Shown here piece by piece: positions 1-64,000 of a stretch of DNA of 64,000 nt. This DNA comes from Gordonia sp. SID5947 (GTDB lineage: Bacteria; Actinomycetota; Actinomycetes; Mycobacteriales; Mycobacteriaceae). The notes below the pieces were generated by a model. The model searched no databases. It was given only the letters and a program-made list of their open reading frames with translations, and was not told where the DNA came from. The stretch spans positions 4,898,001-4,962,000 of the forward strand of contig NZ_WWHU01000001.1 of assembly GCF_009862785.1 (NCBI RefSeq), in the 5' to 3' direction. How positions within the stretch are numbered: position 1 is the stretch's first letter; the number at the start of each line of letters is the position of its first letter. The position numbers were made by a program, and so were the translations under genes.

Positions 1-1126
1 GCGCTCGATGTGGTGGGCGGGTGCCGGCGCGCTCGGCGTCGCCAAGATCGTCGAGAACATGGAACTCGGGCACAATGTGATGCACGGTCAGTGGGATTGG
101 ATGAACGATCCCGAGGTGCACTCCACCAGTTGGGAATGGGACAACACCGGCCCCTCCGCGCACTGGAAGCACACGCACAACTTCATCCATCACAAGTACA
201 CGAATGTGCTCGGGATGGACGACGACGTGGGCTACGGCCTGTTGCGCGTGACGCGCGATCAGCGGTGGCGGCCGTTCAACCTCGGCAACTTGGTCTACAA
301 CACGGTACTCGCCCTGTTCTTCGAATACGGCGTCGCCGCACAGCATCTCGAGCTCGGCAAGAAGCGCAAGACGCCGGAGGCCCGAGAACAGTTCCGCAAC
401 GATCTCGCCGACGTCGGCAAGAAGGTCGGCAAGCAGGTCGCCAAGGACTACGTCGTGTACCCGGCACTGGTGGCCGGGACGGCCGGGCGGAGCGTCGGCG
501 TGGGCCGCGCCTACCGCAAGGCGCTCACGGCAAATCTGACGGGCAACCTGATCCGCAACGTGTGGACCAACGCGGTCATCTTCTGTGGCCATTTTCCCGA
601 CGGCGCCGAGAAGTTCACCAAGCAGGACATCGACAGCGAGACCCGGGGCGAGTGGTATCTGCGACAGATGTTGGGAAGCGCCAACTTCCGCTGCGGGCCG
701 GCGCTGGCGTTCATGAGCGGCAACCTGTCGTATCAGATCGAGCACCACATCTTCCCCGACCTGCCCAGCAATCGGCTCGCCGAGATCTCGATCCGAGTGC
801 AGACGTTGTGCGAGAAGTACGACCTGCCGTACACGACGGGCTCGTTCCCGGTGCAGTACGCGAAGTCGTGGCGAACCATCGCCAAGTTGTCGTTGCCGAA
901 CAAGTACCTCAGGGCGACCGCCGACGATGCCCCGGAAACGGCGTCGGAGCGTCGGTTCAAGCAGGGACTCCCAGAGGGTGCGCGACTGGTCGCCGCGATC
1001 GATCCCGAGACAGGCCGACGACGCGGCCTGCGTTCGGCGATCCGGGCGTTGCGGCGTCGTGGTCGCGGTGCGCACATCTCCGCCACGCGGACAGAGATGC
1101 CCGCGCAGCAGCGCCGGGCGGCCTGA
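1..1126 (+). CDS. Fatty acid desaturase, DesA3-like (5' end outside window)
   Basis: Membrane di-iron desaturase that would introduce a cis double bond into an acyl chain. The reading frame is open from base 2, and the first ATG (base 8) aligns with an internal Leu of the complete paralogue just downstream, so the true start lies before the window. All three histidine boxes are visible: HNVMH in GHNVMHGQWDW, HNFIHH, and QIEHH in QIEHHIFPDLP. The C-terminal 60 residues are Arg-rich and not shared with the neighbour. The family contains M. tuberculosis DesA3 (stearoyl-CoA delta-9 desaturase) and linoleoyl-CoA-type desaturases; the position of desaturation cannot be read from sequence. Confidence 0.9.
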   Translation, partial: RSMWWAGAGALGVAKIVENMELGHNVMHGQWDWMNDPEVHSTSWEWDNTGPSAHWKHTHNFIHHKYTNVLGMDDDVGYGLLRVTRDQRWRPFNLGNLVYNTVLALFFEYGVAAQHLELGKKRKTPEAREQFRNDLADVGKKVGKQVAKDYVVYPALVAGTAGRSVGVGRAYRKALTANLTGNLIRNVWTNAVIFCGHFPDGAEKFTKQDIDSETRGEWYLRQMLGSANFRCGPALAFMSGNLSYQIEHHIFPDLPSNRLAEISIRVQTLCEKYDLPYTTGSFPVQYAKSWRTIAKLSLPNKYLRATADDAPETASERRFKQGLPEGARLVAAIDPETGRRRGLRSAIRALRRRGRGAHISATRTEMPAQQRRAA

Positions 1127-1188
1127 TCCTCGGTGGTCTCTCCGGTTCGAGGTCGGCGCGTCGCCCATCGGCCAAGCGGGCATAATGG

Positions 1189-2394
1189 GTGCCGATGGCC
1201 ATAACCGACATCAATGCCTACGCCCATCTCAGCGATGCGGACGTGGAGGCACTGGGCGCAGAACTCGACGCACTTCGACGTGAGGTCGAAGCCGATCGAG
1301 GGCTTCGTGACGTCCGCTATCTGCGTCGCACGATCCTCGCGCATCGCGCGTTGGAGGTCGCAGGCCGCCTGGCACTGTTCGGCAGTCACAAGCGTTCGCT
1401 GTGGTTGCTCGGCACCGGGGCGCTCGCACTCTCCAAGATCATCGAGAACATGGAACTCGGGCACAACGTGATGCACGGCCAATGGGATTGGATGAACGAT
1501 CCCGAGGTCCACTCCACGACGTGGGAGTGGGACATGGTGTGTGCGTCACCGCACTGGAAGCACTCGCACAACTACATCCATCACAAGTACACCAACGTCG
1601 TCGGAATGGATCACGACGTCGGGTACAAGATCCTGCGCGTGACCCGTGACGAGCCGTGGGAGCCGCGCCGCATCCTGCAGCCGTTCTTCAACCTCGTCCT
1701 CGCGGCCACCTTCGAGTGGGGGATCGGGCTCCACGATCTCGAACTCAAAGAGGTCCTCAACGGAACCAAGCCGAAAGAGGTTGCAGTACCGCAGCTCAAG
1801 GTCTTCCTCCGCAAGATCGGCAAGCAGGTCGGCAAGGATTACGTGTTGTTCCCGGCGTTGACCGGTCCGAACTACGTGCACACCCTGACCGCGAACGCGA
1901 GTGCGAACCTCATCCGTAATCTGTGGGCATACGTGGTGATCTTCTGCGGCCATTTCCCTGACGGCGCAGAGAAGTTCACCGTCGATTCGCTGACCGACGA
2001 GACGCCGGGACAGTGGTATCTCCGGCAGATGCTCGGCACCGCCAACTTCGACGCGGGTCCGGCAACCGCCTTCCTCAGCGGCAATCTCTGCTACCAGATC
2101 GAGCATCACCTTTATCCGGATCTGCCCAGCAACCGCTATGCCGAGATGTCGGTGCGGATTCGTGAACTGTGTGAGAAGTACGACCTGCCGTACACCACCG
2201 GATCACTGTTCGTGCAGTATCTGCAGACGCTTCGCACCATCAACAAACTGGCGTTGCCCGATCGGTTCCTGCGTGACACCGCCGACGACGCACCCGAGAC
2301 AGCGTCGGAACGTCGCTTCGCCGGCATGCCGAGGACTCGTGGGCTGAAGACCGCCATTGCTGACCTGCGGCGAAAGAAGTTGTCGCGCCGCTGA
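1189..2394 (+). CDS. Fatty acid desaturase, DesA3-like (second tandem copy)
   Basis: A 401-residue membrane di-iron acyl desaturase, paralogous to the gene upstream; the two are near-identical around the first histidine box (NMELGHNVMHGQWDW). Boxes: H92-x3-H96, H127-x3-H131-H132 and Q303-IE-H306-H307. The start is GTG at 1189 or ATG at 1195; neither has a strong ribosome site. The gap to the first copy is 62 bases, so the pair is probably co-transcribed. An electron-donor reductase partner such as Rv3230c of M. tuberculosis is not in the window and could lie upstream. Substrate specificity is unknown. Confidence 0.9.
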   Translation: MPMAITDINAYAHLSDADVEALGAELDALRREVEADRGLRDVRYLRRTILAHRALEVAGRLALFGSHKRSLWLLGTGALALSKIIENMELGHNVMHGQWDWMNDPEVHSTTWEWDMVCASPHWKHSHNYIHHKYTNVVGMDHDVGYKILRVTRDEPWEPRRILQPFFNLVLAATFEWGIGLHDLELKEVLNGTKPKEVAVPQLKVFLRKIGKQVGKDYVLFPALTGPNYVHTLTANASANLIRNLWAYVVIFCGHFPDGAEKFTVDSLTDETPGQWYLRQMLGTANFDAGPATAFLSGNLCYQIEHHLYPDLPSNRYAEMSVRIRELCEKYDLPYTTGSLFVQYLQTLRTINKLALPDRFLRDTADDAPETASERRFAGMPRTRGLKTAIADLRRKKLSRR

Positions 2395-2410
2395 TCGTGG
2401 CGGATGCGTG

Positions 2411-2540
2411 ACCTCGATACGCTGTCTCGCCTGGCGGCTCGGAAGCTACTCGATCAGCGGTGTGGTCGGCCGGTCGCTGTGGTCGCGTTTCTGTTGGTCG
2501 AGTAGCCGTGCGAGCGCAGCGAGCCCGGCGTATCGAGACC
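2411..2540. repeat. Interspersed palindromic element, two copies in inverted orientation
   Basis: The 168-base gap after the desaturases holds a sequence running CTCGATACGC (2413-2422) to GCTACTCGATCA (2445-2456), then an inverted related copy TGGTCGAGTAGC (2495-2506) to GCGTATCGAG (2528-2537). Related motifs recur at 15210-15247 and 49559-49653. No ORF is supported here. It sits between converging transcripts and could act as a bidirectional terminator. Confidence 0.7.
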
Positions 2541-2562
2541 CCGCCCGACATATCGACACCCG

Positions 2563-3864
2563 TCACCCCCGAGCCGCAGCCCGGAGAAGTGCATGCGCGG
2601 CTCGGCCCTGCAGAGGATGATTACGCTCGGTCCAGGAGAACAACGCCCACGTGGCGAGCCCGACGATCGCCGAACCCGTCCCGATCTCGCAGACGAGGGC
2701 CCAACCACCGGCCTGATAGGCCCAACCGCCGACCGTCGAGCCGATCACTCCGCCGGCGAAGTAGGCGACCATATACGCCGTGGTCAGTCGTGAACGAGCC
2801 TGGCCGTCAAGCGAATACACGCCGGTCTGATTCGCCAGCTGCACACCCTGCACGCCGAAGTCGAAGACCAACAGTGCGATCACCAGCACCACGACGTGAT
2901 GCGCCCCGGCGAACAACAGGAGCCACCCGACGATCTGCGCGCCCCACACGCCGTACTGGGTGTGGCGGAGATAGCCGCGGTCGGCGAGCTTGCCGACGAC
3001 CGGCGCGACCAGCGCACCCGCGACGCCGGCAAGTCCGAACAGGCCGATGGCAGCCTCCGAGTACGCGTAGTCGGAGTCACCGGCGCCGGCCAGCAGGAAG
3101 GCGATGGCCGTCCACATGCAGCTGAAGGATGCCATGGTGAGCCCACCGAGAAACATGCGGTGGCGCAACACCTCGTGGGTGCGCACAAGACCGACGATCG
3201 AACGCAAGACCTGGGGGTAGCTCTGCCCCGATCCCGCGGCCTCGGCTCGCGCCTGCGGAGCGCGGAACCACACCGCCGCCGCCATCGCCACCTGCAACGC
3301 CGCGGCGACGAAGAGGATGGCCCGCCACCCGCCGACCTCGGCGACGAGACCGGACAGGACACGGGAGAACAGGATTCCGATGAGTAGCCCGCTCATCACG
3401 GTGCCCACGACCGCGCCGCGCTCGGCGGGCCCGGCGATGGTGGCCGCCCACGGGACCACGATCTGTGCGGCCGACGCCGAGACCCCGACGGCGAACACCA
3501 TCGTCAGCAGCCCGCCATAGGCGGGCATCAGACCGGCGGCCACCAGGGCGACGCATGAGAGGGCGAGGAGGCCGGCCACCAGCCGTCGGCGGTTGACGAA
3601 GTCGCCGAGCGGGACGACGAAGGCAAGTCCCAGCAGATACCCGATCTGGGTGACGGCGATCAGCAGACCGGCCGTCGTGGTGGAGATCGAGAAGTCGACG
3701 CTGACCTCATGCAGGAGCGGCTGCAGGTAATACAGACAGCCGGCAGACGAGCCCGCGGTCATCGCGAACAGGAACACCACGAATCGGCTGAGTCGCCCCT
3801 GATCCGGTGTGACGGCGGTGGTCATCGTTGTCATGACCTCATCATCCCGGTGGATGGGTTTCAT
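2563..3864 (-). CDS. MFS transporter, DHA1-type
   Basis: A 433-residue, about 12-helix major facilitator protein with the loop motif GDFVNRRR between helices 2 and 3, typical of proton-driven drug or metabolite exporters. The annotated ATG is the longest choice; internal ATGs at codons 11 and 14 are possible, and GAGG stands about 10 bases before codon 14. It is divergent from a LysR regulator with a 52-base spacer containing a palindrome, so it is the likely regulatory target. The substrate cannot be predicted. Confidence 0.85.
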   Translation of the reverse strand: MKPIHRDDEVMTTMTTAVTPDQGRLSRFVVFLFAMTAGSSAGCLYYLQPLLHEVSVDFSISTTTAGLLIAVTQIGYLLGLAFVVPLGDFVNRRRLVAGLLALSCVALVAAGLMPAYGGLLTMVFAVGVSASAAQIVVPWAATIAGPAERGAVVGTVMSGLLIGILFSRVLSGLVAEVGGWRAILFVAAALQVAMAAAVWFRAPQARAEAAGSGQSYPQVLRSIVGLVRTHEVLRHRMFLGGLTMASFSCMWTAIAFLLAGAGDSDYAYSEAAIGLFGLAGVAGALVAPVVGKLADRGYLRHTQYGVWGAQIVGWLLLFAGAHHVVVLVIALLVFDFGVQGVQLANQTGVYSLDGQARSRLTTAYMVAYFAGGVIGSTVGGWAYQAGGWALVCEIGTGSAIVGLATWALFSWTERNHPLQGRAAHALLRAAARG

Positions 3865-3877
3865 GAAAAGCGATAGA

Positions 3878-3899
3878 TTTTGATGTAGACATCACCAAA
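3878..3899. promoter_or_regulatory. Palindromic operator between MFS and LysR genes
   Basis: GATGTAGACATC (3882-3893; arms GATGT/ACATC around AG) lies inside a wider TTTTG...CAAAA frame in the only spacer between the divergent genes. Such a position and T-rich/A-rich dyad fit a LysR-type binding site. Inferred from position and symmetry only. Confidence 0.5.
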
Positions 3900-3916
3900 A
3901 CAGATGGGCGCAACCC

Positions 3917-4819
3917 GTGGAGCTGAGGCATCTGGAGTACTTCCTGGCGTGCGTGGACCAGGGCACGTTCACCGCGGCGGCGCGGTCATTGAACGTGGTG
4001 CAGTCGGCGGTCTCGACAGGGGTGGCGAGACTCGAACGGGAAGTCGGGGAGCGTCTGTTCGACCGCACGCCGACGGTGCTCATGCTCACCGACACCGGCC
4101 GGGCGGTGGTGGGTCCGGCGCGGGCGGCCTTGCGGGCACGTGCCGACGTATTCGACGCGGTCGACGGGGTGCGTGGCGACATCCGCGGGGAGGTCGCGGT
4201 CGGAGCACTGGTCAACGTCGTCTCCATCGACCTGGCCGAATCGTTCGCGGAGATCCATCGGCGCCATCCGGGCATCACCATCGCCATGCGCCAGAATCCG
4301 CGCGGCAGCTCGGGGAACATCGTCGGTGTACGTACGGGCACGCTGGACCTGGCGTTCCTGGGCGCCTATCCCGAACCGATACCTGGTGTCACCGTCCACC
4401 GGCTCGCGTCCGAACCGCTCGTCCTGGTGTGTTCGCCGGAACACCGACTGGCGCGGGCCGGCAGCTTTGTGACCACTGACCTGGCCGATGAGCGGGTGAT
4501 CGATTACCCGCCGGGATGGGGCACCCGTGCGGTGGTCGACCGTGACATCCCGAGCCGGCGCACGGTGATCGAGGTGGCCGATCAATTCTTCGGGATGAGT
4601 TTGGCGGTCAAGGATTTCGGGGTGACCCTGGTGCCGTTGAGTGTTGCGCATCTGTTGTCGGGCGCGGTTGCGGTGCCGTGCGCGGACAAGCCCCTGATGT
4701 GGGATATCGCGATAGCGCATTCGTCGACGCGGACGCCGTCACGGCCGGCGCAGGCAGTGTTGGACATCGTGATGGAGTTGGCCAGACCCGTGCGCGCCGT
4801 GCTGGGGCTGCGGCGGTGA
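3917..4819 (+). CDS. LysR-family transcriptional regulator
   Basis: A 300-residue LysR regulator: N-terminal winged helix-turn-helix (MELRHLEYFLACVDQGTFT, then AAARSLNVVQSAVSTGVARLE) followed by the periplasmic-binding-like effector domain. The start is GTG at 3917, giving the canonical LysR N-terminus. It is divergent from the MFS transporter and probably controls it together with its own gene through the dyad at 3882-3893. Its stop lies only 5 bases from the stop of the converging CoA-transferase gene. Confidence 0.9.
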   Translation: MELRHLEYFLACVDQGTFTAAARSLNVVQSAVSTGVARLEREVGERLFDRTPTVLMLTDTGRAVVGPARAALRARADVFDAVDGVRGDIRGEVAVGALVNVVSIDLAESFAEIHRRHPGITIAMRQNPRGSSGNIVGVRTGTLDLAFLGAYPEPIPGVTVHRLASEPLVLVCSPEHRLARAGSFVTTDLADERVIDYPPGWGTRAVVDRDIPSRRTVIEVADQFFGMSLAVKDFGVTLVPLSVAHLLSGAVAVPCADKPLMWDIAIAHSSTRTPSRPAQAVLDIVMELARPVRAVLGLRR

Positions 4820-4824
4820 GCCCT

Positions 4825-5493
4825 TCACCACAACCCGACGGTGAGTTCCGCCGCCGTGCAGGCGATCACGTCCTCGACCCGGATTCCGGGCGCGACCTCG
4901 GTGAGGACGAGCGTGCCGTCACCCACGACGTCGATCACCCCGAGATCGGTGATGATCTGATCGACCACGCCGGCTCCGGTCAGTGGCAGTGTGCACGCGT
5001 CGAGGATCTTGGGGTCACCGTTGCGCGCCGTGTGCTCCATCAGCACGATGACCCGGGAAGCGCCGTGGACGAGGTCCATCGCGCCACCCATGCCCTTGAC
5101 CATCTTGCCCGGCACCATCCAGTTCGCGAGGTCGCCGGTACGAGAGACCTGCATGCCACCGAGCACTGCGGTGTCGATGTGTCCGCCGCGGATCATCCCG
5201 AAGGACATCGACGAGTCGAAGAACGCGGAGCCGGGTGTGACGGTGACGGTCTCTTTTCCGGCATTGATGAGGTCGGGGTCCACGGCGTCCTCGGTGGGGT
5301 ATCCACCGGTGCCCAGGATTCCGTTCTCGGAGTGCAACGTGACCCGTACGCCGTCACCGAGGTGGTCCGGGATCAGGGTCGGCAGTCCGATGCCCAGGTT
5401 GACGTATTCACCGTCGACCATCTGCGCCGCGGCGCGTTCGGCCATCTGGTCACGAGTCCATCCCGCCCTCGAGATCGTGCTCGTCGTCGTCAT
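4825..5493 (-). CDS. scoB: 3-oxoacid CoA-transferase, subunit B
   Basis: A 222-residue beta subunit of the acetate/3-oxoacid CoA-transferase family, which moves CoA from succinyl-CoA (or acetyl-CoA) to a 3-oxoacid. The catalytic glutamate is E56 in the SENG motif (residues 55-58), followed by the conserved GILGTGGYP. It overlaps the alpha subunit stop by 4 bases, so the two are translationally coupled. The family includes ScoB (ketone bodies) and PcaJ (3-oxoadipate); the sequence alone does not decide between them, although an adjacent IclR regulator is common with pca genes. Confidence 0.87.
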
Positions 5494-6257
5494 CGAACGT
5501 CTCCCATCGTGGGCCTGGTGGTCAGTTTCTCGATCCGTTTCGACTGCGGTCCGGTGTGCACGACCCGCTGGACGAAGACGCCCGGGAGATGGACGTCGGC
5601 GGGGTCGATCGCTCCGGGATCCACGAGTTCTTCGACCTGCGCGATGGTGATCCGCCCGGCCATGGCGGCCAGCGGATTGAAGTTCATCGCGGACTTCTCG
5701 AAAACGAGGTTGCCTGCGGTGTCACCGAGCCGGGCGTGCACCAGCGCGAAGTCCGCCGTGATCGCTTCCTCGAGAACGTATCGCTTGGTCCCGAAGATGC
5801 GGGTCTCCTTCGGCGGCGATGCGATGGCGATCGACCCGTCCGCGGAGTATCGCCACGGCATTCCGCCGTCGGCCACCGGGGTGCCGACGCCGGCCGGCGT
5901 GTAGAACGCCGGGACGCCGGTTCCGCCCGCGCGCAACCGTTCGGCCAGGGTGCCCTGCGGGGTGAGCTCCACCTCGAGTTCACCGGCCAGGTACTGACGC
6001 GCGAACTCCTTGTTCTCCCCGACGTAAGACGCGGTCACGCGGCGGATACGTCCGAGCGAGAGGAGCACGCCGAGTCCGTGGTCGTCGACGCCGCAGTTGT
6101 TGGAATACACCTCGAGATCGGCCGACGGCAGTTCGGCGATGGCTTCGATGAGGCGGTCGGGGATGCCGCACAGGCCGAATCCACCAACGGCGAGAGATGC
6201 CCCGGTCCCGACGTCGGCAACCGCCTCGTCCGCTGTGTCGAAAACCTTCGAAGGCAC
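5490..6257 (-). CDS. scoA: 3-oxoacid CoA-transferase, subunit A
   Basis: A 255-residue alpha subunit with the CoA-binding GGFGLCGIP loop (residues 25-33). A longer reading from a TTG at 6284 is possible, but GTG at 6257 is preceded by GGAG with a 6-base spacer and gives the usual family N-terminus ([14 protein letters not shown]), so it is preferred. It forms an operon with subunit B and is divergent from an IclR regulator; paired inverted repeats lie in the spacer. The substrate could be acetoacetate, 3-oxoadipate or a related 3-oxoacid. Confidence 0.87.
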
Positions 6258-6277
6258 CTGCTGCTCCGTTCCTCGTT

Positions 6278-6290
6278 CGTTCAATGAACG
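6278..6290. promoter_or_regulatory. IclR-type operator half of a pair (CoA-transferase side)
   Basis: CGTTCAATGAACG, an inverted repeat of GTTCA around one base, 21 bases upstream of the preferred scoA start. It shares both half-sites with the repeat at 6394-6412 next to iclR. Confidence 0.6.
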
Positions 6291-6393
6291 TCCTTGTGCT
6301 CGCGCTCGATTGTTCTCTATCGCATGTCACAGGATCAACCCATTGTGAATCCACGGCTCTGATTGCTCGGTTGTTGAGACTTATAGGGGTCAT

Positions 6394-6412
6394 GCGTTCA
6401 TACAGTGAACGC
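6394..6412. promoter_or_regulatory. IclR-type operator (iclR side)
   Basis: GCGTTCA-TACAG-TGAACGC: perfect 7-base arms with a 5-base spacer, ending 12 bases before the iclR ATG. A repressor bound here would block its own gene; the matching repeat at 6278-6290 would block scoAB. Confidence 0.65.
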
Positions 6413-6424
6413 TAGGATGGGCAA

Positions 6425-7192
6425 ATGCCCGAATCGAACAACCAGGTGGTGGCCCGGGTCGCGGGGCTGCTCCGTGCGCTCGGTTCCGCCGATGCCGAGG
6501 ACGCGACGACATCCGCTCTGGCCAGGACCACCGGCCTCGCCCGGCCGACGGCGCATCGGCTGCTCTGTGCGTTGGCGGACCAGGGGATGGTGGACCGGGA
6601 CGGGTCGAACGGCCGATGGTCGTTGGGCCCGGAACTCTATCTGCTCGGTTCCGGCGCCGCGCAGCGCTACGACATCACGACCCGGGCCCGCGACATCGTC
6701 GAACGTCTCGCCCGCGACACCGGTGAGAGCGCGTTCCTCTCGGCGCGGCGTGGGGACGAGACGGTCTGCGTGATGAGCCGAGAGGGTAGCTTCCCGCTGC
6801 GTTCACACGTCTTGCACGAGGGCATCCGCTTCCCACTCGGGGTCGCGTCGGCCGGACTCGCGATCCTCAGCCATCTTCCCGACCGGGATATCGACGAATA
6901 CTTCGCACGCGCCGCTCTCGACGCCGCATGGGGCGCTTCACATGCCGAGCACGCCGTCCGCGATCGCATCGTCGTCACCCGCCACGACGGTTACGCCACC
7001 AATCCCGCACTCCTCGTCGAAGGGAGTTGGGGTCTGGGGGCGGCGGTGTTCGACAGGGCAGGCGCACCGGGATGGGCACTGAGCGTCACCGGGGTCCAGA
7101 CCCGGTTCACCGCCGAGCGTCGACGCGAGATGGGACAACGGCTGCTGGACGCGGCGCAAGAACTATCCGTCCGATTGCGGGATGGGCGATGA
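6425..7192 (+). CDS. IclR-family transcriptional regulator
   Basis: A 255-residue protein with an N-terminal winged helix-turn-helix (about residues 8-65, including LARTTGLARPTAHRLLCAL) and a C-terminal IclR effector domain. The ATG at 6425 has AGGA 7 bases upstream. It is divergent from the CoA-transferase operon, and paired GTTCA/TGAAC inverted repeats flank the shared promoter region, so it most likely controls scoAB and itself. The effector is probably an organic acid of the same pathway; this is inferred from family habit. Confidence 0.9.
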   Translation: MPESNNQVVARVAGLLRALGSADAEDATTSALARTTGLARPTAHRLLCALADQGMVDRDGSNGRWSLGPELYLLGSGAAQRYDITTRARDIVERLARDTGESAFLSARRGDETVCVMSREGSFPLRSHVLHEGIRFPLGVASAGLAILSHLPDRDIDEYFARAALDAAWGASHAEHAVRDRIVVTRHDGYATNPALLVEGSWGLGAAVFDRAGAPGWALSVTGVQTRFTAERRREMGQRLLDAAQELSVRLRDGR

Positions 7193-7253
7193 GACGCCGG
7201 GATCTTTCATGATGAGCGTCAGACGGTGCCTCACACGGCCCGCCGGCCGGTCC

Positions 7254-8036
7254 TCAGGCAAACGCCCCGTCGAACGCGTTGAGAGCGTCATCCGGGTCCG
7301 CCTTGGCCCAGCCTTCGAGCCCCACGACCCCCGCGTATCCGACTTCTTTCAGGACGGCGGCGATCGCCGGGTAGTGGATCTCGCCTGTACCCGGTTCGCA
7401 GCGTCCGGGTACGTCGGCCACCTGGATCTCGCCGACGTAAGGCATTGCGGTACGGGTCAACTCGATGAGATTCCCCTCACCGATCTGGGCGTGGTAGAGG
7501 TCGAGATTCATCCGTAGGTGTGGTGAGCCGACGGCGCGGACCAAGGCCATGGTGTCGGCGGCGGAGGCGAACGGCGTGCCGGGGTGATCGACAGCGAGGT
7601 TCAGGTTCTCCAGGGTGAACACCCGGCCGTGCCGCTCCCCGAGCTCGGCGAGTCTGCGCAGGGTGTCCGCCGCGGTCAGCCACATGTCGGGTGTCACCAC
7701 CTCGACTGGTGTCACCGGCAGTCCCTCCGGGCCGAGGCCGGTGCCGTGCACATTGAGGTTCGGACACCCGAGGCGGGCAGCCACTTTGAGGGATTCCTCG
7801 GCGGAGTCGAGGAACGCGGCGATCCCGTCCGCGTCGGTCAGCGTGCCGGTGAGATAGCCGGTCATGGAGGCGAACTCGGCGCCGGTGGCGACCAGCTCGT
7901 CGATGTCCTTTGTCGACCAGTCCCAGATCTCCACCATCAGGCCGCGCTCGTGGATGGCGCGTACCCGTTCGACGAAAGGCCGGTCCAGATAGAGCATCTC
8001 GGCGCTGGCGGCCAGGCGGTAGGGGGCTGCGCTCAT
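7254..8036 (-). CDS. TIM-barrel sugar isomerase, hydroxypyruvate isomerase-like
   Basis: A 260-residue xylose-isomerase-like TIM barrel of the Hyi/IolE/IolH superfamily. Metal-site carboxylates and His are plausible in TLENLN, NLDLYHAQIGEG and the C-terminal VGLEG. Family members isomerise hydroxypyruvate/tartronate semialdehyde or sugar acids. Its ATG overlaps the stop of the upstream dehydrogenase by 4 bases, so the two are coupled and probably act on the same polyol or sugar. The partner LacI regulator is divergent. The exact substrate is unknown. Confidence 0.8.
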   Translation of the reverse strand: MSAAPYRLAASAEMLYLDRPFVERVRAIHERGLMVEIWDWSTKDIDELVATGAEFASMTGYLTGTLTDADGIAAFLDSAEESLKVAARLGCPNLNVHGTGLGPEGLPVTPVEVVTPDMWLTAADTLRRLAELGERHGRVFTLENLNLAVDHPGTPFASAADTMALVRAVGSPHLRMNLDLYHAQIGEGNLIELTRTAMPYVGEIQVADVPGRCEPGTGEIHYPAIAAVLKEVGYAGVVGLEGWAKADPDDALNAFDGAFA

Positions 8037-9103
8037 CGAGACACCTCGTCGACGGTGATGGTGGTGCCGGTCTCGACGCTGCGGATGGCGGCCAGCGCGA
8101 TCTGCAGCGCGGTGCGCGCATCGGCGCCGCCGACCACGGCGGACGCTCCACTGCGCACCGCGTCGACAAAAGCGGACAGCTCGCTGACGTAGGCGGAATG
8201 CAGGAGCACGGTGTCGCGCCGGGCGGTGTCGATCTCGATGCCGTCGGCGCCGTAGAACGTCATGTCCGAGGTCCGCCCGCCGCCCGCGGTGGCCATACCC
8301 GCTGAGCCGAAGATCTCACCGCGTACGTCGTATCCGTACAACGCGGAAAAACTGGCCTCGGCGGTCGCAATGGCGCCGTTGTCGAAGGTGATGGTCACGA
8401 CGGCGGTGTCGAGATGCCCGGTGTCTCGCGCGTCGGGTCGGATCAAGGCGTCGGCGAATGCGTGCACCGACACCGGGCGCGCGCCCGGGTTGAGAAAGCA
8501 GATGGTGTCGAAATCGTGGATCAAGGTCTCGAGGAAGATCGTCCACTGGGGAACCCGCGCGGGGTCCGCCTTCCAGGGGCCTGGGTCGCGGGTCAGCGAT
8601 CGAAGCAATTGCGGGGTACCGACGCGACCGTCGTCGACGGCGCGGCGCGCGGCCGCGAAGCCGGGCGCGAAGCGCCGATTGAACCCGATCTGCAGGACGA
8701 TTCCGGCGTCGGCGGCCGCGGCAATCGCCCGGTCGGCCTCGTCGACGGTGACGGCCATCGGCTTCTCGCAGAAGACGTGCTTGCCCGCCGCGGCTGCGCG
8801 ACAGACCAGTTCGGCGTGACTGCGCGCGGGCGCGGTGATCAGAACAGCATCCACATCGGACGACGTGAGCACCTCGTCGATGTCGGTGGTCGCGAAGCCG
8901 GCTCCCACGGCTGCGGCGAGCCGTTCGGCCGCACCGTCGACGGGGTCGGCCACCGCCGCGACGACCGCGCCGGGGACATGCCGCGCGAGCAGTTCGGTGT
9001 GATTGCTGCCGATTCGTCCGGCCCCGATGGTGGCGATACGGGCGGGTCCCGCACCACCGATGGGCGGGTCGGTTGCCGTGGCAGGGGAGGTCGTGGACGT
9101 CAT
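8033..9103 (-). CDS. Gfo/Idh/MocA-family dehydrogenase (inositol 2-dehydrogenase-like)
   Basis: A 356-residue NAD(P)-dependent oxidoreductase. The Rossmann motif is IGAGRIG, the catalytic Lys is in CEKP, and the substrate motif is IHDFD, all as in IolG-type inositol dehydrogenases. ATG at 9103 is preferred over the longer ATG at 9136 because GGAG lies 6 bases upstream of it. It is translationally coupled to the TIM-barrel isomerase and divergent from a LacI repressor with a clear tandem operator. It is 2 kb from the iol core, so it may oxidise a cyclitol or a related sugar. Confidence 0.85.
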   Translation of the reverse strand: MTSTTSPATATDPPIGGAGPARIATIGAGRIGSNHTELLARHVPGAVVAAVADPVDGAAERLAAAVGAGFATTDIDEVLTSSDVDAVLITAPARSHAELVCRAAAAGKHVFCEKPMAVTVDEADRAIAAAADAGIVLQIGFNRRFAPGFAAARRAVDDGRVGTPQLLRSLTRDPGPWKADPARVPQWTIFLETLIHDFDTICFLNPGARPVSVHAFADALIRPDARDTGHLDTAVVTITFDNGAIATAEASFSALYGYDVRGEIFGSAGMATAGGGRTSDMTFYGADGIEIDTARRDTVLLHSAYVSELSAFVDAVRSGASAVVGGADARTALQIALAAIRSVETGTTITVDEVSR

Positions 9104-9137
9104 GTGCATCTCCGGGCTGATGGGGGCGAGAACCAAC

Positions 9138-9163
9138 TAGAACGTTCTAGTAGAACGATCTAG
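9138..9163. promoter_or_regulatory. Tandem LacI operators
   Basis: Two adjacent 13-base repeats: TAGAACGTTCTAG (9138-9150; with 9137 a perfect CTAGAACGTTCTAG palindrome) and TAGAACGATCTAG (9151-9163; one mismatch). The central CG is typical of LacI-family operators. They sit between the dehydrogenase/isomerase operon and the divergent lacI gene. Confidence 0.75.
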
Positions 9164-9207
9164 GTTAGAGTAGTGCGGATGTTCGCGAGTGGTCAAGAGG
9201 GGGATTC

Positions 9208-10215
9208 ATGGTCGAGAAACGCGGCGGCAGAACCACGCTCGTCGACGTCGCACAGGCGGCGGGCGTGTCGAGAGCTCTCGTCTCGATCGTGATGCGCGGG
9301 GCGCCCGGCGCCAGCGACGAGACCCGCGATCGGGTGCTCCGGATCGCCGATGAGATGGGTTATGTCCCGGATCAGCGGGCGCGCAAGTTGCGTCAATCGT
9401 CGTCGCGTCTGCTCGGTGTCACTTTCGAGTTGCGTGAGCCGTTCCATGGCGACCTCGTCGAGGAGATCTACCGCGCAGCGGCCGAGGCCGGGTACGACGT
9501 CGTCATCAGTGCTGTCGCGCCGAGCCGATCTGAGTCGAATGCGGTCGACACGGTGCTGCGCGAGCGGTGTGAGGCAGCGATCCTGCTGGGTCCCCGCTTC
9601 GACGACATCGAGTTGTCGACGATCGTCGAACGGCTTCCGGTGGTCGTCGTGGCACGAGCGGGCGACGATCCGCGCGCCGGTTATGTGCGCAGTGATGACA
9701 GTGCCGGTATCGGTTTGGCGGTTGATCACCTGGTGGAACTCGGACACACGGCCATCGTGCACATCGACGGTGGCGATGCGCCCGGCGCGCACGAGAGGCG
9801 CTCCGGCTTCCGTGCGGCGATGAGCCGCCGTGGGTTTGGCGCCGGTCCGCGAGTGGTGCCCGGCGGACTCGGGCAGATCGACGGGGCCCGCGCGATGGAT
9901 GCGGTACTCGAAGGGGGTGACCCACCCACCGCGGTGATTGCCTTCAACGACGATTGCGCAACTGGCGTCATCGACACCATCATCCGCGCGGGGAAGACTG
10001 TGCCAGAGGATATCTCGGTGGTCGGCTATGACGATGCGAGGCTTGCGTCAGGGTTGCGGGTGCCACTGACGACCGTTTCCCAGGATGCGCGACAGATGGC
10101 CGATGACGCAGTGATCGGTGTGCTCTCGATGATCGATGGCGGTGATCCACCGGCAATCGTCGGTCGGCCACGGCTGGTCATACGCGGCACCACGGCGACC
10201 CGTCCGACGGCCTGA
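9208..10215 (+). CDS. LacI-family transcriptional repressor
   Basis: A 335-residue LacI/GalR protein: N-terminal helix-turn-helix and hinge (TTLVDVAQAAGVSRALVSIVM, about residues 9-60), then the periplasmic-binding-like sugar sensor, ending in the common FNDD...VVGYDD pattern. It is divergent from the dehydrogenase/isomerase pair, with two 13-base operators in between, so it very likely represses that operon and itself. The effector is unknown, presumably the pathway's sugar or cyclitol. Confidence 0.9.
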   Translation: MVEKRGGRTTLVDVAQAAGVSRALVSIVMRGAPGASDETRDRVLRIADEMGYVPDQRARKLRQSSSRLLGVTFELREPFHGDLVEEIYRAAAEAGYDVVISAVAPSRSESNAVDTVLRERCEAAILLGPRFDDIELSTIVERLPVVVVARAGDDPRAGYVRSDDSAGIGLAVDHLVELGHTAIVHIDGGDAPGAHERRSGFRAAMSRRGFGAGPRVVPGGLGQIDGARAMDAVLEGGDPPTAVIAFNDDCATGVIDTIIRAGKTVPEDISVVGYDDARLASGLRVPLTTVSQDARQMADDAVIGVLSMIDGGDPPAIVGRPRLVIRGTTATRPTA

Positions 10216-10250
10216 TCAGGCGTCCTCGCTGTGGCAGCGATTGCCGAACA

Positions 10251-10295
10251 AGAGGTTGCCATTCGAATTCGACAGCGAGTCAAACGGCAACCTCT
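10251..10295. terminator. Hairpin between converging lacI and iolA
   Basis: AGAGGTTGCC (10251-10260) pairs perfectly with GGCAACCTCT (10286-10295). The 25-base loop contains the small palindrome ATTCGAAT. It lies just after the lacI stop and 15 bases from the iolA stop, so it may serve both strands. There is no T-run, as is usual in high-GC actinobacteria. Confidence 0.5.
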
Positions 10296-10309
10296 CGGCT
10301 GATCGTCCG

Positions 10310-11836
10310 TCAGGCGTTCTGCGGGAAGCCCAAATTGAGGCCACCATGGCTGGGGTCGAGCCAGCGGCTGGTGATGGCCTTGCCGCGGGTGAAGAAGTTG
10401 ACGCCCTCCATACCGTGGGCATGGGTGTCGCCGAACAGCGAATTCTTCCAGCCACCGAAGCTGTAGTACGCCATCGGGACCGGGATGGGTACGTTGATGC
10501 CGACCATGCCGACCTCCACCTCGTTCTGGAAACGACGTGCCGCGCCACCGTCATTGGTGAAGATCGCGGTGCCGTTGCCGTACGGGTTGGAGTTGATCAG
10601 TTCGAGGGCCTCGTCATAGGTGTCGACTCGAATCACCGAGAGCACCGGGCCGAAGATCTCGTCGGTGTAGATGCTCATGTCGGTGGTGACGTTGTCGATC
10701 AGGGTCGGTCCCAGCCAGAAACCGTCGGTGTAATCGCTCGGCGCTTCGCTCGCTCCGGCACCACCGTCCACCTCGACCTGTCGGCCGTCGAGAACGATGG
10801 TGGCACCGTCCTTCTCGCCGGCATCGACGTAGGAGGCGACCTTGTCGCGGTGGGCCTTGGTCACCAGCGGCCCCATGTCGCTGTTCTTGGTACCGTCACC
10901 GATCTTGATGGTCTTGGCGCGGTCGGCGATCTTCTCGACGAGTTCATCGGCGATCGAGCCGACGGCGACACACGCCGAGATGGCCATGCATCGCTCACCG
11001 GCCGAACCGAACCCGGCGTTGACCATCGCGTCGGCGGTGACGTCGAGGTCGGCGTCGGGCAGCACGATGGCATGGTTCTTGGCACCACCGAGGGCCTGGA
11101 CGCGCTTGCCGGCGGCAGTGCCGGTGGCGTACACGTACTGGGCGATCGGGGTGGAGCCGACGAAGCTGATCGACTTGATCGATGTGTTGGTCAGCAGTTC
11201 GTCGACGGCGAGCTTGTCGCCTTGCAAGACGTTGAACACGCCGTCGGGCAGTCCGGCTTCCTTCCAGAGCTCAGCCAGCCACAGTGACGCCGACGGGTCC
11301 TTCTCCGACGGCTTGAGCACCACGGTGTTGCCGGCGGCGATGGCGATGGGGAAGAACCACATCGGCACCATGGCGGGGAAGTTGAACGGAGAGATGATGC
11401 CGATCGGCCCGAGAGGCTGGCGGATGGAGAACACGTCGACCTTGGTCGAGGCGTTCTCGGTGAACCCACCCTTGAGAAGATACGGTATGCCACAGGCGAA
11501 CTCCGCCACCTCTTGGCCGCGGCTGATCTCGCCGAGAGCGTCGGACAAGACCTTGCCGTGCTCGGCCGTGATGATCTCGGCCAACTCGGGCTTGCGTGCT
11601 TCGAGCAGCTCACGGAACTTGAAGAGGATCGCGGTGCGCTTGGCGAGGCTGGTGTCGCGCCAGGCGGGGAATGCTGATGCGGCGGCGTCGATCACCGCTC
11701 GCGCGTCCTCGAGATTCGCCAGCGACACATCCGCGGTGACCTCGCCGGTCGCCGGGTTGGTCACCGGCGCGGTCTTGCTGCTGGTGCCGGGGTAGGCCTT
11801 GTTGTTGACCCAGTGGCTGATGGTGGGTGTGGACAT
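10310..11836 (-). CDS. iolA: Methylmalonate/malonate semialdehyde dehydrogenase (IolA/MmsA)
   Basis: A 508-residue CoA-acylating aldehyde dehydrogenase converting malonate semialdehyde to acetyl-CoA (or methylmalonate semialdehyde to propionyl-CoA), the last step of inositol breakdown. The catalytic Cys is in AGERCMAIS; IISPFNFPAMVPMWFFP and the family-typical C-terminus are present. A longer open frame reaches 12196, but ATG at 11836 has GGAGG with a 7-base spacer and gives the usual N-terminus (MSTPTISHWVNNK). It is the last gene of the minus-strand iol core, separated from iolG by a 275-base repeat region. Confidence 0.93.
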   Translation of the reverse strand: MSTPTISHWVNNKAYPGTSSKTAPVTNPATGEVTADVSLANLEDARAVIDAAASAFPAWRDTSLAKRTAILFKFRELLEARKPELAEIITAEHGKVLSDALGEISRGQEVAEFACGIPYLLKGGFTENASTKVDVFSIRQPLGPIGIISPFNFPAMVPMWFFPIAIAAGNTVVLKPSEKDPSASLWLAELWKEAGLPDGVFNVLQGDKLAVDELLTNTSIKSISFVGSTPIAQYVYATGTAAGKRVQALGGAKNHAIVLPDADLDVTADAMVNAGFGSAGERCMAISACVAVGSIADELVEKIADRAKTIKIGDGTKNSDMGPLVTKAHRDKVASYVDAGEKDGATIVLDGRQVEVDGGAGASEAPSDYTDGFWLGPTLIDNVTTDMSIYTDEIFGPVLSVIRVDTYDEALELINSNPYGNGTAIFTNDGGAARRFQNEVEVGMVGINVPIPVPMAYYSFGGWKNSLFGDTHAHGMEGVNFFTRGKAITSRWLDPSHGGLNLGFPQNA

Positions 11837-11935
11837 GGGGTGTCCTCCTGTGGGGGGTGAAAGTGTGGTGGTGGTCGGGGTGATCTCGACTTCGGCAGCG
11901 CAGCCGGCGGGTCGAGACTGGGCGCGGGGTTCTGT

Positions 11936-12016
11936 TCCCTGAGGAGCGAGCTTGCGAGCGTCACGAAGGGCCCCTTCGTGACGGCCCTTCGCTGGCGCTT
12001 CGGGCCTCCTCAGGGA
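11936..12016. repeat. Nested inverted-repeat element
   Basis: Outer arms TCCCTGAGGAG (11936-11946) and CTCCTCAGGGA (12006-12016) enclose a strong inner hairpin, CGTCACGAAGG (11959-11969) with CCTTCGTGACG (11973-11983) and a 3-base loop. It looks like a short interspersed palindromic element. It could also attenuate transcription between iolG and iolA. Confidence 0.7.
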
Positions 12017-12108
12017 TCGGTCAAGGTCGGTCGGTGCTGGTCCTGAGGGATCGGTCAAGGTCGGTCGGTCCTGGTCCTGAGGGATCGGTGAAGATCGATC
12101 GGGTGTCG
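12007..12108. repeat. 34-base tandem repeat, three copies
   Basis: Three consecutive 34-base units start with TCCT(C/G)AGGGATCGGT, at 12007, 12041 and 12075. The first two are nearly identical and the third is diverged. The array runs into the 3' end of iolG and shares its first copy with the outer arm of the nested inverted repeat. With the element at 11936-12016 it fills the iolA-iolG gap, where no gene is supported. Confidence 0.75.
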
Positions 12109-12111
12109 TCC

Positions 12112-13173
12112 TCAGGCGCCGGGAATCGAAGCGCGCGAGACCATCTCGACCGTTTGTGACTCGCCGGTTTCGAGAGCCTTGACGCCGGCCGCGCACACGG
12201 CTGCAGCGGCGTACCCGTCCCAGGCGCCGGGGCCGTCGACATTGGTCCCGGCCCGCACCGCGTTGACCCAGCGCTGGATCTCGACGTCGTAGGCCACGCC
12301 GAACCGCTCGACGAAGGACGGAGTGATGTCGCCGCCCCAGACTCCCGCGATCTTGCGGCCGTCACCGGTGTCCTTCTGGACCGGGTTGCGGCGCTTGCTG
12401 ATCAGACCTTGGTCGAGGCCGATGAATGCCGAACCGAGCTCGCCGACCAGCTCGGTGCGCACCTCGTAGGCGACGCCGGTGGTGACGAAGCACTCGACGT
12501 CGACGTGGCGGCCGGACTCGGTGGTGAAGATCGCGATCTGCGGATCCTTCAGGCCTTCGGGCGCGTTCGGATTGGCTCCGGGGGCGATGATCTGCACCGA
12601 GGTGATCTCCTCGTCGAAGAAGAACCGCGTCGCGTCGACCTCGTGGACGAGCGAGTCCTTGACGATCATCGAGCTGTCGAAGCTCGGGGGCACCGCAGGG
12701 TTGCGGTGGACGAAGTGCGCCATCAGGGCCTTACCGAAGGTCCCGTCGTCGATGAGTCCCTTGAGCTGCTCGTACTCGTGGTCGAAGCGACGCATGAACC
12801 CGACCTGGATGAGCTTGCGGCCCAACTCCGCTTCGCGCTTGACGATCTCCAACGATGTGGCGACGTCGGTGGTCAGCGGCTTCTCGCACATGACGGGCTT
12901 GTTGTTCTCCAGGCAGGCGAGCAGCTGCTTCTCGTGCGTGGGGCCAGGTGTGGCGAGAATGACGGCGTCGACCTCGGGGTCGGCGATCGCGTCGAGGGGA
13001 TCGTTGATGACCCTGCATCCCGGGATCGACGACGCGAGTTCCTCGGCCTTCTCCGGAACGTAGTCGTTGAGTACGGTCACGGTGGCGCCCTTGGTGCGCT
13101 CCGTGATGCGGGCGACGTGGTCGGCGCCCATCATGCCGACGCCGAGGACGGCGATGCGCAGGTCCGTGGTCAT
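12112..13173 (-). CDS. iolG: Inositol 2-dehydrogenase (Gfo/Idh/MocA family)
   Basis: A 353-residue NAD-dependent dehydrogenase expected to oxidise myo-inositol to 2-keto-myo-inositol (scyllo-inosose). It shows LGVGMMGADH (cofactor loop), CEKPLT (catalytic Lys) and VHEVDATR (substrate Asp/His motif). ATG at 13173 overlaps the iolD stop by 4 bases and has GGAGGAG 5 bases upstream; the open frame continues much further but without family similarity. Its place between iolD and iolA supports the iolG assignment. Four other members of this family lie in the window. Confidence 0.92.
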   Translation of the reverse strand: MTTDLRIAVLGVGMMGADHVARITERTKGATVTVLNDYVPEKAEELASSIPGCRVINDPLDAIADPEVDAVILATPGPTHEKQLLACLENNKPVMCEKPLTTDVATSLEIVKREAELGRKLIQVGFMRRFDHEYEQLKGLIDDGTFGKALMAHFVHRNPAVPPSFDSSMIVKDSLVHEVDATRFFFDEEITSVQIIAPGANPNAPEGLKDPQIAIFTTESGRHVDVECFVTTGVAYEVRTELVGELGSAFIGLDQGLISKRRNPVQKDTGDGRKIAGVWGGDITPSFVERFGVAYDVEIQRWVNAVRAGTNVDGPGAWDGYAAAAVCAAGVKALETGESQTVEMVSRASIPGA

Positions 13174-15176
13174 TGGTCTCCTCCGTTGTTGAGGTCGGTG
13201 GGGTTGAGGTACGGCCGCTGAATGGCCTTCCACTGCGCGTAGACCTCGTAGGCCTGTTGGGTGGACTCGAGTGTCGAGGTTTCGGATACCGGTACGTCCC
13301 ACCAGGATTCGCTGTCGGGTGCGCCGATGAGTGGATCGGTCTCCACATGGATCACGGTGGTGCGATCCGCGGCCTTCGCCGCTTTGATCGCGTCGGTGAA
13401 CTCGGCCGCCGTGCCTGCCCGGATGACGTCGGCACCCAGTGACGCCGCGTTCGCCGCAAGGTCGATGGGAAGGGTCCCACCGTCGAGGCGACCGTCGTCG
13501 CTGCGGTACCGGTAACTGGTGCCGAAGCGCTGCGAGCCGAGAGATTCGGACAGCGAGCCGATCGAGGCGAAACCGTGGTTCTGCACCAGCACCACGATCA
13601 CCTTGAGGTTCTCCTGCACCGCGGTGACGAGTTCGGTGGCCATCATGAGGTAGGAACCATCGCCCACCATGACGAAGACGTCGCGATCGGGACATGCCAT
13701 CTTGACGCCGAGACCGCCGGCGACCTCGTAGCCCATGCAGGAGTATCCGTATTCGACGTGATAGCTCTTCGAATCGCGAGTGCGCCAGAGCTTGTGGAGG
13801 TCACCGGGCATGGAGCCGGCAGCGCAGACCACCACGTCACGTGGATCGGAGGTCTCGTTCACCAGCCCGATGACCGCACCCTGGGTAAGTGCCTCGTCCC
13901 CGGTGGCGATGTTGGTGCCGACCGAACTCGGGGAGTACGCCGTCTCGACGATGGCATCCCATTCCCTGGCGAGGGTGCCGACGCGCTCACGATAAGCGGG
14001 GTCGACCGAATACTCGGAGAGCAAGGTGTCGAGGGCTTCGATGGATTCGCGGGCGTCGGCGACCACGCTGTAGCCGCTGTGCTTGACCGAATCCAGGGAT
14101 GCCACATTGATGTTCACGAAGCGCACACCATCGCCGGTGAAGGCGGTCCGGGAGGCCGTGGTGAAATCGCTGTAGCGCGTACCGATGCCGATCACGACGT
14201 CGGCCTCGGCGGCGAGCGCGTTGGCCGCGGTGGTCCCGGTCGACCCGATGGCGCCGACGGACTGCGGATGATCGAAGGCGAGCGAGCCCTTGCCGGCCTG
14301 GCTCTGACCGACCGGGATACCGGTGCGCTCGCAGAAGCGGGCCAGCGCCTCGGTGGCCCCGCTGTAGATCACCCCGCCGCCGGCGACGATCAGCGGTCGC
14401 TGCGCCGAGCGGATGATCTCCGCGGCCTCGGCGATGACGCGCCGCTCGGGTAGCGGACGGGCGACATGCCAGGTCCGTTCGGCGAAGAGCGATTCCGGCC
14501 AGTCGAACGCTTCGGCCTGCACGTCCTGTGGAATGGCGACGGTCGCCGCGCCGGTCTCGGCCGGGTCGGTGAGGACCCGCATCGCGCCGAGTAGAGCGCC
14601 GGGCAGTTGCTCGGGTCGCCAGACGCGGTCGAAGTACCGGGACACCGGTTTGAACGCGTCGTTGACGGTGATGTCACCCGACGACGGGAGCTCGAGCTCC
14701 TGCAGAACCGGCGACGTTGCGCGTGTCGAGAAGGTGTCCGCGGGTAGCAGCAGAACCGGCAGGCGGTTGATGGTCGCCAGCGCGGCGCCGGTGAGCATGT
14801 TGGTCGCGCCGGGGCCGACGGAGGCCGTCACCGCCCAGGTCTGCAGGCGATCCTTCATCCGCGCGTACCCGACCGCGGAGTGGACCATCGCCTGTTCGTT
14901 CCGCCCGAGCACGTACTTGAGCGATAGTTCACGACCGCTGTTCACGTCATCGATCTCGTTCTGCAGCAACGCTTGGCCGAGGCCGGCAACGTTTCCGTGC
15001 CCGAAGATGCCGAAGCATCCGGCGAAGAACTTGGTGCGCTCCCCGTCGCGCTCCACGTACTGGTTGGCGAGGAACCTGACGGTCGCCTGGGCGACGGTCA
15101 GACGGACGGTCGATTCACCGTGGGGGTTGCGGACGCCGGTGACTGCTCCGGCGCGTCCCTGGTTGATCGGTGCCAC
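13170..15176 (-). CDS. iolD: 3D-(3,5/4)-trihydroxycyclohexane-1,2-dione hydrolase
   Basis: A 668-residue thiamine-diphosphate enzyme that opens the cyclitol ring of the dione to 5-deoxy-glucuronate. N-terminal pyrimidine-binding region (NEQAMVHSAVGYARM), central domain, and C-terminal diphosphate-binding motif MVGDGSYLMMATEL...VLVQN are all present, and the length matches IolD. The start is GTG at 15176. It overlaps iolG by 4 bases and lies 75 bases downstream of iolB, with a palindromic repeat in that gap. Confidence 0.94.
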   Translation of the reverse strand: MAPINQGRAGAVTGVRNPHGESTVRLTVAQATVRFLANQYVERDGERTKFFAGCFGIFGHGNVAGLGQALLQNEIDDVNSGRELSLKYVLGRNEQAMVHSAVGYARMKDRLQTWAVTASVGPGATNMLTGAALATINRLPVLLLPADTFSTRATSPVLQELELPSSGDITVNDAFKPVSRYFDRVWRPEQLPGALLGAMRVLTDPAETGAATVAIPQDVQAEAFDWPESLFAERTWHVARPLPERRVIAEAAEIIRSAQRPLIVAGGGVIYSGATEALARFCERTGIPVGQSQAGKGSLAFDHPQSVGAIGSTGTTAANALAAEADVVIGIGTRYSDFTTASRTAFTGDGVRFVNINVASLDSVKHSGYSVVADARESIEALDTLLSEYSVDPAYRERVGTLAREWDAIVETAYSPSSVGTNIATGDEALTQGAVIGLVNETSDPRDVVVCAAGSMPGDLHKLWRTRDSKSYHVEYGYSCMGYEVAGGLGVKMACPDRDVFVMVGDGSYLMMATELVTAVQENLKVIVVLVQNHGFASIGSLSESLGSQRFGTSYRYRSDDGRLDGGTLPIDLAANAASLGADVIRAGTAAEFTDAIKAAKAADRTTVIHVETDPLIGAPDSESWWDVPVSETSTLESTQQAYEVYAQWKAIQRPYLNPTDLNNGGDQ

Positions 15177-15209
15177 GATGGCTTCTTTCTCGTCGGTGGG
15201 TTGGGGTGG

Positions 15210-15247
15210 TCTCGATACGCCACGAGCGTGCGCATGGCGTATCGAGA
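15210..15247. repeat. Interspersed palindrome between iolB and iolD
   Basis: Perfect inverted repeat TCTCGATACGCCA (15210-15222) and TGGCGTATCGAGA (15235-15247) with a 12-base loop. It belongs to the same TCTCGATACG family as 2411-2540 and 49559-49653. Inside the operon it could form a stabilising or attenuating RNA hairpin. Confidence 0.75.
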
Positions 15248-15251
15248 TCCA

Positions 15252-16124
15252 TCAGCCGGACTTCTTCTCGTGCAGGGGGAGTCGCGGGTCGACCTCCTGG
15301 TGCTCCCAGCTGCCGCGCAGCCAGGTGTGCGCGGGGTCGTCGCAGATCTTCCAGGCGCGCTCACCCGATCCGGCCATCACGTTCAGGTAGTACATGTCAT
15401 AGCCGGGCGCAGCGATCGACGGGCCGTGGTAGCCGTGGGGGACCAGCACCACGTCACCGCTGCGCACCTCCTCGAGCACCTCGATGGGACGCTCGGGTGT
15501 GCCGTAGACCCGGTGGTACCCGAAACCCGGAGAGCCGTCCGGCCCGTCAGCGATCTCGAAGTAATAGATCTCTTCGAGCTGCGACTCCTTGTCGCTGTTC
15601 TCGTCGTGCTTGTGGGCCGGGTAGCTGGACCAGTTACCGCCCGGGGTGATCACCTCACAGGCGATGATCGAGTCGGCCTCGAAGGCGTCGGCGGTACCGA
15701 AGTTGTGCACCTGCCGACTGCAGTTGCCTGCGCCGCGCAACTCGACCGGGACATCGCTGGCCGGCACGTACCGGAAAGGCAGTTCCGTCGCCGCCCGAGC
15801 GCCGCAGAGGGCGAACCGACCGCCATCGGCGCTCGTGACGGTGAACGTGGAACCGCGTCCGACATAGGCGAAGTCGCTGGGCCCGTCGAAAACGCTCGGC
15901 CGGCCCGCGAGGTCGAGCGAGGTGCCGTCGCATGTCACCATCGCCGACCCGGACAGCGGTACCACGATGATCTCGTCGACACCGGAGTTCCGCGTGACGG
16001 AGTCGCCGGCGCCGAGTTCGACGACGAAGAGCGAGGATTCGGTCCAGCCGGCCGATTCCGGCGTGACGTCGACGGTCAGCGGGGCCGTGGCAGACCGCGT
16101 CGGGATGTAGTACTTGCTGTTCAT
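15252..16124 (-). CDS. iolB: 5-deoxy-glucuronate isomerase
   Basis: A 290-residue double-cupin protein of the IolB/KduI family, which converts 5-deoxy-glucuronate to 2-deoxy-5-keto-gluconate. The metal-binding motif is in YPAHKHDENS, with a later conserved His in VPHGYHGPS. Length and order (before iolD, after the aldolase-like gene) fit the iol pathway. The stop of the upstream aldolase-like gene is 4 bases away, indicating one transcript. Confidence 0.93.
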   Translation of the reverse strand: MNSKYYIPTRSATAPLTVDVTPESAGWTESSLFVVELGAGDSVTRNSGVDEIIVVPLSGSAMVTCDGTSLDLAGRPSVFDGPSDFAYVGRGSTFTVTSADGGRFALCGARAATELPFRYVPASDVPVELRGAGNCSRQVHNFGTADAFEADSIIACEVITPGGNWSSYPAHKHDENSDKESQLEEIYYFEIADGPDGSPGFGYHRVYGTPERPIEVLEEVRSGDVVLVPHGYHGPSIAAPGYDMYYLNVMAGSGERAWKICDDPAHTWLRGSWEHQEVDPRLPLHEKKSG

Positions 16125-16128
16125 CGGC

Positions 16129-17031
16129 TCACCTCACCAGGTTGACCGCGGTGTCGACCGCGGTGGCCACGTCATCGTCGGCCGGATAGAGGAGGGTACG
16201 TCCCACGATCAGGCCACGTACCGACGGGATACGCAGGGCGCGTTCCCAACTCGCGAACGTCTCGTCCGGTGCGGTCTGCGGGTCCCCGCCCAGCAGCAGG
16301 GTCGGCAGGGTGGTGGCGTCCATGACGCGTTCCATCTCGTCGACCACCGGCAGCTTGAGCCAGGTGTAGGCCGACGTGGAGCCGAGCCCCTGCACGATGT
16401 GCATCGACTTGATCACCGCGTCGGCGGTGAGGTCGTTGCGAACCTTGCCGTCGATGCGGGAGGACAGGAACGGTTCGAGCATGGCGATCGAGCCGCCGGC
16501 GGCGAGCTCGTCGACGGCGGCCGCGCACGCCGTCATCATGTTGAGCGTGCCCTCGTCGGCGAGGTCCACCCGGCACAGCATCTTCGCGCCGTTGAGGCCC
16601 GCATCGATGGTCCAGGACGCGGTGGCCGAGGTCATCCGATCGTCGAGCTCGAAAGACGCGCCGGCGAGACCGCCACGATTCATCGAGGAGAACACCACCT
16701 TGTCTTCGAGGGCACCGAGGAGCAGCAGGTCCTCCAGGACATCGGAGGTGGCCAGCACCCCGTCGACGCCGGGATTGGCCAGCGCGGTGCGCAGACGATC
16801 GAGCAGGTCCGACCGGCTGTTCATCGCGATCGGGTTCGCTCCGACGGCCAGTGCACCGCGAGCCGGATGGTCGGCGGCGACGATCATGAGTCGGTCGGTA
16901 CCGGTCACCGTCGGGCGCCTGCGGCGCCGGGCCCAGGCCTCGGCGATGGCTTGCGGATGAGTGGCGCGGACCGCCGTCACCTCGGCATAGGTGGAACACC
17001 GCGTGGCCGCGACGGCGTCGCGGTCGATCAC
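16129..17031 (-). CDS. Aldolase-like (beta/alpha)8 protein of the iol cluster
   Basis: A 300-residue TIM-barrel protein of the DeoC/LacD aldolase type, resembling a protein found in corynebacterial iol clusters (Cgl0159-like; recalled, not searched). Its conserved stretches include LMIVAADHPARG, DGVLATSDVLEDLLLLG and LLLGGDP. It follows iolC by 30 bases and precedes iolB by 4. No classical iolJ is present, so it is the best candidate for cleaving 2-deoxy-5-keto-gluconate 6-phosphate into DHAP and malonate semialdehyde. The start is GTG at 17031. The aldolase role is inferred from pathway logic. Confidence 0.75.
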   Translation of the reverse strand: MIDRDAVAATRCSTYAEVTAVRATHPQAIAEAWARRRRRPTVTGTDRLMIVAADHPARGALAVGANPIAMNSRSDLLDRLRTALANPGVDGVLATSDVLEDLLLLGALEDKVVFSSMNRGGLAGASFELDDRMTSATASWTIDAGLNGAKMLCRVDLADEGTLNMMTACAAAVDELAAGGSIAMLEPFLSSRIDGKVRNDLTADAVIKSMHIVQGLGSTSAYTWLKLPVVDEMERVMDATTLPTLLLGGDPQTAPDETFASWERALRIPSVRGLIVGRTLLYPADDDVATAVDTAVNLVR

Positions 17032-17061
17032 GGCTCCGGGGGGCCGGTGGGCGTCGCGACC

Positions 17062-18073
17062 TCAGACATTGAGCTTCTCCTGTCGGGTGGTGGCCGGGCC
17101 GGGGACCCCGGTGGCCTTCTCTGCCACTTCCTCGGCGGTGGGCATGGCGGTCGAACACTCGAGCCGGCCCGCCACGATGGCTCCGGCGGCGTTGGCGTGA
17201 CGCAGGATCTTCTCCAGCGGCCAGCCCTCGAGCAATCCGTGGCACAGGCTGCCGCCGAAACTGTCGCCTGCGCCGAGTCCGTTCACGACGTCGACCGCCA
17301 CGGGCGCGACCTCGACGGTTTCGGTGCGTGTCTTGCCGAGTACCCCCTTGGGGCCCTGTTTGACGATGGCCAGCTCCACCCGAGGTCGAGAAGTGCGTCG
17401 GCCGCGGCGTGGGGATCTGTCTCGCCGACTGCGATCTCGCACTCCTCGCGGTTGCCCACCGCGACGGTGACATGTGACAAGGCACGACGGACCTGCTCGG
17501 TGGCCGCCTGCGCGGTGGCCCAGAACATCGGCCGGTAGTCGAGATCGAGAACCGTGAGCGACTGCCGGCCACGCGCCTCCCACGCGGCGAAGTGCGCACT
17601 GCGCGAGGCTCTTCGGACAGGCCGGTGACGGTGGACCAGTAGAGGCGCGCGTCGTGGACCGCGGCGGCGTCGATGTCGTCGACCGTGACCTGCAGATCCG
17701 GGGCGCTCGGCTTGCGATAGAAGTAGAGGGGGAAATCGTCCGGTGGGAAGATCTCGCAGAATGTGACCGGCGTGGCGTACTTGTCGTCGATCTCGACGAA
17801 TCGGTTGTCGACTCCCAATCGGACGAGCTCGCTGCGTACGAAGCGCCCGAACGGATCGTCGCCGACGCCGGAGATGAGCGCGCTGCGCTGCCCGAGCCGC
17901 GCGGCGGCCACGGTCACGTTCGCCGCGCTGCCGCCGAGGAACTTGCCGAAGCTCGTGACCTCCTCGAGGCCCACCCCGATCTGCTGAGGGTAGATGTCGA
18001 CACCGCTGCGACCGATCGCCAGCACGTCGAAATCGGGTGCGGCACCCAAACGGGATTGTTGCTGTGCGGTCAC
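17062..18073 (-). pseudogene. iolC: 5-dehydro-2-deoxygluconokinase, interrupted by two frameshifts
   Basis: A PfkB-family sugar kinase that would phosphorylate 2-deoxy-5-keto-gluconate. Similarity runs through three frames: residues from MTAQQQSRLGAAPDFDVLAIG to TGLSEEP, then SAHFAAWEARGR to ADALLDLG, then VELAIVKQGPKG to the end, which includes the PfkB motif NGLGAGDSFGG. The breaks are at a 2-base G run (17607-17608) and a 3-base C run (17379-17381) on the plus strand; adding one base at each restores a 337-residue kinase. GTG at 18073 has GGGAG 6 bases upstream. Because both shifts are homopolymer losses, sequencing error is more likely than real decay. Confidence 0.85.
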
Positions 18074-18177
18074 GTACTGCTCCCTGCTCGTGGTCGGACG
18101 GGCGGCGTGCGACGGGACTGGCTTCCCGGCTTCCGTGCCATCCACTGTGCGTCAGTTCACAACTCAAAGTCAATACT

Positions 18178-18188
18178 TTGTCCTGACA
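18178..18188. promoter_or_regulatory. iol regulon motif at the iolC / dehydrogenase divergent promoter
   Basis: TTGTCCTGACA matches the TTGTC-NN-GACA(A) motif seen also at 20887-20897, 30295-30306 and 31380-31390. It overlaps a second dyad, CAAAG-TCAATA-CTTTG (18165-18180). Position between divergent iol genes suggests a repressor site. Confidence 0.55.
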
Positions 18189-18253
18189 TTCTTACCTGGC
18201 ATAGTGGTGTCGGAGATCACATGGCCTCACAGGCCTGTCGAAGGGAATCGGAG

Positions 18254-19462
18254 ATGACAGTCGACGCCGCAACGGCGACCACCGCGACCACGCCTGATGA
18301 CGCCGCCGTGCTGCCGGTCGGCATCGTCGGCTTCGGCTGGATGGGACGTGCTCACGCCCAGGCCTACGCGCGCATCCGGCATCACTATCCGGAGTTGAGG
18401 CCGGTGCCCAAGCTGATGGTGATCGCCGACGAGGTCCCCGTGCGCGCCGCCGAGGCGGCCGCCCAGTTCGACGTGCCGTCGACAGTTGCCGACTGGCAGC
18501 GCGTGGTCGACGACCCGATGATCAAAGCGGTCAGCGTCACTGCGCCGAACTTTCTGCACCGGGAGATCGGTTGTGCCGTCGTCTCGGCAGGCAAACACCT
18601 GTGGATCGAGAAGCCGGTCGGTCTGTCCGCAGACGATGCTGCGGCGGTCGCGACCGCCGCGCGAGCCACCGGCGTGCGTACCGCGGTCGGATTCAACTAC
18701 CGCAACGTGCCCGCGGTCGCCGCGGCGCGGGAAATGATCGCGTCCGGCGGGATCGGGGAGGTGACCCATGCGCGGTTCCGATTGTTCAGCGATTACGCAG
18801 CGCATCCCGACGGTGCCCTGAGCTGGCGTTTTCAGCGCGCACGCGGTGGCAACGGGGTGCTCGGTGACCTGGCGTCACACGGCGCGGACCTGGTGTGGTT
18901 TCTCCTGGGCGACGTCGAGTCCGTGGTCGCCGACACGGCCGTCTTCGTCACGGACCGACCCAGGCCGACCGGAACGACGTCCGGTCACCAATTGGCCTCC
19001 GGGGGTGAACGCGGACCGGTGGAGAACGAGGACTACGTCTCCGCACAGATGCGGATGACCTCGGGCGCGCGGTGCGTGCTGGAGGCCAGTCGGGTCTCGG
19101 TCGGCGCGCAGAACTCGTACGGCTTCGAGATCCATGGAACCGAGGGTGTGGTGCGGTGGGACTATCGGCGCATGGGAGAACTCGAGGTCGGCAGCGGCCA
19201 GGAGTATCAGGACCTGGCAGTGGCGACCAGATTCGTCGGCCCGGGGGCCGGTGACTACGCCGCGTTCCAACCCGGCGCCGCCAATCCGATGAGCTATGAC
19301 GATCTCAAGGTGATCGAGGCGGCCCGGTTCTGCGCGTCGGTCACCGATCCCGCCGAAGCGGGCGCGACGATCGACGACGCGGTCCGCAGCGCCCGGGTAC
19401 TCGATGCGATGAGCACATCGGTTCGTGAGGGCACCTGGGTCTCACCCGACACGCAGGGGTGA
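18254..19462 (+). CDS. Gfo/Idh/MocA-family dehydrogenase
   Basis: A 402-residue NAD(P)-dependent oxidoreductase, longer than IolG. It has the cofactor loop VGFGWMGRAH, the Lys motif IEKPVG, the FNYRNVP motif and the substrate-side LASHGADLVWFL. ATG at 18254 has AGGGA about 7 bases upstream; an in-frame ATG at 18220 is an alternative. It is divergent from iolC and overlaps the next MFS gene by 4 bases (GTGA), so the transporter may import this enzyme's substrate. Probably oxidises an inositol isomer or related polyol. Confidence 0.85.
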   Translation: MTVDAATATTATTPDDAAVLPVGIVGFGWMGRAHAQAYARIRHHYPELRPVPKLMVIADEVPVRAAEAAAQFDVPSTVADWQRVVDDPMIKAVSVTAPNFLHREIGCAVVSAGKHLWIEKPVGLSADDAAAVATAARATGVRTAVGFNYRNVPAVAAAREMIASGGIGEVTHARFRLFSDYAAHPDGALSWRFQRARGGNGVLGDLASHGADLVWFLLGDVESVVADTAVFVTDRPRPTGTTSGHQLASGGERGPVENEDYVSAQMRMTSGARCVLEASRVSVGAQNSYGFEIHGTEGVVRWDYRRMGELEVGSGQEYQDLAVATRFVGPGAGDYAAFQPGAANPMSYDDLKVIEAARFCASVTDPAEAGATIDDAVRSARVLDAMSTSVREGTWVSPDTQG

Positions 19463-20866
19463 TCGACCGGCCGGGCCGCGCCTCGCGATCTGCGGACTTC
19501 CCGTACGCGCTTGCCCTTCTCGGGCCGGTGCGCTCTTCATGGAGATCCTCGACGCGACGATCGTCGCCACCGCGCTTCCGGCGATCGCCGCAGATCTCGG
19601 GGTCCGGCCTCTCGGCGCGGGCATCGTGGTGACCTCGTACCTGATCACTCTTGCGGTCTTGATCCCGTTGTCGGGCTGGGTTGCCGACCGTTTCGGGGTG
19701 CGCCGGGTGTTTGTGATCGCGGTTGCGGTGTTCACCCTGGCCTCTGCGGGATGCGCTCTGGCGCCTGATCTTCAGGGTCTGGTCACGATGCGCGTCCTGC
19801 AGGCGATAGGGGGCGCCATGATGGTGCCGGTGGGCAGGCTTGCCGTGTTACGCACCGTCGAGCGCGCCCAGTTGGTGAGGGCCATCGCGTACCTGACGTG
19901 GCCTGCGCTCATCGCGCCGGTGGCGGCGCCGCTGATCGGCGGCCTGATCGTGACGCACGCGGACTGGCGGCTCATCTTCGCCATCAACATCCCGATCGGT
20001 ATCGCGGGCCTGGTGGCCGCTGCCATCTGGTGCCGGCCCACGGAAGTCGATGTCGGTCGGCGGCGTCTCGACCTGCTCGGGTCGCGCTCACCACGCTGGC
20101 GGTCGGCGCGGCGATGCTGGCCGCACAGGAGATCTCGGCCGATTCGCCGCGATGGGTGCTGGTGGCGACGGGTGTCGTCGGCGCAGCGATCGCCGGTGTG
20201 GGTGCTGTTCGGCGCATGCAGAGCTCGCCGTATCCGCTGCTCGATCTGCGGGTGCTGCACGTGTCGTCGTTTGCCTTCGTGGTGGGTTTCGGAACCGTGT
20301 ATCGGGTGGCGATCAGCGCGGTTCCGTTCTTGTTGCCGTTGATGTTCCAGCTCCAGTTCGGGTGGACGCCGGTGGCCGCAGGCGCGATGGTGACAGCGCT
20401 GTTCGCCGGGAACGTCGTCATCAAACCCCTCACCACGCCGCTGATGCGCCGGTGGGGGATCCGGCGGGTCCTGATGGTCGACCTCCTGGTGTCGGTGGTG
20501 GCTTTCGTCGCACTCGCGGTGCTCGGCGAGGCGACCTCGGCCGTGGTGATCGCGGCGGTTCTGGTGGCGTCGGGCGCGCTCCGCTCGGTGGGATTCTCCG
20601 CCTACAACACGTTGGCATTCGCCGACGTCGACGCCGGTGAACTCAGTGATGCGAATGCCGTACACGCCGCGGTCCAGGAGCTCGGCGCCGCGTTCGGGGT
20701 GGCTCTCGGGGCGGTCGCGGTGTCCGCCTTCGCCCTCGCCGACGGGCTGCCGGCGGGCGCATACTCGGCAGCCTTCTTGTTGCTCGGCGCCTTGATGGCG
20801 GTGTGTGCGCTCGGCGTCTTGCGGCTGCCTCCCAACGCTGGTGCCAGTGCCGTTGGAGCCCACTGA
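19459..20866 (+). pseudogene. MFS transporter, DHA2-type, interrupted by two frameshifts
   Basis: An approximately 14-helix drug/metabolite:H+ antiporter-type permease. The frame starts at GTG 19459, which overlaps the dehydrogenase stop, continues as FPYALALLG, shifts at GGG 19522-19524 into ALFMEILDATIVATALP, and shifts again at GGG 20079-20081 from RLDLLG into VALTTLAVGAAML. Adding one G at each run gives a continuous 469-residue protein of normal length. The motif ADRFGVRR and the ILDATIV helix are typical of the family. It is co-transcribed with the dehydrogenase. The shifts match the homopolymer-loss pattern seen elsewhere in the window, so the gene may be intact in the organism. Confidence 0.8.
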
Positions 20867-20886
20867 TTCGCCGTGTCAGATCAGAA

Positions 20887-20930
20887 TGTCTTGACAAAGT
20901 CTTGACAGCGGCCATGTGACGGGTATTACA
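20887..20930 (+). promoter_or_regulatory. Promoter of the sugar ABC transporter with repeated iol motif
   Basis: TGTCTTGACAA (20887-20897) is followed directly by AGTCTTGACAG (20898-20908), an 11-base direct repeat. The first copy is exactly the reverse complement of TTGTCAAGACA upstream of gntR. TTGACA at 20902-20907 with TATTAC at 20924-20929 (16-base spacer) also fits a sigma-70 promoter, so a bound regulator would overlap the -35 box. Confidence 0.6.
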
Positions 20931-20987
20931 TCATCTCCAGGAGAGTGCTCCGTCGAACACTCTGTACAGCGAAGGGAAGATACAACG

Positions 20988-22013
20988 ATGGATTCCACGG
21001 AAGGTCGCCGGAGCCGCCGGCAGCGTCGGCTGATCGGGATCGCCGCTGCACTGTCGTCCGCGGTGCTGATCGTCGCGGGTTGTTCGAGCACTGGTGGTGC
21101 GCCCGACGACGACGACAACGGGGGCGGGGGCGCGGGCAACGCCGGCACCCCGACCAAGACCATCGCGATGATCACCCACGAGGTTCCGGGTGACTCGTTC
21201 TGGGATCTGATCCGCAAGGGGGCCGAGATGGCCGCCAAGAAGGACAACATCAAACTGCAGTACTCCGCGGATCCGGAGGCGCCGAATCAGGCCAACCTCG
21301 TCCAGACGGCGATCGACAGCAAGGTCGACGGCATCGCCTTGACGCTGGCCAAGCCGGACGCGATGGCACCTGCCGTGAAGAAGGCTCTCGCCGCCGGTAT
21401 CCCGGTGGTGGCGTTCAATGCCGGCTACGACGACTGGAAGGCGATGGGCGTCCAGCAATACTTCGGCCAGGACGAGACGCTGGCCGGCAAGACGGCGGGC
21501 GAGCGCCTCACAAAGGACGGGCGCAAGAAGGTCCTGTGTGTCATCCAGGAGCAGGGGCAGGTCGCCCTCGAGTCACGATGCGCGGGTGTCAAGCAAGGCT
21601 TCACCGGTGGCGGTTTCGAGATCCTCAACGTCAACAGCAAGGACATGCCGTCGGTCGAGGCGACCATGACCGCCAAGCTGCAGCAGGATCCGTCGATCGA
21701 CACCGTCGTGGCCCTCGGCGCACCGATCGCGCAGACCGCCGTGCAGTCCAAGAGCAACGCCGGGTCCAATGCCGAGATCGTCACCTTCGACACCAACGCG
21801 GCTCTGGTTCCCCTGATCCAGAACGGCGACGTGAAGTGGGCAGTCGATCAGCAGCCCTATCTGCAGGGCTACGAGGCAGTCGATTCCCTGTGGCTCTATC
21901 TCACCAACGGGAACACCATCGGCGGTGGTGAGGCCGTTCTGACCGGGCCCGCATTCATCGATGAATCGAACATCGACAAGGTCGCCGAGTACGCCAAGGG
22001 CGGCACTCGCTGA
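20988..22013 (+). CDS. Sugar/cyclitol ABC transporter, substrate-binding lipoprotein
   Basis: A 341-residue periplasmic-binding-like lipoprotein of the ribose/inositol (RbsB/IbpA-type, Peripla_BP_4) family. A positively charged N-terminus, hydrophobic helix and lipobox VAGC (Cys32) direct it to the outer face of the membrane; a Gly/Asp-rich linker precedes the sensor domain. AAGGGA lies about 10 bases before ATG 20988. It is the first gene of a transporter operon within the iol locus and carries an iol-type motif in its promoter. The ligand is probably an inositol; this follows from context. Confidence 0.9.
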   Translation: MDSTEGRRSRRQRRLIGIAAALSSAVLIVAGCSSTGGAPDDDDNGGGGAGNAGTPTKTIAMITHEVPGDSFWDLIRKGAEMAAKKDNIKLQYSADPEAPNQANLVQTAIDSKVDGIALTLAKPDAMAPAVKKALAAGIPVVAFNAGYDDWKAMGVQQYFGQDETLAGKTAGERLTKDGRKKVLCVIQEQGQVALESRCAGVKQGFTGGGFEILNVNSKDMPSVEATMTAKLQQDPSIDTVVALGAPIAQTAVQSKSNAGSNAEIVTFDTNAALVPLIQNGDVKWAVDQQPYLQGYEAVDSLWLYLTNGNTIGGGEAVLTGPAFIDESNIDKVAEYAKGGTR

Positions 22014-22047
22014 CGCGGGTCCTGCCAAGGAACCACGAGGAAATCCG

Positions 22048-23106
22048 ATGAGTACACAAACTGATCTCGACCTGTCCACGCACAAGGTCGTCACCGACGA
22101 GCGGGTGAAACGGCAGAAGCCGTGGCAGCGTTTGCTGCTTCGACCGGAGATCGGCGCACTGTTCGGCGCGGTCGCCATCTTCATCTTCTTCTGCGTCGTG
22201 GCCGCGCCGTTCCGGACCCCGGAGGCATTGGCCACCATCCTGTACGCGAGTTCGACGATCGGCATCATGGCCTGCGGTGTCGCCGTTCTGATGATCGGCG
22301 GTGAGTTCGACCTATCGACCGGTGTCGCGGTGACGTTCTCGTCGCTCGCCGCCTCGATGCTCGCCTACAACCTGCACCTCAACGTCTGGCTCGGCGCGGT
22401 ACTCGCTCTGGTGCTGGCCCTGGCCGTCGGCTTCTTCAACGGCTACCTGGTGATGAAGACGAAGATCCCGTCGTTCCTGATCACCCTGTCGACCTTCCTG
22501 ATGCTGACCGGAATCAACCTCGCGGTGACCAAGCTGGTCACCGGCCAGGTCGCGACCCCCTCCATCTCGGACATGCAGGGCTTCGACTCCGCGCAGAAGG
22601 TTTTCGCGTCGTCGTTCACCCTGCTCGGGGTGTCGGTGCGCATCACCGTGGTCTGGTGGATTCTGTTCACGCTGGTGGCCACCTGGGTGCTCATGCGGAC
22701 CCGCGTCGGCAACTGGATCTTCGCGGTCGGTGGCGGCCAGGACTCGGCGCGTGCGGTCGGCGTACCGGTGACCAAGGTAAAGATCGGCATGTTCATGTTC
22801 GTCGGGTTCTGCGCCTGGTTCGTCGGCATGCACCTGCTGTTCGCGTTCGACACCGTGCAGTCCGGTCAAGGTGTCGGCAACGAGTTCTTCTACATCATCG
22901 CCGCCGTGGTCGGTGGCTGTCTGCTCACCGGCGGATACGGAACCGCGGTCGGTGCGGCGATCGGTGCCTTCATCTTCGGCATGGTGAATCAGGGCATCGT
23001 CTACGCCGGCTGGAATCCCGACTGGTTCAAGTTCTTCATGGGTGCGATGCTGCTCTTCGCGGTGATCGCCAACAACAGTTTCCGCAACTACGCGGCCAAG
23101 AGGTGA
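22048..23106 (+). CDS. Sugar/cyclitol ABC transporter, permease
   Basis: A 352-residue polytopic permease of the RbsC/BPD_transp_2 family, with about 8-10 membrane segments and family stretches such as GGEFDLSTGV and NGYLVMKTKIPSFLITL. A hydrophilic N-terminal arm of about 35 residues precedes the first helix. GAGGAAA lies just before ATG 22048. It is 34 bases after the lipoprotein gene and 7 before the ATPase gene, forming a single-permease importer. Confidence 0.9.
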   Translation: MSTQTDLDLSTHKVVTDERVKRQKPWQRLLLRPEIGALFGAVAIFIFFCVVAAPFRTPEALATILYASSTIGIMACGVAVLMIGGEFDLSTGVAVTFSSLAASMLAYNLHLNVWLGAVLALVLALAVGFFNGYLVMKTKIPSFLITLSTFLMLTGINLAVTKLVTGQVATPSISDMQGFDSAQKVFASSFTLLGVSVRITVVWWILFTLVATWVLMRTRVGNWIFAVGGGQDSARAVGVPVTKVKIGMFMFVGFCAWFVGMHLLFAFDTVQSGQGVGNEFFYIIAAVVGGCLLTGGYGTAVGAAIGAFIFGMVNQGIVYAGWNPDWFKFFMGAMLLFAVIANNSFRNYAAKR

Positions 23107-23113
23107 CACGACG

Positions 23114-23926
23114 ATGAGTTCAGCAATGGAGACACGACCCGAATCGGAGTCCAGCGGCGGCAAGGTGCCACTGATCGAGCTCCGCAACGTCGGCAAGGCA
23201 TACGGCGCGATCATCGCGCTCAAGGACATCAGCCTTCGGGTCAACGCAGGCGAGGTGACCTGCGTCCTCGGCGACAACGGTGCGGGCAAGTCCACTCTGA
23301 TCAAGATCATGGCCGGTCTGCACCAGCAGACCGAGGGCGAGCTGCTCATCGACGGTGAGACGACGATGCTCGAATCGCCCAAGCACGCGCTCGAGACCGG
23401 GATCGCGACGGTGTACCAGGACCTCGCGGTGGTCGGGCTGATGCCGGTGTGGCGCAACTTCTTCCTCGGCCAGGAACTGCGCAAGGGGCCGTTCCGCATG
23501 CTCGACATCCAGGCGATGCGGGCGACCACCAAGGAAGAACTGTTCAAGATGGGCATCGACCTGCCGGACGTCGACGCACCGATCGGTTCGCTGTCAGGTG
23601 GTCAGCGTCAGTGTGTGGCGATCTCCCGGGCGATCTACTTCGGCGCCCGCGTACTCATCCTCGACGAGCCAACCGCCGCGTTGGGCGTCAAACAGTCGGG
23701 CACGGTGTTGCGGTACATCTCGGCCGCGCGCGACCAGGGGTTCGGCGTCGTCTTCATCACGCACAACCCGCACCACGCGCACATGGTGGGCGACCACTTC
23801 GTGTTGCTCAACCGTGGGAGGCAGAAGCTGGACTGCACCTACGACGAGATCACTCTCGACGAACTCACCCAGCAGATGGCCGGTGGTGACGAACTCGACA
23901 CGTTGAGTCACGAGCTACGGCGCTGA
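23114..23926 (+). CDS. Sugar/cyclitol ABC transporter, ATP-binding protein (single NBD)
   Basis: A 270-residue ATPase: Walker A GDNGAGKST (residues 53-61), signature LSGGQ (160-164), Walker B VLILDE (180-185), and switch His in FITHN. Ribose-type ATPases (RbsA) are usually two fused nucleotide-binding domains of about 500 residues; this one has only one and would have to act as a homodimer, as in the FrcA-like subfamily. It ends 14 bases before a strong terminator hairpin. Confidence 0.9.
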   Translation: MSSAMETRPESESSGGKVPLIELRNVGKAYGAIIALKDISLRVNAGEVTCVLGDNGAGKSTLIKIMAGLHQQTEGELLIDGETTMLESPKHALETGIATVYQDLAVVGLMPVWRNFFLGQELRKGPFRMLDIQAMRATTKEELFKMGIDLPDVDAPIGSLSGGQRQCVAISRAIYFGARVLILDEPTAALGVKQSGTVLRYISAARDQGFGVVFITHNPHHAHMVGDHFVLLNRGRQKLDCTYDEITLDELTQQMAGGDELDTLSHELRR

Positions 23927-23940
23927 GTCGAGTTCGATGT

Positions 23941-23976
23941 GATCCCGCCCGGCCCATCCGTGGACCGGGCGGGATC
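23941..23976 (+). terminator. Terminator hairpin after the ABC transporter
   Basis: GATCCCGCCCGG (23941-23952) pairs perfectly with CCGGGCGGGATC (23965-23976) around a 12-base loop, followed by TCGTTT. This is a strong candidate for the end of the transporter transcript and separates it from the chimeric gene downstream. Confidence 0.75.
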
Positions 23977-24039
23977 TCGTTTCCGCCACCTTCCGGTCTG
24001 CGTGCGGGATACGTTGTGAGGCAGGAGAAAGGACCGGTC

Positions 24040-25218
24040 ATGGTGCAGGGGGAGACGTGGGACGGTCGGCATCGTCTGGTCGGGGTGGTGTTCGCGGCGT
24101 CGAGCCCGTTCGAGGCGGATCTGGTCGCCGAACTGTATGCGGCGGCGGACGCGGCCGGGTATCGGTTGGCGCTGGGGCTGCACGGAGCGGAACGGACACG
24201 CGCACGCGCGTGCGCGGACCTCGCCGACCAGGGATGCGCGGCGATCATCGTGGTGGGTGCCGAGCACGGGGACCGGTATGTGTGCGACGTCCCAATCGTC
24301 GTGGTCGGTGAGCGTATCCCGGATCTCGTGGCGGTGACGGTCGGGACCGACGAGTGGCGAGGTGCGCAGATGGCGGTTCAGCACCTGATCGATCTCGGCC
24401 ACACCTCCATCGCCCACATCGAGGGCGGCGACCATCCGTGCGCCGCCGAACGACTGCGGGGATACCTCGGAGCGATGACCGCTGCCGGCTATCGCGACGA
24501 ATGCCGGACCCTGGTCGGCGACTACACCGAGGAGGCCGGTGCGCTGGCGGCGGAGCGACTCCTCGCCGAGGGGAATCTACCGACCGCGGTCTTCCTGGCG
24601 AATGACAGGATGGCTGTCGGCTTCATCGATGTCATGCGGCACAACGGTGTTCGCGTGCCCGAGGACATGTCCGTGGTCGGCTACGACGACGGACCGCACA
24701 TGGTGCTCGGGCATGTGAACCTCACGACGATCCGCCAGGACGTGACCGGGCTCGGTCTCGCCGCCGTGGACGCGGTGGCTTCGCTCCTCGGTGATTCCGG
24801 GCAGCCCGCCAACACGGGAGGGCTCGGCTTCTACGGTGCGATCGCGCTGGAACCCGAGTTGATGGTGCGCGGTACCACGGGGCCGCCCGCCGGTGCGGAT
24901 CCCCGCACGGACACCGGACGTGAACGCGTGCGGTGGGGCCTGCTGGCGGATACCTGCGACGACGCGCTGGTGCGTGAACTGGGTACGCCCGGAGTGGTGT
25001 CGGGCGCGATCGAGGTGGTGGCAAGTGCGTCCACCGCGGTCGCGTGGGAGATCGCCGACCGACTGGGCATCTTGGTCAGTTACGGACTCTACGAAGACCT
25101 CATCGACGACCCCGAGATCGATGCGATCTACATCGCGTTGCCGGCCGACGCGCAGGAGGTGTGGGCCATCAAGGCACGAGAGGCCGGCAAGCTCGTGCGG
25201 TGCGCGCCTGTCGAATAG
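24040..25218 (+). CDS. Chimera: LacI-type sugar-sensor domain without DNA-binding domain, fused to a truncated Gfo/Idh NAD domain
   Basis: A 392-residue protein with an unusual layout. Residues 10-282 match the LacI/GalR effector domain (RLVGVVFAASSPFEADLVAEL through FLANDRMAVGF, VVGYDD and the terminal LMVRGTTG), but the helix-turn-helix and hinge are absent. A linker leads to residues 297-392, which match the N-terminal half of a Gfo/Idh/MocA dehydrogenase (RWG at the cofactor loop; SYGLYEDLIDDPEIDAIYIALP; WAIKAREAGK). The glycine loop has degraded to GLLADTCDD and the catalytic CEKP has become CAPVE just before the stop. ATG 24040 has GGAGAAAGGA upstream. It may be an orphan sensor or a recombination relic; neither DNA binding nor redox activity is expected. 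Confidence 0.8.
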   Translation: MVQGETWDGRHRLVGVVFAASSPFEADLVAELYAAADAAGYRLALGLHGAERTRARACADLADQGCAAIIVVGAEHGDRYVCDVPIVVVGERIPDLVAVTVGTDEWRGAQMAVQHLIDLGHTSIAHIEGGDHPCAAERLRGYLGAMTAAGYRDECRTLVGDYTEEAGALAAERLLAEGNLPTAVFLANDRMAVGFIDVMRHNGVRVPEDMSVVGYDDGPHMVLGHVNLTTIRQDVTGLGLAAVDAVASLLGDSGQPANTGGLGFYGAIALEPELMVRGTTGPPAGADPRTDTGRERVRWGLLADTCDDALVRELGTPGVVSGAIEVVASASTAVAWEIADRLGILVSYGLYEDLIDDPEIDAIYIALPADAQEVWAIKAREAGKLVRCAPVE

Positions 25219-25236
25219 CCTGCTTCGGTCGCGACG

Positions 25237-26238
25237 TCATCTCGGTTCGAGGCCGACCGCGCGATAGGCGTCGTCGAGGAACCGCATGTTCGTGACGGCA
25301 TCGTCGAGACCGATCGGCAATGCCGTCCCGTGTTCGACCGCCGCGGCGAAAGCCTCCAATTGGTAGGTGTAGGTCGACCGGGTGCCCAGATGTTCGACAG
25401 CGACGGTCCCGTCCACCGACGACACCACCGTCAGACGGTCGTCACGGCTTGGTGCGAGATAGTCGTGCAGGAACACGCTGCCGTTCTCACCGACGATCCG
25501 GAGACTGAACACATAGTCGCCGGCGACCATCGAGATCGCATGTGTTCCACTGGCGCCGTTGGGATAGCGGATGTCGAGAACCGCGGACTCGTCGATCTGA
25601 GGTCCGCGGAGGACGGCTCGTCCGCCGGTGATGCGCGGCGGGCCACCGCACCACGGGCCGAGCACGCGTGAGACGTGCAATGAATAGCAGCCGAGGTCCA
25701 TCAAGGCGCCGCCGGCGAGGTCGTAGGACCACCGCGGATCGGTGTCACCGGGAGCGGGCATCGCCATCACCACCTCGACATGCCGGACATCGCCGATCGT
25801 CCCACCCTCGAGCAACTCGACGGTGCGCGCCATGAGGGGATGGAACAGGTAGTGGAAGCCCTCGAGAATCGGCACACCCGCGGCCACGGCGGCCGCGGCG
25901 ACCTGTTGCGCCTCGGACTCGTTGCGCGCGAAGGGCTTCTCGGAGAGCACAGGCTTGCCGGCCCGGACGGCCGCGAGATTCCACGGCCCGTGCAGCGAGT
26001 TCGCCAGCGGGTTGTAGATGACGTCGACCTCGGGGTCGTCGATGACATCCTGGTAGGTGTCGAGCACTCGCTCCACCCCGTACTTGCGCGCGAACGCCTC
26101 GGCACGACCGCGATCGCGGGCCGCCACGGCGACCAGACGATGGCCGAGGGCCTGCGCCGGGCCGACGATCGCCGACTCGGCGATGCGGGACGCACCGAGC
26201 ACCCCGATCCGTAGCGGACGGCCGGATGGGGCGGTCAC
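25237..26238 (-). CDS. Gfo/Idh/MocA-family oxidoreductase
   Basis: A 333-residue NAD(P)-dependent oxidoreductase with cofactor loop LGASRIAESA, Lys motif SEKPFA and ALMDLGCYSLH, the pattern of the trans-dihydrodiol/sugar dehydrogenase branch rather than classical IolG. GTG at 26238 overlaps the iolE stop by 4 bases and is preferred; the frame stays open to 26748 inside iolE without family similarity. It is the last gene of the phyH-SDR-dehydrogenase-iolE operon. It converges on the chimeric gene, whose C-terminus is a relative of this protein's N-terminal half. Confidence 0.85.
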   Translation of the reverse strand: MTAPSGRPLRIGVLGASRIAESAIVGPAQALGHRLVAVAARDRGRAEAFARKYGVERVLDTYQDVIDDPEVDVIYNPLANSLHGPWNLAAVRAGKPVLSEKPFARNESEAQQVAAAAVAAGVPILEGFHYLFHPLMARTVELLEGGTIGDVRHVEVVMAMPAPGDTDPRWSYDLAGGALMDLGCYSLHVSRVLGPWCGGPPRITGGRAVLRGPQIDESAVLDIRYPNGASGTHAISMVAGDYVFSLRIVGENGSVFLHDYLAPSRDDRLTVVSSVDGTVAVEHLGTRSTYTYQLEAFAAAVEHGTALPIGLDDAVTNMRFLDDAYRAVGLEPR

Positions 26239-27125
26239 ACCCGCACCGGCCGTGCAGCGATCTTGCGCAGGAACGACATCGACACCGCGACGTTGCCTGC
26301 GGCGGCGTCCCCGTCTGCCTCGTCGTCGAGGATGGTGTCCTGCTCGAGGACGTACCAGCCGTCGAAGCCGGCATCGACGAGAGTTCCGACCACGCGGGCG
26401 ATGTGGGCCTCGCCGGCGCCGAGCGGCACGTACATGCCCTGTGCCACCGCCTCGGTGTAGGTGAGCCCGCCGCTCTGCACCTGTCGGGCGAGGTCGACCT
26501 TGACGTCCTTGAGGTGCGCGTGCGTGATGCGGGCGGTGTACTGCTGCGTCACCTCGAGGGGATCGGTGCCGCCGATCAGGAGGTGACCCGTGTCGAGACA
26601 CAGGCCGATCGTGGAGTCCTCCAGCACGCGGTAGACCTCGTCGCGCTTCTCGATCATCGTGCCCACGTGGGGATGCAGCGCCGCGGTGACGCCGCGTCTC
26701 TCCGCCAGCGCGCCGAGACGATCGAGGTTGGCCAGCAACGTCGTCCACTCCTCCTCGGACAGATCCGGCCGGTCGTCGTAGCCGTCGACGCCGGTGGCGG
26801 CGGCGAGGACGAGAACGTCACCGCCGGACGTCTCGAGTCGGTCGAGGACCTCGTTCACCGCGGGGGTCGGGTCGTGGTCGGATCTGTGCAGGACGACCGG
26901 CACGAACGACCCGACGCAACGCAGTTCGTAGGAGGCCAACGTGTCACGCAACTGCGCGGGTGATGCGGGTAGGAACCCTTCGGGGCCGGTTTCGGCGGCG
27001 GTGACGCCGAGTTCATGCATCTCGCCGAGTACTCGCTCGGGGCTGAGCTGATATCCCCATCCGGGGACCTCGCACACTCCCCAGGAAATGGGTGCGGCGG
27101 CGATGCGGAGTTCGCTGGTGGTCAT
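26235..27125 (-). CDS. iolE: Inosose dehydratase (TIM barrel)
   Basis: A 296-residue xylose-isomerase-like barrel of the IolE family, which dehydrates 2-keto-myo-inositol to the trihydroxycyclohexanedione. The N-terminal APISWGVCEVPGWGYQ and the metal-site pattern ITHAHLKDVK are typical of IolE. The open frame starts at 27506, but ATG at 27125 gives the family N-terminus, with GAGG about 11 bases upstream. It lies in the second iol operon, not beside iolD, so the pathway is split between two transcripts. Confidence 0.9.
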   Translation of the reverse strand: MTTSELRIAAAPISWGVCEVPGWGYQLSPERVLGEMHELGVTAAETGPEGFLPASPAQLRDTLASYELRCVGSFVPVVLHRSDHDPTPAVNEVLDRLETSGGDVLVLAAATGVDGYDDRPDLSEEEWTTLLANLDRLGALAERRGVTAALHPHVGTMIEKRDEVYRVLEDSTIGLCLDTGHLLIGGTDPLEVTQQYTARITHAHLKDVKVDLARQVQSGGLTYTEAVAQGMYVPLGAGEAHIARVVGTLVDAGFDGWYVLEQDTILDDEADGDAAAGNVAVSMSFLRKIAARPVRV

Positions 27126-27138
27126 GTGGTGTCGGTCC

Positions 27139-28212
27139 TCACTGGTTGTGCGATGCCACGGTGGCGGTGCCACGGTGGTTCGCGATGACGTGGTGCGCCC
27201 GGATCGCATCGGTGCGGACCGGTCGGTGCGTGGCGGCAGACCGGTCGGCCGCCTCGGCGATGATGGCCACCTCGAGTGCGTCGGCCGCGGTGCACAACGC
27301 GGTCGCGCCCCTGCGGTCACCGGCGACCTCGTCGCAGAATGCGGTGAGTTCCGCCCGGTATGCCTGTGCGAATCTGTCCATGAAGAACCTGTGTGGTGTA
27401 CCGGCGGGAAAGCCCGAGCCGCTCTGCAGGTTTCGGACCGGAGTGCCGTCGTCCCATCCGGCGACGACGGAGTCGGCGCTGCCGTGTGCCTCCAGTCGGC
27501 AGTCATATCCGCGCCCGTTGTAACGGGTCACCGATACCACGCCGATGGTGCCGGATGCGAAGGTCAGCAAGACGGCGGCGGAGTCGACGTCACCCACGGT
27601 GGCGAAATGCGGATCGCCCTGGTTGCCACCCGTGGCGTACACCTCCACCACCTCGTCGTCGAGAAGCCAACGTACCGTGTCGAAATCGTGCACCGCGCAG
27701 TCGCGGAAGATCCCTCCCGAGACGGCGACATAGTCACGCGGCGGCGGCGCCGGGTCGAGAGTGGTCGACCGGACGGTGGTGATGAAACCGAGATCACCAG
27801 AGGCGACGGTTGCACGAGCCGCGGCCATGGCCGGATCGAAGCGACGGTTGTAGCCGATGCGCACGGGTACACCGGCATCGTCGACCCGGCGGACGACCGC
27901 GGCGGAGTCCGCGACCGACAAGGCGATCGGCTTCTCGCACAGGGTCGGGATCCCGGCGGCCACGGCCTTCTCGATGAGTTCGGCGTGAGTCGGGGTGGCG
28001 CTCGCGATGACGACTGCGTCGATGCCGGACCCTAGTAGTGCGTCGGCATCGATCACGGCACGCGCCGACGGGAGTCGGGCGAGCGTCGAGTCGACGGCTG
28101 CCGGCACGGCATCCGTGACCACCACGTCGTCCACCGCCGGAATGGCCGACAACGTGTCGGCATGAAAACTGCCGATCCGTCCGAGTCCGATGACCCCTAC
28201 GGTGAGTCCCAT
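27139..28212 (-). CDS. Inositol 2-dehydrogenase-like (Gfo/Idh/MocA family)
   Basis: A 357-residue NAD-dependent dehydrogenase with IGLGRIGSFH, CEKPIA and the IolG signature VHDFDTVRWLL, closer in its motifs to inositol dehydrogenases than the two other accessory family members nearby. Its ATG overlaps the SDR stop by one base (TGATG). Directly followed by iolE, it could feed an inosose to that enzyme. Candidate substrates are myo-, scyllo- or D-chiro-inositol; sequence alone does not decide. Confidence 0.88.
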   Translation of the reverse strand: MGLTVGVIGLGRIGSFHADTLSAIPAVDDVVVTDAVPAAVDSTLARLPSARAVIDADALLGSGIDAVVIASATPTHAELIEKAVAAGIPTLCEKPIALSVADSAAVVRRVDDAGVPVRIGYNRRFDPAMAAARATVASGDLGFITTVRSTTLDPAPPPRDYVAVSGGIFRDCAVHDFDTVRWLLDDEVVEVYATGGNQGDPHFATVGDVDSAAVLLTFASGTIGVVSVTRYNGRGYDCRLEAHGSADSVVAGWDDGTPVRNLQSGSGFPAGTPHRFFMDRFAQAYRAELTAFCDEVAGDRRGATALCTAADALEVAIIAEAADRSAATHRPVRTDAIRAHHVIANHRGTATVASHNQ

Positions 28213-29006
28213 CAGTCGATTCCACCCATCACGATCTGATCCCAGTCGATGACCGACCCGGTCACCACCCCGCTGCGGTCCGACAGCAGGAACACCACGA
28301 AGTCGGCGATCTCGTCGGGCTGTCCCAGTTTGCCCATCGGTACCGAGGCGTTGGCATCGTCCACCCAGGTGTCGTCGGCGTGGTGGAACCGTTTCTGGAT
28401 CTCGGCCTCACCCTCGGTCTCGCTCCAGCCGATGTTGAGTCCGTTGATCCGGATCCGATCCCAGCGGTGGGCGTGTGCAGCGTTCTTCGTCAGGCCGACC
28501 AGGCCTGCCTTGGACGCCGAATAGGGGGCGAGGAACGGCTGACCTCCGTACGACGACATGGTGATGATGTTGACGATGCTGCCCGGGGCTTTTCGGGCGG
28601 ACATGTCCTGCACGGCCGCCTGCATGGTGAAGAACGGGGCGCGCAGATTGATGGCGACGTGGCTGTCGAAGAGTTCGGGTGTGGTGTCGAGCAGGCTGCC
28701 GCGGGTGGTGGTCCCCGCGGCGTTCACCAGGCAGTCGATCCGGCCGAACTCGGCGACCGTCGCTGCGACGGTGTCGGACGCGGCCTCAGGATCGGCGAGG
28801 TCGGCGGGCACGAAACGAACTGGTAGGCCATCGAATTGCGCTGCCAGCTGCTTGCCTCTCTCGACGTTGCGGCCGCTGAACACGACCAGGGCACCGGCGT
28901 CGACGGCCGCGGACACGATCGCCGCCCCGATGCCTTGTGTCCCGCCGCTGACCAGCAGCACCTTGTCGGCAAGCACCTTGTCGGCAAGCGCCTGTCGGTC
29001 GGTCAT
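28212..29006 (-). CDS. Short-chain dehydrogenase/reductase
   Basis: A 264-residue classical SDR: cofactor motif SGGTQGIG, NAG motif (NAAGTT), catalytic Tyr and Lys in YSASKAG. ATG 29006 is chosen because upstream codons show no family similarity and AGAGGA lies about 10 bases before it. An 8-residue near-repeat, ADKVLADKVL, opens the protein. It lies between the oxygenase and a dehydrogenase gene in one operon. It may oxidise or epimerise a cyclitol. Confidence 0.87.
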   Translation of the reverse strand: MTDRQALADKVLADKVLLVSGGTQGIGAAIVSAAVDAGALVVFSGRNVERGKQLAAQFDGLPVRFVPADLADPEAASDTVAATVAEFGRIDCLVNAAGTTTRGSLLDTTPELFDSHVAINLRAPFFTMQAAVQDMSARKAPGSIVNIITMSSYGGQPFLAPYSASKAGLVGLTKNAAHAHRWDRIRINGLNIGWSETEGEAEIQKRFHHADDTWVDDANASVPMGKLGQPDEIADFVVFLLSDRSGVVTGSVIDWDQIVMGGID

Positions 29007-29025
29007 CGTCAGTGGGTCCTCTCGG

Positions 29026-30201
29026 TCATGGGATGTGCCGGGCGTCGAGTGCCTTGAGCTCGGCGTGGAACGCGTCCGGCTCGAGGTCGTCGGCGATGGC
29101 ACGGCGCAGGAGCTCGGCCTGCGACTCACCGGTCAGTCCGGTGATCGGCTGGTCGAGGTCGAGGTTGGTGGGAAACGCGTAGCCCTCGGCACTGGCGGCG
29201 ATCACGTTGGCGACCGCTCTGTCGTCGCCGGCCACGGCCAGTTCGCGCAGGGCAGGGTAGATCCAACCCATGATCGCGGTGCGGTCGACGGCGTCCATCG
29301 CACGGCCGAAGGCCGACGAGATCTGGAGCAGGTTGGCCATCCGTCTGATGTCGGCGGAGGTGTTGTGGCCGGCCGCGTGGAAGAGCGCGGGGTTGAAGAA
29401 CACCGCATCACCGGCCGACAGCGGCAACTGAATGTGGTTCTGGGCGAAATACTCCCGGAACTCGGGCAGGTTGAAGGCGAGGTAACCGGCCTCATAGGTC
29501 TGCGAGTACGGCAGGTACATCGTCGGACCGGATTCGACCGGCATGTCGACGTGGGCGACCGCACCCTGCAAGGTGAGCGCGGGTGACAACCGGTGGATGT
29601 GCGCGCGGAACTCGGCGGCGGTGCCGGTGGACATGAAGCCGAGATGATAATCACGGTGGGGATTCTGTGCCTCTCCGCCCGGGTTCACGACATTCACCGA
29701 GGAGGTGACCTGATACCACGGACCCAGCCAGGCCTTGCTGATCAGGGCGAGCACGTCGTTGCTGTAGTAGCGCGTGAACAATTCGGGGTCGCGTTCGGCG
29801 AACTTCTGCAGGGCATTCCAGACGCGGTCATTGGCGCCCGGCTTGGCGAAGTGGTCACCGTTGGAGACGCCCGCGGCGTGCTGGTCGGCGATGATCTCGC
29901 CGAAGAGCGCGGTGGCTTCGACGAGGCCGTGGCGCTCGTCGAACGCGCCGCGGAACACCACGATGCCAGGGCCGTTCAGCAGGGCCTCGGCCAGTTCGTC
30001 GGCGAGCACCTCGCGGTCGCCGACGCTCAGCGCGGCCACGTCCGCGGATTCGTAGAACAGCACACCGCGCTCGGTGCTCGTGGCGTGCGGGTAGTCGGCG
30101 AGGTCGGTGTTCCGTCGCGTGAGTTCGATGAAGTCGTCGAGGTCGCACTCGGTCGGGGTGATTCGGCCGGCACGGGGAGTCGTGGCGCTGCGCAGTGTCA
30201 T
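29026..30201 (-). CDS. Fe(II)/2-oxoglutarate dioxygenase, phytanoyl-CoA dioxygenase-like
   Basis: A 391-residue double-stranded beta-helix oxygenase. The iron triad is H182-x-D184 (NPHRDYH) with a distal His at 275 or 279, and Arg286 (SADIRR) likely binds 2-oxoglutarate. It heads the operon with an SDR, two Gfo/Idh dehydrogenases and iolE, 20 bases upstream of the SDR. Such enzymes hydroxylate or oxidatively demethylate small molecules; in this setting an O-methyl-inositol or other substituted cyclitol is an attractive but untested substrate. Confidence 0.82.
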   Translation of the reverse strand: MTLRSATTPRAGRITPTECDLDDFIELTRRNTDLADYPHATSTERGVLFYESADVAALSVGDREVLADELAEALLNGPGIVVFRGAFDERHGLVEATALFGEIIADQHAAGVSNGDHFAKPGANDRVWNALQKFAERDPELFTRYYSNDVLALISKAWLGPWYQVTSSVNVVNPGGEAQNPHRDYHLGFMSTGTAAEFRAHIHRLSPALTLQGAVAHVDMPVESGPTMYLPYSQTYEAGYLAFNLPEFREYFAQNHIQLPLSAGDAVFFNPALFHAAGHNTSADIRRMANLLQISSAFGRAMDAVDRTAIMGWIYPALRELAVAGDDRAVANVIAASAEGYAFPTNLDLDQPITGLTGESQAELLRRAIADDLEPDAFHAELKALDARHIP

Positions 30202-30294
30202 GTGCGTGCGCTCCTCTCGGGATGAAGGTCGGGATGCGAGATCGGGCCCTCGGCGGTTCCGCCGTGATCACTTGACCAGAATGGCAAGATCTTA

Positions 30295-30306
30295 TTGTCC
30301 GGACAA
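30295..30306. promoter_or_regulatory. Palindromic operator between phyH operon and lacI
   Basis: TTGTCCGGACAA is a perfect 12-base palindrome with a central CG, sitting 38 bases before the lacI GTG and 94 bases before the phyH ATG. It is the most symmetrical copy of the motif shared by the iol promoters. Either the adjacent LacI or the GntR protein could bind it. Confidence 0.65.
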
Positions 30307-30343
30307 GAGCAGATATCCATCAAGAATCCCTCAGGAGTGTCCC

Positions 30344-31363
30344 GTGCCACATCGCTATCCGATCCGGGAGATCGCCCGGCAGGCGGGGGTGAGCGAAGCG
30401 ACCGTCGACCGGGTCCTACACGGGCGAGCAGGCGTGCGTGAGGGAACCGTGTTGCAGGTCGAGCAGGCCATCACCGATCTCGACCGGCAGCGCACCCAGT
30501 TGCGGCTGTCCGGTCGACGCTTCTTGATCGACCTCGTCATGGAGACGCCGCGGCAGTTCTCCGGTCTGGTGCGTGAGGCGATGGAGCAGGTGTTCCCGGC
30601 ACTTCGTCCGGCGGTGATGCGGGCGCGCTATCACCTCCGGGAGACCTGGGAGACCGACGACCTCATCGCCGAGCTCGACGCGATCGCCCGACAGGGCAGT
30701 CATGCCGTGGTGCTGAAGGCGCCGGACACACCCGAGGTGGCCGCGGCAATCGGCCGGCTCACTTCCGCGCGGGTCCCGGTGATCACCCTGGTGACCGATG
30801 TGCCGATGAGCACGCGGATCGCCTACGTCGGGATGGACAACCGTGCCGCCGGGGCCACTGCCGGATACCTGATGTGTCAATGGCTCCGGCACGTGCGAGC
30901 CGACGTGCTGGTGCTCACCAGCAGTGCGATGTTCCGCGGAGAAGAGGAGCGCGAGATGGGGTTCCGGTCGGCGATGCGCACCTACGATCCCGGCCGTCGG
31001 GTGGTCGAGGTGTCGGAGTCGGACGGGCTCGACGCGACCTGCGAGACGCTCGCCGCCCGCGCGCTGCGCGAGTTCCCGGACATCGGAGCGGTGTACTCGA
31101 TCGGCGGCGGCAACCGGGGCATCGTCGCGGCGTTCGGTGCCGCCGGGCGGACCTGCGAGACGTTCATCGGACACGATCTCGGCGATGCGAACCGGGCGCT
31201 GCTGCGCAGTGGCCACCTCACCGCGGTGTTGCACCATGATCTGCGGGCGGACATGCGGCAGGTGGCGCAGTCGGTGATGCGCTTCCACGGTGCGATCCCC
31301 GGCGACCAGCCGTCGGCGGTGTCGGGGATTCAGATCGTCACCCCACACAATCTTCCCGATTGA
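30344..31363 (+). CDS. LacI-family transcriptional regulator (iol locus)
   Basis: A 339-residue regulator: helix-turn-helix at the N-terminus (PIREIARQAGVSEATVDRVLH), then a ribose-binding-protein-like sensor related to Peripla_BP_4. GTG 30344 has GGAG with a 6-base spacer; upstream codons are not conserved. It is divergent from the phyH-iolE operon with the palindrome TTGTCCGGACAA between them. Together with the GntR gene 60 bases downstream, it probably controls the locus in response to a cyclitol. Confidence 0.88.
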   Translation: MPHRYPIREIARQAGVSEATVDRVLHGRAGVREGTVLQVEQAITDLDRQRTQLRLSGRRFLIDLVMETPRQFSGLVREAMEQVFPALRPAVMRARYHLRETWETDDLIAELDAIARQGSHAVVLKAPDTPEVAAAIGRLTSARVPVITLVTDVPMSTRIAYVGMDNRAAGATAGYLMCQWLRHVRADVLVLTSSAMFRGEEEREMGFRSAMRTYDPGRRVVEVSESDGLDATCETLAARALREFPDIGAVYSIGGGNRGIVAAFGAAGRTCETFIGHDLGDANRALLRSGHLTAVLHHDLRADMRQVAQSVMRFHGAIPGDQPSAVSGIQIVTPHNLPD

Positions 31364-31379
31364 TCTCGACGATCGATTC

Positions 31380-31390
31380 TTGTCAAGACA
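31380..31390. promoter_or_regulatory. iol regulon motif upstream of gntR
   Basis: TTGTCAAGACA is identical, on the other strand, to TGTCTTGACAA at the ABC-transporter promoter. A second dyad GACAT-ATTA-ATGTC (31387-31400) overlaps its right half. This position suggests autoregulation of gntR. Confidence 0.55.
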
Positions 31391-31423
31391 TATTAATGTC
31401 CATGTCACCGGTGTTAATGTGTC

Positions 31424-32164
31424 GTGGTGATCACGCCCATCCCGGTGGAACTCGATCGGTCGACCCCGGTGCCGCTCTACCATCAGCTCGCGCAGGCCAT
31501 CGAGGCCGCAATAGTGCGAGGTGACCTCACGCCGGGTGATCGACTCGAGAACGAACTCGACATGGCGAGTCGGCTGAAGTTGTCCCGCCCGACGATCCGT
31601 CAGGCGATCCAGGAACTGGTCGACAAAGGCGTGGTGGTTCGCAAGCGCGGAGTCGGAACCCAGGTGGTGCAGAACCCGGTCCACCGGTCCGTGGAGCTGA
31701 CCAGCCTGTACGACGATTTGACCACGGCGGGAATGCATCCGACGACGCAGCTGCTCGAGTATCGGATCGGGGTGCCCGACGACGACCTCCGCATCGAACT
31801 GGGAATGGCGGTCGGCGCGGAGGCGGTCACGGTCAAGAGGCTGCGTTGTGCGGGCGGAGAACCGTTGGCGCTGATGACCAATCATCTGCCCGCCGACATC
31901 TGCCCACCGGCCGGCGAACTCGAGAACGGCGGTCTCTACAAGGGGTTGCGGGGGCGCGGAGTGCACATTCGGCTGGCCCGGCAACGGATCGGGGCGAAGG
32001 CGGCCGATGCCGAGGAGGCCGCGGCCCTCGGCGACGACGTCGGTGCGCCGTTGCTGACCATGCAGCGCACGGCGTTCGACGACGCCGGACGGGTCGTCGA
32101 GGTCGGGAGGCACGCCTACCGCGCCGATCGCTACTTCTTCGAGACCACCGTCGTCGATCGCTGA
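31424..32164 (+). CDS. GntR/HutC-family transcriptional regulator
   Basis: A 246-residue protein with an N-terminal GntR winged helix (PLYHQLAQAIEAAIVRGDL through RPTIRQAIQELVDKGVV) and a C-terminal UTRA ligand-binding domain. GTG 31424 or GTG 31427 is the start. It is the last gene of the iol locus and carries an iol-type motif in its promoter. GntR proteins named IolR regulate inositol genes in corynebacteria, but UTRA-domain members bind many sugars, so the role is inferred. Confidence 0.88.
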   Translation: MVITPIPVELDRSTPVPLYHQLAQAIEAAIVRGDLTPGDRLENELDMASRLKLSRPTIRQAIQELVDKGVVVRKRGVGTQVVQNPVHRSVELTSLYDDLTTAGMHPTTQLLEYRIGVPDDDLRIELGMAVGAEAVTVKRLRCAGGEPLALMTNHLPADICPPAGELENGGLYKGLRGRGVHIRLARQRIGAKAADAEEAAALGDDVGAPLLTMQRTAFDDAGRVVEVGRHAYRADRYFFETTVVDR

Positions 32165-32180
32165 CCCGTCCCCCGGGCAC

Positions 32181-32201
32181 CGATCGGGCACTGCCCGATC
32201 G
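32181..32201. terminator. Bidirectional hairpin between gntR and rsgA
   Basis: CGATCGGGCA (32181-32190) and TGCCCGATCG (32192-32201) form a perfect 10-base stem with a minimal loop, in the 60-base gap between converging genes. It probably ends both transcripts and marks the edge of the catabolic island. Confidence 0.65.
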
Positions 32202-32224
32202 TCGGTTCGGGGCGGCCGTGGTGG

Positions 32225-33258
32225 TCAGGACGGGTCGTGCATACGTGGGGCGTCGGGAGCGGGGGAGTCGGTGACCGCGACGAGCAATGCGCGTACCGCC
32301 ATCGCGCGACGATACGAGTTCCCCTCCAACTGATCGAGGGCGCATTCTGGATCGGCGGGCGGACCGAGGTGCGTACATCCGCGGGGACAGTCCTCGATGG
32401 CATCGCGCAGATCGTCGAAGGCGTCGACGATGTCGTCGGGGGTCACATGGGCCAGACCGAACGAGCGGATGCCAGGGGTGTCGATCACCCAGCCCCGTCG
32501 GTCGGCGGGGCCGGGGAGCGGCAACGCCACCGACTGCGTGGACGTGTGCCGACCCTTGCCGACGCCGGAGACGACGCCGGTGGCCCGATCTGCATCGGGC
32601 ACAAGGCGATTGACGAGTGTCGACTTGCCGACGCCGGAGTGTCCGATGAGCGCGGTGATATGTCCGGTGAGAATGTCGGATACTGCCTCGAGCGGGTCCG
32701 CCTGCCCGCCGAGCACGATCGGGAGATCGAGATCGGCGAAGGCGCGGGTGAATTCGGCGGGATCCGCGAGATCGGACTTGGTCAGGCACAGGATCGGCAT
32801 CAGACCCCCACGAACGCCGCCGCGAGCGCACGCTCGACGAAACCGGTCCGCGGCGGCGGATCGGCCAGCGCGGTCACGATCAGCAGCTGGTCCGCATTCG
32901 CCACGACGATCCGTTCGTAAGGATCGGTGTCGTCGGCGGTCCGTCGCAGGACAGTGGTTCGGTCGGTGACCTTCACGATGCGCGCCAATGTATCCGCGCG
33001 CCCGGTCAGGTCACCGACGATCGACACGCGGTCGCCGACGACGACCGGCGTGCGGCCGAGCTCGCGGGCCCGCATCGCGACCACATGACGTTCGGGATCG
33101 CCGTCGATCACACAACCCCATCGGCCGCGGTCGACCGATACCACCATGGCGTCCTCGGCGTCGTCATGGCTTGGCCGGGTCTTGGTACGCGGCCGGGTGC
33201 CCTTGCCGGGACGAATCCGGACGTCGGATTCGTCGTAGCTCGAGGCGCGTCGTGTCAC
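32225..33258 (-). pseudogene. rsgA: Ribosome small-subunit-dependent GTPase RsgA, one frameshift
   Basis: Circularly permuted GTPase that helps 30S ribosome maturation. The N-terminal part (OB-fold; ends ALAAAFVG) and the C-terminal part (MPILCLTKSD, P-loop GHSGVGKST, switch DTPG, zinc motif CPRGCTH...C) lie in two frames joined at a run of five C (32805-32809, plus strand). One extra base gives FVGGLMPILCLTK and a 344-residue protein of normal length. Loss of this conserved housekeeping gene is unlikely, so a base-calling error is the preferred reading. The order rsgA-aroA matches Mycobacterium. Confidence 0.88.
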
Positions 33259-33259
33259 G

Positions 33260-34525
33260 TCACACGTGCCCGATCATCTTCTGCCACATCCCCGGGAAGT
33301 CGGGCAACGTCTTGGCGGTGGTCTCCACGTCGTCGACACAGACACCCGTGACCACGAGGCCGATGAGTGCACCGGCGGTGGCCATACGGTGATCGGCGTA
33401 GGACTGCCAGACCGCTCCGTGCATCGGCGCCGGCACGATCCGCAGACCGTCGGCGGTTTCGGTGCAGTCGCCGCCGAGCCGGTTGATCTCGGTCGACAGC
33501 GCGGCCAGTCGGTCGGTCTCATGGCCCCGCAGGTGGCCGATACCCGACAGCACCGACTCCCCGTCGGCGAGCGCACACAACGCGGCAACCGTGGGAGTCA
33601 GTTCGCCGACGTCACGCAGGTCGATATTGACCCCGGTGAGCTTCGCGGGACCCCGGACGGTCAGATGTCCATCGGAAAGGTTTACCGCACAACCCATCTC
33701 GCCGAGGATGTCGACGATCTGCGCGCCCGGCTGGGTGGTGCTCACGGGCCACCGCGGCACGGTGACGGCGCCGTTGGTGACGGCGGCGGCGGCCAGGAAT
33801 GCCGCAGCATTGGAGAGGTCGGGCTCGATCTCCCAGTCGACGGCTCGGATGGGGCCCGGCGCCACCCGCCATTCGTCCGGAGCTGGCTGCTCGACGACCA
33901 CGCCCGCCGTGGCCAGCATGTCGAGGGTCATGTCGATATGCGGCATGGACGGCACGGGAGGACCGACGTGGCGGATCGTCACGCCGTTGTCGAATCGCGC
34001 CGCCGACAGCAGCAGGCCGGATACGAACTGTGACGACGCGGAGGCGTCGATGGTGATCTCGCCACCGCGCGCCGAGCCCCGCGCGGTGACCGTGAAGGGC
34101 AGCCGGTCACCCGCGATCTCGACGCCGAGGCCGCGCAGACCGTCGAGGATCGTTGCGAGCGGCCGTGTGCGTGCCTGCTCGTCGCCGTCGAACGCGACGA
34201 CGCCCTCGGCGAATGCGGCCACCGGTGGCAGGAACCGCATCACGGTCCCGGCCAGGCCGCAATCGACCTCGGCGCCGTGCATGGGCCGGGGGTCGATGGC
34301 GACGGTCGTCTCGTCGTCGCTGTCTGTCTGTACCCCGATCCCGAGCCCGCTGATCGCGTTCAGCATCAGGTTGGTGTCCCGACTTCGCAGCGCCCCCCGC
34401 ACGGTCGACGGGCCCTGGGCCGACGCCGCGAGGACGAACGCCCGATTGGTGATGGACTTGGAGCCGGGCAACTCGACGGTCGCGACGACCGGCGAGGTCG
34501 CGACGGGTGCGCTCCAGATACTCAT
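33260..34525 (-). CDS. aroA: 3-phosphoshikimate 1-carboxyvinyltransferase (EPSP synthase)
   Basis: A 421-residue two-domain enzyme of the shikimate pathway, joining phosphoenolpyruvate to shikimate 3-phosphate. Signatures are [16 protein letters not shown] (residues about 19-34), [35 protein letters not shown] and the C-terminal [13 protein letters not shown]. It is intact, unlike rsgA, which starts 2 bases after its stop and is probably co-transcribed with it. Confidence 0.96.
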
Positions 34526-34585
34526 GCGATCCAGTTTGTCATGGCTGATTGCGGTCTCCGTGGGACGGCGCAGGTCCGCGGCAGG

Positions 34586-34972
34586 TCACCGGGTGTCACG
34601 CCGTAGCGGATGGTCCTCGGGGATCTCTACGACGATGATGGTCCGCTCGTCGGGGTCGGCGATGTGCATCTCGATCAGACCCCACGGTTCGGTACGTGCT
34701 TCCCGGGTGATCGGCACGTCGGCGGCGCGCAACTCGCGTTCGGCGGCCTCGACGTCACGGACCTGGAGCCACAGCGCGGCGTCGGCTCCGCCGCCACCCC
34801 CGACGTCGTCGCTCATGTGCCCGGGCACCTCGATGAGGCCGTTGCCGGCATGGAAGACCACGCCACCCGGGTACTCGCGCGCGACGGCGAGCTTCAGGCT
34901 GTCCCGGTAGAACTGTTGCAATCGTTGCGGGTCACGCGTGCGGAGCAGGACCCGGCTGCTGAGGATCTCCAC
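34586..34972 (-). CDS. VOC-superfamily (glyoxalase-like) protein
   Basis: A 128-residue vicinal-oxygen-chelate fold protein: LLRTRDPQRLQQFYRDSLKL at the start and MHIADPDERTIIVVEIP at the end match the paired beta-alpha-beta-beta-beta modules. A Gly-rich loop (VGGGGGADAALW) sits between modules. The start is GTG 34972, 2 bases after the stop of the small upstream gene, so they are co-transcribed. Family members include glyoxalases and antibiotic-resistance proteins; no function can be assigned. Confidence 0.8.
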   Translation of the reverse strand: MEILSSRVLLRTRDPQRLQQFYRDSLKLAVAREYPGGVVFHAGNGLIEVPGHMSDDVGGGGGADAALWLQVRDVEAAERELRAADVPITREARTEPWGLIEMHIADPDERTIIVVEIPEDHPLRRDTR

Positions 34973-34974
34973 GT

Positions 34975-35211
34975 CTATTGGCCCTCGGTGGTCCCGTCGG
35001 ACCCGCCGAGCGCATGTCCGCGATTGAGGTCGTTGCCGTGCCGGGCGGCCTCGTAGATCGCCCTTTCGCGGGCGATCCGGTCGGTTTCGCCGATCGGAGT
35101 CGCGTCGCCGAATGCGAAGGCCGAGTCATGCGTGTACTCGTGCGGCACGTCGGGATCGTCGTCGATCAGGGCATCGGCCGGGGTGTGATCGTGGCGTGGG
35201 CTGTCGGACAT
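34975..35211 (-). CDS. Small acidic protein of unknown function
   Basis: A 78-residue hydrophilic, Asp/His-rich protein (MSDSPRHDHTPADALIDDD...) with no recognised domain, signal or membrane segment. ATG 35211 is preferred over a longer reading from 35244. It is directly followed by the VOC gene. The high density of charged residues and clean operon spacing support coding, but the function is unknown. Confidence 0.55.
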   Translation of the reverse strand: MSDSPRHDHTPADALIDDDPDVPHEYTHDSAFAFGDATPIGETDRIARERAIYEAARHGNDLNRGHALGGSDGTTEGQ

Positions 35212-35318
35212 ACACCAACGATAAGCCGACACGGCAGCCTGCACGGTCTGCTGCGTGGAGTTTGTTCTCGCGGGATGCCGCGTTCGGCCCAGACCCGGTC
35301 AGACGACACAATGGTGCG

Positions 35319-35801
35319 ATGGCCGCGACATCGAGACGTAGTGCGGGATTGTTGCTGTACCGAGGAGCCGGGACGTCGCTCGAAGTGCTCATCGCTCATC
35401 CGGGCGGCCCGCTGTGGGCGAAGAAGGACGACGGTGCGTGGTCATTGCCGAAGGGGCTCTACGCACCGGACGAACGGCCGCTCGACGCGGCCCGGCGCGA
35501 GTTCGCCGAGGAGATCGGCACCCCGGCCCCGGACGGTCCGGTTCTCGAACTCGGCGACGTCACGCTCGCGAGCGGGAAGGTGGTGACCGGGTTCGCGGTC
35601 GAGGGTGATCTGGACACGTCCGCGGTCGTGAGCAACACCTTCGAGATGCAGTGGCCCCCGCGTTCGGGTCGAATGCAGAGTTTCCCGGAGGTCGACCGCG
35701 CGGAATGGGTCGTCCCCGATATCGCCCGGATGAAACTGAACCCGGCGCAGGCCGAGTTCATCGAGCGGTTGTGTGACCGCCTCGAGGCACGGACCGACTG
35801 A
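35319..35801 (+). CDS. NUDIX hydrolase
   Basis: A 160-residue NUDIX-fold pyrophosphatase. The Nudix box is GLYAPDERPLDAARREFAEEIGT (G-x5-E-x7-REx-x-EE-x-G), preceded by WSLPKG. ATG 35319 gives the family N-terminus (RRSAGLLLYRG); the open frame extends to 35112 without similarity. It is divergent from the small-protein/VOC pair. The substrate could be a diadenosine polyphosphate or nucleotide sugar. Confidence 0.88.
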   Translation: MAATSRRSAGLLLYRGAGTSLEVLIAHPGGPLWAKKDDGAWSLPKGLYAPDERPLDAARREFAEEIGTPAPDGPVLELGDVTLASGKVVTGFAVEGDLDTSAVVSNTFEMQWPPRSGRMQSFPEVDRAEWVVPDIARMKLNPAQAEFIERLCDRLEARTD

Positions 35802-35816
35802 CCTCACCTCGTGGCC

Positions 35817-36458
35817 TCACAGCAGGTAGGTGGCCGTCATCGCCTTCCACAGATCCAGGTGTGGGTCGGTGGTCGGGTCACGTGGATCGATCAGGTAGGT
35901 CGCGGCCACCCCGCGCATGCTGGAGAGCAGCAGCGGGTACAGCTCGGGATAGCGTGGGCGCGAGGTCAATTCGGGACCGAGGAATCCGGCGACCGCCTGG
36001 CGGACGGTCGGGCCGAGGCGGTGTTCGGTCGGCAATAGGGCGTCGCGCAGGACGGTGTTGGTGCGGGCGGCGGTCCACAGTTCCATCGACGCGACGAAGT
36101 AGGGCTGGTGAAAGGTCGTCCAGCCGAGGTCGATCGCGGGACCGATCCGAAGGGCCGGGTCCGCAGGCCAATCGATCTGAGCCGGCATGGCCTCGATGCG
36201 TGTACGCGCGAGATGATCGACGGCGGCCATCAGCAACTTGTCGCGCGACGGATAATGATGCAGAAGCCGGCCGCGGCTCACACCGGCCTCGGCCTGGATG
36301 GCGAGGGTGCTCGCGCCCGCGTATCCACGGTCGACGAGAACACGGATCGCGGCATCGAGGATCCGGGTACGGGTACGGTCTCCGCGCTGTTGTGTCCCCG
36401 TTTCCGGTGTCTCCGTTCCCGCATCGCGCGGTGTCGCGTCGAACTCCGATCGGTCCAC
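35817..36458 (-). CDS. TetR-family transcriptional regulator
   Basis: A 213-residue TetR protein: helix-turn-helix in residues about 28-75 (RTRILDAAIRVLVDRGYAG, TLAIQAEAGVSRGRLLHHYPS) and a ligand-binding C-terminal domain. The GTG start at 36458 lies 33 bases after the stop of the flavoprotein gene on the same strand. It therefore probably sits in that operon and represses it through the 22-base palindrome at 38318-38339. Confidence 0.88.
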   Translation of the reverse strand: MDRSEFDATPRDAGTETPETGTQQRGDRTRTRILDAAIRVLVDRGYAGASTLAIQAEAGVSRGRLLHHYPSRDKLLMAAVDHLARTRIEAMPAQIDWPADPALRIGPAIDLGWTTFHQPYFVASMELWTAARTNTVLRDALLPTEHRLGPTVRQAVAGFLGPELTSRPRYPELYPLLLSSMRGVAATYLIDPRDPTTDPHLDLWKAMTATYLL

Positions 36459-36490
36459 TCGGTGATCCTATCCGCCCTGTGGGGCGGTGA

Positions 36491-38302
36491 TCAGACGTCG
36501 AGGAAGTGCGGTAGTCCCGCACGATAACGTTTGCGGTCCTCCGCCTTGATCGGGTCGAGCATCGGCAACTCCCACAGTGGGAGAACCGGCGCGGGACGGG
36601 ACGAGCTGTCCGCCGCGGTCAGAATGGCGTTGGCGGCCCGCCGTCCGGACTCGTTGGCGCCCTCCATCGTGGCGAGGTCGATGTTGGTGCGGACGTGATC
36701 GCCACCGATGAAGAGGTTCGGGATCTTCGTGTAGGCCGTTGGGCGGTGTTGATATGACCCTGCGGTGTTGACCATCAGGGGCGTCGCGTTGGCGATCTGT
36801 GGTGACCAGGTGACCCCCGGGTCGAGTGACCAGGTGACGATCTCCTCGCTGCGGAGGATCTTCTTTCCGCCGGAGTTCATCGCCCGGCTCATCTGCGCCC
36901 AGACCTCCCGCGCGATCTCTCGTTTGGAACACTGCTTTGCGGGTTTGCCGTACAGGATGCCCGGCTTCTCCCAGTCGGAGATGTCGATGGACAGACAGTC
37001 GCGGACCCGGCCGTCGCCATAGGTCTTGGCGAAGTCGACGTCCCAGGGCCGGGCCTGGAACAACCCGGTCAAGGCCCACGGCGTGCCGAGCGCGGCGATG
37101 TGGCTCGGCGGCATATCCGAGCGGCGGGACAGGAAGTACTGAATGCCGACCATCCAGTCGTCCTCGAGTTCTCGGATGCCCGCGAGCGACGGATCCGCCG
37201 CCAGCAACGACGGGCTGAGGAGTGGCCGGAGACGGTCGAGTGGCATGGACGCGACGTACCAATCCGCGGAGACCGAGCCGCCGGATCCCAGAACCGCGCC
37301 GGTGATGCGGCCGCGTGAGAGTTGGAAGTCGGTGACACCCTCACCCATCACGAAATTCACCCCGAGGTGACGAAGGTGCGCGACCCAGGGGTCGATCCAG
37401 GCGTGATTGGTGGGGGCGTTGAGAATTCGGTCCACGCCACCGTGGACGAGGCCTGCGTCGTATTGACCGACCAGCCCCGTTGCCGAGGTGGCCAGGGCCA
37501 GTCCGATCTGCCCGATCGTGCGCGCCGAGGCGGTCTGCGACTTGGCCGCCACCAGTGCTCGGGTGAGGGCGCCGGCCAGATAGCGTTGGTAGGCGGGTGA
37601 TTTGCCTTTCGCCTTCACGAACTGAATCCAGGATTGCTTCTCCCACTGACCCAGTCGTCGTTCCTGACAGCTGGTCGCGATGATGAGTTCCCGTGTCACG
37701 AAGTAGGCGAGTTCTTGCGGGGGTACGTCGACGATGAATTTGAGTCCCGTGGTCAATGCGTTGCGGAGGTTGTCCAGTGCGACGATGGCCGGCGCGTGGT
37801 CGACGAAACCCATGATCGACGCCGGTGCCGTGGTGGGTGCGTAACCGGCCTCGTCGAAGGCGATGACCGCGGTCTCGACGTTGATGAGATGCCGGTCCTT
37901 GACGTTGCCACCCCGCGACAGCGGGATACGCTCCATCGATTCGGTCACGTGTTGATAGCACCCCGGGAAGAAGCGGAAGCCGTGCTCGCCGGGGAGGGGG
38001 AGTCGTCCGCCGCGCGCAGTTCCCGGAACATCGTGACTTCGCGCCTTGCCGCCCAGGTAGGCGGGTTCGTAAACGGTGACCCGGAAACCCCGTTCGATGA
38101 GTTCATGCGCGGCGGCCAGCCCCGACATGCCACCACCGAAGATGGCGACCTCGCGCGGCCTGCGGGTATTGGTTCGTGGAACTGCTTGTGCCGACGGCAC
38201 TTTCACATTCGGAAGCGCGACGGCGGTGCCGGCCAGCACGGCCGCGGCGGCTGCGCCCCTCAGCACCGAACGCCGGGAGAAGTCGTTGTGATCGTCGTCC
38301 AT
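36491..38302 (-). CDS. Tat-exported FAD-dependent amine-oxidase-like protein
   Basis: A 603-residue flavoprotein of the phytoene-desaturase/amine-oxidase superfamily. The N-terminus has a twin-arginine signal (FSRRSVLRGAAAAAVLAG) followed by an Ala-rich cleavage region. The FAD-binding Rossmann motif is AIFGGGMSGLAAAHELIERG, and the C-terminal FAD motif NLFIGGDHVRTNIDLATMEGA is present. Relatives include hydroxysqualene dehydroxylases and carotenoid desaturases. Export of a folded flavoprotein suggests action on an envelope or extracellular lipid. Its promoter has a perfect palindrome, the likely site of the TetR encoded downstream. Confidence 0.83.
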   Translation of the reverse strand: MDDDHNDFSRRSVLRGAAAAAVLAGTAVALPNVKVPSAQAVPRTNTRRPREVAIFGGGMSGLAAAHELIERGFRVTVYEPAYLGGKARSHDVPGTARGGRLPLPGEHGFRFFPGCYQHVTESMERIPLSRGGNVKDRHLINVETAVIAFDEAGYAPTTAPASIMGFVDHAPAIVALDNLRNALTTGLKFIVDVPPQELAYFVTRELIIATSCQERRLGQWEKQSWIQFVKAKGKSPAYQRYLAGALTRALVAAKSQTASARTIGQIGLALATSATGLVGQYDAGLVHGGVDRILNAPTNHAWIDPWVAHLRHLGVNFVMGEGVTDFQLSRGRITGAVLGSGGSVSADWYVASMPLDRLRPLLSPSLLAADPSLAGIRELEDDWMVGIQYFLSRRSDMPPSHIAALGTPWALTGLFQARPWDVDFAKTYGDGRVRDCLSIDISDWEKPGILYGKPAKQCSKREIAREVWAQMSRAMNSGGKKILRSEEIVTWSLDPGVTWSPQIANATPLMVNTAGSYQHRPTAYTKIPNLFIGGDHVRTNIDLATMEGANESGRRAANAILTAADSSSRPAPVLPLWELPMLDPIKAEDRKRYRAGLPHFLDV

Positions 38303-38317
38303 GTCCCCGTCCCTTCA

Positions 38318-38339
38318 AATCAGTCAGCACTGACTGATT
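38318..38339. promoter_or_regulatory. TetR operator upstream of the flavoprotein operon
   Basis: AATCAGTCAG (38318-38327) and CTGACTGATT (38330-38339) form a perfect 22-base palindrome with a 2-base centre, ending 16 bases from the flavoprotein ATG. It is the only strong dyad in the operon's upstream region. Confidence 0.75.
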
Positions 38340-38412
38340 GTGAGGTTTACCACTCTTTTGTGAGCGCGTGGGACTGAATCGTGGAAAAGTCTCAGAAACT
38401 TGGTCAATCGTC

Positions 38413-39995
38413 TCACTCGGCGGTGGGGTGGCGGGCCGAAATGCGATCGGCGACTGTTCGGTCGCGCCATGGCCGATCGGGCGGTGTCGACGGTACGACC
38501 ACGAACGGCGCGATGAGCTCTGATGACACCGAGGTCATCAGCGCGGACGCGGCGACCGGATCGAGATCGACGGCGGCATACGCTTCGGACCCGGCAGCGG
38601 TGGCGAGCACGACCGTCTCTACGCCGCGACGCCGCTGGAAGAACGACGCCGACGAGGCCCAACCGACGACTCCATCTCGGCTGACGACGTAGCGGTGGCG
38701 CGCGATGCGTGGCGGGGCGATCACCACGGCCCGCTCGCTCACACGGACACCGAGATGCCGGTACCGCAGTAGTCCGAGCACCGCCGACGCGACGGCAACC
38801 ACCGCGGCAACGATCAACCACGGCCAGGTGAGCGGACCGATCACCGCGATCACCATGACGACGGCGAACAACAGGCCCCCGAGAAGCCGCGGGTCAGACG
38901 CCGACTCAGCGCCCCTGCGCCGTGCCGGTCAAGGGGCGCGGTGAGTTCGTCGCCATCATGTGCGACGAGTTGACCCACCCGGACCGCCTCGTCGACCGGC
39001 GCGGGCGGCAGCAACAACGGATGCTTCGACGATCCGGTGGCGATCGCGTTGAGTCGCGCGCCACCGACCACACGCATCAGCACCGGCTCGTGCAGATGGA
39101 CGCCCCGGACGCGCTCTTCGTCGAGGCTGCCGGCGTTGGTGGTGAGAAGGCCGCGACGCACGAGCAGTGTCCCGTCCTGGTGATTGCGGACGAGTGAGAA
39201 GTTCCAGTATGCGAGTACGTAACCGCCAAAGGACAGCAGCGCACCCACGACGACGACGGCGATCACCGAAACGGTCACCACGACCGGGACCGGGATGTCG
39301 CGGATGCGGTCAAAGGCCTCTTCGGCTGCGGTGGCGCCCTGCTCGAACAGGCCGGCCTCGTTGGCGAACTGCGCCGCGAGGCCACCCGCGGCGGCGGCCG
39401 CTGCGAACCCGGTCAACGAGAACGGCGCGAACCGCAACCACGAGAGTTGGAGTCTGGTCAGCTGTTCCGGCGGAGTCGACGGCGGGCCAGTCCCGGTGGC
39501 CTCGACCGTGTTCGCGGTCCGCACCGCGGTCGCCATCAGGTGGCGGTACAACCTGTCGGCGTCGGCGGCCGGGATGGCGTTGAGTTCAACCACCGACGAC
39601 TCCTTGTCGCCGCCTGTGCCGATCCGGATCTTCTTGAGCCCCAACACGCGATGCGGTACCGATGCGGTGAGGTCGACACTTCGTATGCGATCTCGCCGTG
39701 CGGTCGCGACCTTCCGGGTGATCAGACCGCTGCGGACCCGCACATGCTCATCGGTCACCTGATAGCGTGTCACCAGCCACGGCACGATCGTGATCAGCGG
39801 GATCGCGATCGCGGTGAGGATGATGCTGATGTCCGGCGCGCCGCGGCCTGCGAAGACGATGGCGATGATCAACGGGATGAGCTGGGGCAGCTGCTCGATC
39901 GGCCTGACAGCGATCATCCACGGGGACAGGCGGTGCCACTCATCAGGGGAGTCGTCGCGGAAGCGGTCCGCGAAGGGCCGCTCAGGTTGCGTCAT
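38413..39995 (-). pseudogene. Bacterial PH-domain membrane protein (YdbT-like), one frameshift
   Basis: A membrane protein with repeated bPH2 (DUF304) domains alternating with pairs of transmembrane helices. The first frame covers residues 1 to GALSRRLTRGFSG and the second continues GLLFAVVMVIAVIGPLTWPW to the end with the last bPH2 domain. They join at a run of five C (38876-38880); one extra base gives a 527-residue protein of the expected length. It overlaps the smaller bPH2 gene upstream by 14 bases, the usual YdbS-YdbT pair. Function unknown, but linked to the envelope in other bacteria. Confidence 0.82.
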
Positions 39996-40482
39996 CGGTG
40001 TGGGCCTGGGTGCGCGCGGTGAGATCGGCTGCGGAGGTCCTGGCGGCCGAGGCGTCGAGACCGACGATCCGGATGGTCCCCGCCGAGGATGCGGTGGTGA
40101 CCGTCAGGGTCGCCAGGTTCAGCAACTGTTCGATGGGACCTGCCGCGGTGTCGACCACCTGGATGCGAGCGATCGGGATGATCACCCTGGTCCGGACGAA
40201 CCAACCGGACTGGGTGTACACCGCATCATCGCTGATCTCCCACCGGTGAAAGCGATACCGCCATCCCGGTACCACGGTCACGAAGAACGCGGTGAGCACG
40301 ACGGCGATGATCGCGACCGCGAGTGCTGCCCAACGCGCCGGGTCGGCGAGGGCTGCGACGACCACGGCGACGGCCACGACCGGGATACCCGACAGCAGCG
40401 GTGTCATCCGCCACATGGTCACGGCACGTGGATCCACCTGGTGGACGGGTTCGCGGAGCAGAAACTGCGGTGTCGGTTCCAT
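39982..40482 (-). CDS. Bacterial PH-domain membrane protein (YdbS-like)
   Basis: A 166-residue protein with two adjacent membrane helices (residues about 30-80) and one bPH2 domain (YRFHRWEISDDAVYTQSGWFVRTR...IPIARIQVVDTAAGPIEQLL). ATG 40482 fits the family; the open frame upstream is a shadow of the HNH gene. It is coupled to the larger bPH2 gene by a 14-base overlap. Confidence 0.85.
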   Translation of the reverse strand: MEPTPQFLLREPVHQVDPRAVTMWRMTPLLSGIPVVAVAVVVAALADPARWAALAVAIIAVVLTAFFVTVVPGWRYRFHRWEISDDAVYTQSGWFVRTRVIIPIARIQVVDTAAGPIEQLLNLATLTVTTASSAGTIRIVGLDASAARTSAADLTARTQAHTDDAT

Positions 40483-40596
40483 CGCGGCCGAGTCTATTCG
40501 ACTGTCGATGCGCGGACGTCGACGCGACTGTGTCTGCGGGGCCGCCCACACTGTTGAGTTGTCAAGGGTCGTGCGCGGTCCCGATGGTGGTCGGGT

Positions 40597-40656
40597 GCGC
40601 GGAAAAGTACTGTGCGAAAAGGTACTGTGCGGAAAAGTGCTACGTGGAATGTGCTG
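40597..40656. repeat. 15-base tandem repeat, about four copies
   Basis: Units at 40597, 40612, 40627 and 40642 follow the pattern GTGCGGAAAAGTACT; the last is degenerate. The array lies in the 215-base gap between the PH-domain and HNH genes; the rest of that gap shows no gene. A similar 15-base array occurs at 61536-61596 with an unrelated unit. Confidence 0.75.
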
Positions 40657-40697
40657 CGCTGTGGTCTGTTTCGCCTCGGTGGTCTGGTCGGCTCGGG

Positions 40698-41933
40698 TCA
40701 GGCGGCGGTCTCGTCGAGGTGCATGGTGCGGCGGTTGTGGGCGGGTAGTGGTGTTCGGTGTGGGTCGATGGTGGTGGGTGGGATGAGCCAGGGGTGGCGG
40801 TCGATTCCGATCACGATGTCCCAGCCGTGGGCGTGGACGTGGGCGTGGCAGGAGGGGCAGAGTAGGCAGCCGTTGTCGAGGTCGGTGGGGCCACCGTCGT
40901 GCCAGTGGATCATGTGGTGGATGTGGCTCCAGGCGGCGGGGCCGCCGCATTTGATGCAGCATCGGTCGCGGGTGGTGATGGCTGTGCGTTGGTGTGGGGT
41001 GAACAGGCGCTGTTCGTAGCCCATGTCCAGGGGTGCCCGGTTGGCGTCGATGATGATCTCGGTGATGCCGGCGTCGCAGGCCAGCATCTTGGCTGTCGCC
41101 TGTGATATCGGGCCCAACCAGGTCAGTGATGCGAGGTCGGGGGTGTCGACGGGGATGGTCAGGGTGAGGTGGGCTTTCGGTGGTGTCACCCGCCTCGAAT
41201 CTGCGGTGGCGGCGGCGTCGAGGATTTGTTCGAGTGCGTCGGCGCGTTGCTGGCCACGGGTGCGGGTGTCGGGGGAACCGTCCGGCTCCGGGCGTGGTTG
41301 GGCCAACGAGTTGATCGCCGCGATCAGCTTTTCGCCGATGATCATGTCGAGGTCGCCGGTGATCGCCGCCCGTCCGTCCGGGGTCGCGACGATGGTGAAT
41401 TCGTTGAGCCGGCGATCTTCCCCGCGGGTAGTCCCCCGGTTTCGGCGGCGATCTGGTTGCCGATCGCCCGTGCCGTCTGCTCGAGCTCTGTCGGTGTCGC
41501 ACCCGAGAGCGTCTGGGCGATCAGTGCCCGTTCGTGCTCGAGGCGTTCCTCGTCGCACAGTCCGTCGGCGGCGCGCCGGGCGATGTGGGCCAGCCCTTGC
41601 ACCATTGCATCGACGTGTTCGCCGGAGAACGCACCGTCGCCGGCGTAACCGGGTAGCCGCTGCAACGACACCAGTGCGGCACCGATGCGCAACCAGCGGG
41701 CGGCCACACCGGGTGCGGCACCCATCTCCATCAACAGGTTGCGGGTCTTACCCCCGGACTGTGCCGCCACCCCCCAGCCGGTCGAGTGCCGCGGCGTGTA
41801 TCGCCAGCAGGTGATCGACCAGGTTGCGCAGTTCCATCAACGCCTTCGTCGCGTCGAACACCTGCCGTCCCGACGCCGCATCGGCGACGGTGACCTCACG
41901 CATGACCTCGATAGCCGAGCTGATCTCCCCCAT
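40698..41933 (-). pseudogene. DUF222/HNH endonuclease (13E12-repeat type), two compensating frameshifts
   Basis: The N-terminal DUF222 region (MGEISSAIEVMREVTVADAASG...) passes into a second frame (AAQSGGKTRNLLMEMG to ETGGLPAG) at the C run 41770-41775 and back at 41420-41423 (or the nearby C run) into the C-terminal part, which contains the HNH nuclease motif CCIKCGGPAAWSHIHH...LCPSCHAHVHAHG. One extra base at the first site and one missing base at the second give a 411-residue protein. A perfect SOS box lies 15 bases upstream, in line with LexA control reported for 13E12 genes in mycobacteria. The biological role is unclear. Confidence 0.82.
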
Positions 41934-41947
41934 GACAACCAGTCTAC

Positions 41948-41963
41948 TCGAACAGGTGTTCGA
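41948..41963. promoter_or_regulatory. SOS box (LexA site)
   Basis: TCGAACAGGTGTTCGA matches the actinobacterial LexA consensus TCGAAC-N4-GTTCGA perfectly and extends to an 18-base palindrome (41947-41964). It is 15 bases upstream of the HNH gene start, so DNA damage should induce that gene. Confidence 0.88.
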
Positions 41964-42066
41964 GTCAAGGAATTCTTCAGGGCTGCAACCAATTTGGTCG
42001 TTGCGACACCGGGCAGACTCTTCAGACTACCGCGCTATCCCGACAACATCGGCAGGGCTCAAGCGG

Positions 42067-42855
42067 TCATCCGAGCAACTCGCGCAGCCCTTCCGCGACC
42101 GCTGCCATGCCCTCGGCGTTGGGGTGAAAAGACGCCCCGACCCGGTTGAGATCGGTGAAGAACCCGAAAACCCAGGGTGCCGGGTCGCCAAGGGCGTGCG
42201 CCTCGCTCAGTGAGGACGCGGACAGCAGTTTGGCACCAGATCTGTTTCTCGCCAGCAGGTGAGCGTCATGCAGGGCCGCCTGAATACGCTGCGCCTTGGT
42301 CAGATCTGCTGCGGAAAAAGGGACGTCATGTCCCGCGACGGTGCGGTCGGTGATCGCGGTCAGATAGTCGACCAGAACGATTCGCGCCCGTGGGGCGCGT
42401 TCGCGTACCGCGTCGACCACCTCGGCGAGGCCATCGGCGGTGCGCTCGATGTCGTCATTCGTCGGATCCGGAACCGGATCGCTGACCATTCCGGCGACCA
42501 ACATCGCGATCTGCGATGCCGGCGCGTGCTGGCGCCACGCGGCGGCGAGCATGAATCCGATGTACTGCAGATCGTTTCCGCCCGCGGTGACGGTGACGAC
42601 GTCGGCATCGGCCGGCAGCCGGTCGATCTGCGGCCCGAATCGTGCGCCGGTCGGCGAGATCTGGTCGGTGCGGAGAATGTTGTCAGTCGTCGCGCCTGAC
42701 ACCGAGAGGTCGACCAGTCGGGCATCGAGATGGTCGGCGAGGAGGTGGGCATAGTTCCGTGAGGAGCGCATCGCAGCCGGGTCGTCCACCGGCGGGATTC
42801 CGGGACCGGCCGCGTACGAGCTGCCGAGGGCGGCGATGAGGCGGATGTCGGACAC
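42067..42855 (-). CDS. SGNH/GDSL-family hydrolase
   Basis: A 262-residue SGNH hydrolase: block I Ser in AALGSSYAAGPG, block II Gly in SGATTDN, block III Asn in TAGGNDLQYIG, and block V Asp/His in DLNRVGASFHPNAEG. No signal peptide is seen. GTG 42855 is chosen at the onset of similarity. The next gene upstream is a second, distinct SGNH hydrolase. Probably a lipid or acyl esterase. Confidence 0.85.
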   Translation of the reverse strand: MSDIRLIAALGSSYAAGPGIPPVDDPAAMRSSRNYAHLLADHLDARLVDLSVSGATTDNILRTDQISPTGARFGPQIDRLPADADVVTVTAGGNDLQYIGFMLAAAWRQHAPASQIAMLVAGMVSDPVPDPTNDDIERTADGLAEVVDAVRERAPRARIVLVDYLTAITDRTVAGHDVPFSAADLTKAQRIQAALHDAHLLARNRSGAKLLSASSLSEAHALGDPAPWVFGFFTDLNRVGASFHPNAEGMAAVAEGLRELLG

Positions 42856-42895
42856 CCGCCCATCGTGCCAGCCTGTCGGCCGCCGCGAACGGCGA

Positions 42896-43660
42896 CTACC
42901 GCGACATTGCCTGTGGTTCGACCGCGGTCCACATCGGGTACTTCGCCTCCCGATCGTCACCCGAGGATCGGCCCCGGAGTCGGCGGATGACCCACGGGGC
43001 CAGGTGGCTGCGGGTGAAACGCAGATCCTCGGTCCAGCGGTAGCCACTGATCGGCGACGCCGGCCGGTCGGGCACCGCCAGGGTGTGCACGCCGAGGGCG
43101 CGCAACACGTGCGCCGCAACCCGCTGGTGACCGATCGAATTGAGGTGGAGGCGGTCGTCGGACCAGTAGGCCGGGCGTCGGATCTCGCTGTCGTGGAACA
43201 TGTCCACGAACGTCAGGTCCTCTTCGGCGGCCAACGCTGCGATCTCTGCGGTCAGGTACTCACCCCGGTCGCGGATCTTCTCTCCGAAGGGCAGCCCCGA
43301 CGACGGGTCCGCGCCGGCGAGCAAGACGACCTGGACCCCGGCGTCGGTGCATCGGCGCACCGCTGTGCGGGTGAGTTCGATCAGTTCGGCGAGGTCGCTG
43401 CCGGGGCGCAACATGTCGTTGCCGCCGCCGTTGAACGTGAGCAGGGTCGGCAAGGGATCGAGCGACAGCGCAGCGTCGACCTGCTCGGTGGCGATCGGTG
43501 CCAGCAGGCGCCCGCGGATCGCGAGATTCGCGTATTGGATCTCGCCGTGGTGGGCGGCGAGACCGGCCGCCACCAGATCGGCCCAACCGCGAGGGTTCAC
43601 CCCGCCGGGTTCATCTCCGACGCCTTCGGTGAAACTGTCGCCGACAGCAACGTATCGCAC
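42896..43660 (-). CDS. SGNH/GDSL-family hydrolase
   Basis: A 254-residue SGNH hydrolase beginning VRYVAVGDSFTEG (nucleophile Ser), with LAIRG (block II), TFNGGGNDML (block III Asn) and DRLHLNSIGHQRVA (Asp/His). GTG 43660 has AGGGG about 4 bases upstream; the much longer open frame through the SDR gene has no similarity. Cytoplasmic. It resembles the acylhydrolases common next to lipid genes in mycolic-acid bacteria and lies 44 bases after an SDR gene. Confidence 0.87.
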   Translation of the reverse strand: MRYVAVGDSFTEGVGDEPGGVNPRGWADLVAAGLAAHHGEIQYANLAIRGRLLAPIATEQVDAALSLDPLPTLLTFNGGGNDMLRPGSDLAELIELTRTAVRRCTDAGVQVVLLAGADPSSGLPFGEKIRDRGEYLTAEIAALAAEEDLTFVDMFHDSEIRRPAYWSDDRLHLNSIGHQRVAAHVLRALGVHTLAVPDRPASPISGYRWTEDLRFTRSHLAPWVIRRLRGRSSGDDREAKYPMWTAVEPQAMSR

Positions 43661-43704
43661 TGTGCCCCTGTCTTTCTCGTGCCCGGTCTGTTGATCTGGA
43701 GGTT

Positions 43705-44466
43705 CTAGGTGATGGTGACCCCGCCGTCGACAGCGATGGTCTGACCGGTGACGTAACCGGACGCAGGTGAGGCCAGCCAGACCGCGGTGGCCGCCAGCTC
43801 CTCGCCCTCGCCCATGCGTCCGAGGACCACGCGCGGCAGCTGCGTGTCCAGGTAACCGTCGTGGTACGTCTCGGTCATCTCGCTGGCGAAGAAGCCTGGC
43901 GCGATCGCGTTGACGCGAATCCCCTTGCGGGACCCCCACTGCTGGGCCAGGTCGCGGGTGAGGCCGATGACGCCTGCCTTGCTCGCCGCATATGCCGCCT
44001 GTGGTAGTCCCGCGGTGGTGATCCCGAGCACGCTCGAGATGTTGATGATCGCGCTGCCCGGCTGCATGACCCGCCCACACGCCTGTGCCATCCAGTACGA
44101 ACCGTTGAGGTTGACGTCGATGACCGAGCGGAACTGTTCGGGTGTCTCGCGGGTCGCGGGGAACGCGGTCCCGACACCCGCGTTGTTGATGAGCACGTCG
44201 ACTCGGCCGAAGGTCTCCATCGCGGCGTCGATCACGGCCTGGCACTGGTCGGGGTCGGCGACGTCGGCAGGGACGCCGAGCGCCCTGCGGCCCAGGGCCT
44301 CCACCGACGACGCGGTCTCGGCGAGGCGTTCGGCGCGGCGGGCCGCGAGCACGATGTCGGCGCCCGCCTCGGCGAAACCGGTCGCGAACGAGACGCCGAG
44401 GCCGGACGAAGCGCCGGTCACGACGACCACCTTGTCGGTCATGCTGAACATGTCCAGAACTGCCAT
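43705..44466 (-). CDS. Short-chain dehydrogenase/reductase
   Basis: A 253-residue classical SDR with TGASSGLG cofactor motif, NNAG, catalytic Ser in ISSVLG, and YAASKAG. It is 32 bases after the acyl-CoA dehydrogenase gene and probably in its operon, so an acyl or 3-hydroxyacyl substrate is plausible. Family branch is gluconate/3-oxoacyl reductase-like, with oxidation or reduction direction unknown. Confidence 0.88.
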   Translation of the reverse strand: MAVLDMFSMTDKVVVVTGASSGLGVSFATGFAEAGADIVLAARRAERLAETASSVEALGRRALGVPADVADPDQCQAVIDAAMETFGRVDVLINNAGVGTAFPATRETPEQFRSVIDVNLNGSYWMAQACGRVMQPGSAIINISSVLGITTAGLPQAAYAASKAGVIGLTRDLAQQWGSRKGIRVNAIAPGFFASEMTETYHDGYLDTQLPRVVLGRMGEGEELAATAVWLASPASGYVTGQTIAVDGGVTIT

Positions 44467-44498
44467 CTGTTGTCTCCTCGGGGTTGGTGGGCGACCGG

Positions 44499-46274
44499 TC
44501 AGAACCAGGCCGGGTCGGTGTCCAGGGTGGTGCGGTCGAGTGCTGCGACCAGCGACAGCGCCACCTCGGTCTTCGGCAGCTCATGGCGGAAGAAGTACTG
44601 GGCGGCAGCACGTTTCCCGTCGTAGAAGTCGCCCGTCTGATCTGCGGCCGCGAGCAGTTGCTCCAGCCACATCCAGGCCAGGACGATGTGTCCGGCGGCC
44701 TCGAGGTAGGCGGTGGCGTTGGCCAGTGACAGTGCCGGATCGCCGGCCGACCACGCCTGGGCGGTGGTGGCGACCAGCTGGTCGACAGCCACCCGCAGCT
44801 CGTCGGCATACGGGGCGGTGGCATCGTCGGCGGCGGCCCGCTTGATGGTGGCGCCGATGGTCTCGGCGAGCAGGCTCAGGCCCGCCCCGCCCTGCATGAC
44901 CACCTTGCGACCGAGTAGATCGAGTCCGTGGATGCCGTGGGTGCCCTCGTGGATCGGGTTCAACCGGTTGTCGCGGTAGTACTGCTCGACGTCGAATTCC
45001 TTGGTGTAGCCGTAACCGCCGTGGACCTGGATGGCGAGGCTGTTGGCCTCCAGGCACCACTGCGACGGCCAGCTCTTCGCGATCGGGGTCAGGACGTCGA
45101 GGAGCAGACCCGCCCGGGAGTGGGCCTCGCCGCTGCTGGTGGCCTGTTCGTCGACCAGCTTGCTGCAGTACAGGCCGAGCGCCAGCGCGCCTTCGACATA
45201 TGACTTCTGCGCCAGCAGCATTCGCTTGACGTCGGCGTGCTCGATGATCGGTACCGGCTTGCTCGCCGGGTCCTTCTGGTCGACGGGCCGTCCCTGCGTG
45301 CGGACCTTGGCGTATTCGACCGACGCCAGGTAGCCCGCGTATCCCAGGGACGTGGCCAGGAATCCGACCCCGATCCGCGCCTCGTTCATCATGTGGAACA
45401 TGTAGCTCAGGCCGCGATGTTCCTCGCCCACCAGATATCCGACGGCGCCGGATTCTGTTGTCGGGGAGTGTGTTCCATCGCCAAAGTTGAGAAGCGTGTT
45501 GGTGGTCGCGCGGTTGCCCATCTTGTGGTTGAGGCCGACGAGCGCGACATCGTTACGGGTGCCGTCGGCCAGGTACTTGGGCACGATGAACAAGGAGATG
45601 CCCTTGACGCCGGGTCCGCCACCGGGCGCCTTGGCGAGAACCAGGTGCACGATGTTCTCCGCGAGTTCGTGCTCGCCCGCCGAGATCCACATCTTGGTGC
45701 CGGTGATCCGGTAGGTGCCGTCGGCCATCGGCTCGGCCTTGGTGGTGATGTCGGCAAGTGACGAGCCGGCCTGAGGCTCCGACAAGCACATCGTGCCGAA
45801 GAAGCGGCCCTCGACCATGGGTCGTACCCAGGTGTCGAGCTGTTCGGGCGTCCCGTATTCGGCGAGCAGATTCGCGTTGCCCATGGTGAGGAAGGTGTAC
45901 GACGACATGGCCGCGTTGGCGGCCTGGAACCAGGCGCTCGATGCCCGACTGATCACGGTGGGCAGCTGCATGCCACCCAGTTCCTCGTCGAACGAACCGG
46001 CCATCAGGCCGGCCTTGACGAACTCGGCGATGCCGGAACCGATCTCCGCGGGCAGCACGACCTTGCCGTCGTCACCGACGAACGGTTCGTTCTGGTCGCC
46101 GAGCTTGTTGAAGGGGGCGAAGCGTTTGGTGGCCAGGTCCTCGCTGAGTTCCAGTACCGCGTCGAACGTCTCCCGCGAGTGTTCGCGGAACCGATCGCGG
46201 CTGGTCAGCTCCTCGACGTCAAGCCATTCGTAGAGCAGGAACTCTAGATCGCGACGGGAGAGTGGGGCGGCCAT
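44499..46274 (-). CDS. Acyl-CoA dehydrogenase (large, FadE5/DmdC-like)
   Basis: A 591-residue acyl-CoA dehydrogenase with the extra C-terminal domain of the long class. FAD/substrate stretches are MCLSEPQAGSSLADI and KMWISAGEHEL; the catalytic Glu lies in NPIHEGTHGIHGLDLLGRK, as in FadE5-type enzymes. ATG 46274 has AGGAG 4 bases upstream. Its promoter carries two copies of a TetR-type operator shared with the divergent tetR gene. It would start beta-oxidation of a fatty acyl-CoA. Confidence 0.92.
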   Translation of the reverse strand: MAAPLSRRDLEFLLYEWLDVEELTSRDRFREHSRETFDAVLELSEDLATKRFAPFNKLGDQNEPFVGDDGKVVLPAEIGSGIAEFVKAGLMAGSFDEELGGMQLPTVISRASSAWFQAANAAMSSYTFLTMGNANLLAEYGTPEQLDTWVRPMVEGRFFGTMCLSEPQAGSSLADITTKAEPMADGTYRITGTKMWISAGEHELAENIVHLVLAKAPGGGPGVKGISLFIVPKYLADGTRNDVALVGLNHKMGNRATTNTLLNFGDGTHSPTTESGAVGYLVGEEHRGLSYMFHMMNEARIGVGFLATSLGYAGYLASVEYAKVRTQGRPVDQKDPASKPVPIIEHADVKRMLLAQKSYVEGALALGLYCSKLVDEQATSSGEAHSRAGLLLDVLTPIAKSWPSQWCLEANSLAIQVHGGYGYTKEFDVEQYYRDNRLNPIHEGTHGIHGLDLLGRKVVMQGGAGLSLLAETIGATIKRAAADDATAPYADELRVAVDQLVATTAQAWSAGDPALSLANATAYLEAAGHIVLAWMWLEQLLAAADQTGDFYDGKRAAAQYFFRHELPKTEVALSLVAALDRTTLDTDPAWF

Positions 46275-46291
46275 GGGACTCCTTCGTCAAC

Positions 46292-46323
46292 TAAGCGCTC
46301 GCTCATTTCTAAGCGCTCGCTTA
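46292..46323. promoter_or_regulatory. Paired TetR operators between acyl-CoA dehydrogenase and tetR
   Basis: TAAGCGCTCGCTCA (46292-46305) and TAAGCGCTCGCTTA (46310-46323) are direct copies 18 bases apart. The second is an inverted repeat TAAGCG/CGCTTA. They begin 18 bases from the dehydrogenase ATG, overlapping its likely promoter. Confidence 0.75.
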
Positions 46324-46381
46324 TGATGCACCGGACAGTGCGATCTGGTCAACAAGGCCGCGATCGGGAGCGAGGTGGATG

Positions 46382-46966
46382 ATGACCGTGACGCGTGCCG
46401 GTGACTCGGCGGCAGCCGAACGGATCCGTCAGGCGGCGATCGCCTCCTTCGCCGAGGTCGGGTACGGCGGGACGTCTACGCGCCAGATCGCCAAACGATT
46501 GAACATGAGTGCCGCCGCGATGTACCCGCACTACCGATCGAAAGAAGAACTCCTCTACGCCATCGCACTTCAGGGCCACCGCGGTGTGCTGGCGGCTCTG
46601 CGGGCCGTCGACGATGATTCCCTGCCCGACGACGAGCGGCTGCGGGCGGTCGTACGGGAATTCGCGCAATGGCAGGCCGAGCACCATCAACTCGCGAAAG
46701 TCGTGCAGTACGAACTGCACGGATTGACGCGTGAACACTACCGCGAGATCACGGCGATCCGTCGGGATACGTCCGAGATTCTCGGGGCCATCGTGCGTCG
46801 GGGTGTGGCGTCAGGGAAGTTCACCGTCGACGCACCCGACGATGCCGTGCTGGCGCTCTCGTCGCTGTGTGTCGACGTGTGCCGATGGTTCCCGTCGCGG
46901 ACACACCGTGATCCCGAGACGCTGGGCCGGACCTACGGTGATCTGGCCGTGCGGATGGTCCGGTAG
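46382..46966 (+). CDS. TetR-family transcriptional regulator
   Basis: A 194-residue TetR protein with helix-turn-helix in about residues 12-60 (ERIRQAAIASFAEVGYGG, TRQIAKRLNMSAAAMYPHYRSKEEL) and a ligand-binding domain. ATG 46382 is preferred to 46379 since GAGG then has a 7-base spacer. Divergent from the acyl-CoA dehydrogenase with two operators between them, it is probably the operon's repressor, released by an acyl-CoA as in KstR/FadR-type TetR proteins. Confidence 0.88.
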   Translation: MTVTRAGDSAAAERIRQAAIASFAEVGYGGTSTRQIAKRLNMSAAAMYPHYRSKEELLYAIALQGHRGVLAALRAVDDDSLPDDERLRAVVREFAQWQAEHHQLAKVVQYELHGLTREHYREITAIRRDTSEILGAIVRRGVASGKFTVDAPDDAVLALSSLCVDVCRWFPSRTHRDPETLGRTYGDLAVRMVR

Positions 46967-46969
46967 CGG

Positions 46970-48106
46970 CTATCCGGCGGCCACGTCGAACGACCCCGAC
47001 GGCAGCAAGGGGTCGTTCATCCGCGGTGCGTACTGGTCGAAGTAGATGCGGGCGATGAGCTCGCGCCGGCTCCGCACACCGGCTTTGCCGAAGATCGACT
47101 TGAGGTGGTCCTGAACGGTGTACGCGGACAGGTGGAGCGCGGTGGCGATGTCCTTGGTCGCCACGCCCTGCAGGACCATCTGCGTGACGTCCCGTTCACG
47201 GGCGGTGAGGCCGAAGGCCGCGACCACCAGCGGCACGATCTCCGGTGGACGTGCTTCCTCGATGGTCACCACCACCTCCCCGACACGACCCGCGGTGTTC
47301 GACAACGGCGACGCATGGACCACGAGCCACATGCCGGATGCACCGCGAACCCGTAGTCGAGGAGGTACCGAGGTCTCGCCCCGTCCGTAACGGCGTGCCG
47401 CCCCGACCAGCGCCGTGATGACCGACGTGGCGGCTCCGCTGTTGGCCCCGGCGAGCAGGTCGGCGACCTGTTGCACTGCGTCCGAACTCATCTGGATCAT
47501 CTCGTTCGCGCTGTCGACGATGATCACACACGGACCCGATGGCGCCGCCTGCGGTTCGGCGACGACGGTGGTGAGCAACCCGGCCCGGATGCCGCGGGCC
47601 ATCGACTGTGAGAGCGAATCGAGATAATCGATTTCGGCATCCTCGAAGGGCTGCTCGCCGCCCTCGCGAAAGAAGGCGAACCCGCCCCACACCTGCCGGC
47701 CGTCGCGGAGGATCAGTCGCGCCTCGTCGCGAAAATCGAACCGCGGCGTCATGAACTCGGCCATCCGGAGGGACGAATGGGTGTCGCCGCCGGTCATCTG
47801 ATGCATCCCGATCGCGTCGGTGCCGGTCATGGCGAGTTCGCGGAACGCCGACGACTCGACCGTGCCGTACTCGATGAGGCTCCACTCGTCATCGTGGGTG
47901 TTCTGACCGACGAGCGAGCCGTATTTACGAACGCTCGTCAGCAGCAGGGTGTGCGGATCCACGGTTGCCGCGCAGGCGGCGGAATGCGGGACGGCCCGCG
48001 TGAGGGATGCGACCGATTCGGCGATGAACTCGCTGACCCCCAGGCCCGCGTGGGAGAGGACGTCGATGTCGCGGCGTACACGCTCGGCGGTCAGGGCTGT
48101 GGCCAT
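46970..48106 (-). CDS. LuxR-family regulator with sensor domain
   Basis: A 378-residue regulator: an N-terminal GAF-like sensor region, a middle PAS-like part (GMWLVVHASPLSNTAGRVGEVVVTIEE), and a C-terminal LuxR helix-turn-helix (FGLTARERDVTQMVLQG, IATALHLSAYTVQDHLKSIF). ATG 48106 is favoured over the longer frame. It follows the FAD oxidase gene by 25 bases and ridA beyond that, so the three likely form one unit. The signal sensed is unknown. Confidence 0.86.
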   Translation of the reverse strand: MATALTAERVRRDIDVLSHAGLGVSEFIAESVASLTRAVPHSAACAATVDPHTLLLTSVRKYGSLVGQNTHDDEWSLIEYGTVESSAFRELAMTGTDAIGMHQMTGGDTHSSLRMAEFMTPRFDFRDEARLILRDGRQVWGGFAFFREGGEQPFEDAEIDYLDSLSQSMARGIRAGLLTTVVAEPQAAPSGPCVIIVDSANEMIQMSSDAVQQVADLLAGANSGAATSVITALVGAARRYGRGETSVPPRLRVRGASGMWLVVHASPLSNTAGRVGEVVVTIEEARPPEIVPLVVAAFGLTARERDVTQMVLQGVATKDIATALHLSAYTVQDHLKSIFGKAGVRSRRELIARIYFDQYAPRMNDPLLPSGSFDVAAG

Positions 48107-48131
48107 GGTCACAAGTTTCCGTCTGTGCAGG

Positions 48132-49528
48132 TCAGATGTCCATCCCAGATTTGTGGGGCAGACGTTCGGCGGACAGCTCGGCGCGACGGAACATACCGCA
48201 GGGGTCGTGACGACCACGGATATCGGCGAGTCGCTCACGGTCGGCCGTCGACCACAAGGCGGCCACATCGGCTGCTGACGCCTGCCCGACGAAGTTCAGC
48301 AGCCCGCCACTCGCCCAGGGCTCGAGCGCGGATGTCACTGCGTCGACGTGGGCGCCCGCCCGGTCGGCAAGCGGTCCGTCTGGGACCGCGATCGCGATTG
48401 CGTTGTAGGCGGCAGCGCGGCCGGTCACCGAATTCGGCACCCCCGGGGAGCTGACAATCTGCCTCCGAGGAGGCGCAGCTCGACGATCGCCAGAGGGCTC
48501 GCGACCTGCGGCCCGGCCGCGGCCACCAGGGCGTCGATCGCCTCGGCGGGGAGGTCGGCGAGGGCACAGCCGCGCTCGAGGCCGGGCATCGGGCCGGGCG
48601 GATCCATGTGAACGGCATCGAGGGCAGCGACGGGCAACTCGTCGACGTTCTCCAGCAGGATCGGTCCGGCCGAGCGCATCGACGCGAGCAGCTGGGCTCC
48701 GATCGCGGGATCACCGGTGTAGGTGAACCGCACGTGCACGGCGATCTGACCCTGCAGCGGCGGAGGGAGCTGAGGGTCTGGCGGCAGCCGCAGGATGGCT
48801 ACCGAGGTCCCGGCCTCGTCCGGCAGCGTCGGCGCCCACCGGCGCCACGCGTGCAACACATCTGCGGCGGCCGACCCGGCGAAGAACAGGCCGCCCCCAT
48901 AGATCGTGGCGAGCGAGATCAGATCGAACTCGATCGAGGTCACGATCCCGCAGCCGTCGCGGCCGCCCAGCAAGGCCCAGAACAGGTCGGAGCCCGCCCC
49001 GGCGTCCACGGTCCGGATGGTGCCGTCGGCCGTCACCACCTCGATGCGCCGGACGAGGTCGGCGGCGTAACCGAATTGCCGGCCGAGCGGACTCAGGCCA
49101 CCGCCCAGGGTGAACCCGACAACCCCGACCGCCGACGAGGAGCCGACCAGGCCCGTCAGACCATGCGGCGCGGTTGCGGCGACGACGTCACGCCAGCGTG
49201 CTCCCGCGCCGACCCGTGTGGTCTTCGCGGCCGGATCGACGCTGACGTCGGTCATCCGGGAGGTGCTGATGGTGAGGTATCGGTCGCCGTCGATGACTGG
49301 CCCGTGACCGGTAGCGCGAACGCCCACCCGGAGCCCGCGCTCGCGGGCGTAGGCGATGGCGGCCGCGACGTCGGCGGCGGAGGTGGCGCCGACCACGACG
49401 TCTGGTGCAGGAACCGCCGCAACGTTGAAGCCGGCCAGCTCGTCGGCATAACCGGGATCGGCCGGAGCCAGGACCGGGCCGGCGACGGTGGCTGCGATTG
49501 CGGCGGTGCCGGGGGAGGTGAGGGACAT
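48132..49528 (-). pseudogene. FAD-linked oxidoreductase (BBE family), one frameshift
   Basis: A berberine-bridge-type flavoprotein: FAD-binding PCMH domain (VVVGATSAADVAAAIAYARERGLRV; GHGPVIDGDRYLTIS; LGGGLSPLGRQFGYAADLV) and a C-terminal BBE segment (GLLNFVG...DRERLADIRGRHDPCGMFR). The C-terminus lies in another frame, joined at a run of five C (48440-48444); adding one base yields 465 residues, normal for the family. These enzymes oxidise sugars, alcohols or alkaloid-like substrates. It is the middle gene of the ridA-oxidase-luxR group. Confidence 0.82.
48144..48157. promoter_or_regulatory. Possible regulator site before luxR
   Basis: CCCAGATTTGTGGG differs by one base from the perfect palindrome CCCAGATTTCTGGG upstream of ridA (50172-50185). 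It lies 38 bases before the luxR ATG, within the 3' end of the oxidase gene. Confidence 0.35.
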
Positions 49529-49558
49529 GGTGATTCTCCTGAATCGTGAGGGGGTGGG

Positions 49559-49653
49559 TGATCTCGATACGGCGGCTCGCTGCGCTCGCTGCCTACTCGA
49601 TCGGCGGGTGGGCGGCCTGCGCTCGCTGCCTACTCGATCGGCGGGTGGGCGGC
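49559..49653. repeat. Interspersed palindrome family member with 37-base tandem duplication
   Basis: GATCTCGATACGG opens an element of the family also present at 2411-2540. A 37-base segment starting CTGCGCTCGCTGCCTACTCG is present twice without change (49580-49616 and 49617-49653). It fills most of the 174-base gap between the oxidase and ridA, where no gene is supported. Confidence 0.8.
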
Positions 49654-49702
49654 TTGGTGTACGCCGGCGGCGGCGGGAGGGGAGTGGAACCGCAAGCAGG
49701 TG

Positions 49703-50110
49703 TCAGCGGCCTGCTTGCGCGGTGATCTCGACGGCGAGACCGGGGAAGGCAAGGCCGGTGACGCCGACGAGCGCGGCGGGCGGTGTCGCGCCGTGCGCGT
49801 CGAGCCGCTCGGTGAGGGCCTCGTAGGCGGCGAGGGTGGCCGGGATGTCGGTGGTGTAGATGGTGAGCGAGAAGATGTCGGCCAAGGTCATCTCGACGTG
49901 TGAGAGGAGCTGTTCGATGTGATGCAGCGCCAGCGAGAGTTGGGCCGCGACATCACCTTCGTGGAGTACGCGCCCGTCGTCGTCGACGGAGGCCTGACCC
50001 GCGATGGTGAACACCTCGCGTGGGGCAGGTCGCAACTGGGCGTGATCGAACCGGAAGGGTGCATTCCACGACGACGGGTTGATCCGGGTGGTGGTGGCTG
50101 GTGTGCTCAT
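49703..50110 (-). CDS. RidA/YjgF-family protein
   Basis: A 135-residue RidA-fold protein (VFTIAGQASVDDDGRVLHEGDVAAQLSLALHHIEQLL, ending ALVGVTGLAFPGLAVEITA). RidA proteins hydrolyse reactive enamines/imines; the conserved Arg of the active RidA class is not obvious here, so it may belong to an Rid subgroup with another role. It heads the group with the FAD oxidase, whose imine products it could handle (an inference from context). Confidence 0.82.
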   Translation of the reverse strand: MSTPATTTRINPSSWNAPFRFDHAQLRPAPREVFTIAGQASVDDDGRVLHEGDVAAQLSLALHHIEQLLSHVEMTLADIFSLTIYTTDIPATLAAYEALTERLDAHGATPPAALVGVTGLAFPGLAVEITAQAGR

Positions 50111-50147
50111 GACTTCGAGACTGACTCGTGCACAAGCCGATTCCCAT

Positions 50148-50185
50148 CCCCGATATCGGGGGAGTTGGCAACCCAGATTTCTGGG
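50148..50185. promoter_or_regulatory. Two palindromes upstream of ridA
   Basis: CCCCGATATCGGGG (50148-50161) and CCCAGATTTCTGGG (50172-50185) are perfect 14-base dyads, 24 bases apart, 38 and 62 bases before the ridA ATG. The second is repeated with one mismatch before luxR, hinting at LuxR-type control of the operon. Confidence 0.5.
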
Positions 50186-50211
50186 GGTCGTGCGATCGGT
50201 CGACGCGAGCG

Positions 50212-51111
50212 TCAGGCCACGATCGACTCCCAGGTGAAATCACCGTGGTCGCTGCCCAATCCGGTCGCGACGATCCCGGCAACGGCACACCCGATCTCGG
50301 CGGCGGCGAGCAGTCCCAGATCGTGGCCGCGCGCCGCGAGGAAGCCTGCCGAGAAGGAGTCGCCGCATCCGCTGGTGTCCACCACGGTCACGTCGCGGGC
50401 GCGTGCGTGTGCGGCGTCGTCGGCGGTCACCACGTGGGCGCCGTCGGCCCCGGCGGTGGCCGCCACGCAGAGGACGCCGCGATCGATGAGGCGGCGGCAC
50501 GCGGTGATGAGGTCCGTCTCACCGGTGAACCCGCAGACCTGATCGTCGTTGGGGAGGAGGTAATCGAGTTGTGGCAGAACGGGTTCGATCCACGCGAGCA
50601 GACCCGGGTCGCCGTCGGCGAGGATATCGGCGGAGATGGTGGTACCGGTGGCGCGGATGTCGGCGAGCAACGGGGCGAGTTCTGGCGGGTTGAGGAGCTC
50701 CGGTGCGCCGATGTGGACATGGTCCACCCCGGTCAGGAATTCGAACGGTGCGTTGCCCAGTGGGTACGCGAGGTTGGCGCCCGGCAGATGCAGTGCGGGG
50801 CGGTCGCCGTTGCTGCGGATCGGCAACATGCTCATCGACGTCGGCTGGTCGACCGTGAGGAGATGGTCGGTGTTGACGCCTCGGCGATTGAGCATCGTGG
50901 TCAGCAGATCGCCTGGGTCGTCGGCGCCGACCGCTCCCACGGTATAGACCTCCACGCCCAATTTGGCGAGAGTGATCGCAGTGCCCCCCGCCGGACCGGC
51001 AGGTGACATCCGAATGTTGCGCACCAGGGCCGCGCCCTGGCCGTCGGGGATCTCGTCCACCGGCTGCGCGAGTACGTCGAGAACGTGGGCGCCGAACGTC
51101 GCCACTCTCAT
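50212..51111 (-). CDS. PfkB-family carbohydrate kinase
   Basis: A 299-residue ribokinase-family sugar kinase: N-terminal GG motif (AGPAGGTAITLAKLG) and C-terminal catalytic motif DTSGCGDSFSAGF, with Asp as base. The ATG overlaps the aldolase stop by 4 bases (ATGA). Kinase plus class II aldolase in one operon means a sugar is phosphorylated and then cleaved to DHAP and an aldehyde. The sugar is unknown; 5-deoxypentoses and L-ketoses are possible. Confidence 0.87.
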   Translation of the reverse strand: MRVATFGAHVLDVLAQPVDEIPDGQGAALVRNIRMSPAGPAGGTAITLAKLGVEVYTVGAVGADDPGDLLTTMLNRRGVNTDHLLTVDQPTSMSMLPIRSNGDRPALHLPGANLAYPLGNAPFEFLTGVDHVHIGAPELLNPPELAPLLADIRATGTTISADILADGDPGLLAWIEPVLPQLDYLLPNDDQVCGFTGETDLITACRRLIDRGVLCVAATAGADGAHVVTADDAAHARARDVTVVDTSGCGDSFSAGFLAARGHDLGLLAAAEIGCAVAGIVATGLGSDHGDFTWESIVA

Positions 51112-51764
51112 GAATTCCTCCCGGGAAACGGTGAGTACTGCCGACGGGTCGCGGTGACCACGACATCGACGATGTCGTCGTGGCTGAGGGTCGCCGGTGG
51201 GGCGACCGCTGCCGAACGCAGGTACATCTCGGCCAGCCAGTCCACGAGTTCGATTCGGTCACAGGCCGAATCGAGGTCGTCGCCGTATGCGACGGAACCG
51301 TGGTTGCGCATGAGGGCGGCCGTGCGATCGATCAGCGCGGCGGCCACCGCGTCACCGAGTTCGCGACTGCCGAACACCGCGTACGGCGCCACCCGGATCG
51401 TGCCGCCGATCAGTGCGGCCGTGTAGTGGACGACGGGCAGTTCGTCGACGATGTTGGCCGCGGCGATCGAGGCGATCGGATGGGCGTGGGCGACCGCGGC
51501 GGCCGACGTGTGGTGATAGACGTCGAGGTGGATGCGAAGTTCCGAAGTCGGCCGAAAAGGGGTGTCCTCCACAACCGTTCCGTCGAGGTCGACCGCGACC
51601 ATCTGTTCGGGGGTGACATCGGCGAGCCGGCATCCGGATGGGGTGAGGAGGACGTGGTCGTCCACCCGGGTCGAGACGTTCCCCCCGGTGCCATGGGTCA
51701 TCCCCGCGCGGGCCAGTCGGTGGGCAGCGGCGGCGAGCGCCGCGCGTTCCTCGGAGAAGCGCAC
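51108..51764 (-). CDS. Class II aldolase/epimerase, fuculose-phosphate aldolase-like
   Basis: A 218-residue zinc-dependent aldolase of the FucA/AraD family: phosphate-binding GTGGNVSTR and LTPSG, zinc-binding HAHPIAS, and MRNHGSVAYG. GTG 51764 starts the conserved region; the open frame beyond it is not conserved. It is coupled to the PfkB kinase by a 4-base overlap and divergent from an unknown gene. Confidence 0.86.
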   Translation of the reverse strand: MRFSEERAALAAAAHRLARAGMTHGTGGNVSTRVDDHVLLTPSGCRLADVTPEQMVAVDLDGTVVEDTPFRPTSELRIHLDVYHHTSAAAVAHAHPIASIAAANIVDELPVVHYTAALIGGTIRVAPYAVFGSRELGDAVAAALIDRTAALMRNHGSVAYGDDLDSACDRIELVDWLAEMYLRSAAVAPPATLSHDDIVDVVVTATRRQYSPFPGRNS

Positions 51765-51876
51765 GTCCGAGAGATTACGCGGTGTCGTCCGAACAGACGA
51801 ACCGCCGTGATCGTGGAACCTGCGGGGCGGTAGCAGCGTCCAATTGCCAATCAGACCCGTCGGATGGAGCTCTTTC

Positions 51877-52530
51877 ATGCAAGGCACGCACCTCGCAGAT
51901 CTGCGTGGTCTCGTCAGGGCCCGATTGATCCCCGGCTTCACCGGGCTCGTCGAGATCGAGGCGGACGCGCGGGACTGGGCCGAGGATGTCGGCGAGTCGC
52001 CCGACGACGCTGTCGTCGAGGTCCGCCGGCTCTGGGACGATCGGGCGCAAGCACAGCGGCAGTGGACCGACACCGGCGACTACGCGCGGCTGCGTGCCGC
52101 GTTCGACGATCTCGACGCGGCCGGGGTGCTGGCACGGATGAACTTCTCGTGCTGTGGTCGATGCGCCACGCAGCAGATCGACCGGGAACGAACCCCGGAC
52201 CCCGACGGTGACGACTGGTACGGGTTCCGCGAATGGGCCTACGTTTTCTTTCACGAGCAGGACGCCGAACGGCTGGCCGACGACGAAGCCGTCCTGTACC
52301 TGGGCTACAGCGCTTTTCGACCGCACCCCACGTTGCCGGCGGCGCTGCTCGACGCGATGTCGGCGGGCGACTCCGAAGCCGAGCACGCCGCGTACGAACG
52401 AACCGAGACGCTGCTGGTCCAACAGATCGTCGAGACCCTACGCCGGCGCGGACTCGAGGTGGTCTGGTCTGGCTCACGGCATGAGCGGATCGCCGTGAAC
52501 ATCACCGCGTGGCGAAAACCGCTCCCGTGA
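51877..52530 (+). CDS. Conserved protein of unknown function (DUF6891-like)
   Basis: A 217-residue soluble protein with no membrane segment. A CCGRC cluster follows NFS (about residue 92), and WAYVFFHEQDAERL and LYLGYSAF are further distinctive stretches. It resembles the DUF6891 family from memory, unchecked. ATG 51877 has GGAG with a 7-base spacer; longer readings lack this. It is a single gene between a divergent aldolase operon and a converging hydrolase. The Cys cluster could bind metal. Confidence 0.65.
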   Translation: MQGTHLADLRGLVRARLIPGFTGLVEIEADARDWAEDVGESPDDAVVEVRRLWDDRAQAQRQWTDTGDYARLRAAFDDLDAAGVLARMNFSCCGRCATQQIDRERTPDPDGDDWYGFREWAYVFFHEQDAERLADDEAVLYLGYSAFRPHPTLPAALLDAMSAGDSEAEHAAYERTETLLVQQIVETLRRRGLEVVWSGSRHERIAVNITAWRKPLP

Positions 52531-52534
52531 GACC

Positions 52535-53737
52535 TCAGTCGATGGCTCGGTATACGACTGTCTCGAAGTCCAGGTAGGCGTCGTAGGCGGTCGGATCGAC
52601 GAACGGGAAGATCTGTGTCGCCCAGAATCCGCCGATCTTGGTGCGTCGATCGATCCAGTAGTAGAGATTGGCCAACCCGGCCCAGGAGAGCGATCCCGCC
52701 GGTCGTCCCGTGGGCGCATCCTCGTCGTTGATCAGAAAGCTGAGACCCCACGACTTCGGAACACCGGGGAAGAAGTCCACGTCATGCGACAACGCCGGGA
52801 TCACACCGGGCAGCTTGGTCACCGTGAGGTCACCGATCTGGTTCCGTCCCGCCTCGACGATCGTCTCGGGGCGCAGAATCTGCTCGCCGGAGTCGGAAAG
52901 ACCGTCGTTGAGCCACATCCGGATGAACGCGATGTAGTCGCGCACAGTGGAGTAGAGGCCCTGCCCGCCCATCTGTACCTCAGGATCGTCGGGCATCTTC
53001 CACTTGTGGTTCGGTGACAGCGAGTCGTCCGGCGCGCGGTGGTGCAACACGGCGCGCCGACGCGCCAGGTCGTCGGTGAGGTCGAACGACGTGTCGGACA
53101 TACCGAGTGGGCTGAACAGGTGCTCGGACATCACGTCTCCCAGGCGATGACCGGTGACGCCCTCGATGACGCGTCCGGCCCAGTCCATGCTGCTGCCGTA
53201 CTCCCAGCGCGTGCCGGGATCGAACAACAGCGGAGTCGAGATCGACTCGATCGTGGCGCTGATAACGGCCGGGACGCCGTGGTCCCGGGTCAGCCGCCGG
53301 TAATCCTGATTGAAGAAGTCGTAGCCGAAACCGGCTGTGTGGGTGAGTAACTGACGCATCGTCACATCGGACGCCGGGGGCCGCAGCCGAAGACTTCCGT
53401 CGTCGGCGAACCCGTCGAGCACCTGGATGTCTCGCAGCCGGGGAGCGTACTCCTTGGCCGGGGCGTCGAGGTCGAGCAGGCCGCGTTCGACGAGTTGCAG
53501 GGCGACGGTTGCGGTGATCGCCTTGGTCGCCGAGAACATGGCGAAGACGGTGTCGGTCGTCATCGGATCGGTACCGTCGATGGCCCGCACCCCCGCCGCG
53601 GCCAGGGTGAGAGTCGCTTTGTCGGTGGTCACGCCCGCGACCACGCCGGGTACGCGAGGCGAACCCGTGACCGCGGCATCGATCGCGGTACGTACCGCGC
53701 TCTCCACGTTTCGTGAATCGATGCTGCGTGGACCCAT
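52535..53737 (-). CDS. Serine hydrolase, class C beta-lactamase/esterase family
   Basis: A 400-residue penicillin-binding-fold hydrolase. The nucleophile Ser and Lys are in the S-x-x-K motif SATK (MFSATKAIT) and the Tyr in YGSSMDW occupies the Y-x-N-like position. TRQLLTHTAGFGYD matches the family. No export signal is seen, which favours a cytoplasmic esterase (EstB-like) over a true beta-lactamase. The stop converges on the unknown gene 4 bases away. Confidence 0.87.
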   Translation of the reverse strand: MGPRSIDSRNVESAVRTAIDAAVTGSPRVPGVVAGVTTDKATLTLAAAGVRAIDGTDPMTTDTVFAMFSATKAITATVALQLVERGLLDLDAPAKEYAPRLRDIQVLDGFADDGSLRLRPPASDVTMRQLLTHTAGFGYDFFNQDYRRLTRDHGVPAVISATIESISTPLLFDPGTRWEYGSSMDWAGRVIEGVTGHRLGDVMSEHLFSPLGMSDTSFDLTDDLARRRAVLHHRAPDDSLSPNHKWKMPDDPEVQMGGQGLYSTVRDYIAFIRMWLNDGLSDSGEQILRPETIVEAGRNQIGDLTVTKLPGVIPALSHDVDFFPGVPKSWGLSFLINDEDAPTGRPAGSLSWAGLANLYYWIDRRTKIGGFWATQIFPFVDPTAYDAYLDFETVVYRAID

Positions 53738-53771
53738 GCTGTCATCCTCCTCGATGCGCTGACGGACTGTC

Positions 53772-54956
53772 TCAGGCCGGTGTCCGGAGCGTACCCATGA
53801 ACTCGCCGAGCCTGCGCACTCCCTCGGTCAACTCGTCGGTCGACGCCGCGTACGACAACCGGACGTGGTCGTCGGCCGTGTGATGGCCGAAATCCTTTCC
53901 CGGGGTGAGGGACACGTGTACCTCGCGTAGCGCGCGATCGCAGAACTCCGACGACGTGAGTCCGGTCGCCGAGACATCGAGATAGACGTAGAAGGCGCCA
54001 TCGGGTACCACCGGGACATCGAGGCCGATCCGGGCCAGGCCGTCGATGACCAGGTCGCGGCGGATCCGGAACTCCTCGCGACGGGCCTCGCTCAACGCCA
54101 GCGATTCGTCGGTGAAGCACTCGAGGGCGGCATACTGCGCCGGCGTCGGCGGGCAGATGTAGTAGTTCTGCGCGAGCCGTTCCAGTACCGGGACCAGTTC
54201 GTCTGGCACCACGCACCATCCCAGGCGCCAACCGGTCATTCCGAAGTACTTGGAGAAGCTGTTGATCACGACGGCACCTGGGTCCGCGCCCAGGATGCTC
54301 GTCGGGTGGGCGCCGTCGGGACCGGGATCGGCGAGGCCGAGGTAGATCTCGTCGACGATGCGCCATCCGCCGCGGTCGGCTACATCGGCGCAGATACGGA
54401 CCAACTCGTCATATGGCACCGACGTGCCGGTCGGATTGGATGGCGACGCGACCATCACGCCGCGTGTGTGCTCGCCCCAGGCGCCTTCGACCAGGTCGGC
54501 GGTGAGCTGGAACCGGGTCGCCGGGCTGGTGGGTATCAGACGTACCCGCGCTCCGAAACTCTCGGCGAACTGTCGATTGCAGGGATATGAGGGATCGGCC
54601 ACCAACACCTCGTCACCTGGGTCGACCAGTGCCGCGCAACTCAACAGCAGCGCCGCGGAGGCGCCGGATGTCACGACCACGCGCCGCGGATCGACGTCCA
54701 CGCCGAAACGGGTCCCGCAGAACCCGGCGATGGCCGAGCGCAGTTCGGGTAGCCCGAGCGCCCCGGTGTAGGTCAGCGGCCTGCCGTCGGCCAGCGCACG
54801 GATCGCGGCGAGAAAAGCGGGCGGTGCACCGAAGTCGGGCTCGCCGATACTCAATTTCACGACGTCGTGACCGGCGGCCTCGAGTTCGGCGGCCCGCTTT
54901 CCGAACTCCATCGCGTAGAACGGCGCGACGGCCTCGGCGCGCTGGGAGATCCTCAT
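53772..54956 (-). CDS. PLP-dependent aminotransferase (class I/II)
   Basis: A 394-residue fold-type I aminotransferase. The PLP Lys is in INSFSKYFGMTGWRLGW, the ring-contacting Asp in VDEIYLGLAD, and the N-terminal LSIGEPDFGAPP is typical of the aspartate/kynurenine aminotransferase group. ATG 54956. It lies 34 bases after the serine hydrolase start on the same strand. Substrate not predictable. Confidence 0.9.
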   Translation of the reverse strand: MRISQRAEAVAPFYAMEFGKRAAELEAAGHDVVKLSIGEPDFGAPPAFLAAIRALADGRPLTYTGALGLPELRSAIAGFCGTRFGVDVDPRRVVVTSGASAALLLSCAALVDPGDEVLVADPSYPCNRQFAESFGARVRLIPTSPATRFQLTADLVEGAWGEHTRGVMVASPSNPTGTSVPYDELVRICADVADRGGWRIVDEIYLGLADPGPDGAHPTSILGADPGAVVINSFSKYFGMTGWRLGWCVVPDELVPVLERLAQNYYICPPTPAQYAALECFTDESLALSEARREEFRIRRDLVIDGLARIGLDVPVVPDGAFYVYLDVSATGLTSSEFCDRALREVHVSLTPGKDFGHHTADDHVRLSYAASTDELTEGVRRLGEFMGTLRTPA

Positions 54957-55026
54957 GGGGTCATTGTGAGCCCAGCGACCGAGGTCGTGTGACGCGGGCG
55001 TGTCGTTCTCGGTTTTCGCAGCCGGG

Positions 55027-55863
55027 TCAGCTCTCCGGGATGTAGTTGAACTCGTCCGGATCGGGTCCGCGACGGCGGTCCTTGTTCAGGCCGTCGATGG
55101 CGGCGACGTCTTCCACAGACAGTTCGAAATCGAAGAGGGCGAAGTTCTCCTCGACACGTGAGCGGGTCACCGACTTGGGGAACACGATGTCGCCCCGCTG
55201 GATGTGCCAGCGCAAGGTGACCTGAGCCGTGGTGCGATTCTTCTCCTGTGCGATCTTGACCAGCACCGGGTCGTCGAGGACGTCGCCCTGGGCGATCGGC
55301 GACCACGCCTCGGTGGCGATGTCGTGCTCGGAGTTGAAAGCGCGCAAGGCGTTCTGGGTCAGGTATGGATGGACCTCGATCTGGTTGACCGCGGGGACCA
55401 CATCGGTTTCGGCGAACAACCGCTCGAGATGAGCGCGCTGGAAGTTGGAGACGCCGATGGCTCGCGCCTTGCCGTCGCCGTGGAACTTCTCGAGTGCTCG
55501 CCACGTCTCCACGAAGTCGCCGACACCGGGGAGTGGCCAGTGGATCAGGAACAGGTCGATCTGTTCGAGACCGAGGTCGGTCAACGTCTGATCGGCGGCC
55601 GCCAATGCGTCGTCGTAGGCATGGAAGCCGTTGTTCAGTTTGCTGGTGATGAACACGTCGCGGCGATCGAGCCCGGACGCGGCGAGAGCGGCGCCCACGC
55701 CCTTCTCGTTCCCGTACATCTCGGCGGTGTCGATGTGGCGATAGCCGACCTCGAGTGCGGTCAGCGTCGCCGCCTCGGTCTCTTCCGGCGGGATCTGGAA
55801 AACGCCGAAACCGAGCTGGGGAATCTGCACACCGTTGTTGAGAGTGATTGTGGGAACCGACAT
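55027..55863 (-). CDS. Aldo/keto reductase
   Basis: A 278-residue NADPH-dependent TIM-barrel reductase. The catalytic tetrad is visible as D and Y in HIDTAEMYGNE, K in FITSKLNNG and H in FLIHWPLPG; cofactor-binding IGVSNFQRAHLE and VFPKSVTRSRVEEN follow. It matches the 2,5-diketo-gluconate reductase/prostaglandin F synthase group. A quinone oxidoreductase gene follows upstream in the same direction. Confidence 0.92.
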   Translation of the reverse strand: MSVPTITLNNGVQIPQLGFGVFQIPPEETEAATLTALEVGYRHIDTAEMYGNEKGVGAALAASGLDRRDVFITSKLNNGFHAYDDALAAADQTLTDLGLEQIDLFLIHWPLPGVGDFVETWRALEKFHGDGKARAIGVSNFQRAHLERLFAETDVVPAVNQIEVHPYLTQNALRAFNSEHDIATEAWSPIAQGDVLDDPVLVKIAQEKNRTTAQVTLRWHIQRGDIVFPKSVTRSRVEENFALFDFELSVEDVAAIDGLNKDRRRGPDPDEFNYIPES

Positions 55864-55917
55864 TCGGCTACTTCCTTTCGGTTGGGTCAGACTTTCGGTT
55901 GGGTCACGGCAGTGGGG

Positions 55918-56847
55918 TCAGGGCAACAGGATGAACTTGCCCCGCGGATGTGCGTGTTCGAGTTCGACAAGTGCGGAAGCGGCGTCGGCGAGCGGAAAGG
56001 TCGCCGCCACCTCCGTCAGCAGCGTTCCCGCCGCGGCGCCGGCGATGAGATCGTCGACCGCTTCGGCGCGATGTCGTCTGCTTTCCGGGGTGCTTCCGTT
56101 CACCAGGACGATTCCGTCGGCGGCGCGGCCGAAGGCGGCGATGCTGACGATCTTGCCGGGGTTGTCGACGAGTGCCAGGGAGGCGTCGATCGCCTCGTCG
56201 TTGCCCACGGTGTCGATCACGGCGGTGATCGGCGTCGACGTGGCTGCTTCGACGCGGTCGAGGAGTCCCTCGCCGTAGGACACGGGGACGGCGCCGAGTG
56301 CGCGCACGAACCGGTGGTTGGCGGGGCTCGCGGTGGCGATGACGGTTGCACCCGCCTGTACCGCCAATTGCACGGCGATCGCGCCGACCGCGCCCGAACC
56401 ACCGTGGACGAGGACGACGTCTGACTCGGTCAGGCCGGCGGTACGCACGGCGTCGGCCGCGGTGACCCCGACCAGGAGCAGGCCGCCCGCCCGCTCGACG
56501 TCGAGCGCGGCGGGGCGTGGACGCACCGCACGGACATCGGCGAGCACGCTGTCGGCATATGCGCCGGATGCGGGATAGACGATCACCTCGTCACCCACCG
56601 CGAAGGGGTCGGCGATGTCGCCGACGGCGGTCACCGTGCCGGCCATCTCGTACCCGATGGGCATCGGCAGTTTCGACGCATCGCTCCCGGTTTGACCGCG
56701 CACGGACTTGATGTCGACCGGATTCATCCCGATGGCCCGGGTCTGCACGACCACCTGACCCGGCGCGGGAGCCGGGATCTGGTGGTCGACGTACTCGAGT
56801 ACATCGGCAGGGTCGCCGTAGGCGGTCGCGATGAATCTCTTGGCCAT
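55918..56847 (-). CDS. NADP-dependent quinone oxidoreductase (zinc-independent MDR family)
   Basis: A 309-residue medium-chain reductase: GroES-like N-terminal half (AIGMNPVDIKSVRG; PIGYEMAGTVTAVG) and a Rossmann half with VHGGSGAVGAIAVQLAV. No zinc ligands of alcohol dehydrogenases are seen, which fits quinone or enone reductases. ATG 56847 is chosen at the onset of similarity. The 157 bases upstream, to the NUDIX stop, show no gene. Confidence 0.9.
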   Translation of the reverse strand: MAKRFIATAYGDPADVLEYVDHQIPAPAPGQVVVQTRAIGMNPVDIKSVRGQTGSDASKLPMPIGYEMAGTVTAVGDIADPFAVGDEVIVYPASGAYADSVLADVRAVRPRPAALDVERAGGLLLVGVTAADAVRTAGLTESDVVLVHGGSGAVGAIAVQLAVQAGATVIATASPANHRFVRALGAVPVSYGEGLLDRVEAATSTPITAVIDTVGNDEAIDASLALVDNPGKIVSIAAFGRAADGIVLVNGSTPESRRHRAEAVDDLIAGAAAGTLLTEVAATFPLADAASALVELEHAHPRGKFILLP

Positions 56848-57004
56848 GTCTGGTTCAAGGGTACGGCCAGGGGCGAGTATTCCGATGCGACGATGTCGGA
56901 GCCGTGCGCTGGGGCCTGTGGACGTCTTTTCCGGCGGATCTCCGCACACAGAGCGCGGACGCGTCACCTGCAGGGACGCGCATACGCGCCGACGGACCGG
57001 GGAC

Positions 57005-57478
57005 CTACTGGCGAAACCACGCCGCCGGGTCGTCCCGGAGGGCGTGCTCGATGCGCAACCGCGACGTCTCGGCGAGCTCGGCGGGTAGGTCGTCCACGGG
57101 GAACCAGGTGACGTCGGTGTTCTCGTCATCTGCCGCATGTGGCTCGCCACCCACATGGCGCGCGAGGAAGCAGATGTCGAGGTACCGGGAGTGATCCCCG
57201 TTCGGGTACACGATCATCGGCGTCACGTCCACGCTGGTCAGGCGTATCAGCTCGGCCTGCACCCCGGTCTCTTCGGCGATCTCGCGAAGTACCGCCCGTG
57301 CGGGTTCTTCGCCGGGTTCGAGGACGCCAGAGACCACCGCCCATTCACGGGTGTCCGCGCGGTGGGTCAGCAGGATGCGTCCGGTCGCGTCGAGAACCAC
57401 CGCGCTGACCCCGGACAGCCAGAGAGGTTCGTGTCCGACATGGCGGCGGAGGTCACGGATGAAATCTGGGATGGGCAC
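57005..57478 (-). CDS. NUDIX hydrolase
   Basis: A 157-residue NUDIX pyrophosphatase with box GVLEPGEEPARAVLREIAEETGV and preceding WAVVSG. GTG 57478 begins the conserved part (PIPDFIRDLRRHVGHEPLWLSG); the frame can be read from 57586. It is divergent from the small unknown gene downstream. Similar proteins hydrolyse (d)NTPs or NADH; the substrate is not known. Confidence 0.87.
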   Translation of the reverse strand: MPIPDFIRDLRRHVGHEPLWLSGVSAVVLDATGRILLTHRADTREWAVVSGVLEPGEEPARAVLREIAEETGVQAELIRLTSVDVTPMIVYPNGDHSRYLDICFLARHVGGEPHAADDENTDVTWFPVDDLPAELAETSRLRIEHALRDDPAAWFRQ

Positions 57479-57597
57479 AGGGCCATCCTGCCAAGGCGAC
57501 CACCGGTTTGCGTTCGGACGGAGGGCGGGAGTCTGCCCGGCGGTCCCTGTCGGTGGTCGGTGATTCACTGTCGCCATACCGACCACAGGAGGTGCCC

Positions 57598-58083
57598 GTG
57601 AGCGCGCAGCAACCAGATCCCCATCCGGACATGCACGGAACGGCGTCGGACCCCGCCGGCGCGTCCCCTGCCATGACGTGGCACGCGATGGAACGGTGGC
57701 TCGTGGAATCGATGGGGGAGATGCCGCGCGCCGCCATCCTGGACATCGGTCCGGCCGGGGGTCCGATCGATGACACCGAGGACGTCGAATGCGCGCAGAT
57801 CCAATCGCTGAGCTCGGAGACGTTCCTGCTCCGGCTCTCCACCGTGGTCATGTCGGCACCTCTGCTCGCGTCGTTCAGTGTGCCGCGCAGCGCGCTCGAC
57901 ACCTGGTTCTACGACGACGTGTTCGACGAGTGCACCCACGGGTACCTGATGAGTCGTTCTCGTCGCCGCGTCGCCGAGATCGGCGTCGCGTGGTTCCGGG
58001 ACCGTTGCGGCTGCGCTTCGCCCGCCGCTCTCGGCTGCTCGTACACCGAGCCGACGCGGCTCCCGCACACGGAGCCGCGGTGA
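57598..58083 (+). CDS. Protein of unknown function
   Basis: A 161-residue soluble protein, not recognised. A long disordered Pro/Ser N-terminus precedes a folded part (TWHAMERWLVESMGEMPRAAILDIG ... RVAEIGVAWFRDRCGCASPAALGCSYTEPTRLPHTEPR), with three Cys near the C-terminus. GTG 57598 has GGAGG with a 5-base spacer, which decides the start. The stop codon lies in the loop of a strong hairpin. Confidence 0.6.
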   Translation: MSAQQPDPHPDMHGTASDPAGASPAMTWHAMERWLVESMGEMPRAAILDIGPAGGPIDDTEDVECAQIQSLSSETFLLRLSTVVMSAPLLASFSVPRSALDTWFYDDVFDECTHGYLMSRSRRRVAEIGVAWFRDRCGCASPAALGCSYTEPTRLPHTEPR

Positions 58084-58098
58084 CCCGCGGCTCCGTGT
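58067..58098 (+). terminator. Terminator-like hairpin enclosing a stop codon
   Basis: ACACGGAGCCGCGG (58067-58080) and CCGCGGCTCCGTGT (58085-58098) make a perfect 14-base stem with loop TGAC, in which TGA is the stop of the unknown gene. Terminating ribosomes would disrupt it, so its effect depends on translation. Confidence 0.7.
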
Positions 58099-58175
58099 CA
58101 GGGATGCCCCTGATCTTTCCCCGAATTCGACGGTCGCCTGATGATTTGCGGACGTGAGAGGTCCAGAGTGGAGTC

Positions 58176-58394
58176 ATGACCACACCAACCAACTCCACTG
58201 GCACCACCGGAACCGGCTTCGGCTTCTGGAAGATCCTCGGCATCATCGCGGTGGTGCTGCTCGCGCTGGCGATCGTCGGCCCGCTCCTGAAGGGACTCTT
58301 CTGGATCGCGCTGTTCGGCCTGGCCATCTACGGCGGCTACATGTTGTACCGGTCCAAGTCGGGCAGGCATCAGAACAGTTCCTCGTCGCTGTAG
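58176..58394 (+). CDS. Small membrane protein of unknown function
   Basis: A 72-residue protein with a Thr/Ser-rich N-terminus, two hydrophobic segments (about residues 18-36 and 40-57; VVLLALAIVGPLLKGLFWIALFGLAIYGGYML) and a polar C-terminal tail. No family recognised. It ends inside the first of two GTAGGC palindromes that precede the macrodomain gene. Confidence 0.6.
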   Translation: MTTPTNSTGTTGTGFGFWKILGIIAVVLLALAIVGPLLKGLFWIALFGLAIYGGYMLYRSKSGRHQNSSSSL

Positions 58395-58427
58395 GCACGC
58401 CTACGATGTCGCCGTAGGCACGCCTAC
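58391..58427. promoter_or_regulatory. Pair of identical palindromes before the macrodomain gene
   Basis: GTAGGCACGCCTAC occurs twice (58391-58404 and 58414-58427), 23 bases centre to centre, about two helical turns. Each has arms GTAGGC/GCCTAC around AC. The second ends 12 bases before the macrodomain ATG, so a dimeric regulator probably binds both. Confidence 0.7.
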
Positions 58428-58439
58428 AATCTGGAGAGC

Positions 58440-58949
58440 ATGAGCGGTATCGACGTCATCACCGGCGACATCACGTCGATGCGCACCGACGTGATCGTCA
58501 ACGCGGCGAATTCGTCGTTGCTCGGCGGGGGTGGCGTGGACGGGGCGATTCATCGCGCCGGCGGCCCCGCCATCCTCCGCGAATGCAGGTTGCTCCGCGA
58601 GACCACCCTGCCGTCGGGACTCGAGACCGGTGCCGCCGTTGCCACCACGGCCGGCGATCTGCCCGCTCGCTGGGTGATCCATACCGTCGGGCCCATTTAC
58701 TCCGATACCGAGGACCGATCACAGGCGTTGCGGGCGTGCTACAGCCGCAGCCTGTGCCTGGCGGACTCGCTCGGCGCCCGGTCCCTGGCCTTCCCGCTGA
58801 TCTCCGGTGGGGCGTACGGGTGGCCCCTCGACGACGCGGTCGAACAACAGGTTCGGGCTGTCAAAGATGCAAATTCCACTGTCGAATCCATTACGCTCGT
58901 TGCCTTTTCGGACGAGATCGCAGATCTCACACGCCGCGCCCTGAGTTGA
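58440..58949 (+). CDS. Macrodomain protein (O-acetyl-ADP-ribose deacetylase-like)
   Basis: A 169-residue macrodomain that binds ADP-ribose. The key motifs are VNAANSSLLGGGGVDGAIHRAGG (catalytic loop with Asn and Asp) and the phosphate loop PLISGGAYGWP. This is the MacroD/YmdB arrangement, which removes acetyl or ADP-ribosyl groups. Two identical palindromes sit upstream, implying dedicated control. It is followed by two unknown genes on the same strand, 38 and 14 bases apart. Confidence 0.92.
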   Translation: MSGIDVITGDITSMRTDVIVNAANSSLLGGGGVDGAIHRAGGPAILRECRLLRETTLPSGLETGAAVATTAGDLPARWVIHTVGPIYSDTEDRSQALRACYSRSLCLADSLGARSLAFPLISGGAYGWPLDDAVEQQVRAVKDANSTVESITLVAFSDEIADLTRRALS

Positions 58950-58987
58950 TCACGCATTCGCCGGTCCCCGGTGACTATCCTCGGCTG

Positions 58988-59638
58988 GTGACCGCTGAGA
59001 CCGATCATCTCGACCGCGCACCCCAGGGGGATGACCGATTGGTGGAGCCGACGGTCCTGCGCCCGTATGCGGTTGCCTACGGCGCCGCGGCGAGGGCTCG
59101 TCGAGTCGCCCGTGCACAGGACGGTGAGGAGACGCCGATCCTGGAACGGCTCGAACGCATGGCGGTCGCCGCCAGCCGCGTCACCGACGAACGATCCATC
59201 CCGGGCGAGGTGCTCATCGACGTCGACCGAGACATCTGGCGGCGGGCCAACGCGGCGGGATACCTCCATCTGTTCATCGCCGATCACGGCAACGACGGAA
59301 CCGTGGCGGTTGTGGTGACGCGTTTCGTCGTGGACCACGGCGCCGACGTCTCCCGCCTGATCGATCACGCCTTCGTCGAACCGCGCGCGTTACCCGAGTG
59401 GAGCGAGAACGAGGCGACCCGGACTCAACCGGGTTTTCGGACGGAGGGTTCCTCGATGCAGACGGGCACCTACGTCGGTGACGACCAGACCTGGTACTGC
59501 GCGATCCGATATGCCGCCTATCGCCGCGGAAACGTCGCGTATCTGCTGCACACCACCGGAACCGCGCCGGCCCGCGAGGGCGAGACATTCCGACGGTCGA
59601 TCGCCTCGGCGGTCAGCTCGGTTCGCTTCGAGGACTGA
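58988..59638 (+). CDS. Protein of unknown function
   Basis: A 216-residue soluble protein, not recognised. The N-terminal part is acidic and charged; the C-terminal half has aromatic beta-strand-like stretches (WYCAIRYAAYRRGNVAYLLHTTGTAP) ending EGETFRRSIASAVSSVRF. GTG 58988 is the earliest start after the macrodomain gene with a matching reading frame. Spacing to both neighbours suggests an operon. Confidence 0.6.
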   Translation: MTAETDHLDRAPQGDDRLVEPTVLRPYAVAYGAAARARRVARAQDGEETPILERLERMAVAASRVTDERSIPGEVLIDVDRDIWRRANAAGYLHLFIADHGNDGTVAVVVTRFVVDHGADVSRLIDHAFVEPRALPEWSENEATRTQPGFRTEGSSMQTGTYVGDDQTWYCAIRYAAYRRGNVAYLLHTTGTAPAREGETFRRSIASAVSSVRFED

Positions 59639-59652
59639 CGGGGAGACGACGG

Positions 59653-59943
59653 ATGGTGAAACGTTCTGACCGCGTGGACGATCTGGAGGCCGCGCTCGCG
59701 GCGACGGCGACCTTCGTCGACGATCCCGATGACCAGGGCTGGATGACCGCGCACGTCGCCGGGCAGGATCTGTTCGTCCGCATCGGTGACTTTCCCGACG
59801 AGGATCTGTGGTCGCTCTGGCTCGGTGACGGTCGGTGGATGGACTTCACAGTGGCGCCTGCCGGATGGGCCCTGCGCGTACCGGGTCGTCGTTGGCCTGC
59901 CGGGGCGCGACCGCGGCTGCCGAAGAACGAGTTCCACGACTGA
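59653..59943 (+). CDS. Small protein of unknown function
   Basis: A 96-residue protein, acidic in its first half (DDLEAALAATATFVDDPDDQGWMTAHVAG) and with WSLWLGDGRWMDF in the middle; no domain recognised. It follows the unknown gene by 14 bases and is probably the last gene of the macrodomain operon. Its stop lies 14 bases from the converging MFS gene. Confidence 0.55.
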   Translation: MVKRSDRVDDLEAALAATATFVDDPDDQGWMTAHVAGQDLFVRIGDFPDEDLWSLWLGDGRWMDFTVAPAGWALRVPGRRWPAGARPRLPKNEFHD

Positions 59944-59957
59944 GGTGGACGCCCGCC

Positions 59958-61466
59958 TCACACGCTCATCGATGCCGAGCGTGCCGGCGTGCCGGGATCG
60001 TCCGCGACCCCACCCAGTTCTCCGATGCTGGTGCCGCTGGTCTCGATGCCGAATCGAATCGTCACCAGGACACCGACGATCGTCGTACCGACGAGGATGA
60101 AGAGCAGCGCGCTGGTGCCGATCGCGTCGTCGAGCATCGGGAAGAAGAACGCGGCCGACACCGCGCCTACCTTGGCCGTCGAAGCTGCGAAACCTGCTCC
60201 CTTGCCCCGGATCTCGGTGGGGAAGACCTCACCCGAGATGAGGTAGGTCATCGAATTCGGTCCGAGGTTGTTCATGAAGTAGAAGATCACGAAACCGGCG
60301 AACAGGAGGGGTATGTGGTAGTTGTGCGGCGACAGCGTCGCCAATGCGACGAGGAACAGGCCGGAGCCGCAACCGACGAACCCGATGATCTGGAGGCGTA
60401 GCCGACCGACTCGTTCGACGAGGACGATGGCGCCGATGATGCCCGCGACGAAGACGACGTCCATCACCGCGGATCCCTTGGCGCCCAGCATGTCGTTGTG
60501 GATGACATCCTGCAGCGAGTTGAGGTCGGATTGTCTGCCGATCACCGATGCGAGAAGCACCGGGGTGAAGATGCCGACGCCGTAGGTGCTCAGATCCTGG
60601 AGGACCCAGGGCGCCGAGGCGAAGAGCGTCACCCTCCGGTACTTCTTCCCGAAGAGATCCCGGTAGCGGCCCGACTGGCGGGACTGGTTCTCGGACTCCG
60701 CATTCGGGCGCAACCTGACGTGCGTCGGATAGGCCGGCCGCCGGGCCAGCAGACGTTGCGTCTCTGCTTCTGCTTCTTCCCGGCGCCCGCGGGACATGAG
60801 CCAATGCGCACTGTCGGGCAGGAAGAACCGGCCGATGAGCACGACGATGGCCGGGACGATGACCGTCGCGTACATCCAGCGCCAGGCTCCGACATCCGGG
60901 TTGTGGTACAGGATGAAGAAGCCCAGGAAGGTGCCGGCAAACGCGCCGACGGATTGGAACCCGAACGCGGAGAGCACAAGCCGCCCGCGACGGGTGGTCG
61001 GGGTGCTCTCCGAGATCACCATGTGGGCGGTCGGGTAATCACATCCCAGCGCGATGCCGGCGCCGAACAAGAAGACCACCAGCGCCACGAAATTCGGCGC
61101 GAAGGTGGTCGCGGTGACGAAGACGGCGAAGATCGCCATCTCGGCGATGAACATCCGTTTGCGGCCGAAACGGTCGGCCAGACCACCGAGGGCCGTGGCG
61201 CCCACCAGGATGCCGGCCAAGGACGCGGACGAGACGAAGCCCTGTTGTGTTGTGCTGAGGGAGAAGTCGATCGTGACCAGAGGGAGGGCGACCCCGGTCA
61301 TGAAGATCATGATGCCTTCGAAGAACTTGCCTGCCGCCGCCAGCCACCAGATGCGCCACTGCATACCGGTCATCGGGGACGTGGATGTTTCTGTGCCGTC
61401 GGCCCAGAGCGGCCTGTCGTCGATGTATTCCTGGACGGTCCTTCCGGACTCGCTGACGGAGGACAT
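59958..61466 (-). CDS. MFS transporter, sugar/aromatic acid:H+ symporter type
   Basis: A 502-residue 12-helix importer. Signature loops are GGLADRFGRKRMF (helices 2-3) and VFPTEIRGKGAGFA (the family's second-half RG motif), with a long central cytoplasmic loop. ATG 61466 has AAGGAG with a 5- to 6-base spacer; the longer frame contains a translated tandem repeat and is rejected. It resembles the sugar-porter/metabolite:H+ symporter group; the substrate could be a sugar, cyclitol or aromatic acid. Confidence 0.88.
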   Translation of the reverse strand: MSSVSESGRTVQEYIDDRPLWADGTETSTSPMTGMQWRIWWLAAAGKFFEGIMIFMTGVALPLVTIDFSLSTTQQGFVSSASLAGILVGATALGGLADRFGRKRMFIAEMAIFAVFVTATTFAPNFVALVVFLFGAGIALGCDYPTAHMVISESTPTTRRGRLVLSAFGFQSVGAFAGTFLGFFILYHNPDVGAWRWMYATVIVPAIVVLIGRFFLPDSAHWLMSRGRREEAEAETQRLLARRPAYPTHVRLRPNAESENQSRQSGRYRDLFGKKYRRVTLFASAPWVLQDLSTYGVGIFTPVLLASVIGRQSDLNSLQDVIHNDMLGAKGSAVMDVVFVAGIIGAIVLVERVGRLRLQIIGFVGCGSGLFLVALATLSPHNYHIPLLFAGFVIFYFMNNLGPNSMTYLISGEVFPTEIRGKGAGFAASTAKVGAVSAAFFFPMLDDAIGTSALLFILVGTTIVGVLVTIRFGIETSGTSIGELGGVADDPGTPARSASMSV

Positions 61467-61535
61467 GCACGCTCCTTCACACGACGGAGACTCGCCGTCG
61501 GTCGGGATTCGGCTGACGGCCGACGGAACCCGCCG

Positions 61536-61596
61536 CAGCCAGTGTCCCCGCAGCCAGTGTCCCCGCTGCCAGTGTCCCCGGCAGCCGGTGTTCCCG
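61536..61596. repeat. 15-base tandem repeat, about four copies
   Basis: CAGCCAGTGTCCCCG at 61536 and 61551, CTGCCAGTGTCCCCG at 61566, and a diverged fourth copy at 61581. It is 70 bases upstream of the sugar-symporter MFS start and after the other MFS gene, in a gap of 150 bases with no gene. Confidence 0.8.
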
Positions 61597-61616
61597 CACC
61601 CGACGTCGTCGTCCAT

Positions 61617-63440
61617 TCACCTCGGCGACACCGGATCGCGACCGGCGGGCGCGCTACGCCGCTTCCGGACCGCCGCGACCGGGCCGGGAGACGCATCGAG
61701 GTTTGCCCCGGCGAGTTCGGAAACCTCCTCGGGGTCCTCGAGTCGTCGAGCCGCGGGCTGCGGTCTGCGGCCGACGGTGAACAATGACGCCAACGCGCCG
61801 ATCACACAGCACACGATGGCGAAGGTGAAGGCGGCGGTGAGGCCGTCGGCGAAGGGGCCGCTGATGAGGTGGGGGAAGAAATCCAGTCCGGTCAGCGTGT
61901 TCTGATCGGCCGGCGGCAAGCTCGACAGCTGCGGCCCCAGGAGCTGTTCCACCGGGTTGTAACCGAGGAAAGCGGCGAAGAGGACGGCCACCGCCGGCAG
62001 GTGCGCGATCTGATCGGCCTGCACCGCGGGCACCCCGTTCGCTGTCAGGCCTGCGCCCATCGTCGCGGGGAGATGCGCCGAGAGACCGCTGATCATCAAG
62101 CTGAAGAACAGGCCGATCGACAGCACCATCGCGGCATTCTGGAACGTGGTCATCATGCCCGATCCGGAACCGCGGGCGTCGGCGGGCAGGCTGTTCATGA
62201 CCTCGGCACGGTTCGGCGACGAGAACATCCCCATGCCCACGCCGTTGAGGAACAGCACGACCGCGAAGACCGGGTATCGGAAGTCGACCGGCATCGTGAT
62301 GAGCGCGGCGAATGTCCCGGCGGTGATGAGCATTCCGGTGGTGGTGAACCATTTGGTGCCCAGCCGGTCCGACAACGCACCCGACAACGGTGCGGTCAGC
62401 AGGAATCCGATGGTTATCGGGATCATGTAGATGGCCGACCAGAGCGGTGTCTGTTCGAAGTTGTACCCGTGCTGAGGGAGCCAGATTCCTTGTAACCAGA
62501 TGATCAGGATGAACTGGAGTCCGCCACGGCCGATCGACGACATCAGGTTGGCGATGTTGCCGAAGGTGAACGAACGGTTGGCGAACAGGTGCAGATCGAA
62601 CAACGGACTCGGCACCCACGTCTCGATGAACACGAACGCGACCAGGACGAGGACGCCGCCGATCAGGCAGCACAACACCATCGGGCTGGACCAGCCCATG
62701 CTGTGCCCGTCGTAGGGCTGGATGCCGTAGGTGATGCCGACCAGGACCGCGACCAGACCGACCGCGAAGGTGACGTTGCCCCACCAGTCCATCCGGGCCC
62801 GGCGTCGCACGCCGGTGTCCCGGAGTCTGAGATAGGCCCAGATGGTCCCGATGACCCCGAACGGCACCGACACGAGGAAGACCAGATTCCAGTGGATGGG
62901 TGCGACGAGGCCGCCCACGAGCAGGCCGAGAAAGGAGCCGGCGATCGCGGCGACGCCGTTGATGCCGAGGGCGAGCCCGCGCTGGTCGGCGGGAAAGGCG
63001 TCGGTCAGGATCGCCGATGAGTTGGCCATCAGGAAGGCGCCGCCGACGCCCTGGACGATGCGCCACGAGATCAGCCAGATCGCCGCTGCATCGCCGTCGA
63101 ACCAGGTGATGGCCAAGAAGATCGACGACACGGTGAAGATCGCGAAGCCGAGGTTGTACATGCGGGCGCGACCGAACATGTCGCCGAGGCGTCCGAAGCT
63201 GACCACCAGCACGGCGGTGACCACGAGGAAGCCCATCATCATCCACAGCAGATAGCTCGTGTTCTCGGGGAGCAACGGGTTCACATGGATCCCGCGGAAG
63301 ATGTCGGGCAGGGCGATCAGGACGATCGAGCTGTTGATCGTCGCGATCAGCATGCCCAGCGTGGTGTTGGAGAGCGCGATCCACTTGTATCGGGAATCGG
63401 CGGCCGGGCCGACGGACGAGGTGACGGTGCTGGGGGTCAT
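61617..63440 (-). CDS. MFS drug/metabolite exporter, DHA2 (14-helix) type
   Basis: A 607-residue transporter with about 14 membrane helices. Helix 1 has LIATINSSIVLIALPDIF and the A motif is GRLGDMFGRAR; QGVGGAFLMANSSAI and a charged cytoplasmic C-tail (about 60 residues) follow. A MarR gene lies 42 bases upstream on the same strand, the usual arrangement for an inducible exporter. Substrate unknown. Confidence 0.9.
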   Translation of the reverse strand: MTPSTVTSSVGPAADSRYKWIALSNTTLGMLIATINSSIVLIALPDIFRGIHVNPLLPENTSYLLWMMMGFLVVTAVLVVSFGRLGDMFGRARMYNLGFAIFTVSSIFLAITWFDGDAAAIWLISWRIVQGVGGAFLMANSSAILTDAFPADQRGLALGINGVAAIAGSFLGLLVGGLVAPIHWNLVFLVSVPFGVIGTIWAYLRLRDTGVRRRARMDWWGNVTFAVGLVAVLVGITYGIQPYDGHSMGWSSPMVLCCLIGGVLVLVAFVFIETWVPSPLFDLHLFANRSFTFGNIANLMSSIGRGGLQFILIIWLQGIWLPQHGYNFEQTPLWSAIYMIPITIGFLLTAPLSGALSDRLGTKWFTTTGMLITAGTFAALITMPVDFRYPVFAVVLFLNGVGMGMFSSPNRAEVMNSLPADARGSGSGMMTTFQNAAMVLSIGLFFSLMISGLSAHLPATMGAGLTANGVPAVQADQIAHLPAVAVLFAAFLGYNPVEQLLGPQLSSLPPADQNTLTGLDFFPHLISGPFADGLTAAFTFAIVCCVIGALASLFTVGRRPQPAARRLEDPEEVSELAGANLDASPGPVAAVRKRRSAPAGRDPVSPR

Positions 63441-63482
63441 GAGGGTCCTTGGGGAGCCGGGACGAACCGGTAGGGGATGAGG

Positions 63483-63935
63483 TCAGATCGTGCCGAGGGC
63501 GTCGGCGAGGATCACCAATCCGCGCCCGACGGTCGACCGATCGGCGTCGTCGAGCCCGTCGAGTGCCTCTGCGAGCACGCGTGCGCGCTCGGTACGAGCG
63601 TTCGAGATGAGTTCCACCCCCGCGGGTGTCGGATTCAGCAACCGGGCACGCCCGTCGTCGGGATCCGGGGTTCGTTCCACAAAGCCCTGTTCCTCGAGCG
63701 CCGCGACGATCCGGGACATCGTCGGCGCGGTTACCGACTCGCGGTCGGCGAGCTCCGAGAGGCGGATGGGGGCGTGATTGATGATCGTCCACAACGCGGC
63801 GGCGACGCCTGCACTGAGATTGCGGCTTCCGCCACGCGTGCGCAGTGTGCGATTGATGCGCGTGAGCAGGTGATACAGCGTCGCGACATCGTCGGCGCCA
63901 CCGACGATGCCGTCACCGGACATGGCTCGTGTCAT
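63483..63935 (-). CDS. MarR-family transcriptional regulator
   Basis: A 150-residue winged-helix protein: recognition helix in LSELADRESVTAPTMSRIVAALEEQG and the wing ERTPDPDDGRARLLNPT. It heads the operon with the DHA2 exporter 42 bases downstream and probably represses it until a small-molecule ligand binds. The 65 bases left to the window edge hold its promoter; no clear palindrome was picked out. Confidence 0.9.
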   Translation of the reverse strand: MTRAMSGDGIVGGADDVATLYHLLTRINRTLRTRGGSRNLSAGVAAALWTIINHAPIRLSELADRESVTAPTMSRIVAALEEQGFVERTPDPDDGRARLLNPTPAGVELISNARTERARVLAEALDGLDDADRSTVGRGLVILADALGTI

Positions 63936-64000
63936 GGCCTGCCTCCCATTGCCCGAAGGCCGCGTGGAGATCGCGCGGTCACTGGTTGTCCTTGCTGAGC

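Follow-up and report, generated by a model that had tools for sequence, protein, structure and literature searches.

LacI-family regulators combine a helix-turn-helix (HTH) domain with an effector domain, and a comparative study describes this domain structure as rigid (PMC4052901). One LacI-type protein, IpsA of Corynebacteria and Mycobacteria, is described as having myo-inositol as its effector (PMC3899939), and in Pseudomonas aeruginosa the binding of acetamide by AmiC is described as freeing AmiR (PMC5259723). In this report, we analyze a LacI-derived protein with a different layout, encoded in a 64,000-nucleotide stretch of the genome of Gordonia sp. SID5947 (contig NZ_WWHU01000001.1, positions 4,898,001 to 4,962,000; hereafter the window, whose own numbering is used throughout). 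In the open-access literature that was searched, partly with narrow terms, no paper describing this layout was found. IpsA binds DNA (PMC3899939), whereas the protein studied here has no HTH; the likeness between the two lies in the LacI type and in the effector, myo-inositol for IpsA and a putative cyclitol for the Gordonia protein.

The fusion gene (24040..25218, + strand) encodes 392 amino acids (P0001), in which a LacI effector domain without an HTH is followed by half of a Gfo/Idh NAD fold; the open reading frame, its translation and Pfam confirm the frame, the coordinates and the domain order given in the first-pass annotation of this DNA. The effector, or ligand, domain covers residues 10-282 (24067..24885, +) and is recognized from Pfam, from the solved relatives 3k9c and 9nt3 and from signature residues. 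Over the 392 residues, Pfam places PF13377 at 113-257 (E = 1.6e-29) and PF00532 at 16-243 (E = 2.7e-15); PF13377 was found in all 19 members with this layout, and among solved sequences 3k9c is the nearest to the LacI part (3.2e-56, using the A1 profile). P0001 therefore has an effector domain as defined for the LacI family (PF00532, PF13377 or PF13407), which it shares, signature residues included, with LacI/GalR factors such as RbsR and PurR and, by sequence, with 3k9c and 9nt3. N188, D189 and D216 occur in all 19 aligned members and R138 in 18 of them, and we take these residues, by motif and after LacI and PurR, to be ligand-site positions. Unlike the LacI/GalR factors, however, the fusion has no HTH (PF00356) and continues after the effector domain into a conserved Gfo/Idh half-domain. 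None of the 19 members matched PF00356 in Pfam at E ≤ 0.01, and with only 113 nt between the stop codon of the upstream ATPase gene and the ATG of the fusion gene, an HTH cannot fit there, so that the absence of the DNA-binding domain, as first reported, is upheld. Because the family's HTH is missing from every member (0/19), the protein is LacI-derived but falls outside the class of LacI-family regulators, and the NCBI name 'LacI family DNA-binding transcriptional regulator' carried by P0003 and P0004 is misleading.

A variable linker (residues 283-296; 24886..24927, +) leads into residues 297-386 (24928..25197, +), a conserved half-domain of the Gfo/Idh/MocA NAD(P) Rossmann type, which stops before the EKP motif. 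In P0001, the match of this tail to PF01408, the Gfo/Idh NAD fold, extends over residues 326-386 with an E value of 6e-4 and 20.9 bits, below the 24-bit cut-off. As 13 of the 19 members match PF01408 at E ≤ 0.01 and the tail alone matches the sequences of the solved Gfo/Idh proteins 4had (1.5e-9), 1ydw (4.5e-9) and 4koa (1.7e-5), the tail match is not due to chance. The fusion shares with Gfo/Idh/MocA proteins (P0121, P0122, 4had, 1ydw, 4koa and glucose-fructose oxidoreductase) the first NAD(P) Rossmann half, up to GKxV, but it lacks the dinucleotide loop, the EKP and the C-terminal domain of these oxidoreductases. The former dinucleotide loop (residues 300-308; 24937..24963, +) keeps G300 in all 19 members and has lost its second glycine in every one of them, residue 303 being A, T, V or L and residue 304 D or E; the degraded glycine loop noticed in the single sequence is thus a property of the whole group. 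Past the second strand, residue 330 is A or S throughout (19/19), neither acidic nor basic. EKP was found in none of the 19 members, whose chains end 2 to 20 residues past GKxV with C-terminal ends that vary by lineage, and the cysteine at 388 occurs in just four. The earlier statement that the catalytic CEKP had become CAPVE is therefore misleading, since the dehydrogenase part was truncated at this point, not mutated there. In addition, no member matched a Gfo/Idh C-terminal domain in Pfam (PF02894 or PF22725). Invariant positions of the tail include W336, Y348, Y351 and W375. The fusion protein very probably binds no NAD(P), and with neither an HTH nor a dinucleotide loop it should be neither a classical repressor nor a dehydrogenase.

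Whole-protein and profile searches, with 8000 scored candidates each, recovered the same two-part layout in at least 18 database clusters, counting that of P0001. The whole-protein search with the full 392 residues, which had been suggested as a check, thus found at least 17 other clusters, at 57-89% identity to P0001. A profile of 19 full-layout proteins revealed no additional members among the best 120 of 181 matches, and, among the best 120 of 282 and of 181 matches, query coverage of at least 94% was confined to the 18 known clusters, the next match reaching at most 73%. One of these clusters, P0002, is labelled Streptomyces sp. SID6673 and is 89% identical to P0001; the label may stand for a misassigned Gordonia. 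Shorter relatives also exist, namely P0019 and P0020, which have neither HTH nor tail, and P0021 of Williamsia maris, which has an HTH and no tail. Among 397 genomes of the order, with at most four candidates scored per genome, only genomes G000 and G080 contained the full layout at E ≤ 1e-70. Within the genus, an orthologue at E ≤ 1e-80 is present in 13 of 59 genomes, as the full two-part form in 11 and as an HTH-less, tail-less form in two (G010 and G006), and none of the 13 matches contains an internal stop. Relatives thus possess orthologues, and do not carry the two halves only as separate full-length genes, either of which the first-pass annotation would have taken as the sign of a local fusion relic.

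The conservation test that had been called for was carried out with Nei-Gojobori dN/dS ratios, computed for 13 of the 55 pairs that 11 genomes can form. In the eight closest pairs (82-97% identity in the LacI half), the LacI half had a dN/dS of 0.09-0.13 and the tail one of 0.02-0.13, and in two further pairs the tail gave 0.10-0.16. In the three most distant pairs, which involve G033 or G035, the ratio rose to 0.17-0.47 in the tail and to 0.28-0.38 in the LacI half, at tail dS values of 0.8-1.7, where the Nei-Gojobori method is unreliable. Mean pairwise identity across the 11 genomes was 75% for the LacI part, 77% for the tail, 84% for its core (residues 323-366) and 25.5% for the linker. The tail is under purifying selection and equals the LacI half in conservation, and the pattern of two conserved domains joined by a drifting linker is that of a working fusion. 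The shared layout and the purifying selection together rule out a local relic.

We then consider where the two halves came from. In a tree of the LacI-domain columns (48 rows, without the near-duplicates P0002, P0003 and P0018-P0020 and without more distant LacI rows), all HTH-less proteins group in a single clade (99/98), and its sister is the HTH-bearing protein of W. maris (100/100). The gene for the latter belongs to the same iol locus and lies 3' of the same genes for a substrate-binding protein, a permease and an ATPase, with a sugar isomerase-like gene (read by eye) between the ABC genes and the LacI gene. The position of this sister beside the same ABC genes points to a local repressor whose HTH was lost in place, which seems the simplest reading; the ancestor would have been a LacI repressor next to the neighboring ABC importer, and the loss would have occurred in the Gordonia lineage. 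The tail-less proteins of G010 and G006 nest among the tail-bearing ones, to the exclusion of G033 (97/94). This topology favors a tail that was gained once and lost once, in G010/G006, but a single tail-bearing clade was not rejected in the 48-row tree (p-AU 0.276) or in a 40-row tree (p-AU 0.353), the two trees agreeing in their conclusions. No convincing remnant of a tail was found 3' of the tail-less genes of G010 and G006, the better matches being the neighboring dehydrogenase or near chance. The full-length dehydrogenases closest to the tail, ahead of those of the locus itself, are the database proteins P0121 (42% over 93 aa) and P0122 (39% over 97 aa), from a search with 301 scored candidates that missed the known members P0015, P0017 and P0018. 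The Gfo/Idh dehydrogenase that converges on the fusion gene (25240..26223, -) is full length by Pfam and matches the tail at E = 4e-4 in a search of its own genome (37% over 60 aa), and a dehydrogenase elsewhere in that genome is closer (E = 2.7e-5). With this non-locus enzyme, P0121 and P0122 all closer to the tail, the converging gene is not supported as the donor and is not the evident source. A fusion by recombination with the converging gene, as had been considered at first, is at odds with the shared layout, the purifying selection, the full-length state of that enzyme on the opposite strand and its weaker match.

The locus itself provides the pathway context. Upstream of the fusion gene lie genes for an ABC substrate-binding protein (20940..22013, +), an ABC permease (22051..23106, +; by Pfam) and an ABC ATPase with one nucleotide-binding domain (23114..23926, +). 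The NCBIfam model nearest to the substrate-binding protein is of the rhizopine type, at 180.7 bits against a cut-off of 420, and this nearest model, taken with the neighboring iol genes, hints at a cyclitol as the ABC substrate. The loci of 12 relatives were retrieved and eight compared gene by gene; seven of the eight have the order substrate-binding protein, permease, ATPase and fusion-type gene. G035 has its ABC genes on a separate contig, and its fusion gene adjoins the MFS and Gfo3 genes. The same locus encodes a candidate partner, the HTH-bearing LacI paralogue LacI_HTH1 (9208..10215, +), which is 40% identical to the LacI half of the fusion and, in the 48-row tree, is not the closest relative of the fusion clade. 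A further LacI protein is encoded at 30272-31363. One and the same set of 13 genomes out of 59 contains the fusion gene, the permease (E ≤ 1e-120), an IolD of at least 87% identity and a LacI_HTH1-type protein, with thresholds of E ≤ 1e-80 for fusion orthologues and E ≤ 1e-60 for LacI_HTH1-type proteins, weaker LacI relatives being common. At E ≤ 1e-200, IolD is present in 17 of the 59 genomes, the four outside the 13 at 57-60% identity, and a strict LacI_HTH1 orthologue (at least 61%) is present in nine of the 13, while G035, G028, G080 and G010 have only relatives at 46-53%. As the locus is inherited as a unit, these 13 genomes cannot be counted as so many independent events, and because of this joint inheritance the co-occurrence speaks for a place in the pathway more than for any single partner.

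Several further features of the locus were observed. In the window, iolC (16172-18173, -) is split over more than one frame, either by a sequencing error or by decay, and most of the relatives compared have one frame of 341-406 codons; similarly, the MFS transporter gene (19425-20866, +) occupies two frames here and one longer open frame in relatives. In G026 and G028, the fusion gene is separated from the converging dehydrogenase by a gene that, read by eye, encodes an NADH dehydrogenase-like flavoprotein (11153-12553 of locus L039, and the equivalent in L040). In G035 (L168, 2634-8585), the interval from the ABC ATPase to the converging dehydrogenase contains no LacI-type gene, and an HTH-bearing LacI, 40% identical to LacI_HTH1, is encoded about 2 kb upstream of the gene for the substrate-binding protein.

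Between the ATPase and the fusion gene lie a terminator-like, GC-rich 12-bp hairpin (23941..23976, +), a possible promoter element read by eye, GGGATACGTTGT (24006..24017, +), with a -10-like TACGTT, and a likely ribosome binding site, AGGAGAAAGGA (24023..24033, +), which ends 6 nt 5' of the ATG and recurs as the same stretch in G032 and G077. In each of the ten full-layout loci where the ATPase lies upstream, the spacer measures 113-166 nt and contains a GC-rich hairpin, and eight of the ten contain GGGATACGTTGT or a one-base variant of it (by eye), while the window spacer taken as a whole folds only marginally better than shuffled sequences (z -1.64; 13 of 200 shuffles as good). In the tail-less loci, the gene follows the ATPase gene by 21 nt (G010) or overlaps it by 4 nt (G006). 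Upstream of the fusion gene, 16-nt palindromes were sought with a simple scan, which detected none in 13 of 14 loci and one, about 185 nt upstream, in G035. No shared LacI operators emerged from such simple palindrome scanning of the 14 loci. A palindrome, CAAAGTCA-AGACTTTG, was seen upstream of Gfo3 in seven of the 14 loci, the equivalent region of the window being approximately 18146-18250; at the same stringency it is absent from the window's own locus. It is a possible operator of iol genes.

Our proposal, to which we assign an even chance of being right, is that the protein, functional and conserved, serves in the cytosol as the receptor of a cyclitol or a related sugar, a former LacI repressor that acts through protein contact on a LacI protein still bearing its HTH. 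A ligand domain retained in a locus for import and catabolism argues for sensing, and hence for protein contact as the output. A small ligand would still be bound in the LacI cleft, and, since the family's DNA-binding domain is gone, the protein would act through protein-protein contact. LacI proteins work as dimers through the effector domain, so that mixed pairing via the LacI core with an HTH-bearing LacI of the same cell would be the simplest route and the likeliest form of such contact. The level of the ligand or of the receptor would then tune the real repressor, the ligand, the dimerization, the partner and this direction of regulation being what we infer, and the dead Rossmann half may serve as an added docking or assembly surface. 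Counting against this proposal are the presence of a strict LacI_HTH1 orthologue in just nine of the 13 genomes, the finding that another protein is closer to the fusion clade than LacI_HTH1, and the lack of 16-nt palindromes upstream of the fusion gene in 13 of the 14 loci scanned. The original suggestion of a soluble sensor, a decoy or a partner for a real repressor fits best, in view of the signature residues, the missing HTH and the presence of an HTH-bearing LacI of one broad subfamily in 13 of 13 genomes; its other option, a fusion by recombination, is the part that is not supported. A comparable logic may be seen in AmiC-AmiR, in which a ligand sensor steers a separate regulator by contact. 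AmiC is cytosolic and has a periplasmic-binding-protein-like fold without a DNA-binding domain; to our knowledge, it is neither a LacI descendant nor equipped with a dehydrogenase tail, and differs from the fusion in both respects.

The main rival to mixed LacI pairing is that the protein is a regulatory subunit of the adjacent ABC importer, sensing the imported sugar inside the cell and acting on the ATPase or permease by inducer exclusion or feedback; we regard this as unlikely, though worth keeping in mind. The sharing of a permease orthologue and the fusion gene by one set of 13 genomes out of 59 fits this reading, as do the 4-nt overlap in G006 and the 21-nt gap in G010, which resemble co-translated subunits, and G035, which keeps both genes although the fusion gene is unlinked from the ABC genes. 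However, the ten full-layout loci separate the gene from the ATPase by 113-166 nt with a hairpin, eight of them with a possible promoter of its own, and the Williamsia sister beside the same ABC genes is an HTH-bearing LacI. The conserved tail scaffold, stripped of its cofactor residues, and the five Gfo/Idh genes in the locus (three by Pfam, two by eye) would suit an accessory or decoy subunit of a Gfo/Idh dehydrogenase, whose half NAD fold would dock to a real dehydrogenase, with the LacI half gating that enzyme in response to the pathway sugar. This we consider improbable, because Gfo/Idh enzymes use a C-terminal domain for assembly, and the tail has none, and because no dehydrogenase of the locus is specially close to the tail. 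A decaying gene, a repressor without its HTH that acquired a fragment, could account for its presence in only 13 of 59 genus genomes and for the missing tail in G010 and G006, but it is very improbable in view of the purifying selection on both halves, the absence of internal stops from all 13 matches and a layout stable down to 57% identity. That the tail is a new DNA- or RNA-binding output domain, regulating by nucleic acid contact, finds its sole support in the DNA-binding-regulator layout of the closest HTH-bearing relative and is equally hard to credit, with no Pfam DNA-binding match at E ≤ 0.01 in any of the 19 members.

The reading we prefer, a disarmed LacI receptor acting on a real repressor by contact, may extend to a more general one. 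Tentatively, and with less confidence, we suggest a new class of co-regulator, in which a LacI protein disarmed in place and joined to a pseudo-dehydrogenase half-fold would convey the cyclitol level to the repressors or transporters of the iol locus by contact. Yeast Gal80p is a Gfo/Idh-fold protein that serves gene regulation, not catalysis, and has a full-length Gfo/Idh fold that binds NAD(P), whereas the fusion tail is half an NAD domain with its loop gone. If the suggestion is true, the fusion would be a bacterial counterpart of the use of a dead dehydrogenase fold in sugar regulation. The clade has dropped the DNA-binding half of a LacI protein and kept the ligand half, and most of its members keep a non-catalytic half-Rossmann fold under strong purifying selection. 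Together with the HTH-bearing sister at the matching place in W. maris, this HTH-less clade provides a testable case of the passage from a repressor to a protein that does not bind DNA.
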